The notes beneath the pieces are model-generated. The model was not told the origin of the DNA. It did no database searches and was given only the letters and a program-made list of their open reading frames with translations. The position numbers and the translations under genes were made by a program. A stretch of 64,000 bases of DNA from Thalassospira lucentensis (GTDB taxonomy: Bacteria > Pseudomonadota > Alphaproteobacteria > Rhodospirillales > Thalassospiraceae), in assembly GCF_001613805.1 (NCBI RefSeq), contig NZ_LPVY01000001.1, positions 1 through 64,000 on the forward strand. The letters are read 5' to 3'. This document shows, piece after piece, positions 1-64,000 of the stretch. Positions within the stretch are counted from its first letter, which is position 1. Every line of letters starts with the position of its first letter.

Positions 1-100
1 ACCCCGGCTTACAGGCCATCTGGTTATTTCTTTTTCTGATGCCGATAACAGATCGGCGGGGACCTGCCCCGCCGTCAAATGCGTAATCGCGCGATCCGCC

Positions 101-721
101 TTATCCGCGTTCCGCGATGGATTGCGCGAAATACTTGTCGGCGTCTTCCTGCGTGCCGACGTCAAAATTCCCCGCCGTCTGATCCTTGATGATCTTGCCA
201 AGGGTCGGCATCACCTTGCGGTCAACCTGGCTCTCGATGCTCCAGAGCTTGGAGCGCATCAGCGATTTCGCACAATGCAGGAACGCTTCCTCGACCCGGA
301 TCCTGATCACCGTGATTGGCGGTTTTGGCGTATCGGCAAAATGGGCCAGCAATTCCGGATCATTATGGATTTCCGCCGTGCCATTCACACGCAGCGTATC
401 GTTGAAACCGGGCACGAAAAACAGCATCCCGACTTTCGGGTTTTCCACAATGTTCGACAATGTATCGACACGGTTATTGCCCGGACGATCCGGCATAAGA
501 AGCGTGTTGTCATCAAGCACCTTGATAAAACCCGGCCCGTCGCCACGCGGGCTGACATCGCCATTGCCCTTGGCATCGGCTGATGAAATCACCGCAAAGG
601 GTGCCAGCTCGATGAAATGCCGGCAATGCGGGTCAAGCTTCGGCAGCGCCTTTGAAACCGCCAATTCCATTGGCATTCCATAAATCTCGCGCAGCTTTTC
701 ATGGGTGTCGATTTTTGTCAT
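101..721 (-). CDS. PPOX-fold (pyridoxamine 5'-phosphate oxidase-like) flavoprotein
   Basis: A 206-residue protein of the pyridoxamine-phosphate-oxidase-like split-barrel fold, probably binding FMN. The segment SPRGDGPGF followed by DRPGNNRVDTLSNI and a later FNDTLRVNG matches the conserved core of the MSMEG_1061-type subfamily. Substrate unknown; such proteins are cytoplasmic flavin-dependent oxidoreductases. An in-frame GTG exists at 730, but AAAAGG lies 8 nt before the ATG at 721, so I prefer 721. It ends about 20 bases from a GC-rich hairpin near 52-77. The neighbour upstream is a cysteine hydrolase on the same strand, 56 bases away, so the two may be cotranscribed. Confidence 0.8.
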   Translation of the reverse strand: MTKIDTHEKLREIYGMPMELAVSKALPKLDPHCRHFIELAPFAVISSADAKGNGDVSPRGDGPGFIKVLDDNTLLMPDRPGNNRVDTLSNIVENPKVGMLFFVPGFNDTLRVNGTAEIHNDPELLAHFADTPKPPITVIRIRVEEAFLHCAKSLMRSKLWSIESQVDRKVMPTLGKIIKDQTAGNFDVGTQEDADKYFAQSIAERG

Positions 722-777
722 GGGGCGCACCTTTTGCGGGAATCAGATGGGGAAACTGCGTCACCGTGAAACGCAAG

Positions 778-1344
778 TCAATCGCATTTCCCCCCGATCA
801 CCTGATCTGTCGTGCAAACCTTGGCAAACTCGCCATTCAGGCTCGCCAGCGCCACATCATGCACAAGATCGGCATCAAAAATCCGTCCGTCGGGCAACCT
901 GCGCTCAAACGCAAAACACGCATCGCTGACAATCGTGACCTCAAAGCCAAGGTTCGCCGCCATCCGCGTTGTCGTATTCACGCAATGATCGGTCGATATC
1001 CCGCACAGAACGACCTTTGAAATCCCGCGTGCGCGCAAATCGGCCTCAAGCGCCGTCCCGATAAAGGCCGAATTGACCTGCTTGCCATAAACCGCCTCGT
1101 CATCGGTTGGCGTCGCAAAATCAAGGAATGCATGGCCCGGATGATCGGGATAAAGCCGCGATGTCGGCGTGGTTGAGTCGTGATGCACATGAATGACCGA
1201 TGCGCCCTTTGCCCGCCAATGCGCCAGAAGCCTCGCGCCATTGGCCTCGGCATCCGGGTTGTTGCGCTGCCCCCAATAATCAAGGTCGGCAAAGCCCTGC
1301 TGCCAGTCGATCATGATCAGGGCAGTATTTTCGATTTCGGTCAT
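778..1344 (-). CDS. Isochorismatase-like cysteine hydrolase
   Basis: A 188-residue isochorismatase-fold hydrolase. The family catalytic triad is visible as D13 (MIDWQQGF), K88 (VYGKQVNSAF) and C121 (GISTDHCVNTT). These enzymes hydrolyse amide or vinyl-ether bonds in small molecules such as nicotinamide, ureidoacrylate or isochorismate; the sequence does not tell which. Length is typical. It is divergent from the DJ-1/AraC-type regulator starting at 1444 with about 100 bases between them, an arrangement often seen when the regulator controls the hydrolase. Regulation is inferred only. Confidence 0.85.
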   Translation of the reverse strand: MTEIENTALIMIDWQQGFADLDYWGQRNNPDAEANGARLLAHWRAKGASVIHVHHDSTTPTSRLYPDHPGHAFLDFATPTDDEAVYGKQVNSAFIGTALEADLRARGISKVVLCGISTDHCVNTTTRMAANLGFEVTIVSDACFAFERRLPDGRIFDADLVHDVALASLNGEFAKVCTTDQVIGGKCD

Positions 1345-1443
1345 TATCCATCTCTCCGGCTCATGTGTCTGTTGGGCCTAGATTATCCGATCGCCAAATG
1401 GCATAAATGACAACAACCCCTCATTTCAGGACAAATCCCCTTG

Positions 1444-2448
1444 ATGCCCCGTCTACCCAATCCGCCCCGCCTCCCGCGCCTCATCGTTTTCATCCTCACC
1501 CCGCAAACCGTGATGCTCGATGTCACAGGCCCGCTTCAGGCCTTTCACGAGGCCCGCGATCCGGCAACCGGCACCCCGCTTTATCGCACCATATTGGCCT
1601 CAAGCCACGGCGGCCCGGTCATGACCGATACCGGCATCGCGCTTGATACCGTCGCCCTTGCCGATCTTGATCCGGGCGAAATCCACACCATGATCGCCGC
1701 CGGGTCCGATGAAATGCTTGATGCCCTTGGCGATGCCAATCTGATCGGCTGGCTTGAAAAATACCGGGGTAAAATCACCCGCATCGGGTCGGTCTGTATC
1801 GGGGCGTTTATTCTCGGTGCCGCCGGAATGCTCAATGATCGTGCCTGTGTCACGCACTGGCGCTGGTGCGACCGCCTGCAAGCCATGTTCCCGCAAAGCC
1901 GCGTCGCTCCCGATCCGATCTTTGTCCGCGATGGCCCGGTCTGGACATCGGCCGGGGTAACAACGGGGATTGATATGGCGGTCGCGATGATCGAACAGGA
2001 TCTTGGCCGGGACGCCGCCCTTGCCGTTGCGCGCAGCCTGATCGTGTTTATCCGCCGCCCCGGCGGCCAGTCACAATTCAGTCTGCCGCTCGAACATCAG
2101 GCCAATGACAGCACCGGGCGCTTTGATGATCTGCATGGCTGGATCGCGCAAAACCTTCAAACCCGCCTCGCGGTCGAAGACCTCGCCGAACAGACGGGCA
2201 TGAGCCCGCGCAACTTTTCGCGTACCTATAAATTCGCCACCGGCCTGAGCCCGGCGCGCGCAGTCGAACTGATGCGCCTCGAAGCCGCCAGAACCGCGCT
2301 TGAACAAACCGACAAACGCATCAGCCAGATCGCAATCACCTGTGGCTTTGGCGATGACGAACGCATGCGCCGCTGCTTCGTCAAACATCTGGGTGTGGCG
2401 CCCAGTGACTACCGGCAACGGTTCTCAATTAAGGAATCAACTCGCTGA
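1444..2448 (+). CDS. GlxA-family transcriptional regulator (DJ-1/PfpI + AraC HTH)
   Basis: A 334-residue regulator. The N-terminal DJ-1/PfpI-like domain (about residues 10-195) has the nucleophile-elbow cysteine in GSVCIGAF and a following histidine in CVTHWRW. The C-terminal AraC helix-turn-helix pair (about 235-330) includes LAVEDLAEQTGMSPRNFSR and ISQIAITCGFGDDERMRR. Members of this family regulate amine, amino acid or glycine betaine metabolism; the ligand here is unknown. A TTG at 1441 is immediately followed by ATG at 1444, and I take the ATG. It is divergent from the cysteine hydrolase, its most likely target. Confidence 0.87.
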   Translation: MPRLPNPPRLPRLIVFILTPQTVMLDVTGPLQAFHEARDPATGTPLYRTILASSHGGPVMTDTGIALDTVALADLDPGEIHTMIAAGSDEMLDALGDANLIGWLEKYRGKITRIGSVCIGAFILGAAGMLNDRACVTHWRWCDRLQAMFPQSRVAPDPIFVRDGPVWTSAGVTTGIDMAVAMIEQDLGRDAALAVARSLIVFIRRPGGQSQFSLPLEHQANDSTGRFDDLHGWIAQNLQTRLAVEDLAEQTGMSPRNFSRTYKFATGLSPARAVELMRLEAARTALEQTDKRISQIAITCGFGDDERMRRCFVKHLGVAPSDYRQRFSIKESTR

Positions 2449-2519
2449 AACAATCAAGTTTGTATGATAGTTTTAATTGATAAGAAATGCAGATTTGGAA
2501 GCCACTTGTGTCTCAATCT

Positions 2520-2533
2520 CTCGACGCGTCGAG
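2520..2533. promoter_or_regulatory. 14-bp perfect palindrome before the HEPN gene
   Basis: CTCGACGCGTCGAG is a perfect palindrome 20 bases before the ATG of the HEPN protein, just ahead of its GGAG ribosome binding site at 2543-2546. It could be an operator for that gene. No T-tract follows, so it is unlikely to be a terminator of the preceding regulator. Confidence 0.35.
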
Positions 2534-2553
2534 GAATTTAACGGAGCAAATGA

Positions 2554-3753
2554 ATGTCGTTAGATGATTCGAAAAAAAACAAAAGAAAAGATTCGGACAT
2601 CAGCCGCTCAACTGCTGAAAGTGTTTTGAATAGAGAGCTGGGCGTAACGAAGAGGTTACTGGATACAGCAGGGTACAATTTCACGCAATCAGCCAGCCAA
2701 GAACTTCATAGAAAAGTCCAATCGCTTATCCCCAGATTTACCGGATTTCAAGATCACCCGGCACTCAAACTATCGCGGGAGATCGGTGAATACTCCCGAA
2801 GTATCTGTAACACTCCCGAAATTGCTGCGGCTGGGAATCTCTTCAAGCAACTCGAAGAGAGCCATTTCTTCTTAATTGTCCGACAACTTGAAGAGAGCCC
2901 CTTTTTCGCAATTACACGGCAAGTTGGATTAGTTGCAGAAAGTATTGAGTCAAGACTGAAACATCTTAGCGCACCAGCTATGGCAATCTCCAATTTGTCG
3001 AATTCAATTTCCGGTTACCTTAAACTGGAGATCATTGGCAACATTCTTCTCGAACAACAAACATATGAAGAAAAGGTAGTCGACGCATTTCGACTGGAAT
3101 TCGGTGACTGGCGTGACCCGATCACATTCCGCGAGGAAGCGTCAGAAAATACTCGCCGCAGCTTGTATGAGAAACAAGGTTTTGATGAAGAACTGGTTGA
3201 TTTTTCAGATGAAGGCTTCGGTGAAATAATCGAAGTCACTAATATCAAGCGGCCGCTATCGGAAATCGAAAATATTTTCGGCCCACTCATACCAGAAGGC
3301 ATGTCAGACAGAGCCTCTACCAGTGAGCACGAGAGACAAGCTTACGATTGGTTACGTTCTTTGGAAACTGCCATAAGAATTTTTATCGATAAAGTAATGC
3401 ACAGAGCCTTTGGAGAAGATTGGCCCAAACACCGACTGCCAAACAACTTGTACAAAGACTGGTGCGAGAAACGACACCAATCAACCCAAAATGGCTACCC
3501 ACCAAGGCCAATCATCGACTACGCTGATTTTAGCGACTACCTTCGCATTATAGAGAAAAAAGACAACTGGGGTTCCGTATTCTCAAGCTATTGGGTCCGA
3601 CAGGAGGATATAAGGGAAAGTTTCCAGAGATTACGTGCTGCACGCAATAACACCATGCATGCTCGAGCAGTACTAAAAGAAGACCTTATTATCATCTACT
3701 CAGAAGGGAGACGGGTATTTCAGGTTTTAGCCAAAGAATGGACAAAAAAGTGA
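2554..3753 (+). CDS. Swt1-like HEPN domain protein (candidate RNase / defence gene)
   Basis: A 399-residue protein. The C-terminal part (about 263-395) resembles the Swt1-type HEPN domain: an amphipathic start (LRSLETAIRIFIDKVMHRAF), the block IIDYADFSDYLRII (320-333), NW at 338-339, and the HEPN R-x4-H motif RNNTMH at R364-H369. HEPN proteins with this motif are often metal-independent RNases in toxin-antitoxin, Abi or other defence systems. The N-terminal 260 residues are helical and unassigned; a 12-residue unit is repeated at 99-110 and 111-122. The gene is visibly richer in A+T than its neighbours and uses AGA, ATA and TTA freely, suggesting transfer. The start is fixed by GGAG 7 nt upstream. 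No partner antitoxin gene is adjacent. Confidence 0.72.
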   Translation: MSLDDSKKNKRKDSDISRSTAESVLNRELGVTKRLLDTAGYNFTQSASQELHRKVQSLIPRFTGFQDHPALKLSREIGEYSRSICNTPEIAAAGNLFKQLEESHFFLIVRQLEESPFFAITRQVGLVAESIESRLKHLSAPAMAISNLSNSISGYLKLEIIGNILLEQQTYEEKVVDAFRLEFGDWRDPITFREEASENTRRSLYEKQGFDEELVDFSDEGFGEIIEVTNIKRPLSEIENIFGPLIPEGMSDRASTSEHERQAYDWLRSLETAIRIFIDKVMHRAFGEDWPKHRLPNNLYKDWCEKRHQSTQNGYPPRPIIDYADFSDYLRIIEKKDNWGSVFSSYWVRQEDIRESFQRLRAARNNTMHARAVLKEDLIIIYSEGRRVFQVLAKEWTKK

Positions 3754-3770
3754 AGAATAGATCGAATATC

Positions 3771-3787
3771 AGGATCGATACGATCCT
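3771..3787. terminator. Weak hairpin between convergent genes
   Basis: AGGATCG and CGATCCT form a 7-bp stem with a 3-nt loop between the HEPN gene (+) and corA (-). No T-run follows directly on either strand, so terminator function is uncertain. Confidence 0.3.
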
Positions 3788-3817
3788 ATCTACCCATTAA
3801 CGACAGCTTGACCTAAC

Positions 3818-4864
3818 CTAAAGCCACCCCTTCCGCTTGAAATACCAAAGCGGAAGAACCGCCGACAGCACCATCAACCCAATCGCCAGCGGATAGCCAA
3901 ACTGCCAGTCGAGTTCCGGCATGACCTCGAAATTCATGCCATAAATGCTCGCAATCAGGGTCGGCGGCAGAAATGCCGCTGCCGCGACCGAGAAAATCTT
4001 GATGATATTGTTCTGTTCCAGATTGATCATGCCCAGCGTCGCATCAAGCAGGAACGTGACCTTGTTGGCGATGAAATTGGCATGTTCGGTGATCGATACG
4101 ATATCGCGGGAAATGGTTTTAAGCCGCGTCTTGGCATCCTTTTTAAGCCGCGTCTGCGTCGACAGAAACAGCCCCAGCCGATGCAGGTTCAGCAAGCTGT
4201 CCTTGGCCTTGCCCGAAAGGTTCCCGGCCCGCCCGATGCGGCGCAAAACCGCCCGGTGATCCTGATCGTGGGCCGGGTCATCGGGATTGGCAAAAACGAT
4301 GTTTGATAACCCTTCAAGGTCGGCGGCTGCCTGCTCCATGATATCGGCCAGCCGGTCGACAATCTGTTCCAGCAACCCGAACAGAACCGCCTCGGCACTC
4401 GATGCCAGCGACGGGCTGCGATTGACCCGGCGGATAAAGGTCTTGAACGGCACCGGATCGGCATAACGCAGCGTGATCAGGGTCTTTTTGACCAGGATAA
4501 AGGTGATCGCGGTCGTTTCCGGCTCGTCACTATTGGCCTTGTTAAGCACCGATACCGTCATGAAAAGCGCGCCGTCTTCGTCATACAACCGCGATGAAAG
4601 CTCGATCTCCTGCATTTCCTCACGGGTCGGGACTTCGATATCGAACCGCTTCTCGATCTCGTGGATTTCGTCATCGGACGGGTTCAAAAGGTCGATCCAG
4701 ACCGGCGTGCGTTCCGCCTTTGGCGGCTTTGCCACACTTTCCGCAGCACTGATTTCGCCCTCAACGGCGTCACCGCCGACCGGTGCAGCATCGTCCGCCG
4801 GTGCCGCCGTATCGTCCGACGGGGTCCGGGCCGGGGCAAAAAACTCGTTGCTGTCCATGGTCAC
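3818..4864 (-). CDS. corA: CorA-family magnesium/divalent cation transporter
   Basis: A 348-residue inner-membrane channel of the CorA family. The signature YGMNF (GMN at 309-311) ends the first transmembrane helix (about 289-307), the loop is acidic (EVMPELDW), and a second helix (about 323-341) is followed by the basic end KRKGW. The long cytoplasmic N-terminal domain forms the funnel that senses and conducts Mg2+ or Co2+ in pentamers. The first 50 residues are Ala/Pro/Asp-rich and probably disordered. A second ATG two codons in is an alternative start. Its convergent neighbour is the HEPN gene; it does not appear to be in an operon. Confidence 0.92.
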   Translation of the reverse strand: MTMDSNEFFAPARTPSDDTAAPADDAAPVGGDAVEGEISAAESVAKPPKAERTPVWIDLLNPSDDEIHEIEKRFDIEVPTREEMQEIELSSRLYDEDGALFMTVSVLNKANSDEPETTAITFILVKKTLITLRYADPVPFKTFIRRVNRSPSLASSAEAVLFGLLEQIVDRLADIMEQAAADLEGLSNIVFANPDDPAHDQDHRAVLRRIGRAGNLSGKAKDSLLNLHRLGLFLSTQTRLKKDAKTRLKTISRDIVSITEHANFIANKVTFLLDATLGMINLEQNNIIKIFSVAAAAFLPPTLIASIYGMNFEVMPELDWQFGYPLAIGLMVLSAVLPLWYFKRKGWL

Positions 4865-5022
4865 TCTCCATCCGCGCCAGATTACTGGATATTACCAGAT
4901 ACCTGCCCGATACCGGTCTATTTGGGGCTTGTGCGTTTCATGTCATATGCCCGGCGGGCATGTTTTGTCACGCGCCAAGCCATGACAAATCGGTTAAACG
5001 CCCCCGGGGCGCGGCATCCCCG

Positions 5023-5781
5023 CTATTGAAACGGTAAAACCGTTTGAAACTCAAACGGATCAATGTCCGGATCGTTCCCGCGCTTTTCATCAAACTGCGC
5101 CTTGGCATAGGTCAGGAACTCATCCTTGCTGATCATTTTGTCAGAATTGGCATCAACACCGCCAAACAGCAATTCCAGCCGCCGGCTTTCGGTCCGCAGC
5201 CGCTGCCGGTTGGCCTCCGGCGATCCCGGCAATGCCTCGACCGCGGCAAATTCACGCCCCACCAGAACACTATCGCCATTGATATCACGCCGCCGAAACA
5301 TCCAGCTCGCATAGGACGCGGCCTCGTCGGCACTGATGCGCGCATCGTGATCCATATCGATTGGATGATATTGCTGGCGATACATTGTCACCTGTTCCGG
5401 GATGCCGGTTGCAGCAGCGCTCGCCGCATTCTGCTTTGCCAGCGCCTTGGCAATCGCATCCTCAAGCCCCGGAATGGCCGCCGCACCCGTGCTGCCGGTG
5501 CCGGCACCCGTTGGCACACCCTCGCCATCCTCAAGCCCGCCCAACCCGTTAAGCGCACCAAGCCCGCCAAGCCCGAACTGCCCCATCAATTGCGGATTGT
5601 TCTGCAATTGCTGCATGATCAGGGGCAATAACTGGCGCATTTCCGGCGATGTGACCTCGGGCGAAATCGTCGCACTGCCCTTGTCCAACTGAAGGCTTTG
5701 GGCATGCACCGGCGCCCGAATGCCAAAAACTGCCACCAGGGCACAAGTCATTAACAATATGGCAGCTTTTTTCCGCAACAC
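5023..5781 (-). CDS. Exported EF-hand calcium-binding protein
   Basis: A protein of about 252 residues with a signal peptide (basic VLRKKAA start, hydrophobic LLMTCALVAVFGI, then VHAQS cleavage-like site). Three EF-hand-like loops follow in the C-terminal half: DMDHDARISADE, DINGDSVLVGRE and DANSDKMISKDE, the last a textbook 12-residue loop. The middle is rich in Gly, Leu and Asn. Probably a periplasmic or secreted calcium binder of unknown role. Reading can be extended to 5865, but AAGGGA sits just ahead of GTG 5781 and TTG 5778, and only these starts place the signal peptide at the N terminus. It is divergent from mraZ across a 520-base gap. Confidence 0.75.
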   Translation of the reverse strand: MLRKKAAILLMTCALVAVFGIRAPVHAQSLQLDKGSATISPEVTSPEMRQLLPLIMQQLQNNPQLMGQFGLGGLGALNGLGGLEDGEGVPTGAGTGSTGAAAIPGLEDAIAKALAKQNAASAAATGIPEQVTMYRQQYHPIDMDHDARISADEAASYASWMFRRRDINGDSVLVGREFAAVEALPGSPEANRQRLRTESRRLELLFGGVDANSDKMISKDEFLTYAKAQFDEKRGNDPDIDPFEFQTVLPFQ

Positions 5782-6005
5782 TCGTTCCCTTCGCCTGTCC
5801 TGACGCCGCCCCGCATCAGGATCACCATCATAGCATATCAGCACGGACCGGATCGCGGGCAACATTGCCCCATCAAAACCGATTAACGATCAAATGCCAA
5901 TCCCCGAAGCCGGGATCGGTCCCCAAACCGGATCATCGCCATGTTGCGTGAAATGCCTCTCCGTCATCCCGTCACATCCCATGCAGGACAAAAATGGTCT
6001 GCGCA

Positions 6006-6051
6006 TGGATTTGCATGGGCGGGCATGGGGACGCGTGTGGGTTTTGATGGG
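6006..6051 (+). promoter_or_regulatory. Forward array of MraZ-type TGGG boxes
   Basis: TGGA at 6006, TGGG at 6016 and 6026 and TGTG at 6036 fall in a 10-base phase; two further TGGG at 6038 and 6048 are also 10 bases apart but shifted by 2. MraZ is known to bind TGGGN boxes separated by 5 bases. The array lies about 250 bases before mraZ and could serve mraZ or the divergent EF-hand gene. Confidence 0.5.
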
Positions 6052-6154
6052 CGAGAGCCGAAAATCACCCGGAAAACGGTTACTTTTGGCCCATTTGCCC
6101 CCCATTCCGATATGTCCCAAAGCCGCAGGAAACCACATTATTACCCTATTTGAT

Positions 6155-6198
6155 CCCATCAATTCCCATTGACCCCCATCAAAACCCATGGTACCCCA
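6155..6198 (-). promoter_or_regulatory. Five-unit MraZ operator array
   Basis: CCCA (TGGG on the minus strand) occurs at 6155, 6165, 6175, 6185 and 6195, an exact 10-base period over five units. This is the arrangement described for MraZ autoregulation (TGGG boxes with one helical turn spacing), but with five units instead of the usual three or so. It lies 106-149 bases before the GTG start of mraZ, where it could control dcw transcription. Confidence 0.75.
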
Positions 6199-6303
6199 TA
6201 ACTAGGCACATTTACGGTGTCATGCGGGGCATATCCATTTCGACGCGGAAACTGATCATTCTCTGGCGGTTCGAAATGGGTTTTTGATCAGGGGAATGGC
6301 GAA

Positions 6304-6825
6304 GTGCTGTTCACAGGAACGCACATTCACAAGCTGGACCGAAAAGGGCGCGTCTCCGTGCCCAAGCGGTTCCGTGCGACCCTGGAACGCGAAACCTTCG
6401 CTGGCATCTATCTGTATCAATCCCACAAGGAAGCCGCCCTTGAAGGCTGTGGCGAAAGCCACATGGACCGCATTGCCGCGTCGATTGACGAACTGGCCAT
6501 GTTCTCGGACGAGGCAGATGACCTTGCCGATACCATTCTTGGCGCATCCCACATGCTGCCGTTTGACGGCGAAGGCCGCATCATTCTGCCCCCGGAACTG
6601 ATCGAATTCGCCCGCATCGAAGATCAGGTCGCCTTTGTCGGCCGTGGCCGCACCTTCCGCATCTGGAACCCGGAAATCTTCAAACCGCTACAGGATGCAA
6701 GCCGCACCCGCACCTTCAATCGCGGATCGACCCTCAAACTGAAACCGGCATCCGATTTCGCGCCGGGCAGCCGCCCCGCTGCCCCGACCGGCGAAATCGC
6801 CCCGGATGAAGAGGGAGACGCGTAA
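6304..6825 (+). CDS. mraZ: Transcriptional regulator MraZ
   Basis: A 173-residue protein with two AbrB-like MraZ repeats: HKLDRKGRVSVPKRFR near residue 9 and MLPFDGEGRIILPPEL near residue 82, each with the family D-x-x-GR core. MraZ forms ring-like oligomers, binds TGGG repeats before its own gene and represses the dcw operon. The C-terminal tail is longer than in the about 150-residue E. coli protein and is Pro/Asp-rich. The GTG start is supported by AGGGGA 8 nt upstream. It is the first gene of the dcw cluster, and its TAA shares one base with the rsmH ATG, implying coupling. Confidence 0.95.
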   Translation: MLFTGTHIHKLDRKGRVSVPKRFRATLERETFAGIYLYQSHKEAALEGCGESHMDRIAASIDELAMFSDEADDLADTILGASHMLPFDGEGRIILPPELIEFARIEDQVAFVGRGRTFRIWNPEIFKPLQDASRTRTFNRGSTLKLKPASDFAPGSRPAAPTGEIAPDEEGDA

Positions 6826-7808
6826 TGAGCATCCATGACCTCAGCTTCGCCACAGGCGATGGCCCGCACAAACCGGTGCTGTTGCGCGAAGTTCTCGATG
6901 CCCTGTCCCCCGGGGCGGGCGAGATCATGGTGGACGGAACTTTTGGCGCGGGTGGATATTCCCGCGCCATTCTCGATCATGCGGACTGCGAACTTTACGC
7001 CATCGACCGCGACCCGACCGCCGTTGCCACCGGCAAGGCCATGGAAGCCGATTATGCCAATCGCTTCCACATGGTCGAAGGCTGCTTTGGCGATATGGGC
7101 TCCCTTCTGCCCGCCGCTGGCGTGGATCAGGTGGACGGCATCGTCCTTGATATCGGTGTATCTTCCATGCAGCTTGATCAGGCCGACCGCGGATTTTCCT
7201 TCCGCGAAGACGGGCCACTGGATATGCGCATGTCGATGTCCGGCCCGACCGCGGCCGATTTCGTCAATACCGCCGATGAAGAAGACATCGCCAATGTCAT
7301 CTATCGTTATGGCGAGGAACGCGCATCGCGCAAGGTCGCGCACAAGATCGTTGAAATGCGCGCCGAGGCACCCTTTGAAACCACCCTGCAACTGGCCCGC
7401 GCGGTCCGCTCTGTCGTGCGCAAATCCAAGGACGGCATTGATCCCGCCACCCGCACCTTCCAGGGGCTTCGCATTTACGTCAATGACGAGCTCGGCGAAC
7501 TTGAACGCGCCATGCAGGCGGCTGAAAACCTGCTCAAACCGGGTGGCCGTCTGGTGGTCGTGACCTTCCATTCGCTCGAAGACCGCAGTGTCAAAACCTT
7601 CATGAAGGAACGCTCGGGCGATCCGTCGAAAATGTCGCGCCGCCTTCCGGGCGAGCCAGAGGTCGCAACCCCGACCTTCACCACCATCACGCGCAAGGCC
7701 GTGACCGCGCAAAAGGACGAACTGCGCGCCAATCCGCGTGCGCGATCGGCCAAACTGCGTGCGGTTGCCCGTAACGAACAGCCCCCAATGACAGGAGGTC
7801 GCAAATGA
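6825..7808 (+). CDS. rsmH: 16S rRNA (cytosine1402-N4)-methyltransferase RsmH
   Basis: A 327-residue SAM-dependent methyltransferase that modifies C1402 N4 in the decoding centre of 16S rRNA. The entry HKPVLLREVLDAL, the SAM loop VDGTFGAGGYSRAIL (about 37-51) and the block VLDIGVSSMQLDQADRGFSF are typical of MraW/RsmH. FQGLRIYVNDEL and VVVTFHSLEDR mark the catalytic and C-terminal core. It overlaps mraZ by one base and ftsL by four (ATGA), so translation is coupled in the dcw operon. Confidence 0.96.
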   Translation: MSIHDLSFATGDGPHKPVLLREVLDALSPGAGEIMVDGTFGAGGYSRAILDHADCELYAIDRDPTAVATGKAMEADYANRFHMVEGCFGDMGSLLPAAGVDQVDGIVLDIGVSSMQLDQADRGFSFREDGPLDMRMSMSGPTAADFVNTADEEDIANVIYRYGEERASRKVAHKIVEMRAEAPFETTLQLARAVRSVVRKSKDGIDPATRTFQGLRIYVNDELGELERAMQAAENLLKPGGRLVVVTFHSLEDRSVKTFMKERSGDPSKMSRRLPGEPEVATPTFTTITRKAVTAQKDELRANPRARSAKLRAVARNEQPPMTGGRK

Positions 7809-8236
7809 CACGTGCCATGACCTTTATCGGGCTGTTTCTGACCATCGTTATCGGGGCGGGCACCTATTGGGTGTCGCACGAAGTCGAACGCCTTGAAAAA
7901 CAGTATGCCGTCATCCAGTCGGACATCCTCAACGAACAGGAAACCATCCACGTCCTCGACGCGGAATGGAGCTACCTGAACAGTCCGCAGCGTGTTGAAA
8001 CGCTCGCCAACACCTATCTCAAGCTTGATCAGATCACCCCGCTTCAGATGGCAAGCATCAATGACCTGCCTGAAAATGCCGATCTGCATCAATACCGTCT
8101 TGATAAATTCGGCGAGGCCGTGGCCTTCCTGCCGGTACCGCGTGCGCGCCCCGATGAACTGGCCCCGGACGAAGCCGCCGAAGCCATGATCATCAATTCC
8201 CCGTCGCTTGCCAGCGTTCAGGAGGGCGGAGAATGA
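7805..8236 (+). CDS. ftsL: Cell division protein FtsL
   Basis: A 143-residue bitopic protein: one transmembrane helix close to the N terminus (FIGLFLTIVIGAGTYWVSHEV), then a periplasmic coiled-coil region (residues about 25-60) ending in LNSPQRVETLANTYLKLDQI, the conserved LtsP-type end of FtsL. FtsL forms the FtsQLB regulatory complex that activates FtsW-FtsI septal synthesis. The C-terminal 50 residues, acidic and Pro-rich, exceed the usual length, as is common in alphaproteobacteria. ATGA overlaps link it to rsmH before and ftsI after. Confidence 0.88.
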   Translation: MTRAMTFIGLFLTIVIGAGTYWVSHEVERLEKQYAVIQSDILNEQETIHVLDAEWSYLNSPQRVETLANTYLKLDQITPLQMASINDLPENADLHQYRLDKFGEAVAFLPVPRARPDELAPDEAAEAMIINSPSLASVQEGGE

Positions 8237-9951
8237 GCTTCTATCGTTTCTCATACTGGCTGCGCGGCGACCGCCCGGAACTAGGCCCCGATCAACGCGA
8301 ACGTCATGCGATTGAAACCGCGCGCAACCGCATCTTCATTACCGGTGCGATGTTTGCCGTCGGCTTTGTCTGGATCACCGCCGGTCTGGTCGACGCCACC
8401 GTTCTGCGTCAGGGCAACGAACCCGAAATGGCATCGGGATCGGACACCCGCGAACTTAAAACCGAACGTGCCGATATCGTTGATCGCAACGGCATGCTGC
8501 TTGCGACCGATCTTCCGACCAATTCGCTTTATGCCGATGCCCGCGTGATCAAGGACCCTGTCGGCTCGGCCGATCAATTGCTGACCGTCCTGCCCGATCT
8601 GGATCGCGACACCCTGATCCGTCATCTAAGCTCGCAAAAGGCTTTCGTCTGGATCCGCCGCAACCTGACGCCTGAACAGCAATATGCGGTTAACTCGCTT
8701 GGCGTACCGGGGCTTAATTTCCAGCGCGAAGAACGCCGCGTCTATCCGCATGGCCGTCTGTTTGCCCATGTGCTGGGCTTCACCGATATCGACAATAACG
8801 GTATCGCCGGTGCGGAACGCAAATTTGATAACGAACTGCGCATCAATAACGGTCCGCTGCAACTCTCCCTTGATACCCGCATTCAATACGCGCTCGAGGA
8901 AGAAGTCGAAAACGCGATGAAGACCTATGACGCGGTCGGTGCGACCGGCATGGTCATGGATATCTATACCGGCGAAGTGCTCGGCATGATGTCGCTGCCC
9001 GATTTTGATCCGCACCGCCCCGGTCAGGCACCGGCTGACGCGCGCTTTAACCGCGCGACGCTGGGCGTTTATGAAATGGGCTCGGTGTTCAAACTGTTTA
9101 ACACCGCGATTGCACTTGAAACCGGCACCGTCAATCTCGACAGCATGTATGACGCCTCCCAGCCGATCCGCGTCGGGCGCTTCGCGATTAGCGACTATCG
9201 CGGCGAAAACCGCTGGCTGTCGGTGTCCGAGATCATCAAATATTCGTCAAACATTGGTTCCGCCCGCATCGCCCTTGATTTCGGGACCGAGACCCAGCGC
9301 AAATATCTCAAGAAATTCGGCATCCTCGACACACCACAGATCGAGCTGCCCGAAGTCGGCTCTCCGCTTGTGCCCAATCCGTGGCGCGAAGTGAACACCA
9401 TGACCATTTCCTTTGGCCATGGCCTTGCCGTGACACCGCTTCAGGTCGTCAGCGGCATTTCCGCCCTTGCAAATGGCGGCATTTTGCGTCCGGCAACGAT
9501 CCTCAAACAGGACGGCGCACCGGCGGGTGAACGCGTTATTTCCCGGCAAACCTCGGACAAGATGCGGCGTTTGATGCGCCTCGTCGTGACCGATGGATCG
9601 GGCAAAAAGGCTGAAGTTCCGGGTTACTTCCTTGGGGGTAAAACCGGGACGTCGGAAAAACTCGTGAACGGGCGCTATGTCAAGAACGCCCGCATGTCGA
9701 CCTTTGTCGCCGCCTTCCCGATGCAGGACCCGAAATATGTGGTTCTGGTGACGCTGGACGAGCCCAAAGGCACCAAAGAAACGTATGGATTTGCCACAGC
9801 CGGTTGGGTGTCCGCCCCGGCAGTCGGCAAGGTTGTGACACGTATTGCTCCCCTTCTGGGCATTGAACCGGCGAATGCGAAGGCGCCGGAGATTGAGCAA
9901 GCGCTGCATATCGACCTTCGCAAGGGGGAGCGCAAACTTGCGTCTTTCTGA
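8233..9951 (+). CDS. ftsI: Septal peptidoglycan transpeptidase FtsI (PBP3)
   Basis: A 572-residue class B penicillin-binding protein that crosslinks septal peptidoglycan together with FtsW. One N-terminal membrane anchor lies at about 33-55. The pedestal domain includes RADIVDRNG. The three active-site motifs are present: SVFK (S284 nucleophile, K287), SSN (S338, N340) and KTG (470-472). Length matches the family. It begins at an ATGA overlap with ftsL, and its end overlaps the start of murE by 14 bases. beta-Lactams would be expected to target it. Confidence 0.96.
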   Translation: MSFYRFSYWLRGDRPELGPDQRERHAIETARNRIFITGAMFAVGFVWITAGLVDATVLRQGNEPEMASGSDTRELKTERADIVDRNGMLLATDLPTNSLYADARVIKDPVGSADQLLTVLPDLDRDTLIRHLSSQKAFVWIRRNLTPEQQYAVNSLGVPGLNFQREERRVYPHGRLFAHVLGFTDIDNNGIAGAERKFDNELRINNGPLQLSLDTRIQYALEEEVENAMKTYDAVGATGMVMDIYTGEVLGMMSLPDFDPHRPGQAPADARFNRATLGVYEMGSVFKLFNTAIALETGTVNLDSMYDASQPIRVGRFAISDYRGENRWLSVSEIIKYSSNIGSARIALDFGTETQRKYLKKFGILDTPQIELPEVGSPLVPNPWREVNTMTISFGHGLAVTPLQVVSGISALANGGILRPATILKQDGAPAGERVISRQTSDKMRRLMRLVVTDGSGKKAEVPGYFLGGKTGTSEKLVNGRYVKNARMSTFVAAFPMQDPKYVVLVTLDEPKGTKETYGFATAGWVSAPAVGKVVTRIAPLLGIEPANAKAPEIEQALHIDLRKGERKLASF

Positions 9952-11398
9952 ACTCATGGCAGGTGATCAAGCGGCACTTAAACATGCCGACGGACGGGAC
10001 CCGAACATTACGGGCCTGACAGCAGACTCACGCACCGTGAAGGATGGCTATCTGTTTGCCGCCCTGTCTGGTGCCAAAACCGACGGATCGAAATACATCA
10101 ATGATGCGATCCGGCTGGGTGCAGCCGCCATCCTTGCAAAGGAAGGCACCCCCAAACCCGCCGCCGCAACGGTTCCGCTGATCCCGGTGGAAAACCCGCG
10201 CCAGCGTTACGCACAACTGGCCGCGCGTTTCTATGGCAAACAGCCGGCCAATATCGCGGCGATTACCGGTACCAACGGCAAAACCTCCACCGCCGTTTTC
10301 ACCGAACAGCTCTGGACGATCCTTGGCAATATGTCGGGCTCCATCGGCACACTCGGCATTCGTGCCGCCGGTGCGAAAATCCCCGGTTCGCTGACCACCC
10401 CCGATCCGGTCGCCCTTCATCAAAGCCTTAATGAAATGTCTGAAATCGGTGTCACCCATGTCGCGATGGAAGCCTCCTCGCACGGGCTTGACCAGCATCG
10501 CCTTGACGGGGTGAAAGTCACGGTTGCCGCCTTTACCAACCTGACCCGTGATCACCTTGATTATCACGGCAATTTCGAAAAATACTTCGCCGCCAAGGCC
10601 CGCCTGTTTGCCGATCTTCTGGCCGAAAATGGCACGGCGGTTCTGAATGCCGACGTCCCGCAGTTCAAAATCCTGCGCTCGATGTGCGAGGGACGCGGCA
10701 TTTCGGTGATGTCCTATGGCCTGGCTGCCGATGATATCAAACTACTCGAAGCCAAGCCCGATGCCACCGGCACCAAACTTAAACTCGCCATCGACAAGGG
10801 CGAATATGGCGTGCATCTGCCGCTGATGGGCTCGTTCCAGGTGATGAACGCCCTTGCCGCCCTTGGCATCGTCATTGCGTCGGGTGCCGATGTCGATGAT
10901 GCGGTTGCCGCCCTTGAAAAGCTTGAAGGTGTCCGGGGCCGCATGGAACTGGTTGGCAAAACCAGCTTCGGCGCACCGGTCTTTGTTGATTACGCCCACA
11001 CGCCTGATGCGCTTGAAACCGTGATCAAGGCTGTCCGCCCGCACGCCAAGGGCCGCATCATCTGCGTCTTTGGCGCGGGTGGGGATCGTGACACCGGCAA
11101 ACGCCCGGAAATGGGCCGCGTGGTCAAGGAAAACGCTGATATCGCCATCATCACCGATGACAACCCCCGAAGCGAAGACCCCGCCAAAATCCGTGCCACG
11201 ATCAAGGCCGCCTGCGAGGGTGCGGTTGAAATCGGCGACCGGGCCGAGGCAATCAAACGCGGCATTGGTATCTTGCAACGCAACGATATTCTTATTATTG
11301 CCGGAAAAGGCCATGAAAGAGGCCAAATTGTCGGCGATACGGTTCTGCCTTTCGATGATGCCGCGGTTGCGCGCAACATCCTTCTGGGCGGTAACTGA
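9938..11398 (+). CDS. murE: UDP-MurNAc-L-Ala-D-Glu:meso-DAP ligase MurE
   Basis: A 486-residue Mur ligase adding meso-diaminopimelate to UDP-MurNAc-dipeptide in the cytoplasm. The ATP loop ITGTNGKTSTAVF and the amino-acid-specificity motif DDNPRSEDP are visible; DNPR is the meso-DAP signature. The most probable start is TTG at 9938, reading LRLSELMAGD like other MurE N termini, with AGGGGGAG 8 nt upstream inside ftsI. ATG at 9956 is the alternative. The reading frame stays open further upstream to 9845, but that stretch is the ftsI coding region read in another frame. Confidence 0.94.
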   Translation: MRLSELMAGDQAALKHADGRDPNITGLTADSRTVKDGYLFAALSGAKTDGSKYINDAIRLGAAAILAKEGTPKPAAATVPLIPVENPRQRYAQLAARFYGKQPANIAAITGTNGKTSTAVFTEQLWTILGNMSGSIGTLGIRAAGAKIPGSLTTPDPVALHQSLNEMSEIGVTHVAMEASSHGLDQHRLDGVKVTVAAFTNLTRDHLDYHGNFEKYFAAKARLFADLLAENGTAVLNADVPQFKILRSMCEGRGISVMSYGLAADDIKLLEAKPDATGTKLKLAIDKGEYGVHLPLMGSFQVMNALAALGIVIASGADVDDAVAALEKLEGVRGRMELVGKTSFGAPVFVDYAHTPDALETVIKAVRPHAKGRIICVFGAGGDRDTGKRPEMGRVVKENADIAIITDDNPRSEDPAKIRATIKAACEGAVEIGDRAEAIKRGIGILQRNDILIIAGKGHERGQIVGDTVLPFDDAAVARNILLGGN

Positions 11399-11463
11399 TT
11401 GATTTTAAAACCAGCCACGACGCCAAAGATCGTGCTGGATGCGGATACGAAAGAAACCCAAAA

Positions 11464-12894
11464 ATGACCAAGGCTGTTTTATGGACGGCAAAAGACGCCG
11501 AAAAAGCCACCGGGGGCAAGGCAACCGGCAACTGGCAGGCGTCCGGCGTATCGATTGACAGCCGCAAGGCCGCCAAGGGCGATCTGTTTATCGCGCTCAA
11601 GGGGCCCAATTTCGACGGTCACAAATTCGCCCAGGCCGCCCTTGATAACGGCTGTGCGGCCGCCATGGTGTCGGACACCAAAACCCTTGGCAATGGCGCG
11701 CCTGCCCTTGTGGTCGATGATACGCTTGATGCGATGGTCCGCCTTGGTCTTGCCGGGCGCGAACGATCAAACGCCAAAATCATCGCGATCACCGGCTCCG
11801 TCGGCAAGACCGGCACCAAAGAGGCGCTCAAATACGTTCTGAACGAACAGGCTCAGACCCACGCCAGCCCCGCCAGCTTCAATAACCATTGGGGTGTGCC
11901 CATGAGCCTCGCCACCCTGCCGGTGGCGGCCGAATATGGCGTATTTGAAATCGGCATGAACCATCCCGGCGAAATCAGCCCGCTGGTCAAGATGGTCCGC
12001 CCCAAGGTCGCCCTGATCACCACGGTCGTCGGCGCACATACCGAATATTTCAGGGACGAGGCCGAAATCGCACAGGCCAAGGCTGAAATCTTCGATGGCC
12101 TTGATACCGATGGCACCGTGATCCTCAACCGCGACAACCTGCATTATTTTGCATTGGCCAGGCGTGCGAAGGAACTCGGGATCAAGAACATCAAATGCTT
12201 TGGCACCGATGCCATGGCCGATTACCGCCTGTTCGAAGCCAACATTGTCACCAATGGTTCTGCCGTGCGTGCGCGCATCGGCGGCCGTGACATCGAATAT
12301 TTCATCGGCTGCCCCGGCGAACACTGGGTTCTGAACTCGCTTGCGGTTCTGGCCTGTGTTGATGCAATCGGCGGTGATGTTTTGCGCGCCGCACAGGATC
12401 TGGCCGATTTCACCCCGCCTGCCGGGCGCGGTGAAACCCATATCCTGCCGCTGCCCAACGGGGCTGATGGCACCTATACCCTGATTGACGATGCCTATAA
12501 CGCCAATCCGACCTCGATGATGGCGGGTCTAAGCGTGCTGGCCCAAAGCAAACCCGAAGGATCGGGGCGCAGGATCGCGGTTCTGGGCGATATGCGCGAA
12601 TTGGGCGATGGTGCGCAAAAACTGCATGCAGACCTGCATCAGCCACTGGTTGCCCTTGGCATCGAACGTGTTTATACGGTCGGCCCGCTGATGGCCAACC
12701 TTGCGGAAACCCTGCCGGGCGAACTCCATGCTGGCCATTTTGACGCCGCCGAAGACGCAATTGACCCGATAAAGGCCGATTTGCAGGCGGATGACGTGGT
12801 TTTGGTCAAAGGATCGCTTGGCATTTACGTTTCGAAAATTGTCTCGGCCTTAAAATCACCGGATGGCGCATCTGGCGCTGCATCCAAAAGTTAA
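11464..12894 (+). CDS. murF: UDP-MurNAc-tripeptide:D-Ala-D-Ala ligase MurF
   Basis: A 476-residue Mur ligase that attaches D-Ala-D-Ala to complete the cytoplasmic pentapeptide precursor. It shows the MurF N-terminal substrate region (VSIDSRKAAKGDLFIALKG), the ATP loop ITGSVGKTGTKEAL (around residue 106), the SFNNHWGVPMSLA block specific to MurF, and the C-terminal DDAYNANPTSM motif. Length is normal. There is a gap of 65 bases from murE with only a weak ribosome binding site (GAAAGAAA), unusual among the tightly packed dcw genes around it. Confidence 0.95.
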   Translation: MTKAVLWTAKDAEKATGGKATGNWQASGVSIDSRKAAKGDLFIALKGPNFDGHKFAQAALDNGCAAAMVSDTKTLGNGAPALVVDDTLDAMVRLGLAGRERSNAKIIAITGSVGKTGTKEALKYVLNEQAQTHASPASFNNHWGVPMSLATLPVAAEYGVFEIGMNHPGEISPLVKMVRPKVALITTVVGAHTEYFRDEAEIAQAKAEIFDGLDTDGTVILNRDNLHYFALARRAKELGIKNIKCFGTDAMADYRLFEANIVTNGSAVRARIGGRDIEYFIGCPGEHWVLNSLAVLACVDAIGGDVLRAAQDLADFTPPAGRGETHILPLPNGADGTYTLIDDAYNANPTSMMAGLSVLAQSKPEGSGRRIAVLGDMRELGDGAQKLHADLHQPLVALGIERVYTVGPLMANLAETLPGELHAGHFDAAEDAIDPIKADLQADDVVLVKGSLGIYVSKIVSALKSPDGASGAASKS

Positions 12895-12918
12895 GACGCA
12901 GAAGGAACCCCCGGGGCG

Positions 12919-14007
12919 ATGCTCTATAATCTGCTTTATCCGCTGGCCGACCAGTTTCCGATCTTCAACCTGTTCCGTTACATCACGTTTCGGACCGGCG
13001 GCGCGATTATCACATCGCTTATTCTGGCCTTTGTGCTTGGCCCGTCCCTGATCAACTGGCTGCGCTCGAAACAAAGCGAAGGCCAGCCGATCCGCGATGA
13101 CGGCCCCGAAAGCCACCTTCTTACCAAAAAGGGCACGCCAACCATGGGCGGCCTTTTGCTGTTGCTGTGCACGTCCATCGGCACCCTGCTGTGGGCGGAT
13201 CTGTCCAATGCCTATGTCTGGGCGGTGCTGCTGGTGACCATCGGTTACGGGTTCCTCGGCTTCCTTGATGATTTCCTGAAAGTCTCCAAACGCAATACCA
13301 AGGGCCTGCCGGGAAAACTCAAACTGCTCGGCCAGTTTTCGATTGCCGCGGCGGCTGCATGGTGGATTTCCACCAACACCGCCGATCCGCTCTCGACCGC
13401 CCTTGCCTTCCCGTTTTTCAAGAACTTCCTGCTTGATCTCGGCTGGTTCTTTGTGCCCTTTGCCATGTTTGTCATGGTCGGTGCGTCCAACGCGGTCAAC
13501 CTGACCGACGGCCTTGATGGTCTTGCCATCGTGCCGGTGATGATTGCCGCGGCCAGTTTCGCGCTGATCACCTATCTGATCGGCAACATCCAGTTTGCCG
13601 AATATCTGCAGGTCCATTATGTCGCCGGATCGGGTGAACTGACCATTTTCCTTGGTGCCCTTGTCGGGGCTGGTCTTGGCTTCCTGTGGTATAACGCCCC
13701 GCCTGCCATGGTGTTCATGGGCGATACCGGGTCGCTGGCCCTGGGCGGTGCGCTGGGTGCTGTTTCGGTTGTCACCAAACACGAACTGGTCCTTGCCATC
13801 ATTGGCGGTCTGTTTGTCCTTGAAACGCTTTCGGTGATCATTCAGGTCGGCTCGTTCAAAATGACCGGCAAGCGCGTGTTTCGCATGGCGCCGCTGCATC
13901 ACCATTTCGAAAAAAAGGGCTGGCAGGAACCGACCATCGTTATCCGGTTCTGGATCATTGCCGTCATTCTGGCCCTTGTCGGGCTGGCAACGCTTAAACT
14001 CCGTTAA
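12919..14007 (+). CDS. mraY: Phospho-MurNAc-pentapeptide transferase MraY
   Basis: A 362-residue integral membrane enzyme, about ten helices, that transfers phospho-MurNAc-pentapeptide to undecaprenyl phosphate to give lipid I. Family landmarks are the early THTMGG-like block [13 protein letters not shown], the catalytic aspartates in [21 protein letters not shown], and the C-terminal HHHFEKKGW. Length matches the family. It follows murF by 24 bases, with AAGGAA as ribosome binding site. Confidence 0.96.
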
Positions 14008-14024
14008 ACTAAGGACATCCCGCC

Positions 14025-15431
14025 TTGATCGACCTGTCACATCTGCGCGGCAAAACCATCGCGGTTCTGGGTCTGGGCAAATCCGGACTGGCCAGTGTCA
14101 AGGCACTGGTCAATGGCGGTGCCATCGTCTGGGCATGGGATGACAACGCGGAAAGCCGTGGCCAGCTAGAGGCCTTCGGCCTCGCCCCGATCAATCTCGC
14201 GGAATGTGACTGGACGGAACCCGACATGCTGGTCATCAGCCCCGGCATCCCGTCCACCTTCCCGACACCGCATCCTGCGGCCGAAAAGGCGCGCCGTGCC
14301 GGAAAGCCGATCATCTGCGATGTCGAACTGCTCTGCACCGCCCTTCCCGATGTGCCCAGCATCGCGATCACCGGCACCAACGGCAAATCAACCACGACCG
14401 CCCTGACCGCCCATATCCTGTCGAACGCCGGGATCAAAACCCAGGCGGGCGGCAATCTTGGTAATCCGGCCCTGGGCTTTGACCCCGCCGGTCCCGATGA
14501 TTGCTTCGTGCTCGAACTCTCGTCCTATCAGCTTGAACTGCTTCATGACGCCAGCTTCGATGCCTGCGGCCTGCTCAACATCACGCCCGATCATCTGGAT
14601 CGTCACGGCGGCATGGATGGCTATATCGGTGCCAAACGCCGCGTCTTTGCGCGCAACAAGGGCCCGAAATGGGCGGTGATTTCGGTTGATGACGATCCCT
14701 GCGCGCGCATGGCGGTCGAACTCGCCCGCGAAGGCGGTCGCCGCGTGATCGAGGTATCTGTCCATAAACCGGCCCCGCATGGCATTTACGTTGAAAATGG
14801 CTGGCTGATCGATGATCTGTCGGGCGCACAGGCCCGGATCATGGATCTGGTCACGGTCGCCCATATGCCCGGCGTCCATAACTGGCAAAACATCGCGTTT
14901 GCCTATGCCCTTTGCCGGGCACGCGGGGTTGTGGCATCGAAAATCATCGAAGGCATCATGAGCTTCCCCGGCCTCGCCCACCGGCAGGAACGGCTGGGCA
15001 TGGCCGATGGCGTCACCTTTGTGAATGACAGCAAGGCCACCAACGCCGAAGCCACCGCCAAGGCCCTGTCGGCCTATCGCGATATCTACTGGATTTTGGG
15101 CGGCAAGCCCAAGGAAGGCGGCATTGACGGCCTTCAGGCATTTTATCCGCAAATCAAAAAGGCCTATCTGATCGGCTCGGCTGCCGATGCCTTTGCCGAA
15201 ACGCTCGGCGATGACCTGCCATGGCAGAAATGCGAAACGCTGGATCGGGCGACTGCGGCGGCATTCCTTGATGCCAGGGAAGGCATCGCATCGCGCGCGG
15301 TCGATATGCCGGTCGTGCTGCTCTCGCCGGCCTGCGCATCGTTCGATCAGTTCAAAAGTTTCGAAGCCCGCGGCGATGCCTTCCGCGACCTGTTTAACGC
15401 GCTGGCACATGCCGGGCAGGAGAAACCATGA
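14025..15431 (+). CDS. murD: UDP-MurNAc-L-alanine:D-glutamate ligase MurD
   Basis: A 468-residue Mur ligase adding D-glutamate to UDP-MurNAc-L-Ala. It has the N-terminal Rossmann loop (VLGLGKSGLASV), the ATP loop ITGTNGKSTTTALTAH, the FVLELSSYQLELL block characteristic of MurD, ITPDHLDRHG and the C-terminal NDSKATNAEAT and LLSPACASFDQF motifs. It starts with TTG at 14025 with AAGGA about 10 nt upstream; no better ATG exists nearby. It overlaps ftsW by four bases (ATGA). Confidence 0.95.
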   Translation: MIDLSHLRGKTIAVLGLGKSGLASVKALVNGGAIVWAWDDNAESRGQLEAFGLAPINLAECDWTEPDMLVISPGIPSTFPTPHPAAEKARRAGKPIICDVELLCTALPDVPSIAITGTNGKSTTTALTAHILSNAGIKTQAGGNLGNPALGFDPAGPDDCFVLELSSYQLELLHDASFDACGLLNITPDHLDRHGGMDGYIGAKRRVFARNKGPKWAVISVDDDPCARMAVELAREGGRRVIEVSVHKPAPHGIYVENGWLIDDLSGAQARIMDLVTVAHMPGVHNWQNIAFAYALCRARGVVASKIIEGIMSFPGLAHRQERLGMADGVTFVNDSKATNAEATAKALSAYRDIYWILGGKPKEGGIDGLQAFYPQIKKAYLIGSAADAFAETLGDDLPWQKCETLDRATAAAFLDAREGIASRAVDMPVVLLSPACASFDQFKSFEARGDAFRDLFNALAHAGQEKP

Positions 15432-16573
15432 AATCCCTGTTTGGCAACAGCACCAACAACAACATCGCCTTTTCGCGGGCCGATACCTCGGTACTTGGCA
15501 TCTGGTGGTGGACGGTGGATCGCTGGATGCTGGCCGCCGTCATCCTGCTGATGGGGATTGGCGCGCTGCTGGTCATGTCGGCAAGCCCGCCGGTGGCGGA
15601 CCGCATTAATGTCGACAGCTTCCATTTCGTCCGTCGGCAGTTCGTGTTTCTCGGCCTTGCCGCGATTTGCGCCTTTGGCATTTCGCTGCTCTCGATCAAA
15701 TGGGTGCGGCGTCTGGCCTCGATCATGTTTCTGGGCGTGATCTGCCTTCTGATCATCACCCCGTTCGTGGGTTCCGAGATCAAGGGTGCTGTTCGCTGGA
15801 TTCATCTGGCCGGGATCACCCTGCAACCGTCCGAATTCCTCAAACCCTGCTTTGCGGTTGTGGTGGCCTGGATGTTTTCCGAAGGTCGGCTTAACCCGAA
15901 CTTCCCGGGCTATATCGTCTCCTGCATGCTGCTTGCGACCTGCATCATCCTTTTGATGATCCAGCCCGACTTTGGCCAGACCGTGGTGGTCACCGCCATC
16001 TGGTCAACCCAAATTTTCCTCGCGGGCCTGCCGATGGTGCTGGTCTTTGGCCTTGGCCTTGGCGTGGTCGGCCTGGCGGTCGGGGCCTATCTGGTGCTGC
16101 CGCACGTGCAGTCGCGTGTGGACCGCTTCCTTGATCCGGCATCGGGCGACAACTATCAGATCGACCGCTCGATGGAAGCCTTCATGAATGGCGGCCTGAT
16201 GGGGCAGGGCCCCGGCGAGGGATCGGTGAAAAACTACCTGCCCGACGCCCATTCCGACTTCATCTTTGCGGTCGCGGGCGAAGAATTCGGCCTTCTGTTC
16301 TGCGTGCTTGTGGTTGGCGTCTTCAGTTTCGTCATCATGCGCGGCCTCTCGCGGCTGATGGGTGAACGCAACCTGTTTGTCGTGCTGGCCGTCACCGGCA
16401 TTCTGGTCCAGTTCGGTTTGCAGGCCGTGATCAACATGGCCTCCACCCTGCAACTCGTCCCGCCAAAGGGCATGACCCTGCCCTTCATCTCCTATGGCGG
16501 CTCCGCCACCATTGGCATCGCGATCGGCATGGGCTTCGTTCTGGCCTTAACCCGCAAACGCCCCGGCGAATAA
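15428..16573 (+). CDS. ftsW: Septal peptidoglycan glycosyltransferase FtsW
   Basis: A 381-residue SEDS-family membrane protein with about ten transmembrane helices that polymerises lipid II at the septum with FtsI. Family signatures are KGAVRWI, the LQPSEFLKP block, and the C-terminal LQLVPPKGMTLPFISYGGSA. Translation is coupled to murD through ATGA. In the usual alphaproteobacterial order murG follows directly, but here a three-gene cassette intervenes before murG at about 19122. Confidence 0.96.
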   Translation: MKSLFGNSTNNNIAFSRADTSVLGIWWWTVDRWMLAAVILLMGIGALLVMSASPPVADRINVDSFHFVRRQFVFLGLAAICAFGISLLSIKWVRRLASIMFLGVICLLIITPFVGSEIKGAVRWIHLAGITLQPSEFLKPCFAVVVAWMFSEGRLNPNFPGYIVSCMLLATCIILLMIQPDFGQTVVVTAIWSTQIFLAGLPMVLVFGLGLGVVGLAVGAYLVLPHVQSRVDRFLDPASGDNYQIDRSMEAFMNGGLMGQGPGEGSVKNYLPDAHSDFIFAVAGEEFGLLFCVLVVGVFSFVIMRGLSRLMGERNLFVVLAVTGILVQFGLQAVINMASTLQLVPPKGMTLPFISYGGSATIGIAIGMGFVLALTRKRPGE

Positions 16574-16610
16574 GCCACCGGCCCAACACACCCCACAAAT
16601 CAAAACCACC

Positions 16611-16638
16611 GTCACTCCCGCGAAAGCGGGAGTCCATC
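16611..16638 (+). repeat. REP-like palindromic element, copy A
   Basis: ACTCCCGC, GAAA, GCGGGAGT is a perfect hairpin within GTCACTCCCGCG...GGGAGTCCA. The same element occurs at 18235-18260 and 18914-18939 and, inverted and slightly different, at 18167-18193 and 18851-18877. This copy lies directly after ftsW, at the left edge of the cassette that splits the dcw cluster. Confidence 0.8.
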
Positions 16639-16711
16639 TCGCGACCTGCCGATGCGCCAATCAGGGCCAGCCCGACAGCGCATAGCTGCCCGGTTGTTTC
16701 CGCATATTGAC

Positions 16712-16731
16712 ATATCGGAAAATCCCGATAT
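16712..16731. promoter_or_regulatory. ArsR-type operator 1 (ATATCG-N8-CGATAT)
   Basis: ATATCGG and CCGATAT are perfect inverted arms with 6 bases between them, ending 10 bases before the ATG of the ArsR-type regulator. The core ATATCG-N8-CGATAT recurs at 17060-17079. This position suits autorepression. Confidence 0.7.
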
Positions 16732-16741
16732 ATTTCGCGTC

Positions 16742-17044
16742 ATGGAAATGCTCGAAATATTCAAAGCCCTCTCGAACCGGACCCGCCTTGAAATCCTCAA
16801 AGGCTTGAAAGAGCCTGCGAAGAACTTCCCTCCGCAGGATGAAGGCGACGTCGATACGGTTGGAGTTTGCGTCAGCAGTATTCAGGAAGGTGTCGGACTG
16901 TCGCAATCGACGGTGTCCGATTACCTTGCGACGCTGCAACGGGTGGGTCTGGTGGAAGTCAGACGCATCGGTCAGTGGACCTACTACAAGCGGAACGAAG
17001 CAACCATCCGCGCTCTTGCCGATGCCATCGGAAAAGAACTGTAG
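16742..17044 (+). CDS. ArsR-family helix-turn-helix regulator
   Basis: A 100-residue winged-helix regulator: [18 protein letters not shown] is the classic ArsR/SmtB entry, followed by [35 protein letters not shown] for recognition helix and wing. A single cysteine (VGVCVSS) precedes the recognition helix; no paired-cysteine metal site of the ELCVC type is present, so it may be a redox or metal-independent regulator. Reading can be extended to 16652, but the operator palindrome would then be coding; ATG at 16742 fits the family N terminus. The next gene, 62 bases on, carries a second copy of the same operator and is the likely target. Confidence 0.85.
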
Positions 17045-17059
17045 TTTTTTTGTCCGAAT

Positions 17060-17079
17060 ATATCGAGAAATTGCGATAT
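17060..17079. promoter_or_regulatory. ArsR-type operator 2 (ATATCG-N8-CGATAT)
   Basis: Inverted arms ATATCG and CGATAT with 8 bases between them, in the gap between the ArsR-type gene and the oxidoreductase, 27 bases before ATG 17107. It has the same arms and spacing as 16712-16731, so the same regulator probably binds both. Confidence 0.65.
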
Positions 17080-17106
17080 CCCTTTTTGCCGAAATATGGC
17101 ACCAAA

Positions 17107-18084
17107 ATGAAAGTCCAGACAATGAAAGCTCAGATACTCAAATCCTTTGGCGGCCCGGAAGCCTTTGAACTTCAGGACGTCGCCAAGCCCGTCCCGCAGG
17201 CCGGACAGGTCCTTGTCCGTGTCCACGCAACCTCCATCAACCCGCTGGATTATCAGGTCCGGCGCGGCGACTATCCCGATTATGTACCCCTGCCTGCCAT
17301 TACCGGGCATGACGTTTCCGGCGTCGTCGAAAGCGTCGGCCCCGGCGTCACCAGCTTCGTTCCCGGCGATGAAGTCTGGTACACCCCGCAGATTTTTGAC
17401 GGGGACGGAAGCTACGCCGAATACCATGTCGCTTCGGAAAAAATTATCGGCAAAAAACCGGCCTCACTCAGCCACCTCGAAGCCGCCAGTCTGACGCTGG
17501 TCGGCGGAACAGCGTGGGAGGCACTGGTGGTGCGTGCAGGCCTTCGGGTCGGTGAAAGCATCCTGATCCATGGTGGTGCCGGTGGTGTCGGCCATGTGGC
17601 AATCCAGGTCGCGAAAGCCATAGGTGCCAAGGTCTTCACCACCGTGCGCGAAGACAACTTCGAATTCGCCCAAAGCCTCGGTGCGGATGTCCTCATCGAC
17701 TACACCAAGGAGGATTATGTCGATGCCATCCTGCGCGAAACCGATGGCAACGGGGTGGATGTCATCTTTGATACCATAGGCGGCAATACACTCGCCAAAA
17801 GTGCGGATGCACTGGCCCAGCTTGGCCGTGTCGTCTCGATTGTCGATATCGCACAACCGCAGAACCTGATCGAAGCCTGGGGCAAAAACGCCAGCTACCA
17901 CTTCGTGTTCACCCGCCAGAACCGGGGCAAACTTGACGAGTTAAGCACCCTGATCGAACGCGGCCAGCTCCGCCCGCATGTCGGTGCCGTCTATTCACTG
18001 GCCGACATCCCGCTTGCCCACGCCCGACTGGAAAATCCCGATAACGGCCTCCGGGGCAAAATCGCGATCAAGGTCGCCCCATAA
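17107..18084 (+). CDS. Zinc-type alcohol dehydrogenase / quinone oxidoreductase-like protein
   Basis: A 325-residue medium-chain dehydrogenase/reductase. The N-terminal GroES-like domain includes [18 protein letters not shown] and [15 protein letters not shown], and the NAD(P)H Rossmann motif is [20 protein letters not shown]. Catalytic-zinc cysteines are absent, so it resembles the NADPH:quinone reductase branch that reduces quinones or enones. ATG at 17107 or ATG at 17122 ([11 protein letters not shown]) may be the start; neither has a strong ribosome binding site. Located behind an ArsR-type regulator with matching operators, it looks like an inducible detoxification enzyme. Confidence 0.87.
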
Positions 18085-18166
18085 GCCGACAACCACCCGG
18101 CAACGCCGCACCAAAAGGTGCGGCGTTGCCTTTCCAGACAGGCCCCTTATCCTGCTTCCGCCAAAA

Positions 18167-18193
18167 CTGGATTCCGGCCTTCGCGGGAATGAC
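18167..18193 (-). repeat. REP-like palindromic element, copy B
   Basis: CTGGATTCCGGCCTTCGCGG followed by GAATGAC, an inverted and slightly degenerate relative of copies A, C and E. It faces copy C 41 bases downstream, forming a head-to-head pair between the oxidoreductase and the GNAT gene. Confidence 0.7.
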
Positions 18194-18234
18194 GACAAAG
18201 GGGCAGCGACCGCTCCCCCCCCCCAAAACCCACC

Positions 18235-18260
18235 GTCACTCCCGCGAACGCGGGAGTCCA
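18235..18260 (+). repeat. REP-like palindromic element, copy C
   Basis: GTCACTCCCGCG, then AACGCGGGAGTCCA: the same element as copy A with a changed loop. It forms the right half of an inverted pair with copy B and ends about 95 bases before the GNAT start. Confidence 0.78.
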
Positions 18261-18354
18261 GCCTACCCCTTCCTCAAAAACACCAGCCATGATTGACTTT
18301 TAGCGATACAGTACCCGCACCTGTTCGCCCCAAACACGACACCAAGGCCCCACC

Positions 18355-18819
18355 ATGATCGATATCCAGCACGCTAAACCCCGCCACCGCACCGGATGGG
18401 AACGCCTCTGGCGGCAAAACATCATCCAGTTCGGCGCACCCGACATGCCTGACGACGTGATTGATGGCCTGTGGCAGCGCATCATTGACCCCAGCCACCC
18501 GATGCAGGCTTGGCTGGCCTTGGATCATGACCAAGATGATGATGACCACTCCGTCATCGGACTGGCCCACCTGATCATCCACCCGCACACCTTCACGCTG
18601 CGCAATGTCGCCTATCTCGAAGATTTCTGGGTATCACCCGATCACCGAAGCCGCGGCATCGGCGGCCTGATGATGGATGCCCTGCAAAAACAGGCTCAAC
18701 AAAACAACTGGCTCCGCCTCTACTGGCTCACCGCCAGCGACAACCACGGCGCCCAACGCCTCTATGACCGGCTGGCAAAACGGGTTGATTCGATATTGTA
18801 TAAGATTGATATGGCTTAA
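18355..18819 (+). CDS. GNAT-family N-acetyltransferase
   Basis: A 154-residue GCN5-related acetyltransferase. The acetyl-CoA binding motif A is clear in LEDFWVSPDHRSRGIGGLMMDALQ (V-x-x-x-x-R-G-x-G pattern, about residues 83-106), and the C-terminal LTASDNHGAQRLYDRL is motif B. The substrate is unknown. The gene is bracketed by two inverted pairs of REP-like elements (18167-18260 and 18851-18939) and belongs to the cassette between ftsW and murG. Confidence 0.86.
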   Translation: MIDIQHAKPRHRTGWERLWRQNIIQFGAPDMPDDVIDGLWQRIIDPSHPMQAWLALDHDQDDDDHSVIGLAHLIIHPHTFTLRNVAYLEDFWVSPDHRSRGIGGLMMDALQKQAQQNNWLRLYWLTASDNHGAQRLYDRLAKRVDSILYKIDMA

Positions 18820-18850
18820 AAATCTGCTCCTTCGGCGCGACCAGCCAAAA

Positions 18851-18877
18851 CTGGATTCCCGCCTGCGCGGGAATGAC
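18851..18877 (-). repeat. REP-like palindromic element, copy D
   Basis: CTGGATTCCCGCCTGCGCGG then GAATGAC, inverted relative to copy E 36 bases away. The preceding bases CCAAAA match those before copy B, so the duplicated unit is larger than the hairpin alone. Confidence 0.78.
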
Positions 18878-18913
18878 AAACCGGGGGTTCACTCTCCAAC
18901 CACAAGAACCACC

Positions 18914-18939
18914 GTCACTCCCGCGAAGGCGGGAGTCCA
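18914..18939 (+). repeat. REP-like palindromic element, copy E
   Basis: GTCACTCCCGCG, then AAGGCGGGAGTCCA. Right half of the second inverted pair, located between the GNAT gene and murG, at the right edge of the inserted cassette. The remaining bases up to 19112 hold no other gene that I can support. Confidence 0.78.
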
Positions 18940-19121
18940 TCGCGCCGCAAGCCAGACCCTGCCGACGACGTCAAAGCCGCCCGTCCTCTCAAAACTTCAA
19001 ACCCCACCAATCCACCCCAAAAAAACGACAAAATCCTCCCCTACAAACACCCGCGCTTGAAGGGATGTTAACCTTTCTCGGGTTCTGATAGGGGCAAACC
19101 GTCGTTGCATATGTGGATCTG

Positions 19122-20321
19122 ATGACCGACATCCAGAATATTGAAGTTTCCCCGATGGAACACCCGTTGGCAGGACAGGTGATCGCCCTGACATCGGGCG
19201 GCACCGGCGGCCATATGTTTCCGGCGGTTGCACTGGCGCGCGCGCTTGTCCGGCGCGGCGCCCACGTGCTGTTTTTCACCGATGCCCGCGCCTCGCGCTA
19301 TACCGAGGGGGTCGAGGGGGTTGAAACCATCATCCTGCCCGCCGGCGGCATTGCCGGAAAGGGCCTTAAGGGCCGTCTGACCGGCGCACTTCGCCTTGGC
19401 CTTGGCACGATGAAGGCGCGCGCGCTTTTGAAAAAATCCCGTCCCGCCGCGGTCATCGGCTTTGGCGGTTATGCCTCGATCCCGGCAACGCTTTCCGCCA
19501 AATGGCTTGGCATTCCCTTTGCCATTCATGAACAAAACGCGGTTCTGGGCCGGGCCAACCGGATGGTTGCGGGGGCGGCACACCGCATCGCGACATCCTT
19601 CCCGACGGTCAAACTGATCGCGCCCAATGACGCGGCCAAGGTCATCTGGACCGGCAACCCGATCCGCCACGAAGTCGCAGCCCTCGCCAGCACCGAATAT
19701 GACGCCCCGACATCCGAGGGCCCGGTGCGCCTGCTGATTACCGGCGGCTCGCAGGGGGCACGCGTGCTGTCCGAAATCCTGCCCGCCGCACTGGTCGCCC
19801 TGCCCCGTGATTTGCGCAACCGCCTGATCGTGACCCAGCAGGCCCGCGAAGAAGACCTTGAAGCCGTGCGCAAAACCTATGAGGGATCGGGCATTGATGT
19901 GACCCTGGCATCCTTTATCGATGACATCCCGGATCGTCTGCGCGACTGCCATCTGGTGATTGCGCGCTCTGGCGCCTCCACCGTCGCCGAGCTGACCGCA
20001 GCCGGTCGTCCGGCCCTTCTGGTGCCGCTACCCAGTGCGATTGACGATCACCAGCGTTTCAACGCCCAGCAGGTCGAAGAAGCCGGGGGCGCGTGGCTGA
20101 TGTCCCAGGACCGTTTCACGATCGAGATTTTAAGCGAACGTTTGACCAAACTTCTGCAAAACCCGGCGGCACTTTCACGTGCGGCCAAGGCTGCCAAGGC
20201 AACCGGTCGCCCCAATGCTGCCGAACGGCTGGCCGACATGGTGCTTGATCTGCTGGGGCTGAACCCGGCCGGTAGCCCCGATAATGATAACATGACAAAG
20301 AAAGACCCCCAGAAGGTATGA
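19122..20321 (+). CDS. murG: UDP-GlcNAc:lipid I N-acetylglucosaminyltransferase MurG
   Basis: A protein of about 399 residues that converts lipid I to lipid II at the inner face of the membrane. The N-terminal glycine loop [41 protein letters not shown] and the C-terminal [18 protein letters not shown] and [15 protein letters not shown] blocks are MurG signatures. Possible starts are GTG 19113, ATG 19122 and ATG 19155; none has a strong ribosome binding site. It restarts the dcw order after the inserted cassette and overlaps the preferred murC leader by its stop codon only. Confidence 0.95.
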
Positions 20322-20332
20322 GGAGACACTCC

Positions 20333-21742
20333 ATGAACACCCTGCCGCTCAACATCGGCACCATCCATTTTGTCGGTATTGGTGGCATCGGCATGTCCGG
20401 CATTGCCGAAATCCTGCACAACCTTGGTTACACGGTGCAGGGTTCGGATATTTCCGACAATGCCAATGTGCAGCGCCTGCGCGATCTGGGGATCAGGGTT
20501 TTCGTCGGCCATCAGGCCGCCAATGTCGAGGACGCCAAGGTGGTGGTGATCTCCACCGCCGTGAAGCCTGATAACCCCGAAGTCGTCGCCGCACGCGCCG
20601 ATATGATCCCGGTGGTGCGCCGCTCCGAAATGCTGGCCGAACTGATGCGCCTCAAGGCCGCGATTGCGGTTGGCGGCACGCATGGCAAAACCACCACAAC
20701 CTCGCTGGTTGCGACCATGCTGGATGCTGCCGGGCTTGATCCGACCGTGATCAATGGCGGCATCATCAATTCGTACGGCACCAATGCGCGTCTTGGCGAT
20801 GGTGACTGGATGGTGGTCGAGGCCGATGAAAGCGACGGCACGTTCGTCAAGGTCCCCTCGACTATTTCCGTCGTGACCAATATCGACCCGGAACATCTTG
20901 ATCACTGGAAAAACTTTGATCAGTTGCGCGAGGCGTTTAAGAACTTCGTTCAGAACATCCCGTTCTATGGCTTTGCGGTTCTGTGCATCGACCATCCCGA
21001 AGTCCAGGCCCTGATCGGCAAGGTCACGGATCGCCGCATCTTTACCTTTGGCTTCTCGCCGCAGGCCGATGTCCGTGCCGTCAATGTCCGCACCGAAATC
21101 GGCCAAAGCACCTTTGACGTCGTCATTCGTGAACGGGTCGATAGCGCCGAACGGGTTATCAAGGATGTCCGCCTGCCGATGGTTGGCGATCATAACGTGT
21201 CAAACTCGCTGGCCGCGATCACGGTCGCACTCGAACTTGGCATTGCAGACGATAAAATCGTCTCCGCCTTTGACGGCTTCACCGGGGTCAAACGCCGCTT
21301 TACCAAAACCGGCGAAGTTGATGGTGTCACCATCATCGATGATTACGGCCACCACCCGGTCGAAATCAAGGCGGTGCTGAAGGCCGCCCGCAAGGCGACC
21401 CAGAATAACGTCATCGCCGTGGTTCAGCCGCACCGCTATTCGCGCCTGCATGACCTGTTCGAGGAATTCTGCACCTGCTTTAACGACGCCGACAGCGTGA
21501 TCGTCGCCGACGTTTACGAAGCCGGCGAAAGCCCGATTGAGGGTGCCAACCGCGACGCACTGGTCGAAGGGCTGCGCAATCGCGGCCATCGCCACGTTGC
21601 CGCCCTTGAAGGCCCCGAAGCCCTGGCAAGCATGATCGCCAAGGAAGCCAAACCGGGCGATCTGATTGTCTGTCTGGGTGCCGGATCGATCAGCGCATGG
21701 GCCAACGCCCTGCCAGCCCAACTTGAAGCGCTTAAGAACTGA
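20333..21742 (+). CDS. murC: UDP-MurNAc:L-alanine ligase MurC
   Basis: A 469-residue Mur ligase, first amino-acid-adding enzyme of peptidoglycan synthesis. The N-terminal Rossmann motif [15 protein letters not shown], the ATP loop [23 protein letters not shown] and [12 protein letters not shown] are diagnostic. An upstream in-frame ATG at 20318 overlaps the murG stop, but AGGAGA at 20321-20326 lies 6 nt before ATG 20333, so the latter is preferred. The stop codon is the first TGA of a run of GAGACT repeats. Confidence 0.96.
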
Positions 21743-21764
21743 GACTGAGACTGAGACTGAGACT
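21741..21764 (+). repeat. GAGACT hexanucleotide tandem repeat (4 units)
   Basis: Four perfect GAGACT units begin inside the murC stop codon and fill about half of the murC-murB gap. Every unit carries a TGA in the murC frame, so slippage would not lengthen MurC but would change the spacing to murB. Confidence 0.9.
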
Positions 21765-21799
21765 GAACCGAAACCTGAAACGGATTTGACGAGTTTGTC

Positions 21800-22744
21800 A
21801 TGAGCACGCCGGGACATCACACACCGCTTATTGATCGCCTGCCAAAGGTGCGCGGCAAGCTGCGCGAAGGCGCACAATTGTCCAAGGTCACCTGGTTTCA
21901 GGTCGGCGGCCCGGCCGATGTGATGTTCCGCCCGGCTGATGAAATGGATCTCGCCGATTTCATCAAAAACCGCCCGGCCGAAATTCCGATCACCGTGATC
22001 GGGGTCGGATCAAACCTTCTGGTCCGTGATGGCGGCATTCGTGGTGTGGTCGTCCGTCTGGGTCGGCCCTTTACCGATGCCATCATCAAGGACGGCGAAA
22101 TTCATGCCGGGGCCGGTGCGCTTGACCTCAATGTTGCGCAAATCGCGCGCGATGCCGGGATTGCCGGGCTTGAGTTTCTGTCGGGCATTCCGGGCACGAT
22201 TGGCGGCGCGCTTCGCATGAATGCCGGGGCCTATGGTACGGAAATCAAGGATGTTCTCATCAGCGCCAATGCGATTGACGGCAATGGCGACCTTCACACC
22301 GTCACCGCCAAGGCGATGGATATGACGTACCGGCATTGCGGCCTGCCCGAAGACTGGATTTTCACATCCGCCATCCTGCGCGGCAAGCCGGGCGACCCGG
22401 CCGAGATCACCAAACGCATGGATGAAATCCACGAAGCCCGCGCCGGATCACAGCCGATCAAATCGCGCACCGGCGGATCGACCTTCGCCAATCCCCTGCC
22501 CGATAGCGCATGGGAAGTCATTGATGCCGCCGGGTGCCGGGGGCTGACGATTGGCGGGGCGCAGATGTCACCGCAACATTGCAATTTCATGATCAATCTG
22601 GGCAATGCCACCGCCTTTGATCTCGAAGAACTCGGCGAAACCGTGCGCGAGCGCGTGAAAAAACATAGTGGCGTCGATCTGCGCTGGGAAATCCGGCGCA
22701 TCGGCGACCGACTGGGACACTCGATCATAGGAAAAGACGCATGA
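21800..22744 (+). CDS. murB: UDP-N-acetylenolpyruvoylglucosamine reductase MurB
   Basis: A 314-residue FAD enzyme that reduces UDP-GlcNAc-enolpyruvate to UDP-MurNAc. FAD-binding elements are TWFQVGGPADVMFRP, GVGSNLLVRDGGIRG and LSGIPGTIGGALRMNAG; the catalytic serine region is RTGGSTFANP. It corresponds to the type II form typical of alphaproteobacteria. It begins 57 bases after murC, past the hexanucleotide repeat, with only GACGAG as a weak ribosome binding site. Its end overlaps ddl by four bases. Confidence 0.95.
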   Translation: MSTPGHHTPLIDRLPKVRGKLREGAQLSKVTWFQVGGPADVMFRPADEMDLADFIKNRPAEIPITVIGVGSNLLVRDGGIRGVVVRLGRPFTDAIIKDGEIHAGAGALDLNVAQIARDAGIAGLEFLSGIPGTIGGALRMNAGAYGTEIKDVLISANAIDGNGDLHTVTAKAMDMTYRHCGLPEDWIFTSAILRGKPGDPAEITKRMDEIHEARAGSQPIKSRTGGSTFANPLPDSAWEVIDAAGCRGLTIGGAQMSPQHCNFMINLGNATAFDLEELGETVRERVKKHSGVDLRWEIRRIGDRLGHSIIGKDA

Positions 22745-23655
22745 GCAAGCATGTCGCCGTCATTTATGGCGGCTGGTCCGCAGAACGCCCCGTTTCCCTG
22801 TCCTCGGGCACGGAATGCATCAAGGCGCTGCGTGAAAAGGGCTATCGCGTCACCGAAATTGATGCCGACCGCGATCTGGCCGCCCAGCTTGCCGCCATTG
22901 ATCCCAAACCCGATGTCGTCTTTAACGCCCTGCATGGCCGCTGGGGCGAGGATGGCTGCGTGCAAGGGTTGCTTGAAATCATGGGCATTCCCTATACCCA
23001 TTCGGGTGTGCGCGCATCTTCCATCGCCATGGATAAAATGTCGGCCAAGGCGATGTTCATGGAATATGACATTCCCTGTGCCCGCCATGTCTGGGTCTCG
23101 CGTGATGAAATCGCATCGGGCAACGCCCTGCCGCCGCCCTATGTCCTGAAACCCAATAACGAGGGATCCTCTGTCGGGGTGGAAATCATCCTGACGGCCG
23201 AGGAAGAACAGAACATGCTGGCGCGTGAATGGACGCATGGCGACGGCGTGATGCAGGAAGAATTCATTCCCGGCCGCGAAATGACCGTGGCGGTCAAGGA
23301 TGGCAAGGCGATGGAAATCATCGAAATCCTGACCGGCAATCATGCCTTTTATGATTTTGAATCAAAATATGTCGCCGGCGGCTCCGAACATATCATCCCC
23401 GCCGATATCCCCGGCGACCTTCGCGCCAAAATTCAGGATTGCGCCGAAAAGGCATACCGCGCGCTTGGCTGCCGCGGGATTGCGCGCGCCGATTTCCGCT
23501 ATGACCCGACCGAGGACCGCGTCGCGATCCTTGAAATCAACACCCAGCCCGGCATGACCCCGACATCGCTTGTCCCGGATGCCGCCCGTCATGACGGTCT
23601 AAGCTTTGCCGACATTGTCGCCTGGATGGTCGAGGATGCCTCATGCGAACGCTGA
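22741..23655 (+). CDS. ddl: D-alanine:D-alanine ligase
   Basis: A 304-residue ATP-grasp enzyme making the D-Ala-D-Ala dipeptide used by MurF. The N-terminal VIYGGWSAERPVSLSSG, HGRWGEDGCVQGLLE, SVGVEII and the metal-binding end ILEINTQPGMTPTSLVPDAA are family hallmarks. The ATGA overlap with murB indicates coupled translation. It is the usual DdlB position between murB and ftsQ. Confidence 0.95.
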   Translation: MSKHVAVIYGGWSAERPVSLSSGTECIKALREKGYRVTEIDADRDLAAQLAAIDPKPDVVFNALHGRWGEDGCVQGLLEIMGIPYTHSGVRASSIAMDKMSAKAMFMEYDIPCARHVWVSRDEIASGNALPPPYVLKPNNEGSSVGVEIILTAEEEQNMLAREWTHGDGVMQEEFIPGREMTVAVKDGKAMEIIEILTGNHAFYDFESKYVAGGSEHIIPADIPGDLRAKIQDCAEKAYRALGCRGIARADFRYDPTEDRVAILEINTQPGMTPTSLVPDAARHDGLSFADIVAWMVEDASCER

Positions 23656-23694
23656 TGCTCACACTTGTGCATAAAGTCTCTGGAAATGGCTGCC

Positions 23695-24570
23695 ATGTAT
23701 AGCACCCCGCCCAGCACGCTCGAAGAACAGGCCCGCGAACGCCGCGAGAAGCTTGAACAGCAGCACAGCGTTGGCGCCAACCTGAAAAAACTGGTGCGTG
23801 TTTTCTGGTGGTCAAGCCTCACGGCCCTTCTGATCGCCGGGCCCTTTGCGCTGTGGTATACCGGCAAGGCCGAAAAATGGTATGCGGTCGCCGAGGTGGA
23901 GGCGATCCGCCTTTCCGCCGAATTTGGCATGACGGTGAAAAACATCGAAGTCCGGGGGCGTGAAAAAACCGACCCCGAAGCCCTTCTTGCCGCCATCGGC
24001 CAGAAGCCCGGCACCCCGATTGTCACCTTTGATGTCGATGCCGCGCGCGAACGCATCGAACAGCTTTCCTGGGTCCGCGATGCGATTGTCGAACGCCGCC
24101 TGCCCAACACCCTGATCGTCTCGATCTCCGAACGCCAGCCCGTTGCCCTGTGGCAGACCGATCATGGCCATACCGTGATTGATGCCGACGGCGCGCAGCT
24201 TCAGGATTACGAACTGGGTGATTATCTTGACCTGCCGGTCGTGGTCGGCGCGGACGCCCCCGAACATGCCAGCGAAATGCTGACCACGCTCAAATCCATC
24301 CCGCGTCTGTTTGACATGGTCAGCGGCGCACAGCGCATCGGCAACCGCCGCTGGAACATCCAGCTTTCCAACGGCATGTTCATCCGCCTGCCCGAGGAAA
24401 ACATGGACAAGGCCTGGGCGCGCCTCGATCAACTTGATCAGGAACACCACATCCTGTCACGCGACGTGCTGATCGTCGATCTGCGCCTGCCCGACCGCAC
24501 CTTTGTCCGCCTGACACCAGGCGCGGCCGAACAACGCCGCAACCCGCCAAAGAAGGGTAACGCGGCCTAG
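23695..24570 (+). CDS. ftsQ: Cell division protein FtsQ
   Basis: About 291 residues: a cytoplasmic N terminus, one transmembrane helix (VFWWSSLTALLIAGPFALWYTG), a POTRA domain beginning near KNIEVRGREKTDPEALLAAIG, and the FtsQ beta domain with WVRDAIVERRLPNTLIVSISERQPVALW. It scaffolds FtsL/FtsB and regulates FtsWI. ATG 23695 has GGAA 9 nt upstream; TTG 23665 and ATG 23686 are alternatives. In most relatives ftsA follows; here the cluster is broken by a convergent sugar ABC operon. Confidence 0.92.
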   Translation: MYSTPPSTLEEQARERREKLEQQHSVGANLKKLVRVFWWSSLTALLIAGPFALWYTGKAEKWYAVAEVEAIRLSAEFGMTVKNIEVRGREKTDPEALLAAIGQKPGTPIVTFDVDAARERIEQLSWVRDAIVERRLPNTLIVSISERQPVALWQTDHGHTVIDADGAQLQDYELGDYLDLPVVVGADAPEHASEMLTTLKSIPRLFDMVSGAQRIGNRRWNIQLSNGMFIRLPEENMDKAWARLDQLDQEHHILSRDVLIVDLRLPDRTFVRLTPGAAEQRRNPPKKGNAA

Positions 24571-24760
24571 CGCCGCGGCCCTTGCCCGAAAAACACCCGA
24601 AACAATCCTCATACAAATATAATTAGTGGCGGATTTCCGGGATTTATCTGGCAGGCCGGGGGTCAAAACCTGCCTGAAATGCCGGTTTTGGAAATCTATT
24701 CATCATACAAATAAAAACGCTGTTTTCACGCTTCGCCGGGCCGATGAGTCACCCCCGAAA

Positions 24761-24791
24761 ATCGATTAACAACCAAAAATGAATAATCGAT
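24761..24791. promoter_or_regulatory. Inverted repeat in the ftsQ-regulator gap
   Basis: ATCGATT and AATCGAT are perfect inverted arms 17 bases apart in the AT-rich 266-base space between ftsQ (+) and the LacI-type gene (-). CATACAAATA also appears twice there (24610 and 24704). The role is unknown; no T-rich terminator is obvious. Confidence 0.3.
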
Positions 24792-24836
24792 CTTATTTTT
24801 CACTTTAAATGAATAATAAATCCGGTAACGGTCGGC

Positions 24837-25883
24837 TTAAATATCGTTGCGCCACACCGGGATTGGTGCGCTCAGCGATTGCAGATTTGCCCCCTCCCGC
24901 CCCTCGATCACGTCCAGCAGATGGGTCGCCAATTGCTGCCCGGCCACGATCAGATCCTCGCGCAGGCTATCGATCCGGGGCCGGGTAAAGTTCAGCAAAT
25001 CCGACGTTTCCTTGGCGATCACATCGATGTCCCGCCCGACATTCATCCCCGACTGGATCATCCCGTCAATCAGCGCCATCGCGCACAGCTCGCTGCCGCA
25101 AATCACCCCGTCGGGCACATAATCCTGATGGCGCAATGCCATGCCGGCCTGACGCAAAACCTCGCTGCTGCTATCAAGGTCGATCCCGCCAAGCACCTGA
25201 AAAGGCACGTTTTCTGCCTCCGCCACCGCCGCCAGCCCAGCCAGCGTTTCCTGATAATAGGAAAACTCCGACGGCGGCGAAAGCAGCGCCAGCCGCCTGC
25301 GCCCCCGCGCAATCAGGCGCCGTGCCGCCATCTCGCAAAACGCCCGGTTATCAAAATCATGGTAGGCATGATCGGGTGCCGAAAGGCACCGGCCATGCGC
25401 CACAAACGGCAGCCCGCTTTGGGATAGCGCCTGTACCCTCTCGTCATCGGGCCTGATATGGGTGATGATCACCCCGTCAGCGGCACGGGTATTAAGCACA
25501 TATCGCACCGGGTCCATCGGGTCATCGGTACGTGATTGCGGTGTGACGACAAGGTGATAGGGCGTGCCACGAATCACATCTGAAATGCCAACGATCAGCC
25601 GTCTGGCAAATTCCGGCACCTTGTCGGTCTGATCAAGGATCAGGCTGATAACATTGGTTTTTCCGGTCCGCAAACGCACCCCGGCCCGGTCCGGGTGATA
25701 GCCGATGGCATCTGCCACCTTGCGCACGCGCAGCTTGGTTTTCGCACTGATATCATGCGCATCCTTAAGCGCGCGCGACACCGTCGTCACGCCAAGACCG
25801 GTCATTTCCGCAATGGTTTTAAGGGTCGGCCGGGATGGGACGGCGGGGCGCCCGGCCTTCCCGGCAAGATCGTGATCGGACAG
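24837..25883 (-). CDS. LacI-family transcriptional regulator, probable CTG start
   Basis: A repressor of about 348 residues with an N-terminal HTH (RPTLKTIAEMTGLGVTTVSRAL) and a periplasmic-binding-like sugar domain (DKVPEFARRLIVGI onward). The first ATG in frame (25805) lies inside the HTH and would delete its first helix. Upstream, no ATG, GTG or TTG occurs in frame before a TGA; a CTG at 25883 has GGAGG (25893-25897) 9 nt ahead and restores a full HTH, so I propose CTG initiation. It is the last gene of the sugar ABC operon and probably binds the twin operators at 30184-30233. Confidence 0.85.
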   Translation of the reverse strand: MSDHDLAGKAGRPAVPSRPTLKTIAEMTGLGVTTVSRALKDAHDISAKTKLRVRKVADAIGYHPDRAGVRLRTGKTNVISLILDQTDKVPEFARRLIVGISDVIRGTPYHLVVTPQSRTDDPMDPVRYVLNTRAADGVIITHIRPDDERVQALSQSGLPFVAHGRCLSAPDHAYHDFDNRAFCEMAARRLIARGRRRLALLSPPSEFSYYQETLAGLAAVAEAENVPFQVLGGIDLDSSSEVLRQAGMALRHQDYVPDGVICGSELCAMALIDGMIQSGMNVGRDIDVIAKETSDLLNFTRPRIDSLREDLIVAGQQLATHLLDVIEGREGANLQSLSAPIPVWRNDI

Positions 25884-25908
25884 TTGTCAAAGCCTCCGTG
25901 GGGTATTT

Positions 25909-27018
25909 CTAGCGCAGTCTTACGCCGCTTTCAGGGTCAAAAAACACAACTTTTTCAAGGTTGAACACCAGTTCGGCATGGTTGTTGGCCTGCCCGTTCC
26001 AGTCCTGATGCAGGCGGGTCACCACCTCCTTGCCACCTAGCGACGTGATGGCAAAAATATCCGCCCCGGCCGGTTCAACCACATCAATCCTGCACGACGC
26101 ACTGACCGCCTGCTGCCCATCGCGCACCAGTGCCCGGTTATCGGCATCGGTAATCGCCTCGGGCCGGATGCCTACAATGACCTCCTGCCCGTCCCGCGCC
26201 CGGACATCCGCAGGCAGGTGCTGGAATTCAAGCACAAGCGGCTCTTCGCCCACCCGTGCCATTTCAACCGCATTGCCCCGCACTGTCGCCGGGATCAGGT
26301 TCATCGCGGGCGATCCCATGAAATCGGCGACAAACAGGTTGGCCGGATCGTTATAAATCTCCGCCGGGGTGCCATATTGCTGGACAATACCGTCCTTCAG
26401 GACCGCGATCCGCGTGCCGAGCGTCATGGCTTCGATCTGGTCATGGGTGACATAGACAATCGTTGTGCCGAATGTCTGATGCATGCGTTTGATTTCGGTG
26501 CGCATATCCACGCGCAGCTTGGCATCAAGGTTTGATAGCGGTTCATCAAACAGGAAAAGCTGCGGATTTCGCACAAGTGCGCGGCCCATCGCAACGCGCT
26601 GGCGCTGCCCGCCCGAAAGCTGGCCGGGCTTGCGATCCAGAAGATGTTCTATCTGAAGCGTCTTGGCGACCTCGGCGACCTTGGCATCGCGTTCATCCTT
26701 TGGCATGCCCCGCATTTCCAGGCCGAATGCGATGTTCTGCCCGACATTCATGTTGGGATAAAGCGCATAGCTTTGAAACACCATCGCGATATTGCGCTCA
26801 GACGGCGGCAGATCATCGATGACATTCCCCGCAATACGGATTTCCCCGGTTGTCAGCTTTTCCAGCCCCGCAATGGTATTGAGCAAGGTCGATTTGCCAC
26901 AGCCCGACGGCCCGACAAGCACCAGAAAACCACCTTCTTCAACATCCAGCGTAATGTCACGCAGCACATTGATCGGGCCAAAACTTTTGCACACCTTGTC
27001 GATTTGCAGAAAGGACAT
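25909..27018 (-). CDS. ugpC: Sugar ABC transporter ATPase (MalK/UgpC type)
   Basis: A 369-residue cytoplasmic ATPase. Walker A GPSGCGKSTLL, signature LSGGQRQRVAMGRAL, Walker B LFLFDEPLSNLD and the switch histidine in VYVTHDQIEAM are all intact, followed by a C-terminal TOBE regulatory region. It energises import through the two permeases encoded just upstream in the operon. The symbol reflects the family; the context points to sugar, not glycerol phosphate. The gene precedes the LacI-type regulator by 25 bases. Confidence 0.92.
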   Translation of the reverse strand: MSFLQIDKVCKSFGPINVLRDITLDVEEGGFLVLVGPSGCGKSTLLNTIAGLEKLTTGEIRIAGNVIDDLPPSERNIAMVFQSYALYPNMNVGQNIAFGLEMRGMPKDERDAKVAEVAKTLQIEHLLDRKPGQLSGGQRQRVAMGRALVRNPQLFLFDEPLSNLDAKLRVDMRTEIKRMHQTFGTTIVYVTHDQIEAMTLGTRIAVLKDGIVQQYGTPAEIYNDPANLFVADFMGSPAMNLIPATVRGNAVEMARVGEEPLVLEFQHLPADVRARDGQEVIVGIRPEAITDADNRALVRDGQQAVSASCRIDVVEPAGADIFAITSLGGKEVVTRLHQDWNGQANNHAELVFNLEKVVFFDPESGVRLR

Positions 27019-27047
27019 GATAACTTCCCTGTAAGTCTTTTTATGAG

Positions 27048-27926
27048 CTAACCCTTGACCGCACCGGCCATCAATCCGCGCACGAAATAGCGCCCGGAAA
27101 CGATGTAAACGATCAGTGTCGGAAGGGCGGCAAGAACCGCACCGGCAAAGTGCACATTGTATTCCTTGACCCCGGTCGAGGACGAAACGAGATTGTTCAG
27201 CGCAACCGTCATCGGCATTGAATCAAAATCGGCAAATGACGCCCCGAACAGGAAATCATTCCAGATATTGGTAAATTGCCAGATCACGGTCACCACAATG
27301 ATCGGACCCGAACTCGGCAGAAGAATACGGGTGAAGGTCCGCCAGAACCCGGCCCCGTCCATCTTTGCCGCCTTGATCAGCTCGTCCGGGAATGCCGCGT
27401 AATAATTGCGGAAAAACAGCGTGGTAAAGCCAAGCCCGTAAACCACATGCACCAGAACCAACCCGCCGGTCGTGCCCGCCAGACCAATCATGCCCAGCAC
27501 ACGCGCCATCGGGATCAGCACAATCTGAAACGGGATGAAGCAGGCAAACAGCATCAGACCAAAAATGATCTTGTCGCCCGGAAACCGCCATTTGGTCAGG
27601 ACATACCCATTCAGCGCCCCAAGGGCTGTCGAAATCGCCACGGCGGGCACCACCATCATGATGCTGTTGATGAAATACGGGCTTAATCCGGTCGGCTCGA
27701 CCCCGATCTGAGCTTTGGACCACGCGGTCAGCCACGGCTCGAAGGTGAACATCTCGGGAAACGACATCATGTTGCCGCCCCGGATTTCATCAAGCGTCTT
27801 GACCGAATTGACCAGCATGACAAACAGCGGCAGCAGGTAATAAACCGCAAACAGGATCAGGACCGCATAAAGGGCCGCGCGCAGTAGCTTTCCGGTGCCA
27901 AAGGAGGATTGTGTTGAACGCGACAT
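27048..27926 (-). CDS. gtsC: Sugar ABC transporter permease 2 (MalG type; GtsC-like)
   Basis: A 292-residue inner-membrane permease with six predicted helices. The cytoplasmic EAA-like loop that contacts the ATPase reads FPDELIKAAKMDGAGFWRTF. The ATG shares one base with the stop codon of the preceding permease gene (TAATG at 27926), implying translational coupling. The order binding protein, permease, permease, ATPase matches glucose/mannose-type importers. Confidence 0.87.
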   Translation of the reverse strand: MSRSTQSSFGTGKLLRAALYAVLILFAVYYLLPLFVMLVNSVKTLDEIRGGNMMSFPEMFTFEPWLTAWSKAQIGVEPTGLSPYFINSIMMVVPAVAISTALGALNGYVLTKWRFPGDKIIFGLMLFACFIPFQIVLIPMARVLGMIGLAGTTGGLVLVHVVYGLGFTTLFFRNYYAAFPDELIKAAKMDGAGFWRTFTRILLPSSGPIIVVTVIWQFTNIWNDFLFGASFADFDSMPMTVALNNLVSSSTGVKEYNVHFAGAVLAALPTLIVYIVSGRYFVRGLMAGAVKG

Positions 27927-28819
27927 TAGCGGCGCTCCCGAAGTTCGGAATAAAGATAGGGCACAATGATCGAGGCAATCATCGCCAGCATGATCACCGC
28001 CGACGATGCGCCAACCCCCATCTGGTTTCGCGTGAAGGTATAGGAATACATAAACGTCGCGGGCAGTTCGGTTGCCCGCCCCGGCCCGCCATTGGTCAGT
28101 GCAATGACAAGGTCATAGGCCTTGATCGCCAGATGGGCCAGAACCACAAAGGCCGACAGGAACACCGGGCGCAATTGCGGAATGACGATACGGGTATAAA
28201 GGCTCCAGCGGCTCGCACCATCCATCTGGGCGGCTTTGAGGATTTCACTGTCGATCCCGCGCAAACCCGCCAGAAACATCGCCATGACAAAGCCCGACGA
28301 TTGCCAGACTGCGGCAATCACCACGGTATAGATCGCCATGTCGCGATCCTTGATCCAGTTGAAGGTAAAGCTTTCCCATCCCCAGAGATGCATGGTGTTT
28401 TCAAGACCAAGCCCCGGATCAAGAAACCATTTCCATGCCGTGCCGGTGACGATGAAGGACAGTGCCATCGGATACAGATAGATCGGACGCAAAATGCCTT
28501 CGCCGCGAATTTTCTGATCCAGCAGGATCGCCAGAAGCAATCCCAGAACCGTACAGATCGCGATATAAAGAATGCCGAAAATCGCAAGGTTTTGCAGGGC
28601 AATCAGCCAGTTCCGCTGCCCCCACAGATTGGCATAATTGCCAAGCCCTTCCAGTTCATAGGACGGCAGCATCCGGCTGTCGGTCAGCGACAGATAACCG
28701 GTGTAAGCAATAAATCCGTAAACGAATAAAAGGATCAGAAACAGGCTGGGGCTCAGCACCAGACGGGGCAGAACCTCCCGCAGGGTTGCCTGTGCCTTGC
28801 CGGGCAAGGATGGTTGCAT
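27926..28819 (-). CDS. gtsB: Sugar ABC transporter permease 1 (MalF/UgpA type; GtsB-like)
   Basis: A 297-residue permease with six predicted membrane helices and the EAA-type loop RGIDSEILKAAQMDGASRWSLY. The N-terminal KAQATLREVLPRLVLSPSLFLILLFVYGFI is a typical first helix for this class. It pairs with the MalG-type permease to form the translocation channel. It follows the binding protein gene after 64 bases. Confidence 0.87.
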   Translation of the reverse strand: MQPSLPGKAQATLREVLPRLVLSPSLFLILLFVYGFIAYTGYLSLTDSRMLPSYELEGLGNYANLWGQRNWLIALQNLAIFGILYIAICTVLGLLLAILLDQKIRGEGILRPIYLYPMALSFIVTGTAWKWFLDPGLGLENTMHLWGWESFTFNWIKDRDMAIYTVVIAAVWQSSGFVMAMFLAGLRGIDSEILKAAQMDGASRWSLYTRIVIPQLRPVFLSAFVVLAHLAIKAYDLVIALTNGGPGRATELPATFMYSYTFTRNQMGVGASSAVIMLAMIASIIVPYLYSELRERR

Positions 28820-28883
28820 GGGTGATTCTCCGCACTTTATCCGACGGCCGGAATGTTATCCGGCCGCCGGTTTCATTCCGGTC

Positions 28884-30143
28884 TTATTGGGCGGACTCAA
28901 CCGCGTTAACCAGCTCCTCGACAGCGGTTGCACTGTCATATTCGCCGTTAAAATGCGCGGTAATCACGTCATACATCGCGTTTTTGACCCCGGCCGGAAC
29001 CGAATGGCCATGCGCCATCGACCCGAACAGCGTGCCTTTTTCATTGGCGGCTGCCAGCTCGGCCATGCCTTTTTTGCCACACGCATCAAAATCGTCATTG
29101 GGCACATCGGTGCGGGCCGGGACGGAACCCTTAACCACGTTAAATGCCGACTGGAAGCTTGGCGACATCACGGCAGAAGCCAGTTTCAACTGCGCATCCC
29201 GGCGATCCTCGCCAACCTGAAACATGACGAACTGGTCGGAGTTGAACGTCACCGCATCCTGGGTCCCGGGGAAACGGAAACACAGGAAATCGGTATCAGG
29301 AACTTTGCCCGCATTAAGAAACTCGCCCTTGGCCCAGTCACCCATGAACTGCACACCGGCTTCCTTGTTGATCACCATCGCGGTCGCAAGGTTCCAGTCG
29401 CGGCCCGAGAAATTGTCATCGACATAGGTCCGCAGTTTCGCCATCCGGTCAAACACGGTTTTCATCGTATCCGAACCCAGTGCATCCGGATCGGTATCGA
29501 TCATGGATGCCTGATAGAAATCCGGCCCCCCGGTTGCCATGACAACCGCATCAAAGATGGTGGCATCCTGCCATGCCTGCCCGCCATGCGCGACCGCGGT
29601 GTAACCGGCTTCCTTGATTTTATCGAGTGCTGCGATCAGTTCATCCCAGTTGGTCGGTTGCTTCAGGCCAAGCTCATCAAAAATCGCCTTGTTGGCCCAG
29701 ACCCAGTTGGTTGAATGGACGTTGACCGGGGCTGCGATCCAGTGACCGTCATATTTCGAAAACCCTTTAAGGGCCTCGGGAACAACATCTTCCCAGCCTT
29801 CCTCGGCGGCCAGTTCATCAAGATTGGCCAGAACACCTTCGCCCGCCCAGTCCTTGATATCAAAGCCCAGCATCTGCACGGCGGTCGGGGCGTTCCCCGA
29901 TGTGACACGGGCACGCAGGACGGTCATCGCCTGCTCGCCGCCACCGCCAGCGACGGGCATGTCATTCCATGAAACACCCTGATCTTCGAGGTCCTTTTTA
30001 AGAACCTGAAGCGCCTTTGCCTCGCCGCCCGACGTCCACCAATGCAGGACTTCCACACTTTCCTGCGCCGATGCGATGCTGGTCGAAAGCCCGAGTGCCG
30101 CGATCATACCGATCCCGGCACGTGTCATTTTGCCAAGAAACAT
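28884..30143 (-). CDS. gtsA: Glucose/mannose-type sugar-binding protein (GtsA-like)
   Basis: A 419-residue periplasmic solute-binding protein with a signal peptide ([18 protein letters not shown]). The mature start [33 protein letters not shown]-like block, [26 protein letters not shown] and [10 protein letters not shown] closely follow the pattern I know from Pseudomonas GtsA and related glucose/mannose binding proteins, so a hexose is the likely substrate. The ribosome binding site GGGAGGAA is strong. A promoter with twin LacI operators precedes the gene. Confidence 0.88.
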
Positions 30144-30181
30144 GCTGTTTCCTCCCTGTTGGTTTTTTAATTCGGCAGTTG

Positions 30182-30210
30182 ATTACTGCAACGTTACAGT
30201 TGGGAGTCAA
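30182..30210 (-). promoter_or_regulatory. Promoter of the sugar ABC operon
   Basis: On the minus strand TTGACT (-35, 30205-30210) and AGTAAT (-10, 30182-30187) are separated by exactly 17 bases. The proximal LacI-type operator occupies the spacer between them, so repressor binding would block polymerase. Transcription would begin about 30 bases before the start of the binding-protein gene. Confidence 0.65.
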
Positions 30211-30233
30211 GCGGCTCCTGTAACGTTGCAGTA
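30184..30233. promoter_or_regulatory. Twin LacI-type operators
   Basis: Two 16-base sites, TACTGCAACGTTACAG (30184-30199) and its exact reverse complement (30218-30233), each contain a near-palindromic AACGTT centre typical of LacI-family operators. The centres are 32 bases apart, about three helical turns, a spacing that favours cooperative binding or a small loop. They lie between the sugar operon and ftsA. Confidence 0.82.
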
Positions 30234-30439
30234 CAGCAAAGCCGTCAGCAGGCAGAAAACCTGTGGTTGATCGGCGCATGTTTTTGCATCGCAAAACAGC
30301 CCCCGATAGGCTGCCAAAAACAAGAATGCAGAAGACTCCACCCTGCCTTAACCAATTTGCAACAGCTTATGGGCGAAAACCGGCGTAAGGTCCGTCAGGA
30401 AAAGACAGATCAATTTATTAAAAAGTTCAGAGCATTCAA

Positions 30440-31690
30440 TTGGCACGCAGCAAAACCAGATCAGGCTTGATCGCGGCCTTGGACATCGGCACGTCCAAGG
30501 TCTGTTGCTTTATTGCCCGACGTGAAAAGGGCGAAGCCCCGAAAGTCATCGGCATCGGACATAACATGTCCAAGGGGCTGCAAAGCGGATCAATTGCCAA
30601 TCTTGATGCTGCACAGGAAGTTGTCCTTGCGGCGGTGAATGCGGCCGAGAAAATGGCAGGCCACACGATTGATTCCGTCATCGTCAATCTGTCGGGCGGC
30701 AGCCCTGAATCCGAAACCCACACGGTCGAATTACCGCTGGGCTCACGCCCGATCGGCAATCTTGAAATCCGCAAACTGAACGATCAGAAAGAAGCCGTCC
30801 TGCGCCAGGCAGGCGACGAGCTGATCCATACCGTACCGCTGGGCTTCCGGGTGGATGCCGCGACGGGGCTTCGCGATCCGCGTGGCATGTACGGGTCCGT
30901 GGTCGGGCTTGATCTGCATTTTGTCCGCACCCAGACCGCCCCGCTTCGCAATCTGGAAACCCTTCTGGGGCGCTGCCATCTCGGGATCGAGGAAACGGTG
31001 GTCACCCCGCTGGCATCGGGCCTGTCGGCTTTGACTGCCGATCAACGCGACCTTGGCGCGACTGTCATTGATATGGGGGCTGGCACCACAAGCGTTGCCG
31101 TCTTCCACGGTGGTCAGGTGATCTATACCGCGACGGTGCCGGTTGGCGGGGCGCATGTGACACGCGATATCGCCTATGGTTTGAATACATCGCTTAATCA
31201 TGCCGAACGCATGAAAACACTGCATGGCAGCGCGCTGACATCGCCATCTGATGATCAGGAAATCCTGGCGGTGCCCGTGATCGGCGACGAAGACGAAAAC
31301 AACGTCAATCATGTACCGCGCTCGATGCTGATCAACATCATCAAGCCTAGGCTCGAAGAAACGTTTGAGTTGATCCGTGATCAGCTTGACGAACATGGCC
31401 TGTCGCAGATCGGTGGCCGTTCCATCGTTCTGACGGGCGGCGCCAGCCAGCTTAACGCGATTGCCGATCTGGCAAGCCAGATGTTTGAACGTCCCGCAAC
31501 CATTGCCACCCCACACGGTGTATCGGGCCTTGCCGAAGCCACTGCGGGGCCGGCATTTTCGGCCTGTGCAGGTTTGTTGTTGCGCGCCCTGCAGCAGCAG
31601 AACGACCCGCTGAGCGAAGCCATGAACCAGATCCGCCAGTCGGGCGGGCGCTGGGGCCGGCTTGGCGCGTGGTTCAAGGAAAACTTCTGA
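30440..31690 (+). CDS. ftsA: Cell division protein FtsA
   Basis: A 416-residue actin-like protein that anchors FtsZ to the membrane. The phosphate-1 motif GLIAALDIGTSKVCCFIA, the phosphate-2 motif TVIDMGAGTTSVAVF and the adenosine motif IVLTGGASQLNAI are clear. The end GGRWGRLGAWFKENF is the amphipathic membrane-targeting helix. The start is TTG at 30440, with no good ribosome binding site. Because the sugar operon separates it from ftsQ, its transcription must start in the 296-base divergent region that also holds the LacI operators. Confidence 0.95.
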   Translation: MARSKTRSGLIAALDIGTSKVCCFIARREKGEAPKVIGIGHNMSKGLQSGSIANLDAAQEVVLAAVNAAEKMAGHTIDSVIVNLSGGSPESETHTVELPLGSRPIGNLEIRKLNDQKEAVLRQAGDELIHTVPLGFRVDAATGLRDPRGMYGSVVGLDLHFVRTQTAPLRNLETLLGRCHLGIEETVVTPLASGLSALTADQRDLGATVIDMGAGTTSVAVFHGGQVIYTATVPVGGAHVTRDIAYGLNTSLNHAERMKTLHGSALTSPSDDQEILAVPVIGDEDENNVNHVPRSMLINIIKPRLEETFELIRDQLDEHGLSQIGGRSIVLTGGASQLNAIADLASQMFERPATIATPHGVSGLAEATAGPAFSACAGLLLRALQQQNDPLSEAMNQIRQSGGRWGRLGAWFKENF

Positions 31691-31757
31691 AACCGGGATA
31701 TTTTCGCGGCCGTTATCCGAAACCGGACGGTTCGCGATGCGCCTTTTGCGCGACACG

Positions 31758-31800
31758 AAAATTATTTAACGCAAAAAACGCGATAATTTTTCGAAATCTT
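31758..31800. promoter_or_regulatory. Long inverted repeat between ftsA and ftsZ
   Basis: AAAATTAT (31758-31765) and ATAATTTT (31793-31800) are perfect inverted arms, extended by CG/CG with a one-base bulge, with 27 bases between. A T-run follows. It could be a partial ftsA terminator or a control site in the 254-base ftsZ leader. A nearby TTAA-N7-ATAA (31810-31824) only partly matches a CtrA box. Confidence 0.35.
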
Positions 31801-31944
31801 CCATTGTTATTAACACGGCAATAACTCTTTGCCCGCTAAAACGAATGCCAAGGTCTAATGTCCGGGGGACACCTGAGACGTAGCGTGGCAAAGGGAAGGC
31901 TGCGCCGATCTTGAGCTCTAAAGCGCGGAGAGGAAGAGCAAACA

Positions 31945-33627
31945 ATGAGCACGATCAATTTTTCCGTTCCTGAAACGGAAGAAAACCTGAAACCGAAGAT
32001 TACGGTTATTGGCGTCGGTGGCGCCGGTGGCAATGCTGTTAACAACATGATCGCATCCGAACTTGAAGGTTGTGATTTTGTTGTTGCCAACACGGACTCA
32101 CAGGCCCTGAGCCAGAGCAAAGCCGCACGCAAAATGCAGCTTGGCCGTAAAATCACCCAAGGCCTGGGTGCCGGTGCACGTCCCGATGCGGGCAGTGCAG
32201 CCGCAGAAGAATCCATCGAAGACATTCAGGCCCAGCTTGAAGGCAGCCACATGGTGTTCATCACCGCGGGCATGGGCGGCGGTACCGGTACCGGTGCGGC
32301 CCCGGTCATTGCGCGTGCTGCCAAGGAAGCAGGCATTCTGACGGTTGGTGTCGTTACCAAACCGTTCCATTTCGAAGGCACGCGCCGCATGCGCACCGCC
32401 GAACAGGGGATCGAGCAGCTTCAGCAATATGTTGATACGCTGATCATCATTCCGAACCAGAATCTGTTCCGGGTCGCGAATGAAAAAACCACATTCGCAG
32501 ATGCCTTCCAGATGGCGGATGACGTTCTGCGCAATGGCGTGCGTTCGATTACCGACCTTATGATGGTTCCGGGCCTTGTGAACCTTGACTTTGCCGACAT
32601 TCGCACTGTCATGAGCGAAATGGGCAAAGCCATGATGGGTACTGGCGAAGCCACCGGCGAGAAACGTGCCCTTGAGGCTGCCGAGGCTGCCATTGCAAAT
32701 CCGCTTCTGGAAGATGCTTCGATGAAGGGCGCACGTGCGGTCCTCATCAACATCACCGGCGGTATGGATATGGCCCTTTACGAAGTCGACGAAGCCGCGA
32801 ACCGTATTCGCGAGGAAGTTGCTTCGGAAGCCAACATCATCTTTGGTTCGACTTTCGATCCGACCATCGAAGGCGCGCTTCGCGTTTCCGTGGTTGCCAC
32901 GGGCATTGATGCCGAGGAAGTCCGTCGCCCGCAGCCGACCACTGTTTCGGTCGCCCCGGTCAAACCGGTCGAGCAGGCAGCAAAACCGGCAACCCCGTCC
33001 TTTGGCCAGCACGGTGCGGCCGCAGCCGTCGCCAGCGCCCCGGAAGCCGCCGTTACCAGCGCACATGACGGTTATCAGGGCGGTGCATCGATTGACGAAA
33101 TTCCGGCCGAACGTTTTGCCGCAACCGGCAGCGCACAGCAGCCGGAACTGAGCAATCAGCCGGCGTCCGATACCGGTTCAATCGAACTGGGCCAGACTGT
33201 TCTGAAGCCGAAGCCGGTTTCGCGTCCGGCACAGCATTTCACCCCGGCCGAAAAGCCGAAAGAAAACGGTGACATGGCCTTTATTCCGCCGCGTCCGGCC
33301 CGTCCGAGCGATGCAGAACAAAACCACAGCCCGGATGTGTTCGAAGCAGCAGATGCCCAGAACGCAACCCCGCCGCGCTTTGGCCTGCGGACCCTGTTTG
33401 GCAAAAACAAGGGTGGACACGACGATCATGGGGAACAGTCTCACCACGCAGCACCGCGTCAGGCACATCCGCAGCCGCAGGCTCCGGCACCACGTCAGAC
33501 CGAAATGTCGCTTGGCGAGACCGCAAACCACTCCTTGAAGGCGGATCCAGCTTCCCGCGTCAAGACGTCGAATGCGTCTGACGACCTTCTGGAAATCCCT
33601 GCCTTCCTGCGTCGTCAGGCCAACTGA
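31945..33627 (+). CDS. ftsZ: Cell division GTPase FtsZ
   Basis: A 560-residue tubulin homologue forming the Z ring. The N-terminal [14 protein letters not shown], the GTP signature [10 protein letters not shown] (111-120), NTDSQAL and the T7 loop region [13 protein letters not shown] are intact. The globular core ends near residue 320, and an unusually long Ala/Pro/Gln-rich linker of about 225 residues leads to the conserved C-terminal peptide [15 protein letters not shown] that binds FtsA and other partners. Long linkers are typical of alphaproteobacteria. GGAGAGGAAGAG provides a strong ribosome binding site, and a rho-independent terminator follows. Confidence 0.97.
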
Positions 33628-33643
33628 CGACATTCTCCGCGCG

Positions 33644-33677
33644 AAAAAGGGGAAGGCTTTGGCCTTCCCCTTTTTTT
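33644..33677 (+). terminator. Rho-independent terminator of ftsZ
   Basis: GGGGAAGGC and GCCTTCCCC form a perfect 9-bp stem with a 4-nt loop, followed by seven T. It separates ftsZ from lpxC, so lpxC probably has its own promoter in the 247 AT-rich bases that follow. Confidence 0.93.
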
Positions 33678-33924
33678 AAATGCGGAACCTGCAAGTGAAA
33701 CCCTCGGAACATTGTAATCCGAAATTGTATTTTTCCGGTTTTTCGAAATTAATTTTATATTTTTCAATATGTTAAGTCGCTTACAAAGCGTAACAAAGAG
33801 TGATTTGTCCTCTTGTCACAGTATCTGTAGGGTCGGACACTAAGAAATGGGGTTAACACCCCGATGCGCCAGACATAGCGCATTTGATGAATAACTCACT
33901 GACCTGACTCTTCTGGGGGTTCCC

Positions 33925-34893
33925 GTGAATAAGATTACAGACCTCAGCGCGGCTTTTACGTCTTCGGACATATCCGATCAGGATATCGTACGCCAGCGCA
34001 CCCTTAAAGCATCGATCGGCTGTGCCGGTGTCGGGCTGCATTCAGGTCATAAAATCCGCATTACCCTGCACCCTGCACCTGAAAATCACGGTATCGTATT
34101 CCGCCGCGTGGATCTGGATGGCCAGCCACTGTTTCCGGCACGTTACGATGGCGTGATCGACACGCAGCTTTGCACCTGCCTTGGCGACCGCGATGCCGGG
34201 ATCAAGATCGGCACGATTGAACATCTGATGGCGGCCCTTGCCGGTAGCCGCATCGATAACGTTCTGATCGATATCGATGCCGACGAAGTGCCGGTCATGG
34301 ATGGCAGTTCCGCACCGTTCAACTTCCTGATCGATTGTGTCGGGATCGAGGAACAGGACGCACCGCGTCAGGTGATCGAGGTCCTGAAACCGGTGGAAGT
34401 CGAATATAAGGGCTGCACCGCACGGATCGAACCGGGTCATGGCTTTGAAGTTGATTTCGAAATCGACTTCGCCAGCAAGGCAATCAACAACCAGCGCATG
34501 TCGGTGAAATTCGATGATGGCGTGTTTGTTGCCAATATTGCACGCGCCCGTACTTTTGGCTTCCTTCACGAAGTCGAAGCCATGCGGTCGATGGGCCTGG
34601 CACGCGGCGGTTCGCTTGACAATGCGGTCGTGCTTTCGGGTGACGAAGTCATGAACGAGGAAGGTCTTCGTTATGATGACGAGTTCGTCCGCCACAAGAT
34701 TCTTGATGCCCTTGGCGATCTTTACACCGCCGGCAAGCAATTGCAGGGCAAGGTCACGGCGTACAAGTCCGGCCACCATGTCAACAACCTGCTTTTGAAG
34801 GCGCTGTTTGCCGATGCAAGCGCATGGCGTGTTGCACCGATGCGCAAATCTGCCCTTCATGCGGTTGAAACGCCCGTTCTTGCAACGGCTTGA
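33925..34893 (+). CDS. lpxC: UDP-3-O-acyl-GlcNAc deacetylase LpxC
   Basis: A 322-residue zinc deacetylase, committed step of lipid A synthesis. Zinc ligands appear as H100 in TIEHLMAAL and H/D in RHKILDALGDL; the catalytic histidine is in YKSGHHVNN, and VPVMDGSS is conserved. The GTG start has GGGGG about 6 nt upstream. The N-terminal 22 residues exceed those of E. coli LpxC. The gene follows ftsZ as in the standard dcw arrangement but behind a strong terminator. Confidence 0.95.
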   Translation: MNKITDLSAAFTSSDISDQDIVRQRTLKASIGCAGVGLHSGHKIRITLHPAPENHGIVFRRVDLDGQPLFPARYDGVIDTQLCTCLGDRDAGIKIGTIEHLMAALAGSRIDNVLIDIDADEVPVMDGSSAPFNFLIDCVGIEEQDAPRQVIEVLKPVEVEYKGCTARIEPGHGFEVDFEIDFASKAINNQRMSVKFDDGVFVANIARARTFGFLHEVEAMRSMGLARGGSLDNAVVLSGDEVMNEEGLRYDDEFVRHKILDALGDLYTAGKQLQGKVTAYKSGHHVNNLLLKALFADASAWRVAPMRKSALHAVETPVLATA

Positions 34894-34924
34894 GCCGATC
34901 CTTTGAACAGGTCTTATCTATAAA

Positions 34925-34950
34925 GGCGGTCCTTCGGGGCCGCTTTTTTT
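34925..34950 (+). terminator. Rho-independent terminator of lpxC
   Basis: GCGGTCC and GGGCCGC pair (one G-U) around a TTCG tetraloop and run into seven T, 33 bases after lpxC. It closes the dcw cluster. Confidence 0.92.
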
Positions 34951-35117
34951 ATTGTGTTTCACAACCACAGTTTGCACGGTGCCAATTGCAATTTCGTCAG
35001 GGCACCAGAAAAGTACCGGCAAAGGGCACACAACTACTTGCCCTATGCCCATACCGGCATGATATAGTCCGGCGAATTTCCACCTGAATGCGTCACAAAG
35101 CTTAAGGAAACGTCACA

Positions 35118-35942
35118 GTGCTTCGTAAGGCTTCCGCCAAGAATGTTATTGCTGCTTGTGGTCTGGCCCTGCTTCTTGCGGCCTGCTCCAGCGACGACAA
35201 ACCGGAATATGTCGAACGCCCGGTTTCCGAGCTTTACAACGGCGCACAGGACCTTCTGGATGCCAAGGAATACCAGAAAGCCGCCGAGGCATTTGACGAA
35301 GTCGAACGTCAGCACCCCTATTCGGTCTGGGCAACCAAGGCGACCCTGATGTCGGCCTATGCCTATTACCAGGACAACAAATATGACGATGCGATCACCG
35401 CGATCGATCGCTTCATATCGCTGCACCCGGCCAACCCGGATGTGCCCTACGCCTATTACCTCAAGGCACTGTCCTATTACGAACAGATTTCCGACGTTGG
35501 CCGCGATCAGCAGATGACCCAGCATGCGATGGATTCGCTTGATGACGTGATCCGCCGTTTCCCCGACAGCCAGTATGCACGCGATGCGAAACTGAAAAAG
35601 GACCTGACGGTTGACCACCTTGCCGGCAAGGAAATGAGTGTTGGCCGCTATTATCAGGATCGCGGCGAATATCTGGCGGCAATCAACCGGTTCAAATCGG
35701 TTCTCGATAAATACCAGACCACCACCCACGTGCCCGAGGCACTGGCCCGCCTGACCGAAAGCTATCTGGCACTTGGTCTTGATGGCGAAGCCAAACGTAC
35801 CGCCTCGGTACTGGGCCACAACTTCCCCGGCAGCCCGTGGTATGAGGATTCTTACGATCTTCTGGTGGGTGATGGCCTGAACACGCGCGAAAGCGAAAGC
35901 TGGTGGCATTCGACCACTACCGCACTTGGTGACTGGTTCTGA
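35118..35942 (+). CDS. bamD: Outer membrane assembly lipoprotein BamD
   Basis: A 274-residue lipoprotein of the BAM complex that inserts beta-barrel proteins. The signal ends in LLLAACSSDD with lipobox cysteine C23. TPR-like repeats follow: ELYNGAQDLLDAKEYQKAAEAFDEVERQHPYS, ATLMSAYAYYQDNKYDDAITAIDRFI and the family block RFPDSQYARDAKLKK. The GTG start is preceded by AAGGA 9 nt upstream. The next gene, recN, is the common alphaproteobacterial neighbour. Confidence 0.93.
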   Translation: MLRKASAKNVIAACGLALLLAACSSDDKPEYVERPVSELYNGAQDLLDAKEYQKAAEAFDEVERQHPYSVWATKATLMSAYAYYQDNKYDDAITAIDRFISLHPANPDVPYAYYLKALSYYEQISDVGRDQQMTQHAMDSLDDVIRRFPDSQYARDAKLKKDLTVDHLAGKEMSVGRYYQDRGEYLAAINRFKSVLDKYQTTTHVPEALARLTESYLALGLDGEAKRTASVLGHNFPGSPWYEDSYDLLVGDGLNTRESESWWHSTTTALGDWF

Positions 35943-35973
35943 TTCTCGTCGCGTCGAACTGTTTTTCGCACGA

Positions 35974-35988
35974 GAACACACCAAGAAC
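35974..35988. promoter_or_regulatory. Alphaproteobacterial LexA (SOS) box before recN
   Basis: GAAC-N7-GAAC, the reverse complement of the GTTC-N7-GTTC box bound by alphaproteobacterial LexA, lies about 180 bases before the recN start in the bamD-recN gap. This fits SOS control of recN. Confidence 0.78.
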
Positions 35989-36167
35989 ACCGATTTCTTG
36001 TCAGTTGTTTTTCAACATTTTTCGCTCTTTCCTGCGGAACATAGGGATGTGGTGAATTTTGCGCTCTGCCAAAGCTTGCAAGGCGCGCTGCGATTGGGCA
36101 CTCTGCTTGTCGCGACGTCGCCTGACGGGCACCATCGCACCTGTTTTAACAATGTCAGTATCCCGCA

Positions 36168-37838
36168 ATGCTTCGACGGCTTAGCATCCGAAATGTTGTT
36201 CTGATCGACAAGCTGGACCTTGATTTCCGCGACGGGCTTAGTGTGCTTACCGGGGAAACCGGTGCGGGGAAATCGATCCTTCTTGATTCATTGGGTCTGG
36301 CATTGGGCGCGCGCGCCGATAGCGGCCTTGTCCGCCATGGCACGGATAAATGCAGCGTCACCGCAACCTTCACCCTGCCCGCCGGTCATCCGGTTTACGG
36401 GCTTCTGGCCGAACAGGATATCGAGGTTGAAGACGACGAACTCGTGGTGCGTCGTGTTGTCACCTCGGACGGGCGGTCACGCGCCTATGTCAATGATCAG
36501 TCGGTTTCGGTCGGGCTTTTGCGCGATGTCGGCAATTACTGCGTCGAAATTCAGGGCCAGTTTGACCAGCACGGTTTGCTGGACCCGACAACCCATCGTG
36601 CGACCCTTGATGCCCACGGAAATCTCGGTAGTCTTGCCCTTGCGGTTCGGGATCAATGGCGTGCATGGCGCGATACGCAAAAGGAACTGACCGCGGCCAC
36701 CAACCGGATCAACAAGGCGCGCGAAGAAGAAGAATGGCTGCGCCATGCGGTTGACGAGCTTGAAAAGCTTGGCCCCGAGGAAGGCGAGGAGGAACGCCTT
36801 GCCGAAGAACGCCAGTTCCTGATGCATGGGGAAAAGCTTGTCGCGGCCCTTAACGATGCCGAAAGCGAACTTTCGCGGGGCAAAGGTGCTGAAAGTGCGC
36901 TTCGCAGTGCGCAGCGCCATCTTGAACGCGAATTGCAAAAGGCCGAAGGCCGGTTCGAACCGATTATCGAGGCACTGGACCGGGCCGCGATCGAGCTTGA
37001 AGAAGCATCGCGTGCGATATCGGTTACCCTTGCCGATCTGAATGTCGACACCGGACAGCAGGAAAATGTCGAGGAACGGCTTTTTGCGCTGCGCGCGGCG
37101 GCCCGAAAATACAATGTGCCGGTCGATGGGCTGAATGGCCTGATGAAGGAATACCGCAGCCAGATCGATCAGCTTGAATTCGGTGAAAAGGAACTGTCGC
37201 GCCTGACGGCTGCGGTTGCCGAACACCGCGCGGCCTTTATTGATGCCGCGCAAAAGCTTCATGGTGCGCGCAAAGGCACCGCCGAAACGCTTGATACCGC
37301 GATCAATGCCGAACTGCCGCCGCTTCGTATGGAAAAGGCGCGCTTTGTCACCGACATTGCCGAACTGGAAGAAAACGAATGGGGCATCGACGGGATCGAC
37401 CGCATTCAGTTCATGGTCGCCACCAACCCCGGCAGTCCGGCCGGACCGTTAAACAAGATCGCATCCGGGGGCGAGCTTTCCCGCTTCCTGCTGGCACTCA
37501 AGGTGGTTCTGGCACGCGTTTCCGCGGTGCCGAGCCTTGTGTTTGACGAAGTCGACAGCGGTGTTGGCGGGGCGACGGCGGCCGCCATTGGCGAACGCCT
37601 GCATTTGCTGGCCGAGGAACGCCAGATCCTTGTCATCACGCACAGCCCGCAGGTCGCCGCGCGTGGACGCACCCATTTCAATATTGCCAAAAGCGAAAAT
37701 GACGGCAGCATGGTGACCCGTGTGAACGAGCTGGTCGATGGTGCCCGGCGCGAGGAAATCGCGCGGATGCTGGCCGGTCATTCGATCACCGCCGAAGCCC
37801 GTGCTGCGGCCGACAGCCTGTTAGACCAACCCCGCTAG
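36168..37838 (+). CDS. recN: DNA repair protein RecN
   Basis: A 556-residue SMC-like ATPase acting in double-strand break repair. The N-terminal Walker A is GETGAGKSILLDSL, and the C-terminal half has the ABC signature SGGELSRFLLALK and Walker B SLVFDEVDSGVGG. The middle (about residues 155-370) is an Arg/Glu-rich coiled coil interrupted by the RecN head-proximal region. Length matches the family. A LexA box sits upstream, consistent with DNA-damage induction. Confidence 0.95.
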   Translation: MLRRLSIRNVVLIDKLDLDFRDGLSVLTGETGAGKSILLDSLGLALGARADSGLVRHGTDKCSVTATFTLPAGHPVYGLLAEQDIEVEDDELVVRRVVTSDGRSRAYVNDQSVSVGLLRDVGNYCVEIQGQFDQHGLLDPTTHRATLDAHGNLGSLALAVRDQWRAWRDTQKELTAATNRINKAREEEEWLRHAVDELEKLGPEEGEEERLAEERQFLMHGEKLVAALNDAESELSRGKGAESALRSAQRHLERELQKAEGRFEPIIEALDRAAIELEEASRAISVTLADLNVDTGQQENVEERLFALRAAARKYNVPVDGLNGLMKEYRSQIDQLEFGEKELSRLTAAVAEHRAAFIDAAQKLHGARKGTAETLDTAINAELPPLRMEKARFVTDIAELEENEWGIDGIDRIQFMVATNPGSPAGPLNKIASGGELSRFLLALKVVLARVSAVPSLVFDEVDSGVGGATAAAIGERLHLLAEERQILVITHSPQVAARGRTHFNIAKSENDGSMVTRVNELVDGARREEIARMLAGHSITAEARAAADSLLDQPR

Positions 37839-37882
37839 AACGTTTGCACGGGTTCATCCCCCTGCCCGTTCCAGCCCCTTAA

Positions 37883-40000
<2,118 letters not shown>

Positions 40001-40034
40001 TCAGCGCGGGCAAAGCGGAAGGAAAACGTATCCT

Positions 40035-40427
40035 ATGGAAGACCTTGGCAGCTTTTTTCGCCGCTATGCCGATGCACATCTTAAATTCGAAGCAGACGCC
40101 CTTGATGCGTTCTATCACTTCCCGTGCCTGATCAATGACCTGATGGGGGTGCACGCCATCGGCTCGGTCGAGGATCTGCATAAATACAATCAGTCATTTT
40201 TTGATGAATTGAAAAATGCCGATCTGGCGATGGCGAAATCGATGCTGATAGAACAGCATTCCGCCCTGCCCGGCGGATCGCGCGCCATTGTGTCCTTCCG
40301 GTTCGGCAACTCGGAAAACAACCTGATCTTTGATTGCGATTATGCCTTTGCCCTGCTCAAACAGGACGAGACATGGAAGATCGTTTTCGCCCAGCTTGAC
40401 GAAATCCGATATAGCGACCTTTACTGA
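40035..40427 (+). CDS. NTF2-like (SnoaL-type) hypothetical protein
   Basis: A 130-residue small protein with the NTF2-like alpha+beta fold pattern: helix FFRRYADAHLKFEADALDAFYHFPCLIND followed by strands ending DCDYAFALLKQDETWKIVFAQLDEI. Such folds occur as enzymes and as ligand-binding or dimer partners; no catalytic residues are recognisable. It lies 34 bases after ligA and 14 before the nuclease-like gene, so the three are probably cotranscribed. Function unknown. Confidence 0.72.
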   Translation: MEDLGSFFRRYADAHLKFEADALDAFYHFPCLINDLMGVHAIGSVEDLHKYNQSFFDELKNADLAMAKSMLIEQHSALPGGSRAIVSFRFGNSENNLIFDCDYAFALLKQDETWKIVFAQLDEIRYSDLY

Positions 40428-40441
40428 TTTCAGGGGCCCAT

Positions 40442-40990
40442 ATGACTGCCGCACCTTTCGTCCGTGCAGCCTGTCTGAGCGTTGCGATTTGGGCAACGTT
40501 ACATGCCCCTGTCCATGCCAACCCCGATTTTGACGAACTGGTCGGCAAGGCGCGCGCCGTTGATGGCGACACGCTGGAGTTTGGTTTCAAACGCGTTGAT
40601 CTTTGGGGGGCGGACGCGCTTGAGCGGTTTCAGCGATGCATCGTGAATGGCCAAACCACCGCTTGTGGCGCGGATGCCTGGCAGGTCATCACCAATCTGA
40701 TCGCCGCCGGGCCGATCACGTGTAAGGTGCAGGGCAAGAACCGCTATCACCGCAATATGGCGATCTGTCGCAATACCAATGGTCAGGATATCGGTCAGGG
40801 CCTGATTACGCGAGGCATGGCCGTGGCACGGACCGATGAAATGCCGTCTTATGGTGCGGTTGAAAACAGTGCGCGGCAAAGCCGTGCCGGGGCATGGGCC
40901 GGGCAGTTTATCGACCCATTGCTGTGGCGGCGCGGGGAACGGTTACCGGAACATCAAACCGAAGTCCGCCGCTGGCAACGCGACGAATAA
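40442..40990 (+). CDS. Exported staphylococcal-nuclease-like protein with altered active site
   Basis: A 182-residue protein with a signal peptide (cleavage-like APVHANPD near 26) and an SNase-type OB fold: RAVDGDTLEF, VDLWGADALE, CGADAWQ and NRYHRNMAIC. Aligning by eye to S. aureus nuclease, the calcium-site aspartates (D43, D58), E61 (E43 equivalent) and R104 (R87) are kept, but the position of catalytic R35 is D53. It may therefore be a weak nuclease or a nucleic-acid-binding protein. It ends 9 bases before the convergent EamA transporter. Confidence 0.82.
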   Translation: MTAAPFVRAACLSVAIWATLHAPVHANPDFDELVGKARAVDGDTLEFGFKRVDLWGADALERFQRCIVNGQTTACGADAWQVITNLIAAGPITCKVQGKNRYHRNMAICRNTNGQDIGQGLITRGMAVARTDEMPSYGAVENSARQSRAGAWAGQFIDPLLWRRGERLPEHQTEVRRWQRDE

Positions 40991-40999
40991 GGGCCGTGA

Positions 41000-42046
41000 T
41001 CAGGCGCCTTTGCCCGGTGCATCCGCTGCCGGGCCGCGGTCGGTATCTGCCGCGTTGACGTCATCCGAACCACGACCGGTTGCCGAAAAGAACGGCCGGG
41101 CCAGCAACCGGCCAAGACCAGCCAGTGTGACGCCATTCTTGATCGACGCGACGCCGACAATAACCACAGCAAAGCCAAGCGCCTGCGGTGCCGTCAGCAC
41201 CTCGCCCAGCAACAACCACGCGGCAAAGAATGTCATGGCAGGCCCCGAAAGCGAAATCAGTGCAGCCTGTGTCGCCCCGATCCGCCGGATGCCTTCATAA
41301 AGCAGGAAGAACGGGATCACGGTGCAAAAGATCGAAATGCCCGCCGTCCACAAAACCCCGTCAACATTCAGGTTCAACGGCTTGGTCACAACCAGCTCAT
41401 AGAGGATCATCGATATACCGGCCATGGTATTGACCAGAGCCGCAAAATGCATCGACCCAATGACCGAAATCATCCGCTGCCCGAAATAAAGGTAACAGGC
41501 GTAAGTCAGGGCGGATGCAAACGCGAGCGACGCCCCCAGCCAAAGCTGATCTGAAACGGCACCGATCCCGTTGGGGGCGAGAACAAGTACCAACCCGACA
41601 TAAGTAACCGCAAAGCAGACAAACTGGCGCAAGGGAGGAAGCCGCCACTTATGCAGGCATTCAAGGATCAGGACGATGGCCGGGAATGTGAAAAGCACGA
41701 TCCGCGAAACGGTGACATCAATCACCGACACGGCGGTAAAATCAAACAGGGCAGCGGCAAAGAACAGCCCGCCATAAAGCGCGCCCCAGAGAATATCGAC
41801 CGGCTTCATCGTACGTTCGCCCGGCCGGTGTTTGCCAAACAGATAAACACCGATCCAGAAAAACGGCATCGCGATCAGAAAACGCAACAGCAGCAAACCA
41901 TCCACCGTCATGCCGGTGGCATAAACGTATTTCGCCAACAGCCCCTTCATTGCGAATGCCACAGTCGACAGCAATACAAGGGTCAGGGCCGAACCCGATG
42001 GCTTTGCCACGGATTTGGCATCTGCTGGCGCGGATGGTTTTGTCAT
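41000..42046 (-). CDS. EamA/DMT-family transporter
   Basis: A 348-residue inner-membrane protein with ten predicted helices arranged as two EamA repeats (about 20-155 and 165-310), the drug/metabolite transporter fold. The second repeat ends in the characteristic GPAMTFFAAWLLLGEVLTAPQALGFAVVIVGV-type helix pair. Substrates of the family include amino acids, nucleotides and metabolites, here unknown. The N and C termini are polar extensions. It is divergent from a LysR-type regulator with a matching operator between them, so it is probably regulated by it. Confidence 0.87.
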   Translation of the reverse strand: MTKPSAPADAKSVAKPSGSALTLVLLSTVAFAMKGLLAKYVYATGMTVDGLLLLRFLIAMPFFWIGVYLFGKHRPGERTMKPVDILWGALYGGLFFAAALFDFTAVSVIDVTVSRIVLFTFPAIVLILECLHKWRLPPLRQFVCFAVTYVGLVLVLAPNGIGAVSDQLWLGASLAFASALTYACYLYFGQRMISVIGSMHFAALVNTMAGISMILYELVVTKPLNLNVDGVLWTAGISIFCTVIPFFLLYEGIRRIGATQAALISLSGPAMTFFAAWLLLGEVLTAPQALGFAVVIVGVASIKNGVTLAGLGRLLARPFFSATGRGSDDVNAADTDRGPAADAPGKGA

Positions 42047-42120
42047 TATTGTCTCCGGTCTCTCTCGACCTTAACTATCTGCCGCGCATAGCCATTATTC
42101 AATTCGAATTAAATGTTATC

Positions 42121-42143
42121 AGATATCAGGATTTGCTATATCT
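42121..42143. promoter_or_regulatory. LysR-type operator (T-N11-A inverted repeat)
   Basis: AGATAT (42121-42126) and ATATCT (42138-42143) are perfect inverted arms around 11 bases, giving the T-N11-A core typical of LysR binding sites. It is located between the divergent EamA and LysR-type genes. Confidence 0.72.
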
Positions 42144-42187
42144 AACAAAACATCCGCCGGTTCATATTCCTTTTGGATTGCAGATAA

Positions 42188-43093
42188 ATGGACATCAAAC
42201 AGCTTCGAAGCTTTGTTCACATTGCCGAACTTGGCAGCCTGTCGCGCGCGGCCGACCGGCTGAACCTGTCGCAGCCAGCTCTTAGCCGGCAGCTTAACCT
42301 TCTGGAAGAAGCACTTGATACCCGCCTGCTGGAGCGGACCGGGCGCGGGGTCAAACTGACCGAAGCCGGTCAGATGCTGGCCGAACGGGCACGGGTTATT
42401 CTGGGTGATCTGGCGCGCCTCGAAGCCGACCTGTCAGCCCGACGCAGCAAGGTGACCGGCCATGTTCATGTCGGGGTGCCGCCCAGTGCCGGGATCGTCA
42501 TTACCGGTGCGCTGGTCGAAGCATTGCGCGAACGCTATCCCGATCTGAACATCTCGATTGCCGAGGATCTGACAGGTGATGTGCAAGAAGGATTGCTATC
42601 AGGGCGTCTTGATATCGGCATCCTGCATGATGGCATGATATCGCGCAGCCTGCATGCCGAACCATTATGGCGCGAAGACCTGTTTCTGATATCCCATCCG
42701 TCGCGCGTCGGCGAAGGCGAAACCGAAATTGCCTATGAAGATGTTCTGGCATTGCCATTGATCATGCCAACCCCGAAACACGGTCTGCGCGCCAAGATGC
42801 AGGAAGCCGCATTTCGTGCCGGTCGCCCCCTGACCCCGGTGGTCGAAGCGGACGCATTACGGGTTCTGGTCGATCTGGTCCATCGTGATCTCGGGCATAC
42901 GGTTTTGCCGCGAAGCTCATTGGTGATGGAACTATCGACCGGGCGGCTCAAGGCACGGCGGATCGTCAATCCGCAATTGTCGCGCAAGGTGATGCTGTCC
43001 TGGCTTCAGGACCGCCCGCTCAGTACCGGGGCCAAGGCCGTGCTTGATACATTGCGCGATCTGGCGGGCACCATGCCGATGGCTGATAACTGA
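42188..43093 (+). CDS. LysR-family transcriptional regulator
   Basis: A 301-residue regulator. The N-terminal winged HTH reads MDIKQLRSFVHIAELGSLSRAADRLNLSQPALSRQLNLLEEAL, followed by a linker helix and a two-lobe effector domain (HVHVGVPPSAGIVITGAL onward). The effector domain resembles the Nac/Cbl-like group with a hydrophobic pocket, but the inducer is unknown. It is divergent from the EamA transporter across 141 bases that hold a T-N11-A palindrome, so autoregulation and control of the transporter are likely. Confidence 0.9.
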   Translation: MDIKQLRSFVHIAELGSLSRAADRLNLSQPALSRQLNLLEEALDTRLLERTGRGVKLTEAGQMLAERARVILGDLARLEADLSARRSKVTGHVHVGVPPSAGIVITGALVEALRERYPDLNISIAEDLTGDVQEGLLSGRLDIGILHDGMISRSLHAEPLWREDLFLISHPSRVGEGETEIAYEDVLALPLIMPTPKHGLRAKMQEAAFRAGRPLTPVVEADALRVLVDLVHRDLGHTVLPRSSLVMELSTGRLKARRIVNPQLSRKVMLSWLQDRPLSTGAKAVLDTLRDLAGTMPMADN

Positions 43094-43099
43094 AAAACA

Positions 43100-43130
43100 A
43101 AACCCCGGCACGACAAACGTACCGGGGTTT
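43100..43130. terminator. Bidirectional terminator (LysR gene / aldo-keto reductase)
   Basis: AAACCCCGG and CCGGGGTTT form a perfect 9-bp stem with a 13-nt loop between two convergent genes. The A and T flanks suit termination on both strands. Confidence 0.8.
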
Positions 43131-43151
43131 GCTGTAAGGGCTTTGAAGCGA

Positions 43152-44207
43152 TCAGACCGGGGCTTCGGAATCAGATGATTTCTGCCACAGGTTCAGGCCA
43201 CCATCGGTCGCGTATTTGTCGATTTCAGCCAGTTCTTCGGCACTGAATTGAAGATTTTTCAGGGCATCGAGGCTGTTATCAAGCTGTTCGACATGACGCG
43301 CCCCAATCAGGGCTGATGTGATTTCCGGGCGACGCAGAACCCATGCAATCGCCATCTGTGCCAGTGTCTGACCACGGCGTTTGGCGATTTCGTTCAGGGC
43401 GCGCACACGGTTCAGGTTGTCTTCGGACAACATGCCGGACTGGAACGACCCTTCAAGGGCGGCACGGGAATTTTCCGGCACACCGTTGAGGTATTTGTTG
43501 GTCAGAAGCCCCTGCGCAAGCGGCGAAAACGCAATGCAGCCAATGCCAAGCTCGGACAGAGTATCAAGCAGCCCTTCGGTTTCGACCCAGCGGTTCAGCA
43601 TCGAATAGGATGGCTGGTGAATGACGCAGGGCGTGCCCAGATCGGACAGGATCGCCTGCGCCTTGCGGGTCATTTCGGCGGAATAGGACGAAATGCCGAC
43701 ATAAAGCGCCTTGCCCGAACGCACGATCTGATCCAGTGCCCCCATGGTTTCGGCAAGCGGCGTATTCGGATCAACACGGTGCGAATAAAAGATATCAACA
43801 TAATCAAGCCCCATCCGCGACAGGCTTTGATCCAGACTTGAAATCAGATATTTACGCGAACCCCATTCGCCATACGGCCCCGGCCACATGCGGTAACCCG
43901 CCTTGGTCGAAATCACCAGTTCGTCGCGATGGGATTTAAGGTCCTTTGCCAGCACCTTGCCAAAGTTTTCCTCGGCCGATCCGGGGGGCGGACCATAGTT
44001 GTTGGCAAGATCGAAGTGGATGACACCGCGATCAAAGGCGCGCCGAATCATGGCACGCTGCGTCTCAAAAACGTCAACACCGCCAAAATTCTGCCAAAGG
44101 CCCAGCGTGATCTGCGGCAGCATCAGGCCGCTTTTGCCCGACCGGTTATAGGTTGCATTGTCGTAACGTGCGGGATTGGCATTCCAGCCTTCTTCCACTG
44201 ACGCCAT
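43152..44207 (-). CDS. mgrA: Aldo/keto reductase (L-glyceraldehyde 3-phosphate reductase type)
   Basis: A 351-residue NADPH-dependent reductase. The AKR tetrad region is visible as D/Y in FDLANNYGPPPGSAEENFG, K in STKAGYRMWPGPYGEWG and H in DIFYSHRVD. The long YRMWPGPYGEWGSRKYLISSLDQSLSRMGLDYVD pattern matches the YghZ/MgrA subgroup acting on L-glyceraldehyde 3-phosphate and methylglyoxal. The ribosome binding site AGGAGGA is near-consensus. Monocistronic, bounded by a bidirectional terminator. Confidence 0.87.
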   Translation of the reverse strand: MASVEEGWNANPARYDNATYNRSGKSGLMLPQITLGLWQNFGGVDVFETQRAMIRRAFDRGVIHFDLANNYGPPPGSAEENFGKVLAKDLKSHRDELVISTKAGYRMWPGPYGEWGSRKYLISSLDQSLSRMGLDYVDIFYSHRVDPNTPLAETMGALDQIVRSGKALYVGISSYSAEMTRKAQAILSDLGTPCVIHQPSYSMLNRWVETEGLLDTLSELGIGCIAFSPLAQGLLTNKYLNGVPENSRAALEGSFQSGMLSEDNLNRVRALNEIAKRRGQTLAQMAIAWVLRRPEITSALIGARHVEQLDNSLDALKNLQFSAEELAEIDKYATDGGLNLWQKSSDSEAPV

Positions 44208-44311
44208 TTATTCCTCCTGCTTATTTTCTTTTGGGGTCATGCCCGCAATTGAATCGATCCAATGTTTTATTCATAAGGCAAAAAGACCGCGCTGTCAGGC
44301 GTGTTAACATG

Positions 44312-44345
44312 AAAAAACCGCCCCGATATGTCGGGACGGTTTTGC
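44312..44345 (-). terminator. Terminator of the Xaa-Pro aminopeptidase gene
   Basis: AAAACCG-CCCCGA and TCGGGACGGTTTT form a stem with one mismatch and a TATG loop, 25 bases beyond the minus-strand aminopeptidase stop; six T follow on that strand. Confidence 0.85.
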
Positions 44346-44370
44346 ATTGCGCCTTGCCTGAAGACCGAAC

Positions 44371-46398
44371 TTACGCCACGCGTTTCTTGATTGGTGCCGT
44401 TGCCTTTTGCAGCCATTCAAGAAGATCTTCGTCAAGATCGTCGGTATACATGGCATAGACCTGTGCGTGGTAATCGTTCAGCCACTGCAATTCATCCTTG
44501 GTCATCAGTTCCGGATCAATCAGTTTGCGTTCAATCGGCGAGAAGGTCAGCGTTTCAAAGCCCAGCATCGGGCGATCCGCCCCGACCGGACCATCGACTT
44601 CAACAACCGCAATCAGGTTTTCAATCCGGATGCCATATTCGCCTTCCTTGTAGAAACCCGGCTCGTTAGACAGGATCATGCCCGGTTTAAGCGCGATCTT
44701 GTTCGGGGCCTTGGAAATCCGCTGCGGACCTTCGTGAACGCCAAGGTAACTGCCAACGCCATGCCCGGTGCCATGGTCGAAATCAAGCCCGGCTTCCCAA
44801 AGCGGCGCACGGGCAAGGGTATCAAGCTGCTGCCCGGTGGTGCCGACCGGGAAAATCGCGCGCGCAAGTGCGATATGCCCCTTCAGCACACGGGTGAAAC
44901 GATCCCGATGTTCCTGGGTCGGTTGCCCGATCACGGTTGTACGGGTGATATCGGTGGTCCCGTCCAGATACTGCCCGCCACTATCGATCAGGAAAATTTC
45001 GCCCGGTGACAATTTCCGATTGGTTTCGGGGGTATTGCGATAGTGGCAAAGCGCGCCATTCGGACCGCTGCCCGGGATGGTTTCAAAACTCGTATCGCGA
45101 AACATGGGGTCTTCGGCACGAAGTGCGAGAAGTTTGTCCGCAGCCATACGTTCATCAATACTGCCATCGGCTGCAGCTTCTTCAAGCCACGCAAAATAAC
45201 GAATGATCTTTTCGCCGTCGCGCTTATGTGCCTTGCGCGATCCTTCAAGTTCGACCTCGTTCTTGCAGGCCTTGGGCAACGCCACCGGGTCACGGCCGAT
45301 CCGCATCGTCGCACCGGCATCGGAAAGCTTCATGCGCAGCCAGTCGGATGCGGTTGCCTCGTCCAGACGGACCGACTGATTACCCAACGCACCAAGGGCT
45401 TCTTCCAGTTCGCCGGGTTGGCGGATGGTCGCATCATTTTCAAGCCATTTGACGGTTTCAGCCGGAAATTTGCGTTCATCCATAAACAGATCAACCGATG
45501 CATCACCATTGATGATGGCATATCCCAGCGGCAGCGGAATATGGGGCACATCGCCCCCCCGGATATTCAGAAGCCATGCGATGCTGTCAGGGGCCGAAAT
45601 CACCGCACTGTCGCATTCCAGTTTTTCAAGCATTTCGGCAATCTGTTTGCGTTTTTCCGCATTTGATTTACCGGCATGTTCCAAAAGATGTGGGCGCACG
45701 GGCGCAACCGGCATGGCGGGCTGTTTATGCCAGAGAACATCAATCGGATTGGGCTCGATTGCGACCAGTTCGGCACCAACACCCTCGCACGCACCGCGCA
45801 GATGTTCGGCCTGCTGAACAGTATGCAGGTGCGGGTCATAGGCCAGCTTCTGGCCCGATTTCAGATTATCATGAATCCAGCCGACAACCGGTTCATCGAC
45901 CAGATGACGATATTCGTAAATGTCGCGGTTGACCTGCTGGCGGACCTGAATGGTGTAACGGCCATCGACAAACACGGCGGCCTTGTCGGCAAGCACCACC
46001 GCCGCCCCGGCCGACCCGGTAAAGCCGGTCAGCCACGCCAGACGTTCGGCACAGGCCGGAACATATTCGCCCTGATGTTCATCTGATCGCGGAACGACGA
46101 AACCATCGACACCCTTGGCGGCAAGATATTTGCGAAGCGCTTCGATCCGGGCCGCCGCATCATAGCCATCCTTGGCATACAGAAATTCCGATTTGCGTTC
46201 ATCACGCAATGTCAGCAGGGCCGATTTCAGATCATCGCCAAGCTTGCCACCGACCAGATCAAGCCAGTCGGTTCGCGTATCGCCATTGGCACTGGCAATC
46301 ACACCGTCAATCAAATCGACAACGGCAGTGACGTCCTTGTTAACGCCGTCACGTTCAAGCATGGCAGCAAGTTGGGTATCGCCGGGAAGGGTCATCAA
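44371..46398 (-). CDS. pepP: Xaa-Pro aminopeptidase (M24B, AMPP family)
   Basis: A 675-residue metallopeptidase of the large, eukaryote-like APP form with three parts: two creatinase-like N-terminal domains (starting near ALRKYLAAKGVDGFVVPRSDEHQGEY) and a pita-bread catalytic domain. Metal ligands appear as D in DSGGQYLDGTTDITRT, H in HGTGHGVGSYLGVHE and E in NEPGFYKEGEYGIRIEN. It releases N-terminal residues before proline. The first about 65 residues precede the conserved domain. Start is ATG 46398 or the next codon. A terminator hairpin follows. Confidence 0.91.
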   Translation of the reverse strand: MMTLPGDTQLAAMLERDGVNKDVTAVVDLIDGVIASANGDTRTDWLDLVGGKLGDDLKSALLTLRDERKSEFLYAKDGYDAAARIEALRKYLAAKGVDGFVVPRSDEHQGEYVPACAERLAWLTGFTGSAGAAVVLADKAAVFVDGRYTIQVRQQVNRDIYEYRHLVDEPVVGWIHDNLKSGQKLAYDPHLHTVQQAEHLRGACEGVGAELVAIEPNPIDVLWHKQPAMPVAPVRPHLLEHAGKSNAEKRKQIAEMLEKLECDSAVISAPDSIAWLLNIRGGDVPHIPLPLGYAIINGDASVDLFMDERKFPAETVKWLENDATIRQPGELEEALGALGNQSVRLDEATASDWLRMKLSDAGATMRIGRDPVALPKACKNEVELEGSRKAHKRDGEKIIRYFAWLEEAAADGSIDERMAADKLLALRAEDPMFRDTSFETIPGSGPNGALCHYRNTPETNRKLSPGEIFLIDSGGQYLDGTTDITRTTVIGQPTQEHRDRFTRVLKGHIALARAIFPVGTTGQQLDTLARAPLWEAGLDFDHGTGHGVGSYLGVHEGPQRISKAPNKIALKPGMILSNEPGFYKEGEYGIRIENLIAVVEVDGPVGADRPMLGFETLTFSPIERKLIDPELMTKDELQWLNDYHAQVYAMYTDDLDEDLLEWLQKATAPIKKRVA

Positions 46399-46670
46399 AA
46401 TCCTCGTTTCTGTGCGTGGGGCAGCATCCGACCAAAGCTATCTAAGGGTTTTCGCCGATCACTTGCAAGATGGAATGCCAGAAAACGTGGCAGGACACGC
46501 CAACCGGACGACCGGTAAACTACACCGGCGTCACGCCTATACCACCACATGCATGATGGGTATGAAAGCCCTGCAAGCTTCGCAATACAAATTAAGAGAT
46601 GTTTAATCTATTACAGGCGCGTGACAAAAAGATGGCCCGTCGGGACGTCAATTTGCAGGAGACCAAAACG

Positions 46671-46868
46671 GTGATCCGTTTTCCAATTACTGTCCAGAAC
46701 GTTGTTCAATCGCGTCGTCGTCAGACGGCCTATGACGGTCTAGAGCGCCTCACCCTTACGGAACGAGCCGCGCTCGGCCTTGATACAGGCCCTGCCCTTC
46801 TGGCAGACGATGCTGAAAGCCATCATCGGGGTCAGACCCTTTCGATGGAAGCAACGGACAGGGAATAG
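46671..46868 (+). CDS. Small protein of unknown function (65 residues)
   Basis: GTG at 46671 is preceded by AGGAGA with 8-nt spacing and opens a 65-residue frame, basic in the middle (QSRRRQTAYDGLERLTLTERAALGL) and acidic at the end. Reading can be extended back to 46599, but only this start has a ribosome binding site. I do not recognise a family. Two hairpins with T-runs follow, as expected for an independent short transcript. No homology can be claimed without a search. Confidence 0.5.
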   Translation: MIRFPITVQNVVQSRRRQTAYDGLERLTLTERAALGLDTGPALLADDAESHHRGQTLSMEATDRE

Positions 46869-46915
46869 GGATCAATCCCGCCCGCGAAGGTCTTTGATGC
46901 CATTGGACGAAGCGC

Positions 46916-46950
46916 AGGATCGAAGGTTCACGATCCTTGCGGTCTTTTTT
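46916..46950 (+). terminator. Hairpin with T-run after the small gene
   Basis: AGGATCG and CGATCCT form a 7-bp stem with an 8-nt loop; TGCGGTC then six T follow. The T-run is 7 bases past the stem, so it is a weaker terminator, or the 3' end of a small RNA. Confidence 0.5.
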
Positions 46951-46965
46951 GTCTTTCCCTCTGAG

Positions 46966-47003
46966 ACGGCCCTGCTACTCCACGGCAGGGCCGTTTCTTT
47001 TTC
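46966..47003 (+). terminator. Strong terminator overlapping the sensor kinase stop
   Basis: ACGGCCCTGC and GCAGGGCCGT form a perfect 10-bp stem with a 9-nt loop, followed on the + strand by TTCTTTTT. The stem contains the minus-strand stop codon of the histidine kinase at 46975. Confidence 0.82.
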
Positions 47004-48375
47004 CAGGTAGCTTCAAGCGAGCTATAAATCCGTCCGTCATGCACGGGCGTGGCGAGATAAGTTCCAATTGCCCACCAGCCTGTTCAATGATCGCCGAAAC
47101 AATTGACAAGCCCAGCCCCGAACTTTCGGGATGTTTGCCATGACGTTCAAACCGATGAGTCAGGCGGACTAGAATATAGTCGGGTACAGTCCGCCCGGCA
47201 TTCTCCACAATCAATGTATCCGGACCTTCGACGCGCAGAGAGACAGCCTGATCGGCATCACCATGCATCAATGCATTTTCAAGAAGATTGCCGACACAGA
47301 TACCAAAGGCATCCGGGTCAATTGCCGCCACCAGCGAGGTCCCGTTGCGCATCACATCAATGCGATCCCCGAACCGGTTGCTGCGCCGGATATCTTCAAC
47401 CACCATATCCACAATCGCATCAAGATCATGGTGTTGATCACTTTTACCAATCCCAGCCTCTGCACGCGACCATTGCAATAGTTTTTCCGATAAACGCCGC
47501 AAACGTCCAAGCGACTGTTCGACCCTTTTTGCCCGTTCACGGTGAATGTCATCCGGTGCCATTTCTGACAGCAATTGCTGTGTCTGTGCCAACGCACTTG
47601 CAATCGGGGTACGCAACTCATGTGCGCTGTTGGATGCAAAGGAACGTTCAGCATTCAATGCAGATTTCAAGCGCACCAGAAGCGTATTGACCGCGCCGCC
47701 AATCCGGGCAAGCTCAACCGGAATATGCTTGATCGCAATCGGGTCAAGATTACCACTGCCGCGCAGATCAATTTCATCATGAAGGCGGGCAACTGGCCCC
47801 AGACCTGCACGGACACTCAGCCAAATTGCCACGATGATTGCAGGCACCAGAACAATTACCGGCAACAGAACCGCCACCGCACTTTCAAAGGTTGCCTCCC
47901 GCCGATGCGCCAATGGCTCGGCAACCTGCAAGAACAACGTGCCGCTAATGGCCGCCTCGGTATAGTAACGAAACATCTCGTCCTGCCAAAATCCCGGCTC
48001 AAGCGGGGCTGCAAAGGCAACCTGACCCGCATCGTGCGTCTGTAACAGGACCTCGCCCAGAGCGTTTCGCATCTGATAGAGAAGATATTCCCCGCTATCA
48101 TCAGGTCCGTCGTCTTCGCCGTCGTCCTGATCGTGATCAAGCAACGCGGGCAATTCGGTCATCCCGCTGCCATTCGGTCTGTTCATGATGAATTCGACTG
48201 CAAGCGGAAGATTACGTCGCGCTGTTTCCTGCAAGCCACTATCGAAGGCTTCGCCAAGTTCCTCGTCGATGACTACTGCTGCTAATCCCGCAGCGACCAA
48301 CCATAGCGTCACGACACAAAGTGTCACCCGCCCGACAATCCGCGCAGTCAGGCTGCTGCTGAAAAAACCTGCCAT
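46975..48375 (-). CDS. Sensor histidine kinase (OmpR-system partner)
   Basis: A 466-residue membrane kinase: helix 1 (IVGRVTLCVVTLWLVAAGLAAVVI), a periplasmic domain of about 120 residues with an acidic stretch (DHDQDDGEDDGPDDSGEY) that could bind cations, helix 2 (FESAVAVLLPVIVLVPAIIVAIWLSV), HAMP-like linker, HisKA with the phospho-accepting H in SNSAHELRTPIAS, and HATPase with N box NLLENALMH and GLGLSIV. The acidic patch recalls PhoQ/PmrB-type sensors. ATG 48375 follows the response-regulator stop by one base, with GAGGGG ahead, so coupled translation is likely. Confidence 0.88.
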   Translation of the reverse strand: MAGFFSSSLTARIVGRVTLCVVTLWLVAAGLAAVVIDEELGEAFDSGLQETARRNLPLAVEFIMNRPNGSGMTELPALLDHDQDDGEDDGPDDSGEYLLYQMRNALGEVLLQTHDAGQVAFAAPLEPGFWQDEMFRYYTEAAISGTLFLQVAEPLAHRREATFESAVAVLLPVIVLVPAIIVAIWLSVRAGLGPVARLHDEIDLRGSGNLDPIAIKHIPVELARIGGAVNTLLVRLKSALNAERSFASNSAHELRTPIASALAQTQQLLSEMAPDDIHRERAKRVEQSLGRLRRLSEKLLQWSRAEAGIGKSDQHHDLDAIVDMVVEDIRRSNRFGDRIDVMRNGTSLVAAIDPDAFGICVGNLLENALMHGDADQAVSLRVEGPDTLIVENAGRTVPDYILVRLTHRFERHGKHPESSGLGLSIVSAIIEQAGGQLELISPRPCMTDGFIARLKLPGKRNGPAVE

Positions 48376-48376
48376 C

Positions 48377-49033
48377 CTACCCCTCAAGCCGATAACCGAC
48401 GCCGCGCAAAGTCCTGATCAGGGTTCCACCGATCTTTTTGCGCAGCCTGCTGACATATACCTCAACCGTGTTGCTTTCAATTTCAGCACCAAATTCATAA
48501 AGCGCGTCTTCAAGCTGGCGTTTGGACAGGGTTGCGCCGGGACGGCGGACAAACTGATCAAGCAGTGCCCATTCCCGCGCTGTCAAATCAACGGTCTGTC
48601 CCGCCCGGAAAACGCTTCTTGCTGCCAGATCAATTTCGAGTTCGCCAATCTGGATCAGTGGATTGGGATTACCCGAATAACGCCGTGCAACCGCCGCCAG
48701 TCTTGCTGTCATTTCGTCAAGGTCAAAAGGCTTTACCAGATAGTCATCCGCCCCGGCATTAAGCCCGTCAATCCTATCGGTAATCTGATCCTGCGCCGTC
48801 AGAATAATACAAGGGGTCGCATCACCCCGCCTGCGTAATGATCGCAACATGTCGATGCCATGCCCATCCGGTAAATTGAGATCAAGCAGTAAAATATCGT
48901 ACGGCGTACCGATTATTGCGGTGGATGCATCGCCAACGGTTTGCACCCAGTCAATCGCATGCCCGGCCGCAATCAAGTGGTCGCGAAGTGCAGCGCCCAG
49001 TGCTTCTTCGTCTTCAATCAGCAAAAGCCTCAT
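48377..49033 (-). CDS. OmpR/PhoB-family response regulator
   Basis: A 218-residue two-domain regulator. The receiver has E7/D8 acidic pair, phospho-acceptor D51 (ILLLDLNLPDGHG), T and K in ILTAQ and DYLVKPFDLDE; the C-terminal winged helix ends EVYVSRLRKKIGGTLIRTLRGVGYRL. Reading could start at 49102, but ATG 49033 has GGAG 6 nt upstream and fits the family. It is divergent from the PepSY-b561-eptA genes across a region with TCAGG direct repeats spaced 11 bases apart on both strands. Confidence 0.92.
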   Translation of the reverse strand: MRLLLIEDEEALGAALRDHLIAAGHAIDWVQTVGDASTAIIGTPYDILLLDLNLPDGHGIDMLRSLRRRGDATPCIILTAQDQITDRIDGLNAGADDYLVKPFDLDEMTARLAAVARRYSGNPNPLIQIGELEIDLAARSVFRAGQTVDLTAREWALLDQFVRRPGATLSKRQLEDALYEFGAEIESNTVEVYVSRLRKKIGGTLIRTLRGVGYRLEG

Positions 49034-49094
49034 GCACTTCTCCGTCACGAAATCCAGTGGGTACACAACCCCATAAGTCAGATTAACGCAGTTT

Positions 49095-49145
49095 CCTGAC
49101 AACAGCCTGAAGGCATTTTTCCGGCGTGTTCAGGTTGCTGTCAGG
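49095..49145. promoter_or_regulatory. Divergent pairs of TCAGG direct repeats (response-regulator sites)
   Basis: On the minus strand TCAGG occurs at 49095-49099 and 49106-49110; on the + strand at 49130-49134 and 49141-49145 (as TCAGGTTG twice). Both pairs have 11-base spacing, one turn apart, and point away from each other around 49120. This is the geometry of OmpR-type dimer sites serving two divergent promoters. A weaker TCAGATTG follows at 49154. Confidence 0.6.
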
Positions 49146-49202
49146 TTGGCCCTTCAGATTGCCTGCAGACGCAGTTTTCCACATCCCGCCCGGAGACACA
49201 CG

Positions 49203-49481
49203 ATGAAAAACGCAACCACGCTGGCGACCGCCTTTGCAACTCTTCTGGTCGCATCAACCATAGCCGCATCCGCAAACGAGGAACGCTGCAAGGCGCCGAT
49301 GGACCAATGGCAGCCACGTGAAACTCTTCAGCAGAAGCTCGAGGCCGAAGGCTGGAAAATCAAGAACATCAAAACCGAAGACAATTGTTATGAGGTTTAC
49401 GCCATTACACAGGATGGCAAGCGCGTTGAAATCTATTTTGATCCTCAAACCCTTGATCAGATTAAACCACGGAAGGACTGA
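49203..49481 (+). CDS. PepSY-domain periplasmic protein
   Basis: A 92-residue exported protein: signal peptide (NATTLATAFATLLVASTIAASANEE), then a PepSY-type domain with ETLQQKLEAEGWKIKNIKTEDNCYEVYAITQDGKRVEIYFDPQTL. Two cysteines (RCKAPM and DNCYEV) could pair. GGAGA precedes the ATG by 6 bases. PepSY proteins next to cytochrome b561 and an OmpR system are a recurrent arrangement, whose biochemical role is not settled. It ends 2 bases before the cytochrome gene. Confidence 0.85.
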   Translation: MKNATTLATAFATLLVASTIAASANEERCKAPMDQWQPRETLQQKLEAEGWKIKNIKTEDNCYEVYAITQDGKRVEIYFDPQTLDQIKPRKD

Positions 49482-49483
49482 TC

Positions 49484-50023
49484 ATGGTTGCTACCGTAAA
49501 AGTGTGGGACCCACTGGTCCGAGTATTTCACTGGGGGCTTGTGGCATGCTTTGCCGTGGCGTGGATTTCGGCCGACACATGGGACGACATGCACGAGGTC
49601 AGTGGTTATATCGCCGCTGCCCTGATCGCATTTCGTCTTTTGTGGGGGCTTATCGGTCCCCACTACGCCCGTTTCACGCAGTTCCTGCGCCGTCCCACAG
49701 AAGTTGTCACTTATCTGTCCGATATCCTGAAGGGTCGGGAAAGACGCTATATCGGGCACAACCCGGCCGGGGCTGCAATGATCCTTGTGCTTTTGCTGTT
49801 CATGACGGGTACGGCTCTGACCGGCTGGCTTTATACCACCAGTATGTTCTGGGGTTCGGACTGGGTCGAGGAAATCCATGAATTTCTTGCCAATAGCCTG
49901 CTTGTGCTAGTTGGCCTGCACGTTGCCGGGGTTGTTCTGGCCAGTATCCGTCATCAGGAAAGTCTGGTGCGCGCAATGGTGTCGGGTCGCAAACGCCGAC
50001 CTGCCGGTAATGACGTCAACTGA
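49484..50023 (+). CDS. Cytochrome b561-family membrane protein
   Basis: A 179-residue four-helix b-type cytochrome. It begins with the family motif VKVWDPLVRVFHWGLV; candidate haem-ligand histidines lie in VFHWG, DMHEVSGY, EEIHEFLAN and VGLHVAGV. Such proteins move electrons across the inner membrane. Translationally adjacent to the PepSY gene and likely under the divergent OmpR-type system. Confidence 0.88.
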   Translation: MVATVKVWDPLVRVFHWGLVACFAVAWISADTWDDMHEVSGYIAAALIAFRLLWGLIGPHYARFTQFLRRPTEVVTYLSDILKGRERRYIGHNPAGAAMILVLLLFMTGTALTGWLYTTSMFWGSDWVEEIHEFLANSLLVLVGLHVAGVVLASIRHQESLVRAMVSGRKRRPAGNDVN

Positions 50024-50155
50024 TCAAAATCATCTCCCAATACCCTTCACTGCGAAGATTTTTTTGCCGGATCAGCCAACCATCTGATTCGGCCAGCGTC
50101 TTAATCTTTCCGGCAATCCGTTTCGCCTTTCTCTCCTGTTCAGGGCAGTTAACCA

Positions 50156-51829
50156 ATGCATTTTCCAGTCTTCCGACGCCTGCCAGATTTGCAGCATATT
50201 GACTACCGCGCCGTACTTTTCGCGTTGGCCCTTTATTTTTGTGTTGCCTTTAACTGGACTGTACTGGGTGATTTTTACAGCATCCTTGGCGCACTTGATG
50301 CTTATGATCCAATTTTTGCCGCAACAGCCCCCTTGGTTATTTTCCTTGGCTTGATCCTTGTTTTCATACCGTTCTCTTTCAAACCGGTTCTTAAACCATT
50401 TTTTACGGTTCTGATTCTGACATCCGCGCCAGTTACTTATGGCATGGTTCGATACGGCATCGTGTTTGATCGTGACATGATCCGGAACTTTGCCGAAACC
50501 AATGCTGCTGAAGCCTTTTCCTATCTGACACCAATGGCTGTGTTCTGGTTTGTCATGACCGGCTTGTTGCCTGCTATCCTTCTGGTATTGACGCCGGTTC
50601 GCTATGCAACGTCTTTCTATCGCGGGATCGGCCAGCGGATCGTAATGACCGCAATTATCATCCTGTGTATCGGCACAATAGCCGCCGGATATTTCAAGGA
50701 TTACGCATCCGTCGGACGTAATAACAAAATCCTTGGTAAGGAAATTGTCCCGATAAGCTACATCACCGGAACAATTCGCTATGTCAAAGGCGTATATCGC
50801 GACCGGTCTATTCCGTTTCGCACAATTGGCAATGACGCCCGCCTTGTCCGGAAGACGGATAAGCCGACCCTGATGTTTCTGGTCATCGGTGAAACCGGGC
50901 GAGCGGCAAGTCTGGCTGCAAACGGCTATGACCGACCGACGACGCCCTTCACCGAAAAACTTGGCACTGTCATCGCGTTTCAGAATGTCCGGTCCTGTGG
51001 CACTGCAACTGCAATTTCCGTACCTTGCATGTTCTCGCAAATGTCACGTTCCAATTATGATGAAAGTGTCGCGCGTAATAGTGAAAACCTGCTCGACGTC
51101 ATAGCCAAGGCTGGGATTCCGGTCCTTTGGATGGAGAACGACGGTGGTTGTAAAGGGGTTTGCGACCGCGTTCCCACCGTCGAGATATCAACGGATGATT
51201 TCCCCGACCTTTGTCAGAATGGCACATGCCATGACGAAGCTTTTCTTGAAAAGATTGATCAAGAAATCCTGGATATGGGCAAAGGCGACAAGCTGATTGT
51301 CATGCATCTGATCGGCAGTCACGGGCCAACCTATTTTGAACGTTACCCTGAAAACTTTCGCCAGTTCACCCCGGATTGCCCCCGCAAGGACATTGAAAAC
51401 TGTACACAGCAGGAACTGGTCAACACTTATGACAATACCATCCGCTATACCGACTTCGTGATATCACAGATGATTGAAAAACTGACGGAATACGACGACG
51501 CATACAATCCGGCGTTGCTGTATCTTTCCGATCATGGGGAGTCTCTCGGCGAAAGCGGGTTATACCTGCACGGTGCCCCTTATATCTTTGCCCCCGAAGA
51601 ACAAACCCATATTCCGATGATGGCGTGGATGTCCGCTGCCTTTGCCAGCACCCGGCATATTGACCGTGACTGTATCAATACAATTTCCAAGGAAAACAGC
51701 TATTCCCAAGATAATCTGTTTTCAACGGTTCTTGGATTGATGCAGGTTGAAACGAGCATTTACGATCAAAAGTCCGATATTTTTGCATCCTGCGAAAACG
51801 GCAAGGATCTTGTCCATGCGGATCGGTAA
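50156..51829 (+). CDS. eptA: Phosphoethanolamine-lipid A transferase (EptA family)
   Basis: A 557-residue membrane enzyme with five N-terminal helices (about 18-180) and a periplasmic sulfatase-like catalytic domain. Metal-site E246 (LVIGETGRA) and the nucleophile T285 within SCGTATAISVPCMFS are present, as are HLIGSHGPTYFERYP, SDHGESLGESG and LHGAPY. It transfers phosphoethanolamine from phosphatidylethanolamine to lipid A and lowers susceptibility to cationic peptides such as polymyxin. Cysteine pairs match the family. The gene is AT-richer than most of the window. It overlaps the next gene by 14 bases. Confidence 0.92.
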   Translation: MHFPVFRRLPDLQHIDYRAVLFALALYFCVAFNWTVLGDFYSILGALDAYDPIFAATAPLVIFLGLILVFIPFSFKPVLKPFFTVLILTSAPVTYGMVRYGIVFDRDMIRNFAETNAAEAFSYLTPMAVFWFVMTGLLPAILLVLTPVRYATSFYRGIGQRIVMTAIIILCIGTIAAGYFKDYASVGRNNKILGKEIVPISYITGTIRYVKGVYRDRSIPFRTIGNDARLVRKTDKPTLMFLVIGETGRAASLAANGYDRPTTPFTEKLGTVIAFQNVRSCGTATAISVPCMFSQMSRSNYDESVARNSENLLDVIAKAGIPVLWMENDGGCKGVCDRVPTVEISTDDFPDLCQNGTCHDEAFLEKIDQEILDMGKGDKLIVMHLIGSHGPTYFERYPENFRQFTPDCPRKDIENCTQQELVNTYDNTIRYTDFVISQMIEKLTEYDDAYNPALLYLSDHGESLGESGLYLHGAPYIFAPEEQTHIPMMAWMSAAFASTRHIDRDCINTISKENSYSQDNLFSTVLGLMQVETSIYDQKSDIFASCENGKDLVHADR

Positions 51830-52775
51830 CACGAACAAAGTTGCAGATATTTCGGCATATTCGTCAGTCGTATCAAACATTGCTATCCCCAAAGTCACAG
51901 TAATATTCAATCCCTGCGCCGGAAGAGCAAATCGCAAATATCTGTTAGAGATATTTAGCTGGCTCCCCGGCAATATCACGCTGATTGAAACGCAACATCC
52001 TGGCCACGCCCGCGAAATCGCGTTCCGGATACCTTCAACAACCCGACTGTTTGTTGCCGGTGGTGATGGTACGATCAACGAAGTGCTGAACGGTTTGGTC
52101 GATGCCCGCATAATCGGGCGGAACATTCCGCCGCTTGGCATTATTCCGATGGGAACTGCCAATGTGCTGGCCATCGAAATCGGAATGGATTTTCGCACCG
52201 AGGCTATTGCAGACTACGTGCAGAACGGCGTTGAAGCGGATATATTTCCGGGTATGGCAAACGGTCGGGCATTCATGCTGATGGCCGGCGTGGGCGCAGA
52301 TGCCCAAACAGTCGCAGACATATCGCCTCGTCTCAAACGATGGATCGGAAAAGGTGCCTATGTCTGGCAAGGATTGATCACGACATTGCGCGGAAACCAA
52401 CCGGCTTTTACGATCACTGCCAACGGCCAGACAACTCATGCCACCGGCGTCATTGCCACACATGCAGCCCATTACGCCGGAAAGTATATCCTAGCCCCCG
52501 ATGCAAGTCTGCGACACCACAACCTTGATATCATTATCCTTTCCGCAACTGGACGCATCGCAAAATTGCGCTATGCGTTGGCTCTGCTTTGCAGCCGTTT
52601 ATCCCAAAGCAAAGACGTAAGGGTCATCAAAACAAAAGAAATTATAATCTGTTCTTCGGCCCCTAACGCCGCTTTACAAATTGATGGCGAAGCATGGGGG
52701 CGACTTCCGTGCCATGTTTGTCTATCAGATCACGCGATCAGGCTGATCATGCCATTAGGGTCGGCAACGGCCTAA
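51816..52775 (+). CDS. Diacylglycerol/sphingosine kinase-like lipid kinase
   Basis: A 319-residue DAGK-catalytic-domain protein: nucleotide-binding FNPCAGRANRKYL, the hallmark GGDGTINEVLNGL and PMGTANVLAIEIG, then a C-terminal beta-rich half ending ALQIDGEAWGRLP. In Gram-negatives EptA action releases diacylglycerol, and a kinase next to eptA would recycle it to phosphatidic acid. The start ATG 51816 lies inside eptA with AAGGA upstream; in-frame reading also goes back to 51747. Coupling with eptA strongly suggests a shared function. Confidence 0.86.
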   Translation: MRIGNTNKVADISAYSSVVSNIAIPKVTVIFNPCAGRANRKYLLEIFSWLPGNITLIETQHPGHAREIAFRIPSTTRLFVAGGDGTINEVLNGLVDARIIGRNIPPLGIIPMGTANVLAIEIGMDFRTEAIADYVQNGVEADIFPGMANGRAFMLMAGVGADAQTVADISPRLKRWIGKGAYVWQGLITTLRGNQPAFTITANGQTTHATGVIATHAAHYAGKYILAPDASLRHHNLDIIILSATGRIAKLRYALALLCSRLSQSKDVRVIKTKEIIICSSAPNAALQIDGEAWGRLPCHVCLSDHAIRLIMPLGSATA

Positions 52776-52869
52776 GTAAGGTCGCAGTACAAATTGCAGG
52801 TTTCTTTTTGACCAGAGCGTAAAAGCCGCGCCATAGTATCGCCCGACGTTGATTTTCGGGGAAACATCC

Positions 52870-53610
52870 ATGACAAAAACCGTTCTGATCACCGGTGGAT
52901 CACGCGGCATTGGCCGTGCCACCGCCATTCTGTGTGCGCAAAACGACTGGAACGTCGCCATCAGCTATCTCGGCAATAAGGAAAGTGCCGATGAAACCTG
53001 TGCGCTGTGCGAACGGGCCGGACGAACCGGCAATGTTTTCGCCCAGAAATGCGACGTGAAATACGAACAGGACGTCTTGGACCTGTTTCAGGCAACGCTT
53101 GACCGGTTCGGCACAATCGATGCGGTTGTCAATAATGCCGGGATCGTCGCCCCCAAAAGCGATCTGGCGGATATGAGCATCGAACGGATGAAGTCGGTGT
53201 TTGATACCAATGTGCTGGGGGCCTATATCGTGGCCCGCGAAGCTGCACGCGCCCTGTCACATGCGGGCGGTTCAATCGTCAATGTATCCTCGATGGCCTC
53301 CAAACTGGGATCACCGGGCGAATATGTTGATTATGCCGGGTCCAAGGGCGCGATTGATACCCTGACGATCGGACTTTCCAAGGAACTTGGCCCCAGAGGC
53401 ATTCGTGTCAATGCCGTGCGGCCAGGCATTATTGATACCGATATCCACGGCAGTGTCGGCCGACCGGAACGGGTTGCCGAACTTGGCCCGTTCTGCCCGC
53501 TGGGACGGGCGGGCAAGGCAAACGAGGTCGCCAATCTGATCTACTGGCTGCTCTCAGATGATGCGTCCTATGTCACCGGGGCGCTGGTTGACGTGGCTGG
53601 CGGGCGATAA
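52870..53610 (+). CDS. SDR-family oxidoreductase
   Basis: A 246-residue short-chain dehydrogenase/reductase. The NAD(P) loop is TGGSRGIGRATA, NNAG is present (VVNNAGIV), and the catalytic S-Y-K is seen in NVSSMASKLGSPGEYVDYAGSKGAID. The C-terminal GALVDVAGGR is typical. It resembles YgfF and glucose dehydrogenase-like SDRs; substrate unknown. ATG 52870 fits better than the in-frame start at 52849. Confidence 0.9.
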   Translation: MTKTVLITGGSRGIGRATAILCAQNDWNVAISYLGNKESADETCALCERAGRTGNVFAQKCDVKYEQDVLDLFQATLDRFGTIDAVVNNAGIVAPKSDLADMSIERMKSVFDTNVLGAYIVAREAARALSHAGGSIVNVSSMASKLGSPGEYVDYAGSKGAIDTLTIGLSKELGPRGIRVNAVRPGIIDTDIHGSVGRPERVAELGPFCPLGRAGKANEVANLIYWLLSDDASYVTGALVDVAGGR

Positions 53611-53688
53611 CATGATCCGTGGCAGGATTTGACTGCGATGATCCTGTCCGGCACTCTGCACCCTGCATTGAGCGGAAAGGAAGCCGAG

Positions 53689-55044
53689 ATGAGCATCGTC
53701 AGCGCCAGCCGAAACAATCTGATTGCACGTGAACTCAAACGTGTCGATGGCCGCACCCCGCGTGCAAGGACCAAGCTTGCCAAACATCAGAAAATGGCTG
53801 CCAATCCGTTCCGGTTCCTGCGGGGTGCCGCCCAGATGTTTTATGGCGACCTGAAATCCGGTCGTATCGTCCTGCCCGAAAGTCTGACGGACAAACGGCT
53901 GATTACCGCCATCATGGGCGATTGCCATCTGGTGAATTTCGGGCTTCTGACCGAAGACGGGTCACATGGCGACGATGTGATTTTCTGCCCCAATGATTTC
54001 GACGATGCCTGTTTCGGGCTGGCAAGCTGGGATCTGGCGCGGTTCTGTACCAGCCTGTTTCTGGCCTGCGACTATGTCGACGGACTAACGAATGACGATT
54101 ACGACAGTGACGAAATGAATGATCTGTCTGGTCTTGAAGCGGCCAGCCAGAAGGACGCGAAAAAGGCCGCGGACGCATTCCTGAAAAGCTACCGGAAAAC
54201 CCTGGAAAAGATCGTTTCCGACCCGGATCACCGCCGCAGTGCTGTTTTGAAATTCTCCAAGGGCCATATCCTCGAGGCTGCGCGCGACAAGGCGTTGAAG
54301 CGCGCCGCAGGGGGCAAGAAGTTCGAAACCAAAAGCGCACTTGGCAAGGCGGTCGAACTGACCGATGGCACATTGCGGTTCCGCGACCTTCCGGAACGTT
54401 ACAAGCGTCTTGATGCGGCCACCATGTCGGAAATCAGACGCGTTTTCCGTCCCTATGTCGATGACAGCATCCTTGATATCGTTCTTCGCGTCGGGGCGGG
54501 CACCGGATCGGTCAATATGGACCGGTTTTATCTTCTGGTCGGGCCCGATGAGGTCGACGGGCCGGAAGATTTGCCGCTATGTCATATCGTCGAAATCAAG
54601 CAACAGCGTGAAGCCGCCCCGATCCATCATTTCCCCGATATCAGCCCGAATAACCGCCTGAACCCGGCGCATCTTTCGGTCGACTGCCAGCGGGTGATGC
54701 AGCGCCGCCCCGACCTTGTGCTTGATGAAGTCGTCTGGCGCGATGACCACTGGCTGGTGCGATCCCGCCACCATGCACGGGTCGGTCTTGATCCCGAGGA
54801 TATCTGCCTTGCCACAAAGAACCCGGGCAAGGCGCTTAAACAATATGCCAGATCATGCGGCTCCGCGCTGGCACTGGCGCATGCGCGCGGCGACATCCGG
54901 TCCACCCGGTTCGAGGAAACCATGATCAGGGCGCTTGATCGCGATGCGGAAGGACTTGTTGCCGCAGCAGAAGGCTATGCCGATCAAACCATGTGCGATT
55001 GCCTTGCCCTGCAAAAAATGGTGATGCCGCCCCTTCTGAGTTAG
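53689..55044 (+). CDS. DUF2252 family protein
   Basis: A 451-residue protein with the DUF2252 pattern, a kinase-like fold: RTKLAKHQKMAANPFRFLRGAAQMFY, MGDCHLVNFGLL, the acidic FDDACFGLASWDLARF, and later HIVEIKQQREAAP with VDCQRVMQRRPD. It shares the GD-x-H-x-x-N and D-x-x-D arrangement of aminoglycoside-phosphotransferase-like kinases, but no substrate is established. ATG 53689 has AAGGA just upstream; reading may extend to 53629. It follows the SDR gene directly and may be cotranscribed. Confidence 0.82.
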   Translation: MSIVSASRNNLIARELKRVDGRTPRARTKLAKHQKMAANPFRFLRGAAQMFYGDLKSGRIVLPESLTDKRLITAIMGDCHLVNFGLLTEDGSHGDDVIFCPNDFDDACFGLASWDLARFCTSLFLACDYVDGLTNDDYDSDEMNDLSGLEAASQKDAKKAADAFLKSYRKTLEKIVSDPDHRRSAVLKFSKGHILEAARDKALKRAAGGKKFETKSALGKAVELTDGTLRFRDLPERYKRLDAATMSEIRRVFRPYVDDSILDIVLRVGAGTGSVNMDRFYLLVGPDEVDGPEDLPLCHIVEIKQQREAAPIHHFPDISPNNRLNPAHLSVDCQRVMQRRPDLVLDEVVWRDDHWLVRSRHHARVGLDPEDICLATKNPGKALKQYARSCGSALALAHARGDIRSTRFEETMIRALDRDAEGLVAAAEGYADQTMCDCLALQKMVMPPLLS

Positions 55045-55165
55045 CAAATGTCTTGCGGCATTTATGCATGGCGGACATTCTGCCAGCCGCGCATTTGCCG
55101 ATATCAAAAACGCGGCCTGTCGATACAATTCCGGCGTTGTGTTCTTGATGGAGCAACGCACATAA

Positions 55166-55927
55166 ATGGACGACTTTTTCTGGTGGATCGTTCTGATCGG
55201 CTTTGCCGCACAGCTTGTTGATGGTGCGCTTGGCATGGCCTATGGCCTGACATCGACATCGCTTCTGATCAGTATCGGCCTGCCCCCGGCACAAGCCAGT
55301 GCCACAGTGCACGCCGCCGAGGTTTTCACCACCGCCGTTTCCGGCACATCACACCATTTCGCGCGCAATGTTGACTGGAAAATGGTCAGGACACTGGCGA
55401 TTGCAGGTTCCATCGGCGGGGCTGCCGGGGCGGCGTTGCTGTCATCGGGGATCGGCGAATATCTTGCGCCGTTTGTCGCCCTTTACCTAAGCGCGCTGGG
55501 CGTTCTGGTCATTGCCAAGGCAGTGCGCAAGGTACAACCGCCTGCGGCCATGCGCGGGCTTGCCCCGCTTGGTCTGGTTGGCGGGTTCCTCGACGCGGTG
55601 GGCGGCGGCGGATGGGGACCGATCGTATCAAGCACGCTGGTCTATCGTGGCCATGCCGAACCGCACCGGATGCTGGGCACCTCGGCGGCATCGGAATTTT
55701 TCGTGACAGTGATGATCACCGTGACCTTTGCCGGGCATTTCGGACTGGAAAGTTTCGGGATGGCGGCACTGGCACTGGTGATCGGCGGCGTACCCGCCGC
55801 ACCGCTTGCCGCCGTGCTTGTCCGCATCATACCGCGCAAACCCCTGATGATCGCGGTCGGATTGCTGATCGTGATCCTTGGCGGGTTCGGGATTTACCGG
55901 TTTGTCAGTGCGTTGCTGGTGGCTTAG
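55166..55927 (+). CDS. TauE/SafE-family sulfite exporter-like permease
   Basis: A 253-residue membrane protein with about eight helices. The TauE/SafE (DUF81) hallmarks are AQLVDGALGMAYGL near the N terminus and GFLDAVGGGGWGPIVSSTLVYRGH in the second half. The family exports sulfite, sulfoacetate or other organosulfur anions. The last four bases overlap the convergent prmA gene. Confidence 0.87.
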   Translation: MDDFFWWIVLIGFAAQLVDGALGMAYGLTSTSLLISIGLPPAQASATVHAAEVFTTAVSGTSHHFARNVDWKMVRTLAIAGSIGGAAGAALLSSGIGEYLAPFVALYLSALGVLVIAKAVRKVQPPAAMRGLAPLGLVGGFLDAVGGGGWGPIVSSTLVYRGHAEPHRMLGTSAASEFFVTVMITVTFAGHFGLESFGMAALALVIGGVPAAPLAAVLVRIIPRKPLMIAVGLLIVILGGFGIYRFVSALLVA

Positions 55928-56805
55928 CCAACCACCAGCGTCGTCCATTCCTCGACCGGGAAACGCTTGACCAGTGACAGGCCGACATCGCGGTAGGCCG
56001 ACAGGACAAACTGTTCCTGATGGGACAGAAGCCCCGACAGAACCACATAGCCACCTTCGGCCAGCGTACCGCGCAGGTCGCGTGCCATATGGCGCAACGG
56101 GCGGGCAAGGATATTGGCACACACAATGTCGTAATAACCGGCATTGCGGATGCGCACGTCGCTAAAGCCGTTGGAATGGATCGCGGTGACCAGATCGGTG
56201 ATCTTGTTGATCCGGGCATTTTCACGGGCAACGCGCACCGATGCGGCATCAATATCGGCCATCATCACCGGGCAACGCCATGTTTTGGCACATGCCATGC
56301 CCAGAATGCCGGACCCGCATCCCATATCAAGCGCATTGTAACGGTACGAATGTTTGGCGATCCAGTCGATTGCCGCGAGGCAACCCTTGGTCGTCTGGTG
56401 TTCACCAGAACCGAATGCCAGACCGGCATCGACCTGCAAACCGGTTTTGGCCACCGGAATACCGTCTTCCCAGTGCGAGCCATGGACATAGAACCGGCCA
56501 ACCGAAATCGGCTTGAAGCTGCGCAGATTGTCGCTGACCCAGTCTTTGGGCTCGTAGGTGCCAAACTCGACCACCGGCACGTCAACACCGACCGCAGACG
56601 CCATCAATGATACGGCGGTTTCAACCGCGGTCTTGTCAAGATGATCGCCCGAAAAGCCTTCGACCTTCCAGGGTGCAGTCGGATCGCCCGGCCGTTCGAA
56701 ATGCGACAGGGCATCGCAATGCTCATACAACGCCTCGGCAAAGGCCGGGGCATATTTGCCATCAACCTCGAAGGTGAAATTATAGCAACGAACGGTTTCG
56801 GTCAT
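55924..56805 (-). CDS. prmA: Ribosomal protein L11 methyltransferase PrmA
   Basis: A 293-residue SAM-dependent methyltransferase that trimethylates ribosomal protein L11. The C-terminal Rossmann domain has LDMGCGSGILGMACAK and CANILARPLRHMARDL (NPPY-like N-I-L-A block of PrmA); F-G-S-G-E-H (LAFGSGEHQTTKGCL) is diagnostic. ATG 56805 is preferred over an in-frame GTG at 56844. It converges with the TauE/SafE permease, overlapping by four bases. Confidence 0.91.
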   Translation of the reverse strand: MTETVRCYNFTFEVDGKYAPAFAEALYEHCDALSHFERPGDPTAPWKVEGFSGDHLDKTAVETAVSLMASAVGVDVPVVEFGTYEPKDWVSDNLRSFKPISVGRFYVHGSHWEDGIPVAKTGLQVDAGLAFGSGEHQTTKGCLAAIDWIAKHSYRYNALDMGCGSGILGMACAKTWRCPVMMADIDAASVRVARENARINKITDLVTAIHSNGFSDVRIRNAGYYDIVCANILARPLRHMARDLRGTLAEGGYVVLSGLLSHQEQFVLSAYRDVGLSLVKRFPVEEWTTLVVG

Positions 56806-56865
56806 ATCGCTTCTCGCAAGATTGCGGCGGCCGTTTGACCGCACCAGAAATAATGTCCGGGCGGC

Positions 56866-59271
56866 TTAACCCGGCAGGATGAAACTGTCGACCACTTTCT
56901 TTGTGCCGACACCCTCGAAATGGATTTCAAGTTTGTTGCCATCGACCGCCTTGACGGTACCGGGGCCGAATTTGCGATGACGTACTGCATCGCCGACTTT
57001 GTATTTCGATGATTTCGAACTGGTGGTGTAGCTGGTTTCACCATCCGGCTTTACATCAATCACGTTTTTGCGCACCCGGTCCTGCCATCCCGCGCTGGCA
57101 AACCGGCGTTCACCCGTCCCGCCATAGGGGTTATAGCTTTCCGCCGGTTTGTTATCCGCCCAGCTTGGCATTTTCATCCAGTCGTCGGCCCCCCATGCAC
57201 CGGGCGATACATTGCCACGATGATTGCCAAGGCCGGTGTCGCTGATGCGTTCGACATGCTCGTCGGGCAATTCATCGACAAAGCGCGACGGCAGGGCCGA
57301 TTGCCACTGGTTATAAATCCGCCGGTTGGCGGCATAGGAAACCGTGGCACGTTTGCGCGCACGGGTGATGCCGACATAGGCCAGACGGCGTTCTTCCTCC
57401 AGGCCCTTCACCCCGCTTTCATCCATGGCACGCTGATGGGGGAAAACACCTTCTTCCCAGCCGGGCAGGAAGACATAGTCAAATTCAAGCCCCTTGGCCG
57501 CATGCAGGGTCATGATGGTGACTTTTTCCTGATCGGCATTCTGTTCGTTTTCCATCACCAGCGACACATGTTCAAGGAAGCTGGTCAGGTTTTCAAACTC
57601 GCCAATCGCAGATACCAGTTCTTTGAGGTTCTCCAGACGGCCGGGCGCATCAATTTCCTTCGATGTGCGCCACATATCGGTATAGCCGCTTTCATCAAGA
57701 ACCGTCTCAAGCACCGCCACATGCGATGTGGTTTCAAGCATCTCGCGCCAGCGTTTGAAATCGCCCAGCAACCCGCCAATCGCCTGACGCATTTTGGGTT
57801 TGAGTTCCTCGGTCCCGATCAGATCAAGCGCCGCCGCCGGAAGCGAAACCGCCTGATCACGCGAATATTGATGCAGGGTTTGCAGGGTGGCCTTTCCCAC
57901 CCCGCGCTTGGGCACATTGACGATGCGTTCAAACGCAAGGCTGTCATCGGGTTGGGCGACCATGCGGATATAAGCCAGCGCATCGCGGATTTCCTGACGT
58001 TCATAGAAACGCGGTCCGCCAACAACCCGGTACGGGATGCCCAGCGTGATCAGCCGTTCCTCGAACTCGCGGGTCTGGAACCCGGCACGGACAAGGATCG
58101 CCATATGGGATGCGCCAATACCCTTGCTTTGCAGGGCTTCGATATCCTCGCCAACAAGTCGCGCCTCGGCCTCGCCATCCCATACACCTTTGACAAAGAC
58201 CTTTTCGCCGGTATCAAGTTCGGTCCAAAGCTCCTTGCCCAGACGACCATCGTTAAAGGTGATCAGCTTGGACGCAGCGGCCAGAATATGCGGCGTGGAA
58301 CGATAATTCTGTTCCAGTCGGACGACCTTGGCACCGGGGAAATCGGACTCGAAGCGCAGGATATTGCCGACCTCGGCCCCACGCCAGCTATAGATCGCCT
58401 GATCATCATCACCGACACAGCAGATATTGCGATGAACCATCGCCAGCGCGCGCAGCCACAGATACTGCGCCACGTTGGTATCCTGATATTCATCGACCAG
58501 AACATAGCGGAAGGTTTCCTGATAACGGCGCAGGATTTCCGGATGCTTCTGGAACAGGGTCAGGCAATGCAGCAAAAGATCGCCAAAATCGGCCGCATTC
58601 AGAACCGCCAGACGTTCCTGATAGATTTTATAAAGGTACTTGGCCCCGCCATTGGCGAACTCGACACTTTCATTGACCCGTTCGGGTGAAAGTCCCTTGT
58701 CCTTCCAGCGCTGGATGATCCCCATCAGTTGCTTGGCCGGCCATTTTTTCTGATCGATCTGTTCGGCATCCATGATCTGCTTAAGCAGGCGGACCTGATC
58801 ATCGCTATCAAGGATCGTGAAGTTTGATTGCAACCCGACCAGTTCGGCATGGCGGCGCAGCAGGCGGGCGGCCAGCGAGTGGAAAGTCCCCAGCCACCAT
58901 CCTTCAACCGGACGGCCCAGCGCATGGGCGACACGTTCCTGCATTTCCTTGGCCGCACGATTGGTAAAGGTCACGGCAAGAATTTGCTGCGGATGCAGGC
59001 GCTCAGTCTGTCCCTTGGTTTCCAGAAGATGGGCAAGACGGGTCGTCAGAACGCGCGTTTTCCCCGTTCCGGCACCTGCCAGCACCAGCAACGGACCATC
59101 AAGCGTTTCGACCGCTTCGCGTTGCTCGGCATTCAGATTGGCAAGGTAATCCGGTGCGGGTGCGTCCTGAAGGCGCATTTCCGGGCTTGCGGCGAATTCA
59201 TCGATTTCAAAGGGATCATCCATCATGTCGGGATATATAACATGCTCTGCAAACGGGGCCAGTATTGGCAT
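56866..59271 (-). CDS. uvrD: UvrD/PcrA-type ATP-dependent DNA helicase
   Basis: An 801-residue superfamily 1A helicase. Motif I AGAGTGKTRVL, Ia TFTNRAAKEMQ, II VLVDEYQDTN, III GDDDQAIYSWRGA, IV RLEQNYRS, V MTLHAAKGLEFD and VI YVGITRARKRA are all present, with the C-terminal region VGDAVRHRKFGPGTVKAVDGNKLEIHFEG forming the Tudor-like RNA polymerase-binding domain. It acts in mismatch and nucleotide excision repair. The first 15 residues may be absent; ATG 59226 (MMDDPFEIDE) is an alternative start. Confidence 0.95.
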   Translation of the reverse strand: MPILAPFAEHVIYPDMMDDPFEIDEFAASPEMRLQDAPAPDYLANLNAEQREAVETLDGPLLVLAGAGTGKTRVLTTRLAHLLETKGQTERLHPQQILAVTFTNRAAKEMQERVAHALGRPVEGWWLGTFHSLAARLLRRHAELVGLQSNFTILDSDDQVRLLKQIMDAEQIDQKKWPAKQLMGIIQRWKDKGLSPERVNESVEFANGGAKYLYKIYQERLAVLNAADFGDLLLHCLTLFQKHPEILRRYQETFRYVLVDEYQDTNVAQYLWLRALAMVHRNICCVGDDDQAIYSWRGAEVGNILRFESDFPGAKVVRLEQNYRSTPHILAAASKLITFNDGRLGKELWTELDTGEKVFVKGVWDGEAEARLVGEDIEALQSKGIGASHMAILVRAGFQTREFEERLITLGIPYRVVGGPRFYERQEIRDALAYIRMVAQPDDSLAFERIVNVPKRGVGKATLQTLHQYSRDQAVSLPAAALDLIGTEELKPKMRQAIGGLLGDFKRWREMLETTSHVAVLETVLDESGYTDMWRTSKEIDAPGRLENLKELVSAIGEFENLTSFLEHVSLVMENEQNADQEKVTIMTLHAAKGLEFDYVFLPGWEEGVFPHQRAMDESGVKGLEEERRLAYVGITRARKRATVSYAANRRIYNQWQSALPSRFVDELPDEHVERISDTGLGNHRGNVSPGAWGADDWMKMPSWADNKPAESYNPYGGTGERRFASAGWQDRVRKNVIDVKPDGETSYTTSSKSSKYKVGDAVRHRKFGPGTVKAVDGNKLEIHFEGVGTKKVVDSFILPG

Positions 59272-59431
59272 TCAATCAAGTGGCGATATCGGGTTGCTTA
59301 TTGTGCAACAAATCGGGAACGTCGACCAATTTTTTCCCTGAAAATATTTTTTCCGCCTGCTTTTCTGCGCCAGTTTTTCCTGCGCCTCGCGTGAACAGTC
59401 ATAACGACAATCACCACGCAAGGAGCCCCCG

Positions 59432-60193
59432 ATGAGCGGCATCAACAGTCTGAGTGCCAGTCTTGCGCAAATATTTAGCCAAACACAGTCGACCGGTAGC
59501 AGCCAGTCTACCGAAAGCAGTAGCGGTGTAGAAGGCATCGGTGCCTTCGCCCTTACCAGCACGCAAAGCACCGCCTCGACACAGGCGGTCGACGCGGTTT
59601 CGGAAATCACCAGCAGCGGACAGGGCAGCGTTGATCAGCTTTCCGATCAGATCAAAGCCATGTTGCTGGAAATGCAGGAAAGCACCGATACATCGGCCTC
59701 CGATGGCGCTTTTGACGCGCAGCAACTGTTTGATGACCTTGACACCGATGATGACGGCACCCTGACCAAGGATGAATTCCTGGCAGGCAAACCCGACGAT
59801 GTCAGCGATGAAATGGCTGAAAACCTGTGGTCGATGATGGCAGGTAGCGAAGCCGAAAGCATTTCCCAAGACGATTACCTGACAAGCATGGCACCCCCAC
59901 CCGGTGCGACAACAACCACGGCAACTGCGGACGAGAGCACGGGTAGCTCATCGGGCGGTGACAGTGCCGCAACAGCCGATACCGAAAATTACGACCCGCT
60001 TGATACCAACGAAGACGGCATTGTCAGCCTTGCCGAACTGATGGCCGCCGCCCCGGCGGACGAAACCCCATCTGCCAGCAGCCTGCCCGACACCAACAGC
60101 CAGACCAGCAGCACAGGCGATGACGCCACAACCACCGTCGGCAATGGCGCAACACCGTTCGATAACCGCCTGATGGCACAGTTGATGGCATAA
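59432..60193 (+). CDS. Low-complexity EF-hand protein
   Basis: A 253-residue acidic Ser/Thr-rich protein without cysteine and without a signal peptide. It has EF loops at 104-115 (DTDDDGTLTKDE) and 191-202 (DTNEDGIVSLAE), separated by a Pro/Thr/Gly-rich stretch; the N-terminal 60 residues are almost wholly Ser/Thr/Gln/Gly. The composition resembles the XopAW-like calcium-binding group and some non-classically secreted proteins. It stands alone with its own terminator. Function unknown. Confidence 0.7.
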   Translation: MSGINSLSASLAQIFSQTQSTGSSQSTESSSGVEGIGAFALTSTQSTASTQAVDAVSEITSSGQGSVDQLSDQIKAMLLEMQESTDTSASDGAFDAQQLFDDLDTDDDGTLTKDEFLAGKPDDVSDEMAENLWSMMAGSEAESISQDDYLTSMAPPPGATTTTATADESTGSSSGGDSAATADTENYDPLDTNEDGIVSLAELMAAAPADETPSASSLPDTNSQTSSTGDDATTTVGNGATPFDNRLMAQLMA

Positions 60194-60240
60194 TTGACCA
60201 TGTAACACCGGGTTTCTTCGACGAAGCGAGAGCCCCAACC

Positions 60241-60278
60241 TGCCGCCGGCCACGATATCAAACCGGCGGCATTTTTTT
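60241..60278 (+). terminator. Rho-independent terminator of the EF-hand gene
   Basis: TGCCGCCGG and CCGGCGGCA form a perfect 9-bp stem with a 13-nt loop, followed by seven T. It also separates the gene from the convergent channel gene. Confidence 0.92.
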
Positions 60279-60299
60279 GCCTGCCACGTTCGGGAAAGC

Positions 60300-62093
60300 C
60301 TAGAACAGCTTGGGCGGCGCATCGCCGCGTTCTTCGCTTTGCAGTTCCAGAAGCGCGTTGTTATAGGCCATCATCGCGTCCTTTTCGTGGACGAAACCGA
60401 CCATAAGACGTTCTTCCTCGTTATTGATCACCGGCAGGTGTTCCTCGCCGGTCTGTTCCATCAGACGCACGGCCTTCTCGATGCTGTCAGTACGCAGCAG
60501 AACCGGCGGCTTGGATCGGGCGACCTGCCCTGCGGTGACTTCTTCGCCCATTTCCGGATCAAACGCCGCATGGCGCAAATCGGCCAGTGTAATCGTGCCG
60601 TGCAACCGGCCATCATCATCAATCACGAACAGTTCGGAATAGGGCGCATTGATCAGCTTTTCGCGAATGGACGGCATCCCGTCGCCAAGCGGCACGGTCT
60701 GATATTCCGCCTTCATGATGTCGGCGACCTTCATCATGCGCAGCAAATTCATTTCCCGGCCCCACCGGGTCGAAAGCCCCCGGCATTTAAGCTGCCAGGC
60801 AAAGAACGATCCGCCCTGGAACTGGTCCATCACAATTGATGCAATCACCGATGCCACCATCACCGCAATGGTCAGGGCATAGTCGCCGGTCAGTTCAAAG
60901 ATGATCAGGGTCGTTGAAATCGGCGCGCCCAGCATGGCCGCCGCCACCGCCCCCATGCCGACCAGTGTATAGGCTCCGTACCCCGATGACAGATCGGGGA
61001 AAATCGCCGTTGCCGTCACCCCGAATGCCCCGCCCAGCATCGCACCAAGGAAAAGGGCCGGACTGAAAATCCCGCCCGCAAAGCCCATGCCGATGCAGAT
61101 CGCGACCATTGCGGCCTTCACGATCAGAAGCTGTACAAGAAATGACCAGCCATACGCCCCGTAAAGCGCATCATTCATCGCACCATAACCAACGCCGACA
61201 ATCTGCGGGAACTTGATCGCAACAATACCGATCACAAGCCCCGCCACGGCGGGCCGCAACCAGCCCGGAATTTTCGATGCCTTGGCCGCCATTTGCACCA
61301 CCGGGATGGCACGCGTTACGCAAATCGCGGTGATCCCCGCCGCAATCCCCAAAAGCGCAAAGGCCGGAAATTCCAGAAACGACTGGATTTCATTGGCCGG
61401 CAACAGAAAGGCAATGTCGCTGCCGAAATAAAGCCGGGTGATGATCGTACCGGTCACCGAGGCCAGAACAATCGGTGCAAATGCGGTCAGGGCATAATGG
61501 CCAAGGGCAACCTCGTGGGCAAACAGCGCGCCCGCCAGCGGCGCATTAAAAGACGCCGCAACCGCGGATGCCACGCCGCATCCAAGCAGGGTGCGCGCCG
61601 TGCTGCGCCGCAGATGAAGAATACGCGCCAGCCACGCCCCGAACGACGCCCCCATATGGACAACCGGCCCCTCGCGGCCAAGCGACGCACCGGTTCCCAG
61701 CGACACCGCGCTGATAAATACCGATTTGATCCCACAGCGTGACGACATGCGTGCATCATGAAACAGGGCCGCATCAACCACATCGGCCACCCCGTGGGTA
61801 CGCCGTTCGGGCAAAAACCGGTAAATGAAAACCCCGACAAACAACCCGCCCAGTGTCGGCACCATGATCAAATGCCACGCCGGAAGATGCGCAAGATATT
61901 CATGGACCGCTTCCTCCCCCGAACCAAAGGTCAGCAACTGCACAAACAGGATGCCTTCACGAAACAGGATGGTCCCGCCCCCGGCCATCGCGCCGACCAC
62001 AAGTGCTAGGATCGACAGCACAAGCTGCTCGCTTTTGACGATACGTCGCAATTGCCCAAGCAACTGGTTGGATTTGAAAAGCTTTTCGGCCAT
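60300..62093 (-). CDS. ClC-family chloride channel/antiporter with CBS domains
   Basis: A 597-residue protein: ClC core (about 20-440) with GREGP at 139-143 and GFAGGIFSPALFLGA, then a pair of CBS domains (about 450-580: VADIMKAEYQTVPLGDGMP and VARSKPPVLLRTDSIEKAV). Where E. coli ClcA has GSGIP, this protein reads THGVADVV (99-106), a departure seen in ClcB-like branches. It moves chloride, possibly coupled to protons. CBS domains usually sense adenine nucleotides. Divergent from the MFS exporter. Confidence 0.9.
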   Translation of the reverse strand: MAEKLFKSNQLLGQLRRIVKSEQLVLSILALVVGAMAGGGTILFREGILFVQLLTFGSGEEAVHEYLAHLPAWHLIMVPTLGGLFVGVFIYRFLPERRTHGVADVVDAALFHDARMSSRCGIKSVFISAVSLGTGASLGREGPVVHMGASFGAWLARILHLRRSTARTLLGCGVASAVAASFNAPLAGALFAHEVALGHYALTAFAPIVLASVTGTIITRLYFGSDIAFLLPANEIQSFLEFPAFALLGIAAGITAICVTRAIPVVQMAAKASKIPGWLRPAVAGLVIGIVAIKFPQIVGVGYGAMNDALYGAYGWSFLVQLLIVKAAMVAICIGMGFAGGIFSPALFLGAMLGGAFGVTATAIFPDLSSGYGAYTLVGMGAVAAAMLGAPISTTLIIFELTGDYALTIAVMVASVIASIVMDQFQGGSFFAWQLKCRGLSTRWGREMNLLRMMKVADIMKAEYQTVPLGDGMPSIREKLINAPYSELFVIDDDGRLHGTITLADLRHAAFDPEMGEEVTAGQVARSKPPVLLRTDSIEKAVRLMEQTGEEHLPVINNEEERLMVGFVHEKDAMMAYNNALLELQSEERGDAPPKLF

Positions 62094-62419
62094 ATCGGGT
62101 TACCGGCGGGAACGGGTGAAACAGGAAGCTGTCATATGATCACAAGGTGTTGCGAATAAAAGGTAAAGGTCGGCAAATCCAGTGATATTTGCCAATAGCT
62201 GCCCCTTGCCCGATGCAGATGATGACCGCAGGTTACCTCAAATGCATTGCCCAGGCCGGTCAGGTTCGGGCCAAGTCGATGACGCGACAGTGCTTTTTTC
62301 AGAAAACCATCATTGATCTTCGAACGGGAAATAACGCATGCTTGACGTCATACAGGTTTCCGAAGCCTGCGGGACTTTCCCCGAATAACAATAAATTCCT
62401 TTTTCAGGACTTCCGATAA
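62094..62419. other. Divergent gap between the ClC gene and the MFS gene
   Basis: No gene is supported in these 326 bases. GGCAAAT (62172-62178) and ATTTGCC (62187-62193) form perfect inverted arms 8 bases apart, a possible operator. AGGAC before ATG 62420 is the ribosome binding site of the MFS gene. Confidence 0.4.
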
Positions 62420-63664
62420 ATGACTGAAAGTCAAAAATCGGGCGCCACCATCGCCCGTCCACTTCCGGGTTTTGTCGAATTCGTTGTGTTAATGGCAATC
62501 ACGATTGGTCTGGTTGCGCTTTCGATCGACAATCTTTTACCCGCATTTGGTCCGATCGCCCTGGATTACGGCATCGAAGACGGCAACCGCATGCAGTTGC
62601 TGATCTATGTTTTCATGATTGCCTTTGGCCTGATGCAGATTGTCTATGGACCGCTGGCTGACAGTTTCGGCCGCAAACGCGTTTTGATGCTGGGTCTTTT
62701 CATTTATGCCATCGGGACCGTCATGGCGATTTTTGCCGACAGTTATGATCACCTTCTGGTCGCGCGTTTCGTTCAGGGGCTTGGCGCAGCGGCCCCGCGC
62801 GTTTTGACAATCGCGATCACGCGTGACTGTTTCGAAGGCCGCGAAATGGCGCGTGTCATGTCGTTCGTGATGATGATCTTTATCATCGTGCCGGTCTTTG
62901 CCCCCGCATCGGGCAGCCTGATCCTTGCACTTGCCAACTGGCACATGATTTTCGTCAGCACCCTTGTGCTGGCGATCATTATTGCCGTCTGGTACAGCCT
63001 GCGGATGCCCGAAACGCTAAATCCCGAATACCGGCATAAACTGTCACTCAGCCGGATTGCGCGCGATATCAAAACCACCATCACCACCCGCCAGACGCTG
63101 GGTTATGCAACGGCGATGGGGCTGATGTTTGCCTGTCTGATGGCCTATATCGGATCGGCCCAGCAGATTTTCGAAACCGAGGTTTACGGCCTTGGCGTCT
63201 GGTTCCCGCTGGTGTTCGGGATGATCGCCGCCTGCATGAGCGTTTCATCCTTCGTCAATGCCCGCCTTGTCCGCAAGATCGGCATGCACAAACTGTCGCA
63301 GGGTGGGCTTCTTGTGATGGCAATCAGCAGCCTGATCAATCTGGGCATCGCCTTTGCCTTTGACGGTGCCCCGCCGCTTCCGGTGTTTGGTGTGGGTCTT
63401 ACGGTCACACTGTTCTGCTTTTCCATGACCATGCCAAACTTCAATTCGCTGGCGATGGAACCGGTTGGCCGGATTGCCGGCACCGCATCCTCGATGATCG
63501 GGGTTTACAGCACCCTGATCGGTGTTGTCGCGGGCGGGATCATCGGCCAGCTATTCAATGGCACGGTTATCCCGCTGATTGGCGGCTATCTGGCTCTTGC
63601 CGTGCTGGCCATCGTGATTGTCGGCATTACCGAACGCGGAAAGTTTTTCCACGCGACGCACTGA
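62420..63664 (+). CDS. Bcr/CflA-family MFS drug efflux protein
   Basis: A 414-residue twelve-helix major facilitator. The motif A loop is GPLADSFGRKRVLMLGL after helix 2, and helix 4 carries the LVARFVQGLGAAAPRVLTIAITRD block characteristic of Bcr/CflA exporters, which extrude bicyclomycin, chloramphenicol and similar drugs. Motif C-like VPVFAPASGSLI is present in helix 5. Substrate unknown. A bidirectional terminator follows. Confidence 0.9.
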   Translation: MTESQKSGATIARPLPGFVEFVVLMAITIGLVALSIDNLLPAFGPIALDYGIEDGNRMQLLIYVFMIAFGLMQIVYGPLADSFGRKRVLMLGLFIYAIGTVMAIFADSYDHLLVARFVQGLGAAAPRVLTIAITRDCFEGREMARVMSFVMMIFIIVPVFAPASGSLILALANWHMIFVSTLVLAIIIAVWYSLRMPETLNPEYRHKLSLSRIARDIKTTITTRQTLGYATAMGLMFACLMAYIGSAQQIFETEVYGLGVWFPLVFGMIAACMSVSSFVNARLVRKIGMHKLSQGGLLVMAISSLINLGIAFAFDGAPPLPVFGVGLTVTLFCFSMTMPNFNSLAMEPVGRIAGTASSMIGVYSTLIGVVAGGIIGQLFNGTVIPLIGGYLALAVLAIVIVGITERGKFFHATH

Positions 63665-63681
63665 TGACCGATCAAATGTAA

Positions 63682-63717
63682 AAAAAGCCCCGCAGCCGGA
63701 AAGCTGCGGGGCTTTTT
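63682..63717. terminator. Bidirectional terminator (MFS gene / metH)
   Basis: GCCCCGCAGC and GCTGCGGGGC form a perfect 10-bp stem with a 6-nt loop flanked by A-run and T-run, between two convergent genes. Confidence 0.93.
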
Positions 63718-63728
63718 GTTTGATACGA

Positions 63729-64000
63729 TCACGCCTGACGGGGATCGTAATTCAGGTTCGGCGCCAGCCAGCGTTCTGCCTCGGCCAAAGTCATGCCCTT
63801 GCGTTCGGCATAGCTTTCGACCTGATCGCGTTCGATCTTGCCAAGGCCGAAATATTTGGCTTCGGGATGGGCGAAATAGAACCCGCTGACTGAGGATGCC
63901 GGGGTCATGGCACAGCTTTCGGTCAGTTTGACACCGACATTCTTTTCGGCATCCAGCAACTGCCACAGCGTACGCTTTTCCGTATGTTCCGGGCAGGCCG
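63729..64000 (-). CDS. metH: Cobalamin-dependent methionine synthase MetH, C-terminal part
   Basis: Only the last 90 or so codons are in the window; the frame runs off the right edge. [56 protein letters not shown] and [11 protein letters not shown] are the activation (SAM-binding reactivation) domain of MetH. The enzyme makes methionine from homocysteine with methyltetrahydrofolate. The sequence appears intact to its TGA stop. Confidence 0.93.

Follow-up and report, generated by a model that had tools for sequence, protein, structure and literature searches.

Facing arrays of putative MraZ boxes at the mraZ promoter of Thalassospira: conservation, helical spacing and a proposed repression loop

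Few bacterial transcription factors are as conserved as MraZ. In the window analyzed here, a stretch of 64,000 nucleotides from Thalassospira lucentensis, two arrays of putative MraZ boxes, facing each other, lie between mraZ and a divergent EF-hand-like gene (Table 1). The initial annotation of this region had described five CCCA boxes in exact register and, about 105 bases upstream, a TGGG array of opposite polarity with a 2-base slip. Reading of the sequence bore out both descriptions: the proximal boxes follow one another upstream of mraZ at exact 10-bp steps, the distal boxes at steps of 10, 12, and 10 bp, and the distance is 107 bp from the start of the last distal TGGG to the start of the first proximal CCCA, or 103 bp between the boxes. 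The assignment of the arrays to MraZ is likewise supported, as the single MraZ gene found in this 4.55-Mb genome lies downstream of them.

The encoded MraZ is 99% identical in the near named relatives T. xianhensis and Thalassospira sp. MCCC 1A03138. From its position and sequence, we take the ORF that follows mraZ to be an rsmH (mraW)-like gene. The start of the divergent EF-hand-like gene is uncertain; by eye, a GTG or TTG codon near 5781 precedes a stretch resembling a signal peptide.

Table 1. Coordinates of the box arrays, predicted promoter elements, and neighboring genes in the window.
Feature	Position	Strand	Description
Divergent EF-hand-like gene	5023..5865	-	ORF; Pfam EF-hand_7, E 1.3e-4, 22.7 bits, below the family cut-off of 30
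Weaker outward distal boxes	5995..6009	+	TGGT at 5995 and TGGA at 6006; one mismatch each
Distal MraZ-box array (putative)	6016..6051	+	TGGG at 6016, 6026, 6038, and 6048; polarity opposite to the proximal array
Interval between arrays (proposed loop)	6052..6154	.	Contains CCCA at 6090, 6101, and 6116
Proximal MraZ-box array (putative)	6155..6198	-	CCCA at 6155, 6165, 6175, 6185, and 6195 (five boxes, reading TGGG on the minus strand)
Predicted -35, TTGACC	6169..6174	+	In the spacer between proximal boxes 2 and 3
Predicted -10, TACCCC	6192..6197	+	17 bp after the -35; overlaps proximal box 5
mraZ	6304..6825	+	GTG start at 6304; 173 aa; Pfam MraZ, E 7.1e-17, in two stretches
rsmH (mraW)-like gene	6825..7808	+	ORF immediately 3' of mraZ

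The proximal array and the predicted dcw promoter

In 5,000 dinucleotide-preserving shuffles of positions 5866-6303, the longest run of CCCA at 10-bp steps was three boxes (reached in 3 shuffles), and none reached four or five. A chance origin of the proximal array was thus ruled out. All five boxes are retained exactly in each of the 29 Thalassospira genomes compared, together with TTGACC and, 17 bp on, TACCCC within the array; the distance from the array to the mraZ start codon is also fairly steady (148-150 or 163-165 bp in 29/29).

To place this array in context, we drew a sample of 80 genomes from the same order, of which 70 had MraZ, and read 66 loci from 65 non-Thalassospira genomes. 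Sixty-five loci entered the box count (L086, with degraded boxes and only single exact ones, was excluded) and 61 were retained, each with at least three exact boxes: three in 16 loci, four in 19, five in 16, and six in 10. The proposal that five boxes make an unusually rich array did not hold, given that 61/65 order-level loci have three to six exact boxes, and the array is better described as a putative promoter operator. Inside the array zone, TTGA[CTA] was found at 56/61 order loci and was followed, 17 bp beyond the -35, by TATCCC at 44/61, which indicates that the boxes enclose the predicted -35 and -10 hexamers of the dcw promoter. In the window, these hexamers predict a transcription start near 6204.

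The imperfect boxes of these arrays, tallied when they carried one mismatch, are mostly of the form xCCA, in which the outer G is altered (29/32 in the order, 9/9 in the class, and 10/12 in a second group of loci described below); the order-set variants are ACCA, TCCA, or GCCA. Since imperfect boxes nearly always change the same outer base, the conserved core of the box is TGG, as expected for a site read by a protein. These counts also bear on the idea that the G-runs form G-quadruplexes controlling transcription, a mechanism published for the mraZ promoter of S. aureus (excerpt of PMC11796246). Repeats of TGGG-N6 are necessarily repeats of GGG-N7, five of them consecutive here. Nevertheless, we consider this reading very improbable, as intact G-runs are not conserved: loss of the outer G breaks the run and keeps TGG. 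Furthermore, G-quadruplexes need no held spacing between facing arrays, and would leave both the TGG core and the facing polarity unexplained.

The proximal array resembles the MraZ operator that Eraso and colleagues are said to have described in 2014 at E. coli mraZ, in a study cited by PMC8475190. In both cases, TGGG boxes at 10-bp steps lie directly upstream of mraZ, whose own product would read them. In E. coli K-12, the sense strand carries three boxes, all no more than about 45 bp from the ATG, whereas the alphaproteobacterial boxes lie on the other strand and enclose the predicted -35 and -10; the E. coli sequence examined, 335 bp in length, showed no second array. In Mollicutes, the MraZ site is (AAAGTGKN3)3, according to excerpts of PMC5282649 and PMC8475190. 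This MraZ-bound site shares with the arrays its direct repeats, its 10-bp steps, and its position at the mraZ promoter, but differs in box sequence and consists of one array, with no distal partner mentioned in these excerpts.

Direct repeats at about 10-bp steps, a position upstream of mraZ, and conservation in relatives (for the distal array within the genus, but at 0/61 order loci) all agree with an MraZ operator. The proximal array is, therefore, most simply seen as an ordinary MraZ promoter operator to which MraZ is predicted to bind, and as such it would belong to a known kind; the facing pair of arrays would be a new variant. Acting as an autoregulatory operator, it would let MraZ, bound along the boxes, exclude RNA polymerase, because the -35 and -10 hexamers lie inside the array.

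The distal array in Thalassospira and beyond

The distal array is less striking by composition. The window holds eight TGGG-N6-TGGG pairs, six of them at these arrays, against a shuffle mean of 3.75, and 19 of the 5,000 shuffles gave four or more TGGG inside a 36-bp stretch. The distal array thus appears only moderately unlikely by composition, and the case for it rests on conservation and comparison. The triple pattern TGGG-N6-TGGG-N6-TGGG occurs in the whole 4.55-Mb genome at this site only (three overlapping matches), and the same pattern read backwards gave no match in the whole genome.

With the first proximal CCCA as the zero point for offsets, 26 of the 29 Thalassospira genomes have TGGG at -117 and also at -107. 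The exceptions are L003, with the array 1 bp closer, L013, with two boxes at -126 and -116, and L004, in which the array lies 11 bp, or about one helical turn, outward. Further out, a TGG core is present at -127 to -129 in 28/29 genomes, and at -137 to -139 also in 28/29. The interval between the arrays has diverged: ungapped comparisons among five deep clades give identities of 0.25-0.52 (68 pairs; clades A and B, at 0.65-0.66, are excepted), and 18 of 98 interval columns are identical among four deep clades, in scattered positions. Upstream of the proximal array, these four clades share no identical runs longer than the TGGG and ATGGG at -117 and -108. The comparison of related mraZ upstream regions that the initial annotation had proposed as a check on the register accordingly came out in its favor for both arrays (proximal 29/29, distal 26/29).

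Beyond the distal array, one or two further CCCA boxes, frequently CCCAtcaaaaCCCA-like, make up a third group (5978-5981 in the window); many Thalassospira loci, from several clades, have CCCA or a CCCA pair near -177 to -166.

These data argue that the distal array is real, and that its spacing to the proximal array has been held within the genus while the interval sequence diverged. It should be noted that part of this constancy may reflect a low indel rate, as the distance to the mraZ start is also steady. The extreme form of this explanation, in which the distal array is a relic or a chance cluster of boxes without present function, its spacing preserved by the rarity of indels, can draw on that steadiness and on the 19 shuffles with four TGGG in 36 bp. 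We regard it as highly doubtful, considering that TGGG at other single interval offsets averages 0.05 of 29 loci (maximum 2), as against 26/29 at -107 and -117, and that the array recurs in other orders.

A different possibility is that the two arrays are independent operators without contact, the proximal one repressing mraZ and the distal one repressing the divergent EF-hand-like gene. Seen from the minus strand, the distal boxes are oriented to this gene as the proximal boxes are to mraZ, and the gene was detected by tblastn at all 29 Thalassospira loci. However, independent operators need no fixed spacing, and the spacing is held while the start region of the gene moves by about 200 bp across the genus, from about -236 to -435 (start codons are uncertain, and two rows were extrapolated from internal matches). 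In addition, no TTGAC-type -35 was seen in the distal spacers of the clades inspected by eye.

Outside the genus, TGGG at -107 or -117 was found at none of the 61 order loci, and the promoter, therefore, usually works without a distal array. Three loci have inverted pairs elsewhere between -300 and -14, none of them at a related position: L088 (whose genome also yielded L124), L099, and L122. Within one genus of the order, three species carry a CCCA pair of direct polarity at -97 (L117) or -108 (L119 and L121), about one helical turn apart; as these loci have a direct-polarity pair instead, facing polarity may not be required, or may not be the sole solution.

Several order loci show, by eye, RNase P-like 3' ends upstream of mraZ, where Thalassospira has the EF-hand-like gene. 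Of six loci given to Rfam, five (L141, L163, L164, L178, and L192) had RNase P RNA in the stretch around mraZ; this was the only RNA named in the six loci, and no known leader RNA was among the results. The MraZ array of L141, L163, and L181 is separated from the MraZ motif by about 350-370 bp, a distance suggestive of a long leader. According to an excerpt of PMC5089854, R. sphaeroides has a leader of 268 nt with UpsM, an sRNA; a promoter of the UpsM type could carry an MraZ operator. A term search of this R. sphaeroides dcw paper found none of "binding site," "repeat," "TGGG," or "autoreg."

We then searched 385 alphaproteobacterial genomes for the two-array pattern. With a gap of 80-110 bp, three genomes matched: two Thalassospira and G281, a member of another family, in which the site lies upstream of its own mraZ with the identical 107-bp spacing. 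A looser pattern with a gap of 98-128 bp matched six genomes (the two Thalassospira, G281, G375, G185, and G299), and all six sites proved on reading to be located at mraZ; the other 379 of 385 lack this pattern, which is strict and misses imperfect arrays such as that of G484. A gap of 67-97 bp gave no match among the 385 genomes, a gap of 129-159 bp matched only this genome, at the same site through other boxes of the arrays, and the backwards controls of the two-array patterns gave none among the 385.

For the class, 46/71 loci were kept for the distal TGGG count and 45/70 for the DnaA and box counts; 15/71 gave no MraZ motif and 6 no array. Counts were restricted to loci with at least three exact boxes and sufficient upstream sequence. 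Two groups share L155, and the labels L194 and L207 refer to the same genome.

The second group comprises 18 loci from two alphaproteobacterial orders: four from the order of G281 (six genomes, with G452 and G485 left out because they had no usable upstream sequence) and 14 from the order of G185 (18 genomes, 4 without an MraZ found). In this group, L218 offered only 130 bp upstream of the array. At 11/18 loci, two exact boxes form a distal pair within -100 to -180, and the remaining 7/18 have no such pair (one for want of sequence). The inner box stands at -107 in G281 and G375, -106 in G487 and G488, -118 in G497, -127 in G489, -128 in G185 and G490, and -129 in G299 and G484; these 10 of the 11 distal pairs are in phase, and that of G499, with its inner box at -113, is out of phase. 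The box steps in G489 (10-12-10) match those of the distal array in the window. A phase test with a 10.5-bp period over 10 lineages, which are not fully independent, gave R = 0.74 and a Rayleigh p of about 0.004; with Thalassospira removed, and with the same reservation about independence, R was 0.71 and p about 0.011. The order promoter motif TTGA[CTA] was found at only 2/18 second-group loci; in its place, some loci of this group have TTG slightly further upstream, by a few bases.

In a quick MraZ tree, Thalassospira grouped with the rows of its order (support 95) and the second group stood on its own (99); long branches were flagged, including the one joining the second group. This tree gave no support to the idea that the mraZ locus had passed between Thalassospira and the second group by transfer. 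Since the tree sets the second group apart from Thalassospira, our analysis favors a separate gain of the distal array over transfer.

The second group also bears on the two independent operators. The nearest sizeable upstream ORF is divergent in several loci with a distal array (e.g., G375 and G185), and order relatives without the array lack the divergent arrangement of Thalassospira in several cases, having an RNase P RNA-like sequence upstream instead; both observations agree with a role for the distal array at the divergent gene. On the other hand, in G281 and G484 the array is present and the nearest sizeable upstream ORF runs in the same direction as mraZ, so a distal array needs no divergent gene. 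Taken together, we consider independent operators conceivable but rather unlikely. The earlier suggestion that the arrays may also control the EF-hand-like gene describes a possible role, but such control is not needed to account for an array whose distance to the mraZ operator stays constant as the start region of the gene shifts.

A loop between the two arrays and its possible meaning

Our preferred explanation, which we put forward as somewhat probable, is that MraZ oligomers join the promoter operator to a helically phased auxiliary operator, so forming a short repression loop. With its opposite polarity, the distal array would serve as an auxiliary MraZ operator for the same promoter. Successive MraZ subunits would read successive boxes of an array with 10-bp steps, and the two facing arrays would share the same rotational sense once the intervening DNA folds back. 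One MraZ ring, or a pair of rings, could then hold both arrays, so that the interval of about 100 bp closes into a small loop that strengthens repression. From the boxes, their overlap with the predicted promoter, the spacing and phase, and the recurrence of the pair, all read from sequence, we infer that MraZ would bind each array, bridge the two, and affect expression.

The requirement of a short loop for helical phase would explain why this phase is conserved: the distance of 107 bp in the window is the same, or longer by about one or two helical turns, in other lineages. The initial annotation had suggested multimer binding or looping, and the held, helically phased spacing fits this suggestion, which stays a model of how the arrays may work.

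LacI and GalR of E. coli use a main promoter operator and an auxiliary operator about 90-115 bp away, in an arrangement sensitive to helical phase, and bind palindromic sites as dimers joined into tetramers. The mraZ arrays follow the same plan of main and auxiliary operator; here, however, rows of direct repeats would be bound by a ring, and looping is what we propose. As in those systems, there are two operators for one regulator at one promoter, as judged by box sequence, with a helically phased spacing (26/29 exact in the genus and 10/11 in phase in the second group). A sequence match found in this analysis was PDB entry 1N0E, which we take to be an MraZ ring. This match, together with the MraZ octamer mentioned in an excerpt of PMC5282649, suggests that MraZ forms rings. 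Neither a second facing MraZ array nor MraZ looping was reported among the matches listed in the open-licence literature.

An alternative that also involves both arrays is a larger MraZ-DNA wrap without looping, in which the arrays are occupied by separate rings, stacking or spreading over the DNA, and more MraZ is concentrated locally through the distal array. Extra boxes between or beyond the arrays in some species, such as the three CCCA of the interval and the one at 5978 in the window, would suit this explanation, as would the CCCA or CCCA pair near -177/-167 in Thalassospira of several clades. Yet the intermediate boxes are not retained between clades, TGGG occurs in at most 2/29 loci at any single interval offset, and spreading needs no facing polarity. 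We therefore judge a wrap of this kind to be unlikely. If, as in the loop model, one oligomer bridges both arrays, insertions of half a helical turn should break repression, and insertions of whole turns should not.

In the second group, an exact DnaA box, TTATCCACA, was observed at -58 to -60 from the first proximal box at 17/18 loci, and at -71 in the remaining one (DnaA-box loci: L208, L209, L211, L207, L155, and L214-L226, from two alphaproteobacterial orders). This position is near the middle of the proposed loop. Exact DnaA boxes within 200 bp upstream were found at 0/29 Thalassospira, 1/61 order, and 6/45 class loci, two of the six being second-group genomes.

A broader proposal, which we offer tentatively, is that an MraZ loop on two facing rows of direct repeats has arisen more than once at the dcw promoter, and that DnaA could sense or set the loop, thereby coupling the initiation of replication to the transcription of division genes.

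For the order studied here, the comparison yields a consensus of the dcw promoter in which boxes of a polarity opposite to that of E. coli enclose TTGAC-N17-TATCCC. The loop, if true, would represent an operator design based on rows of direct repeats rather than on palindromes.
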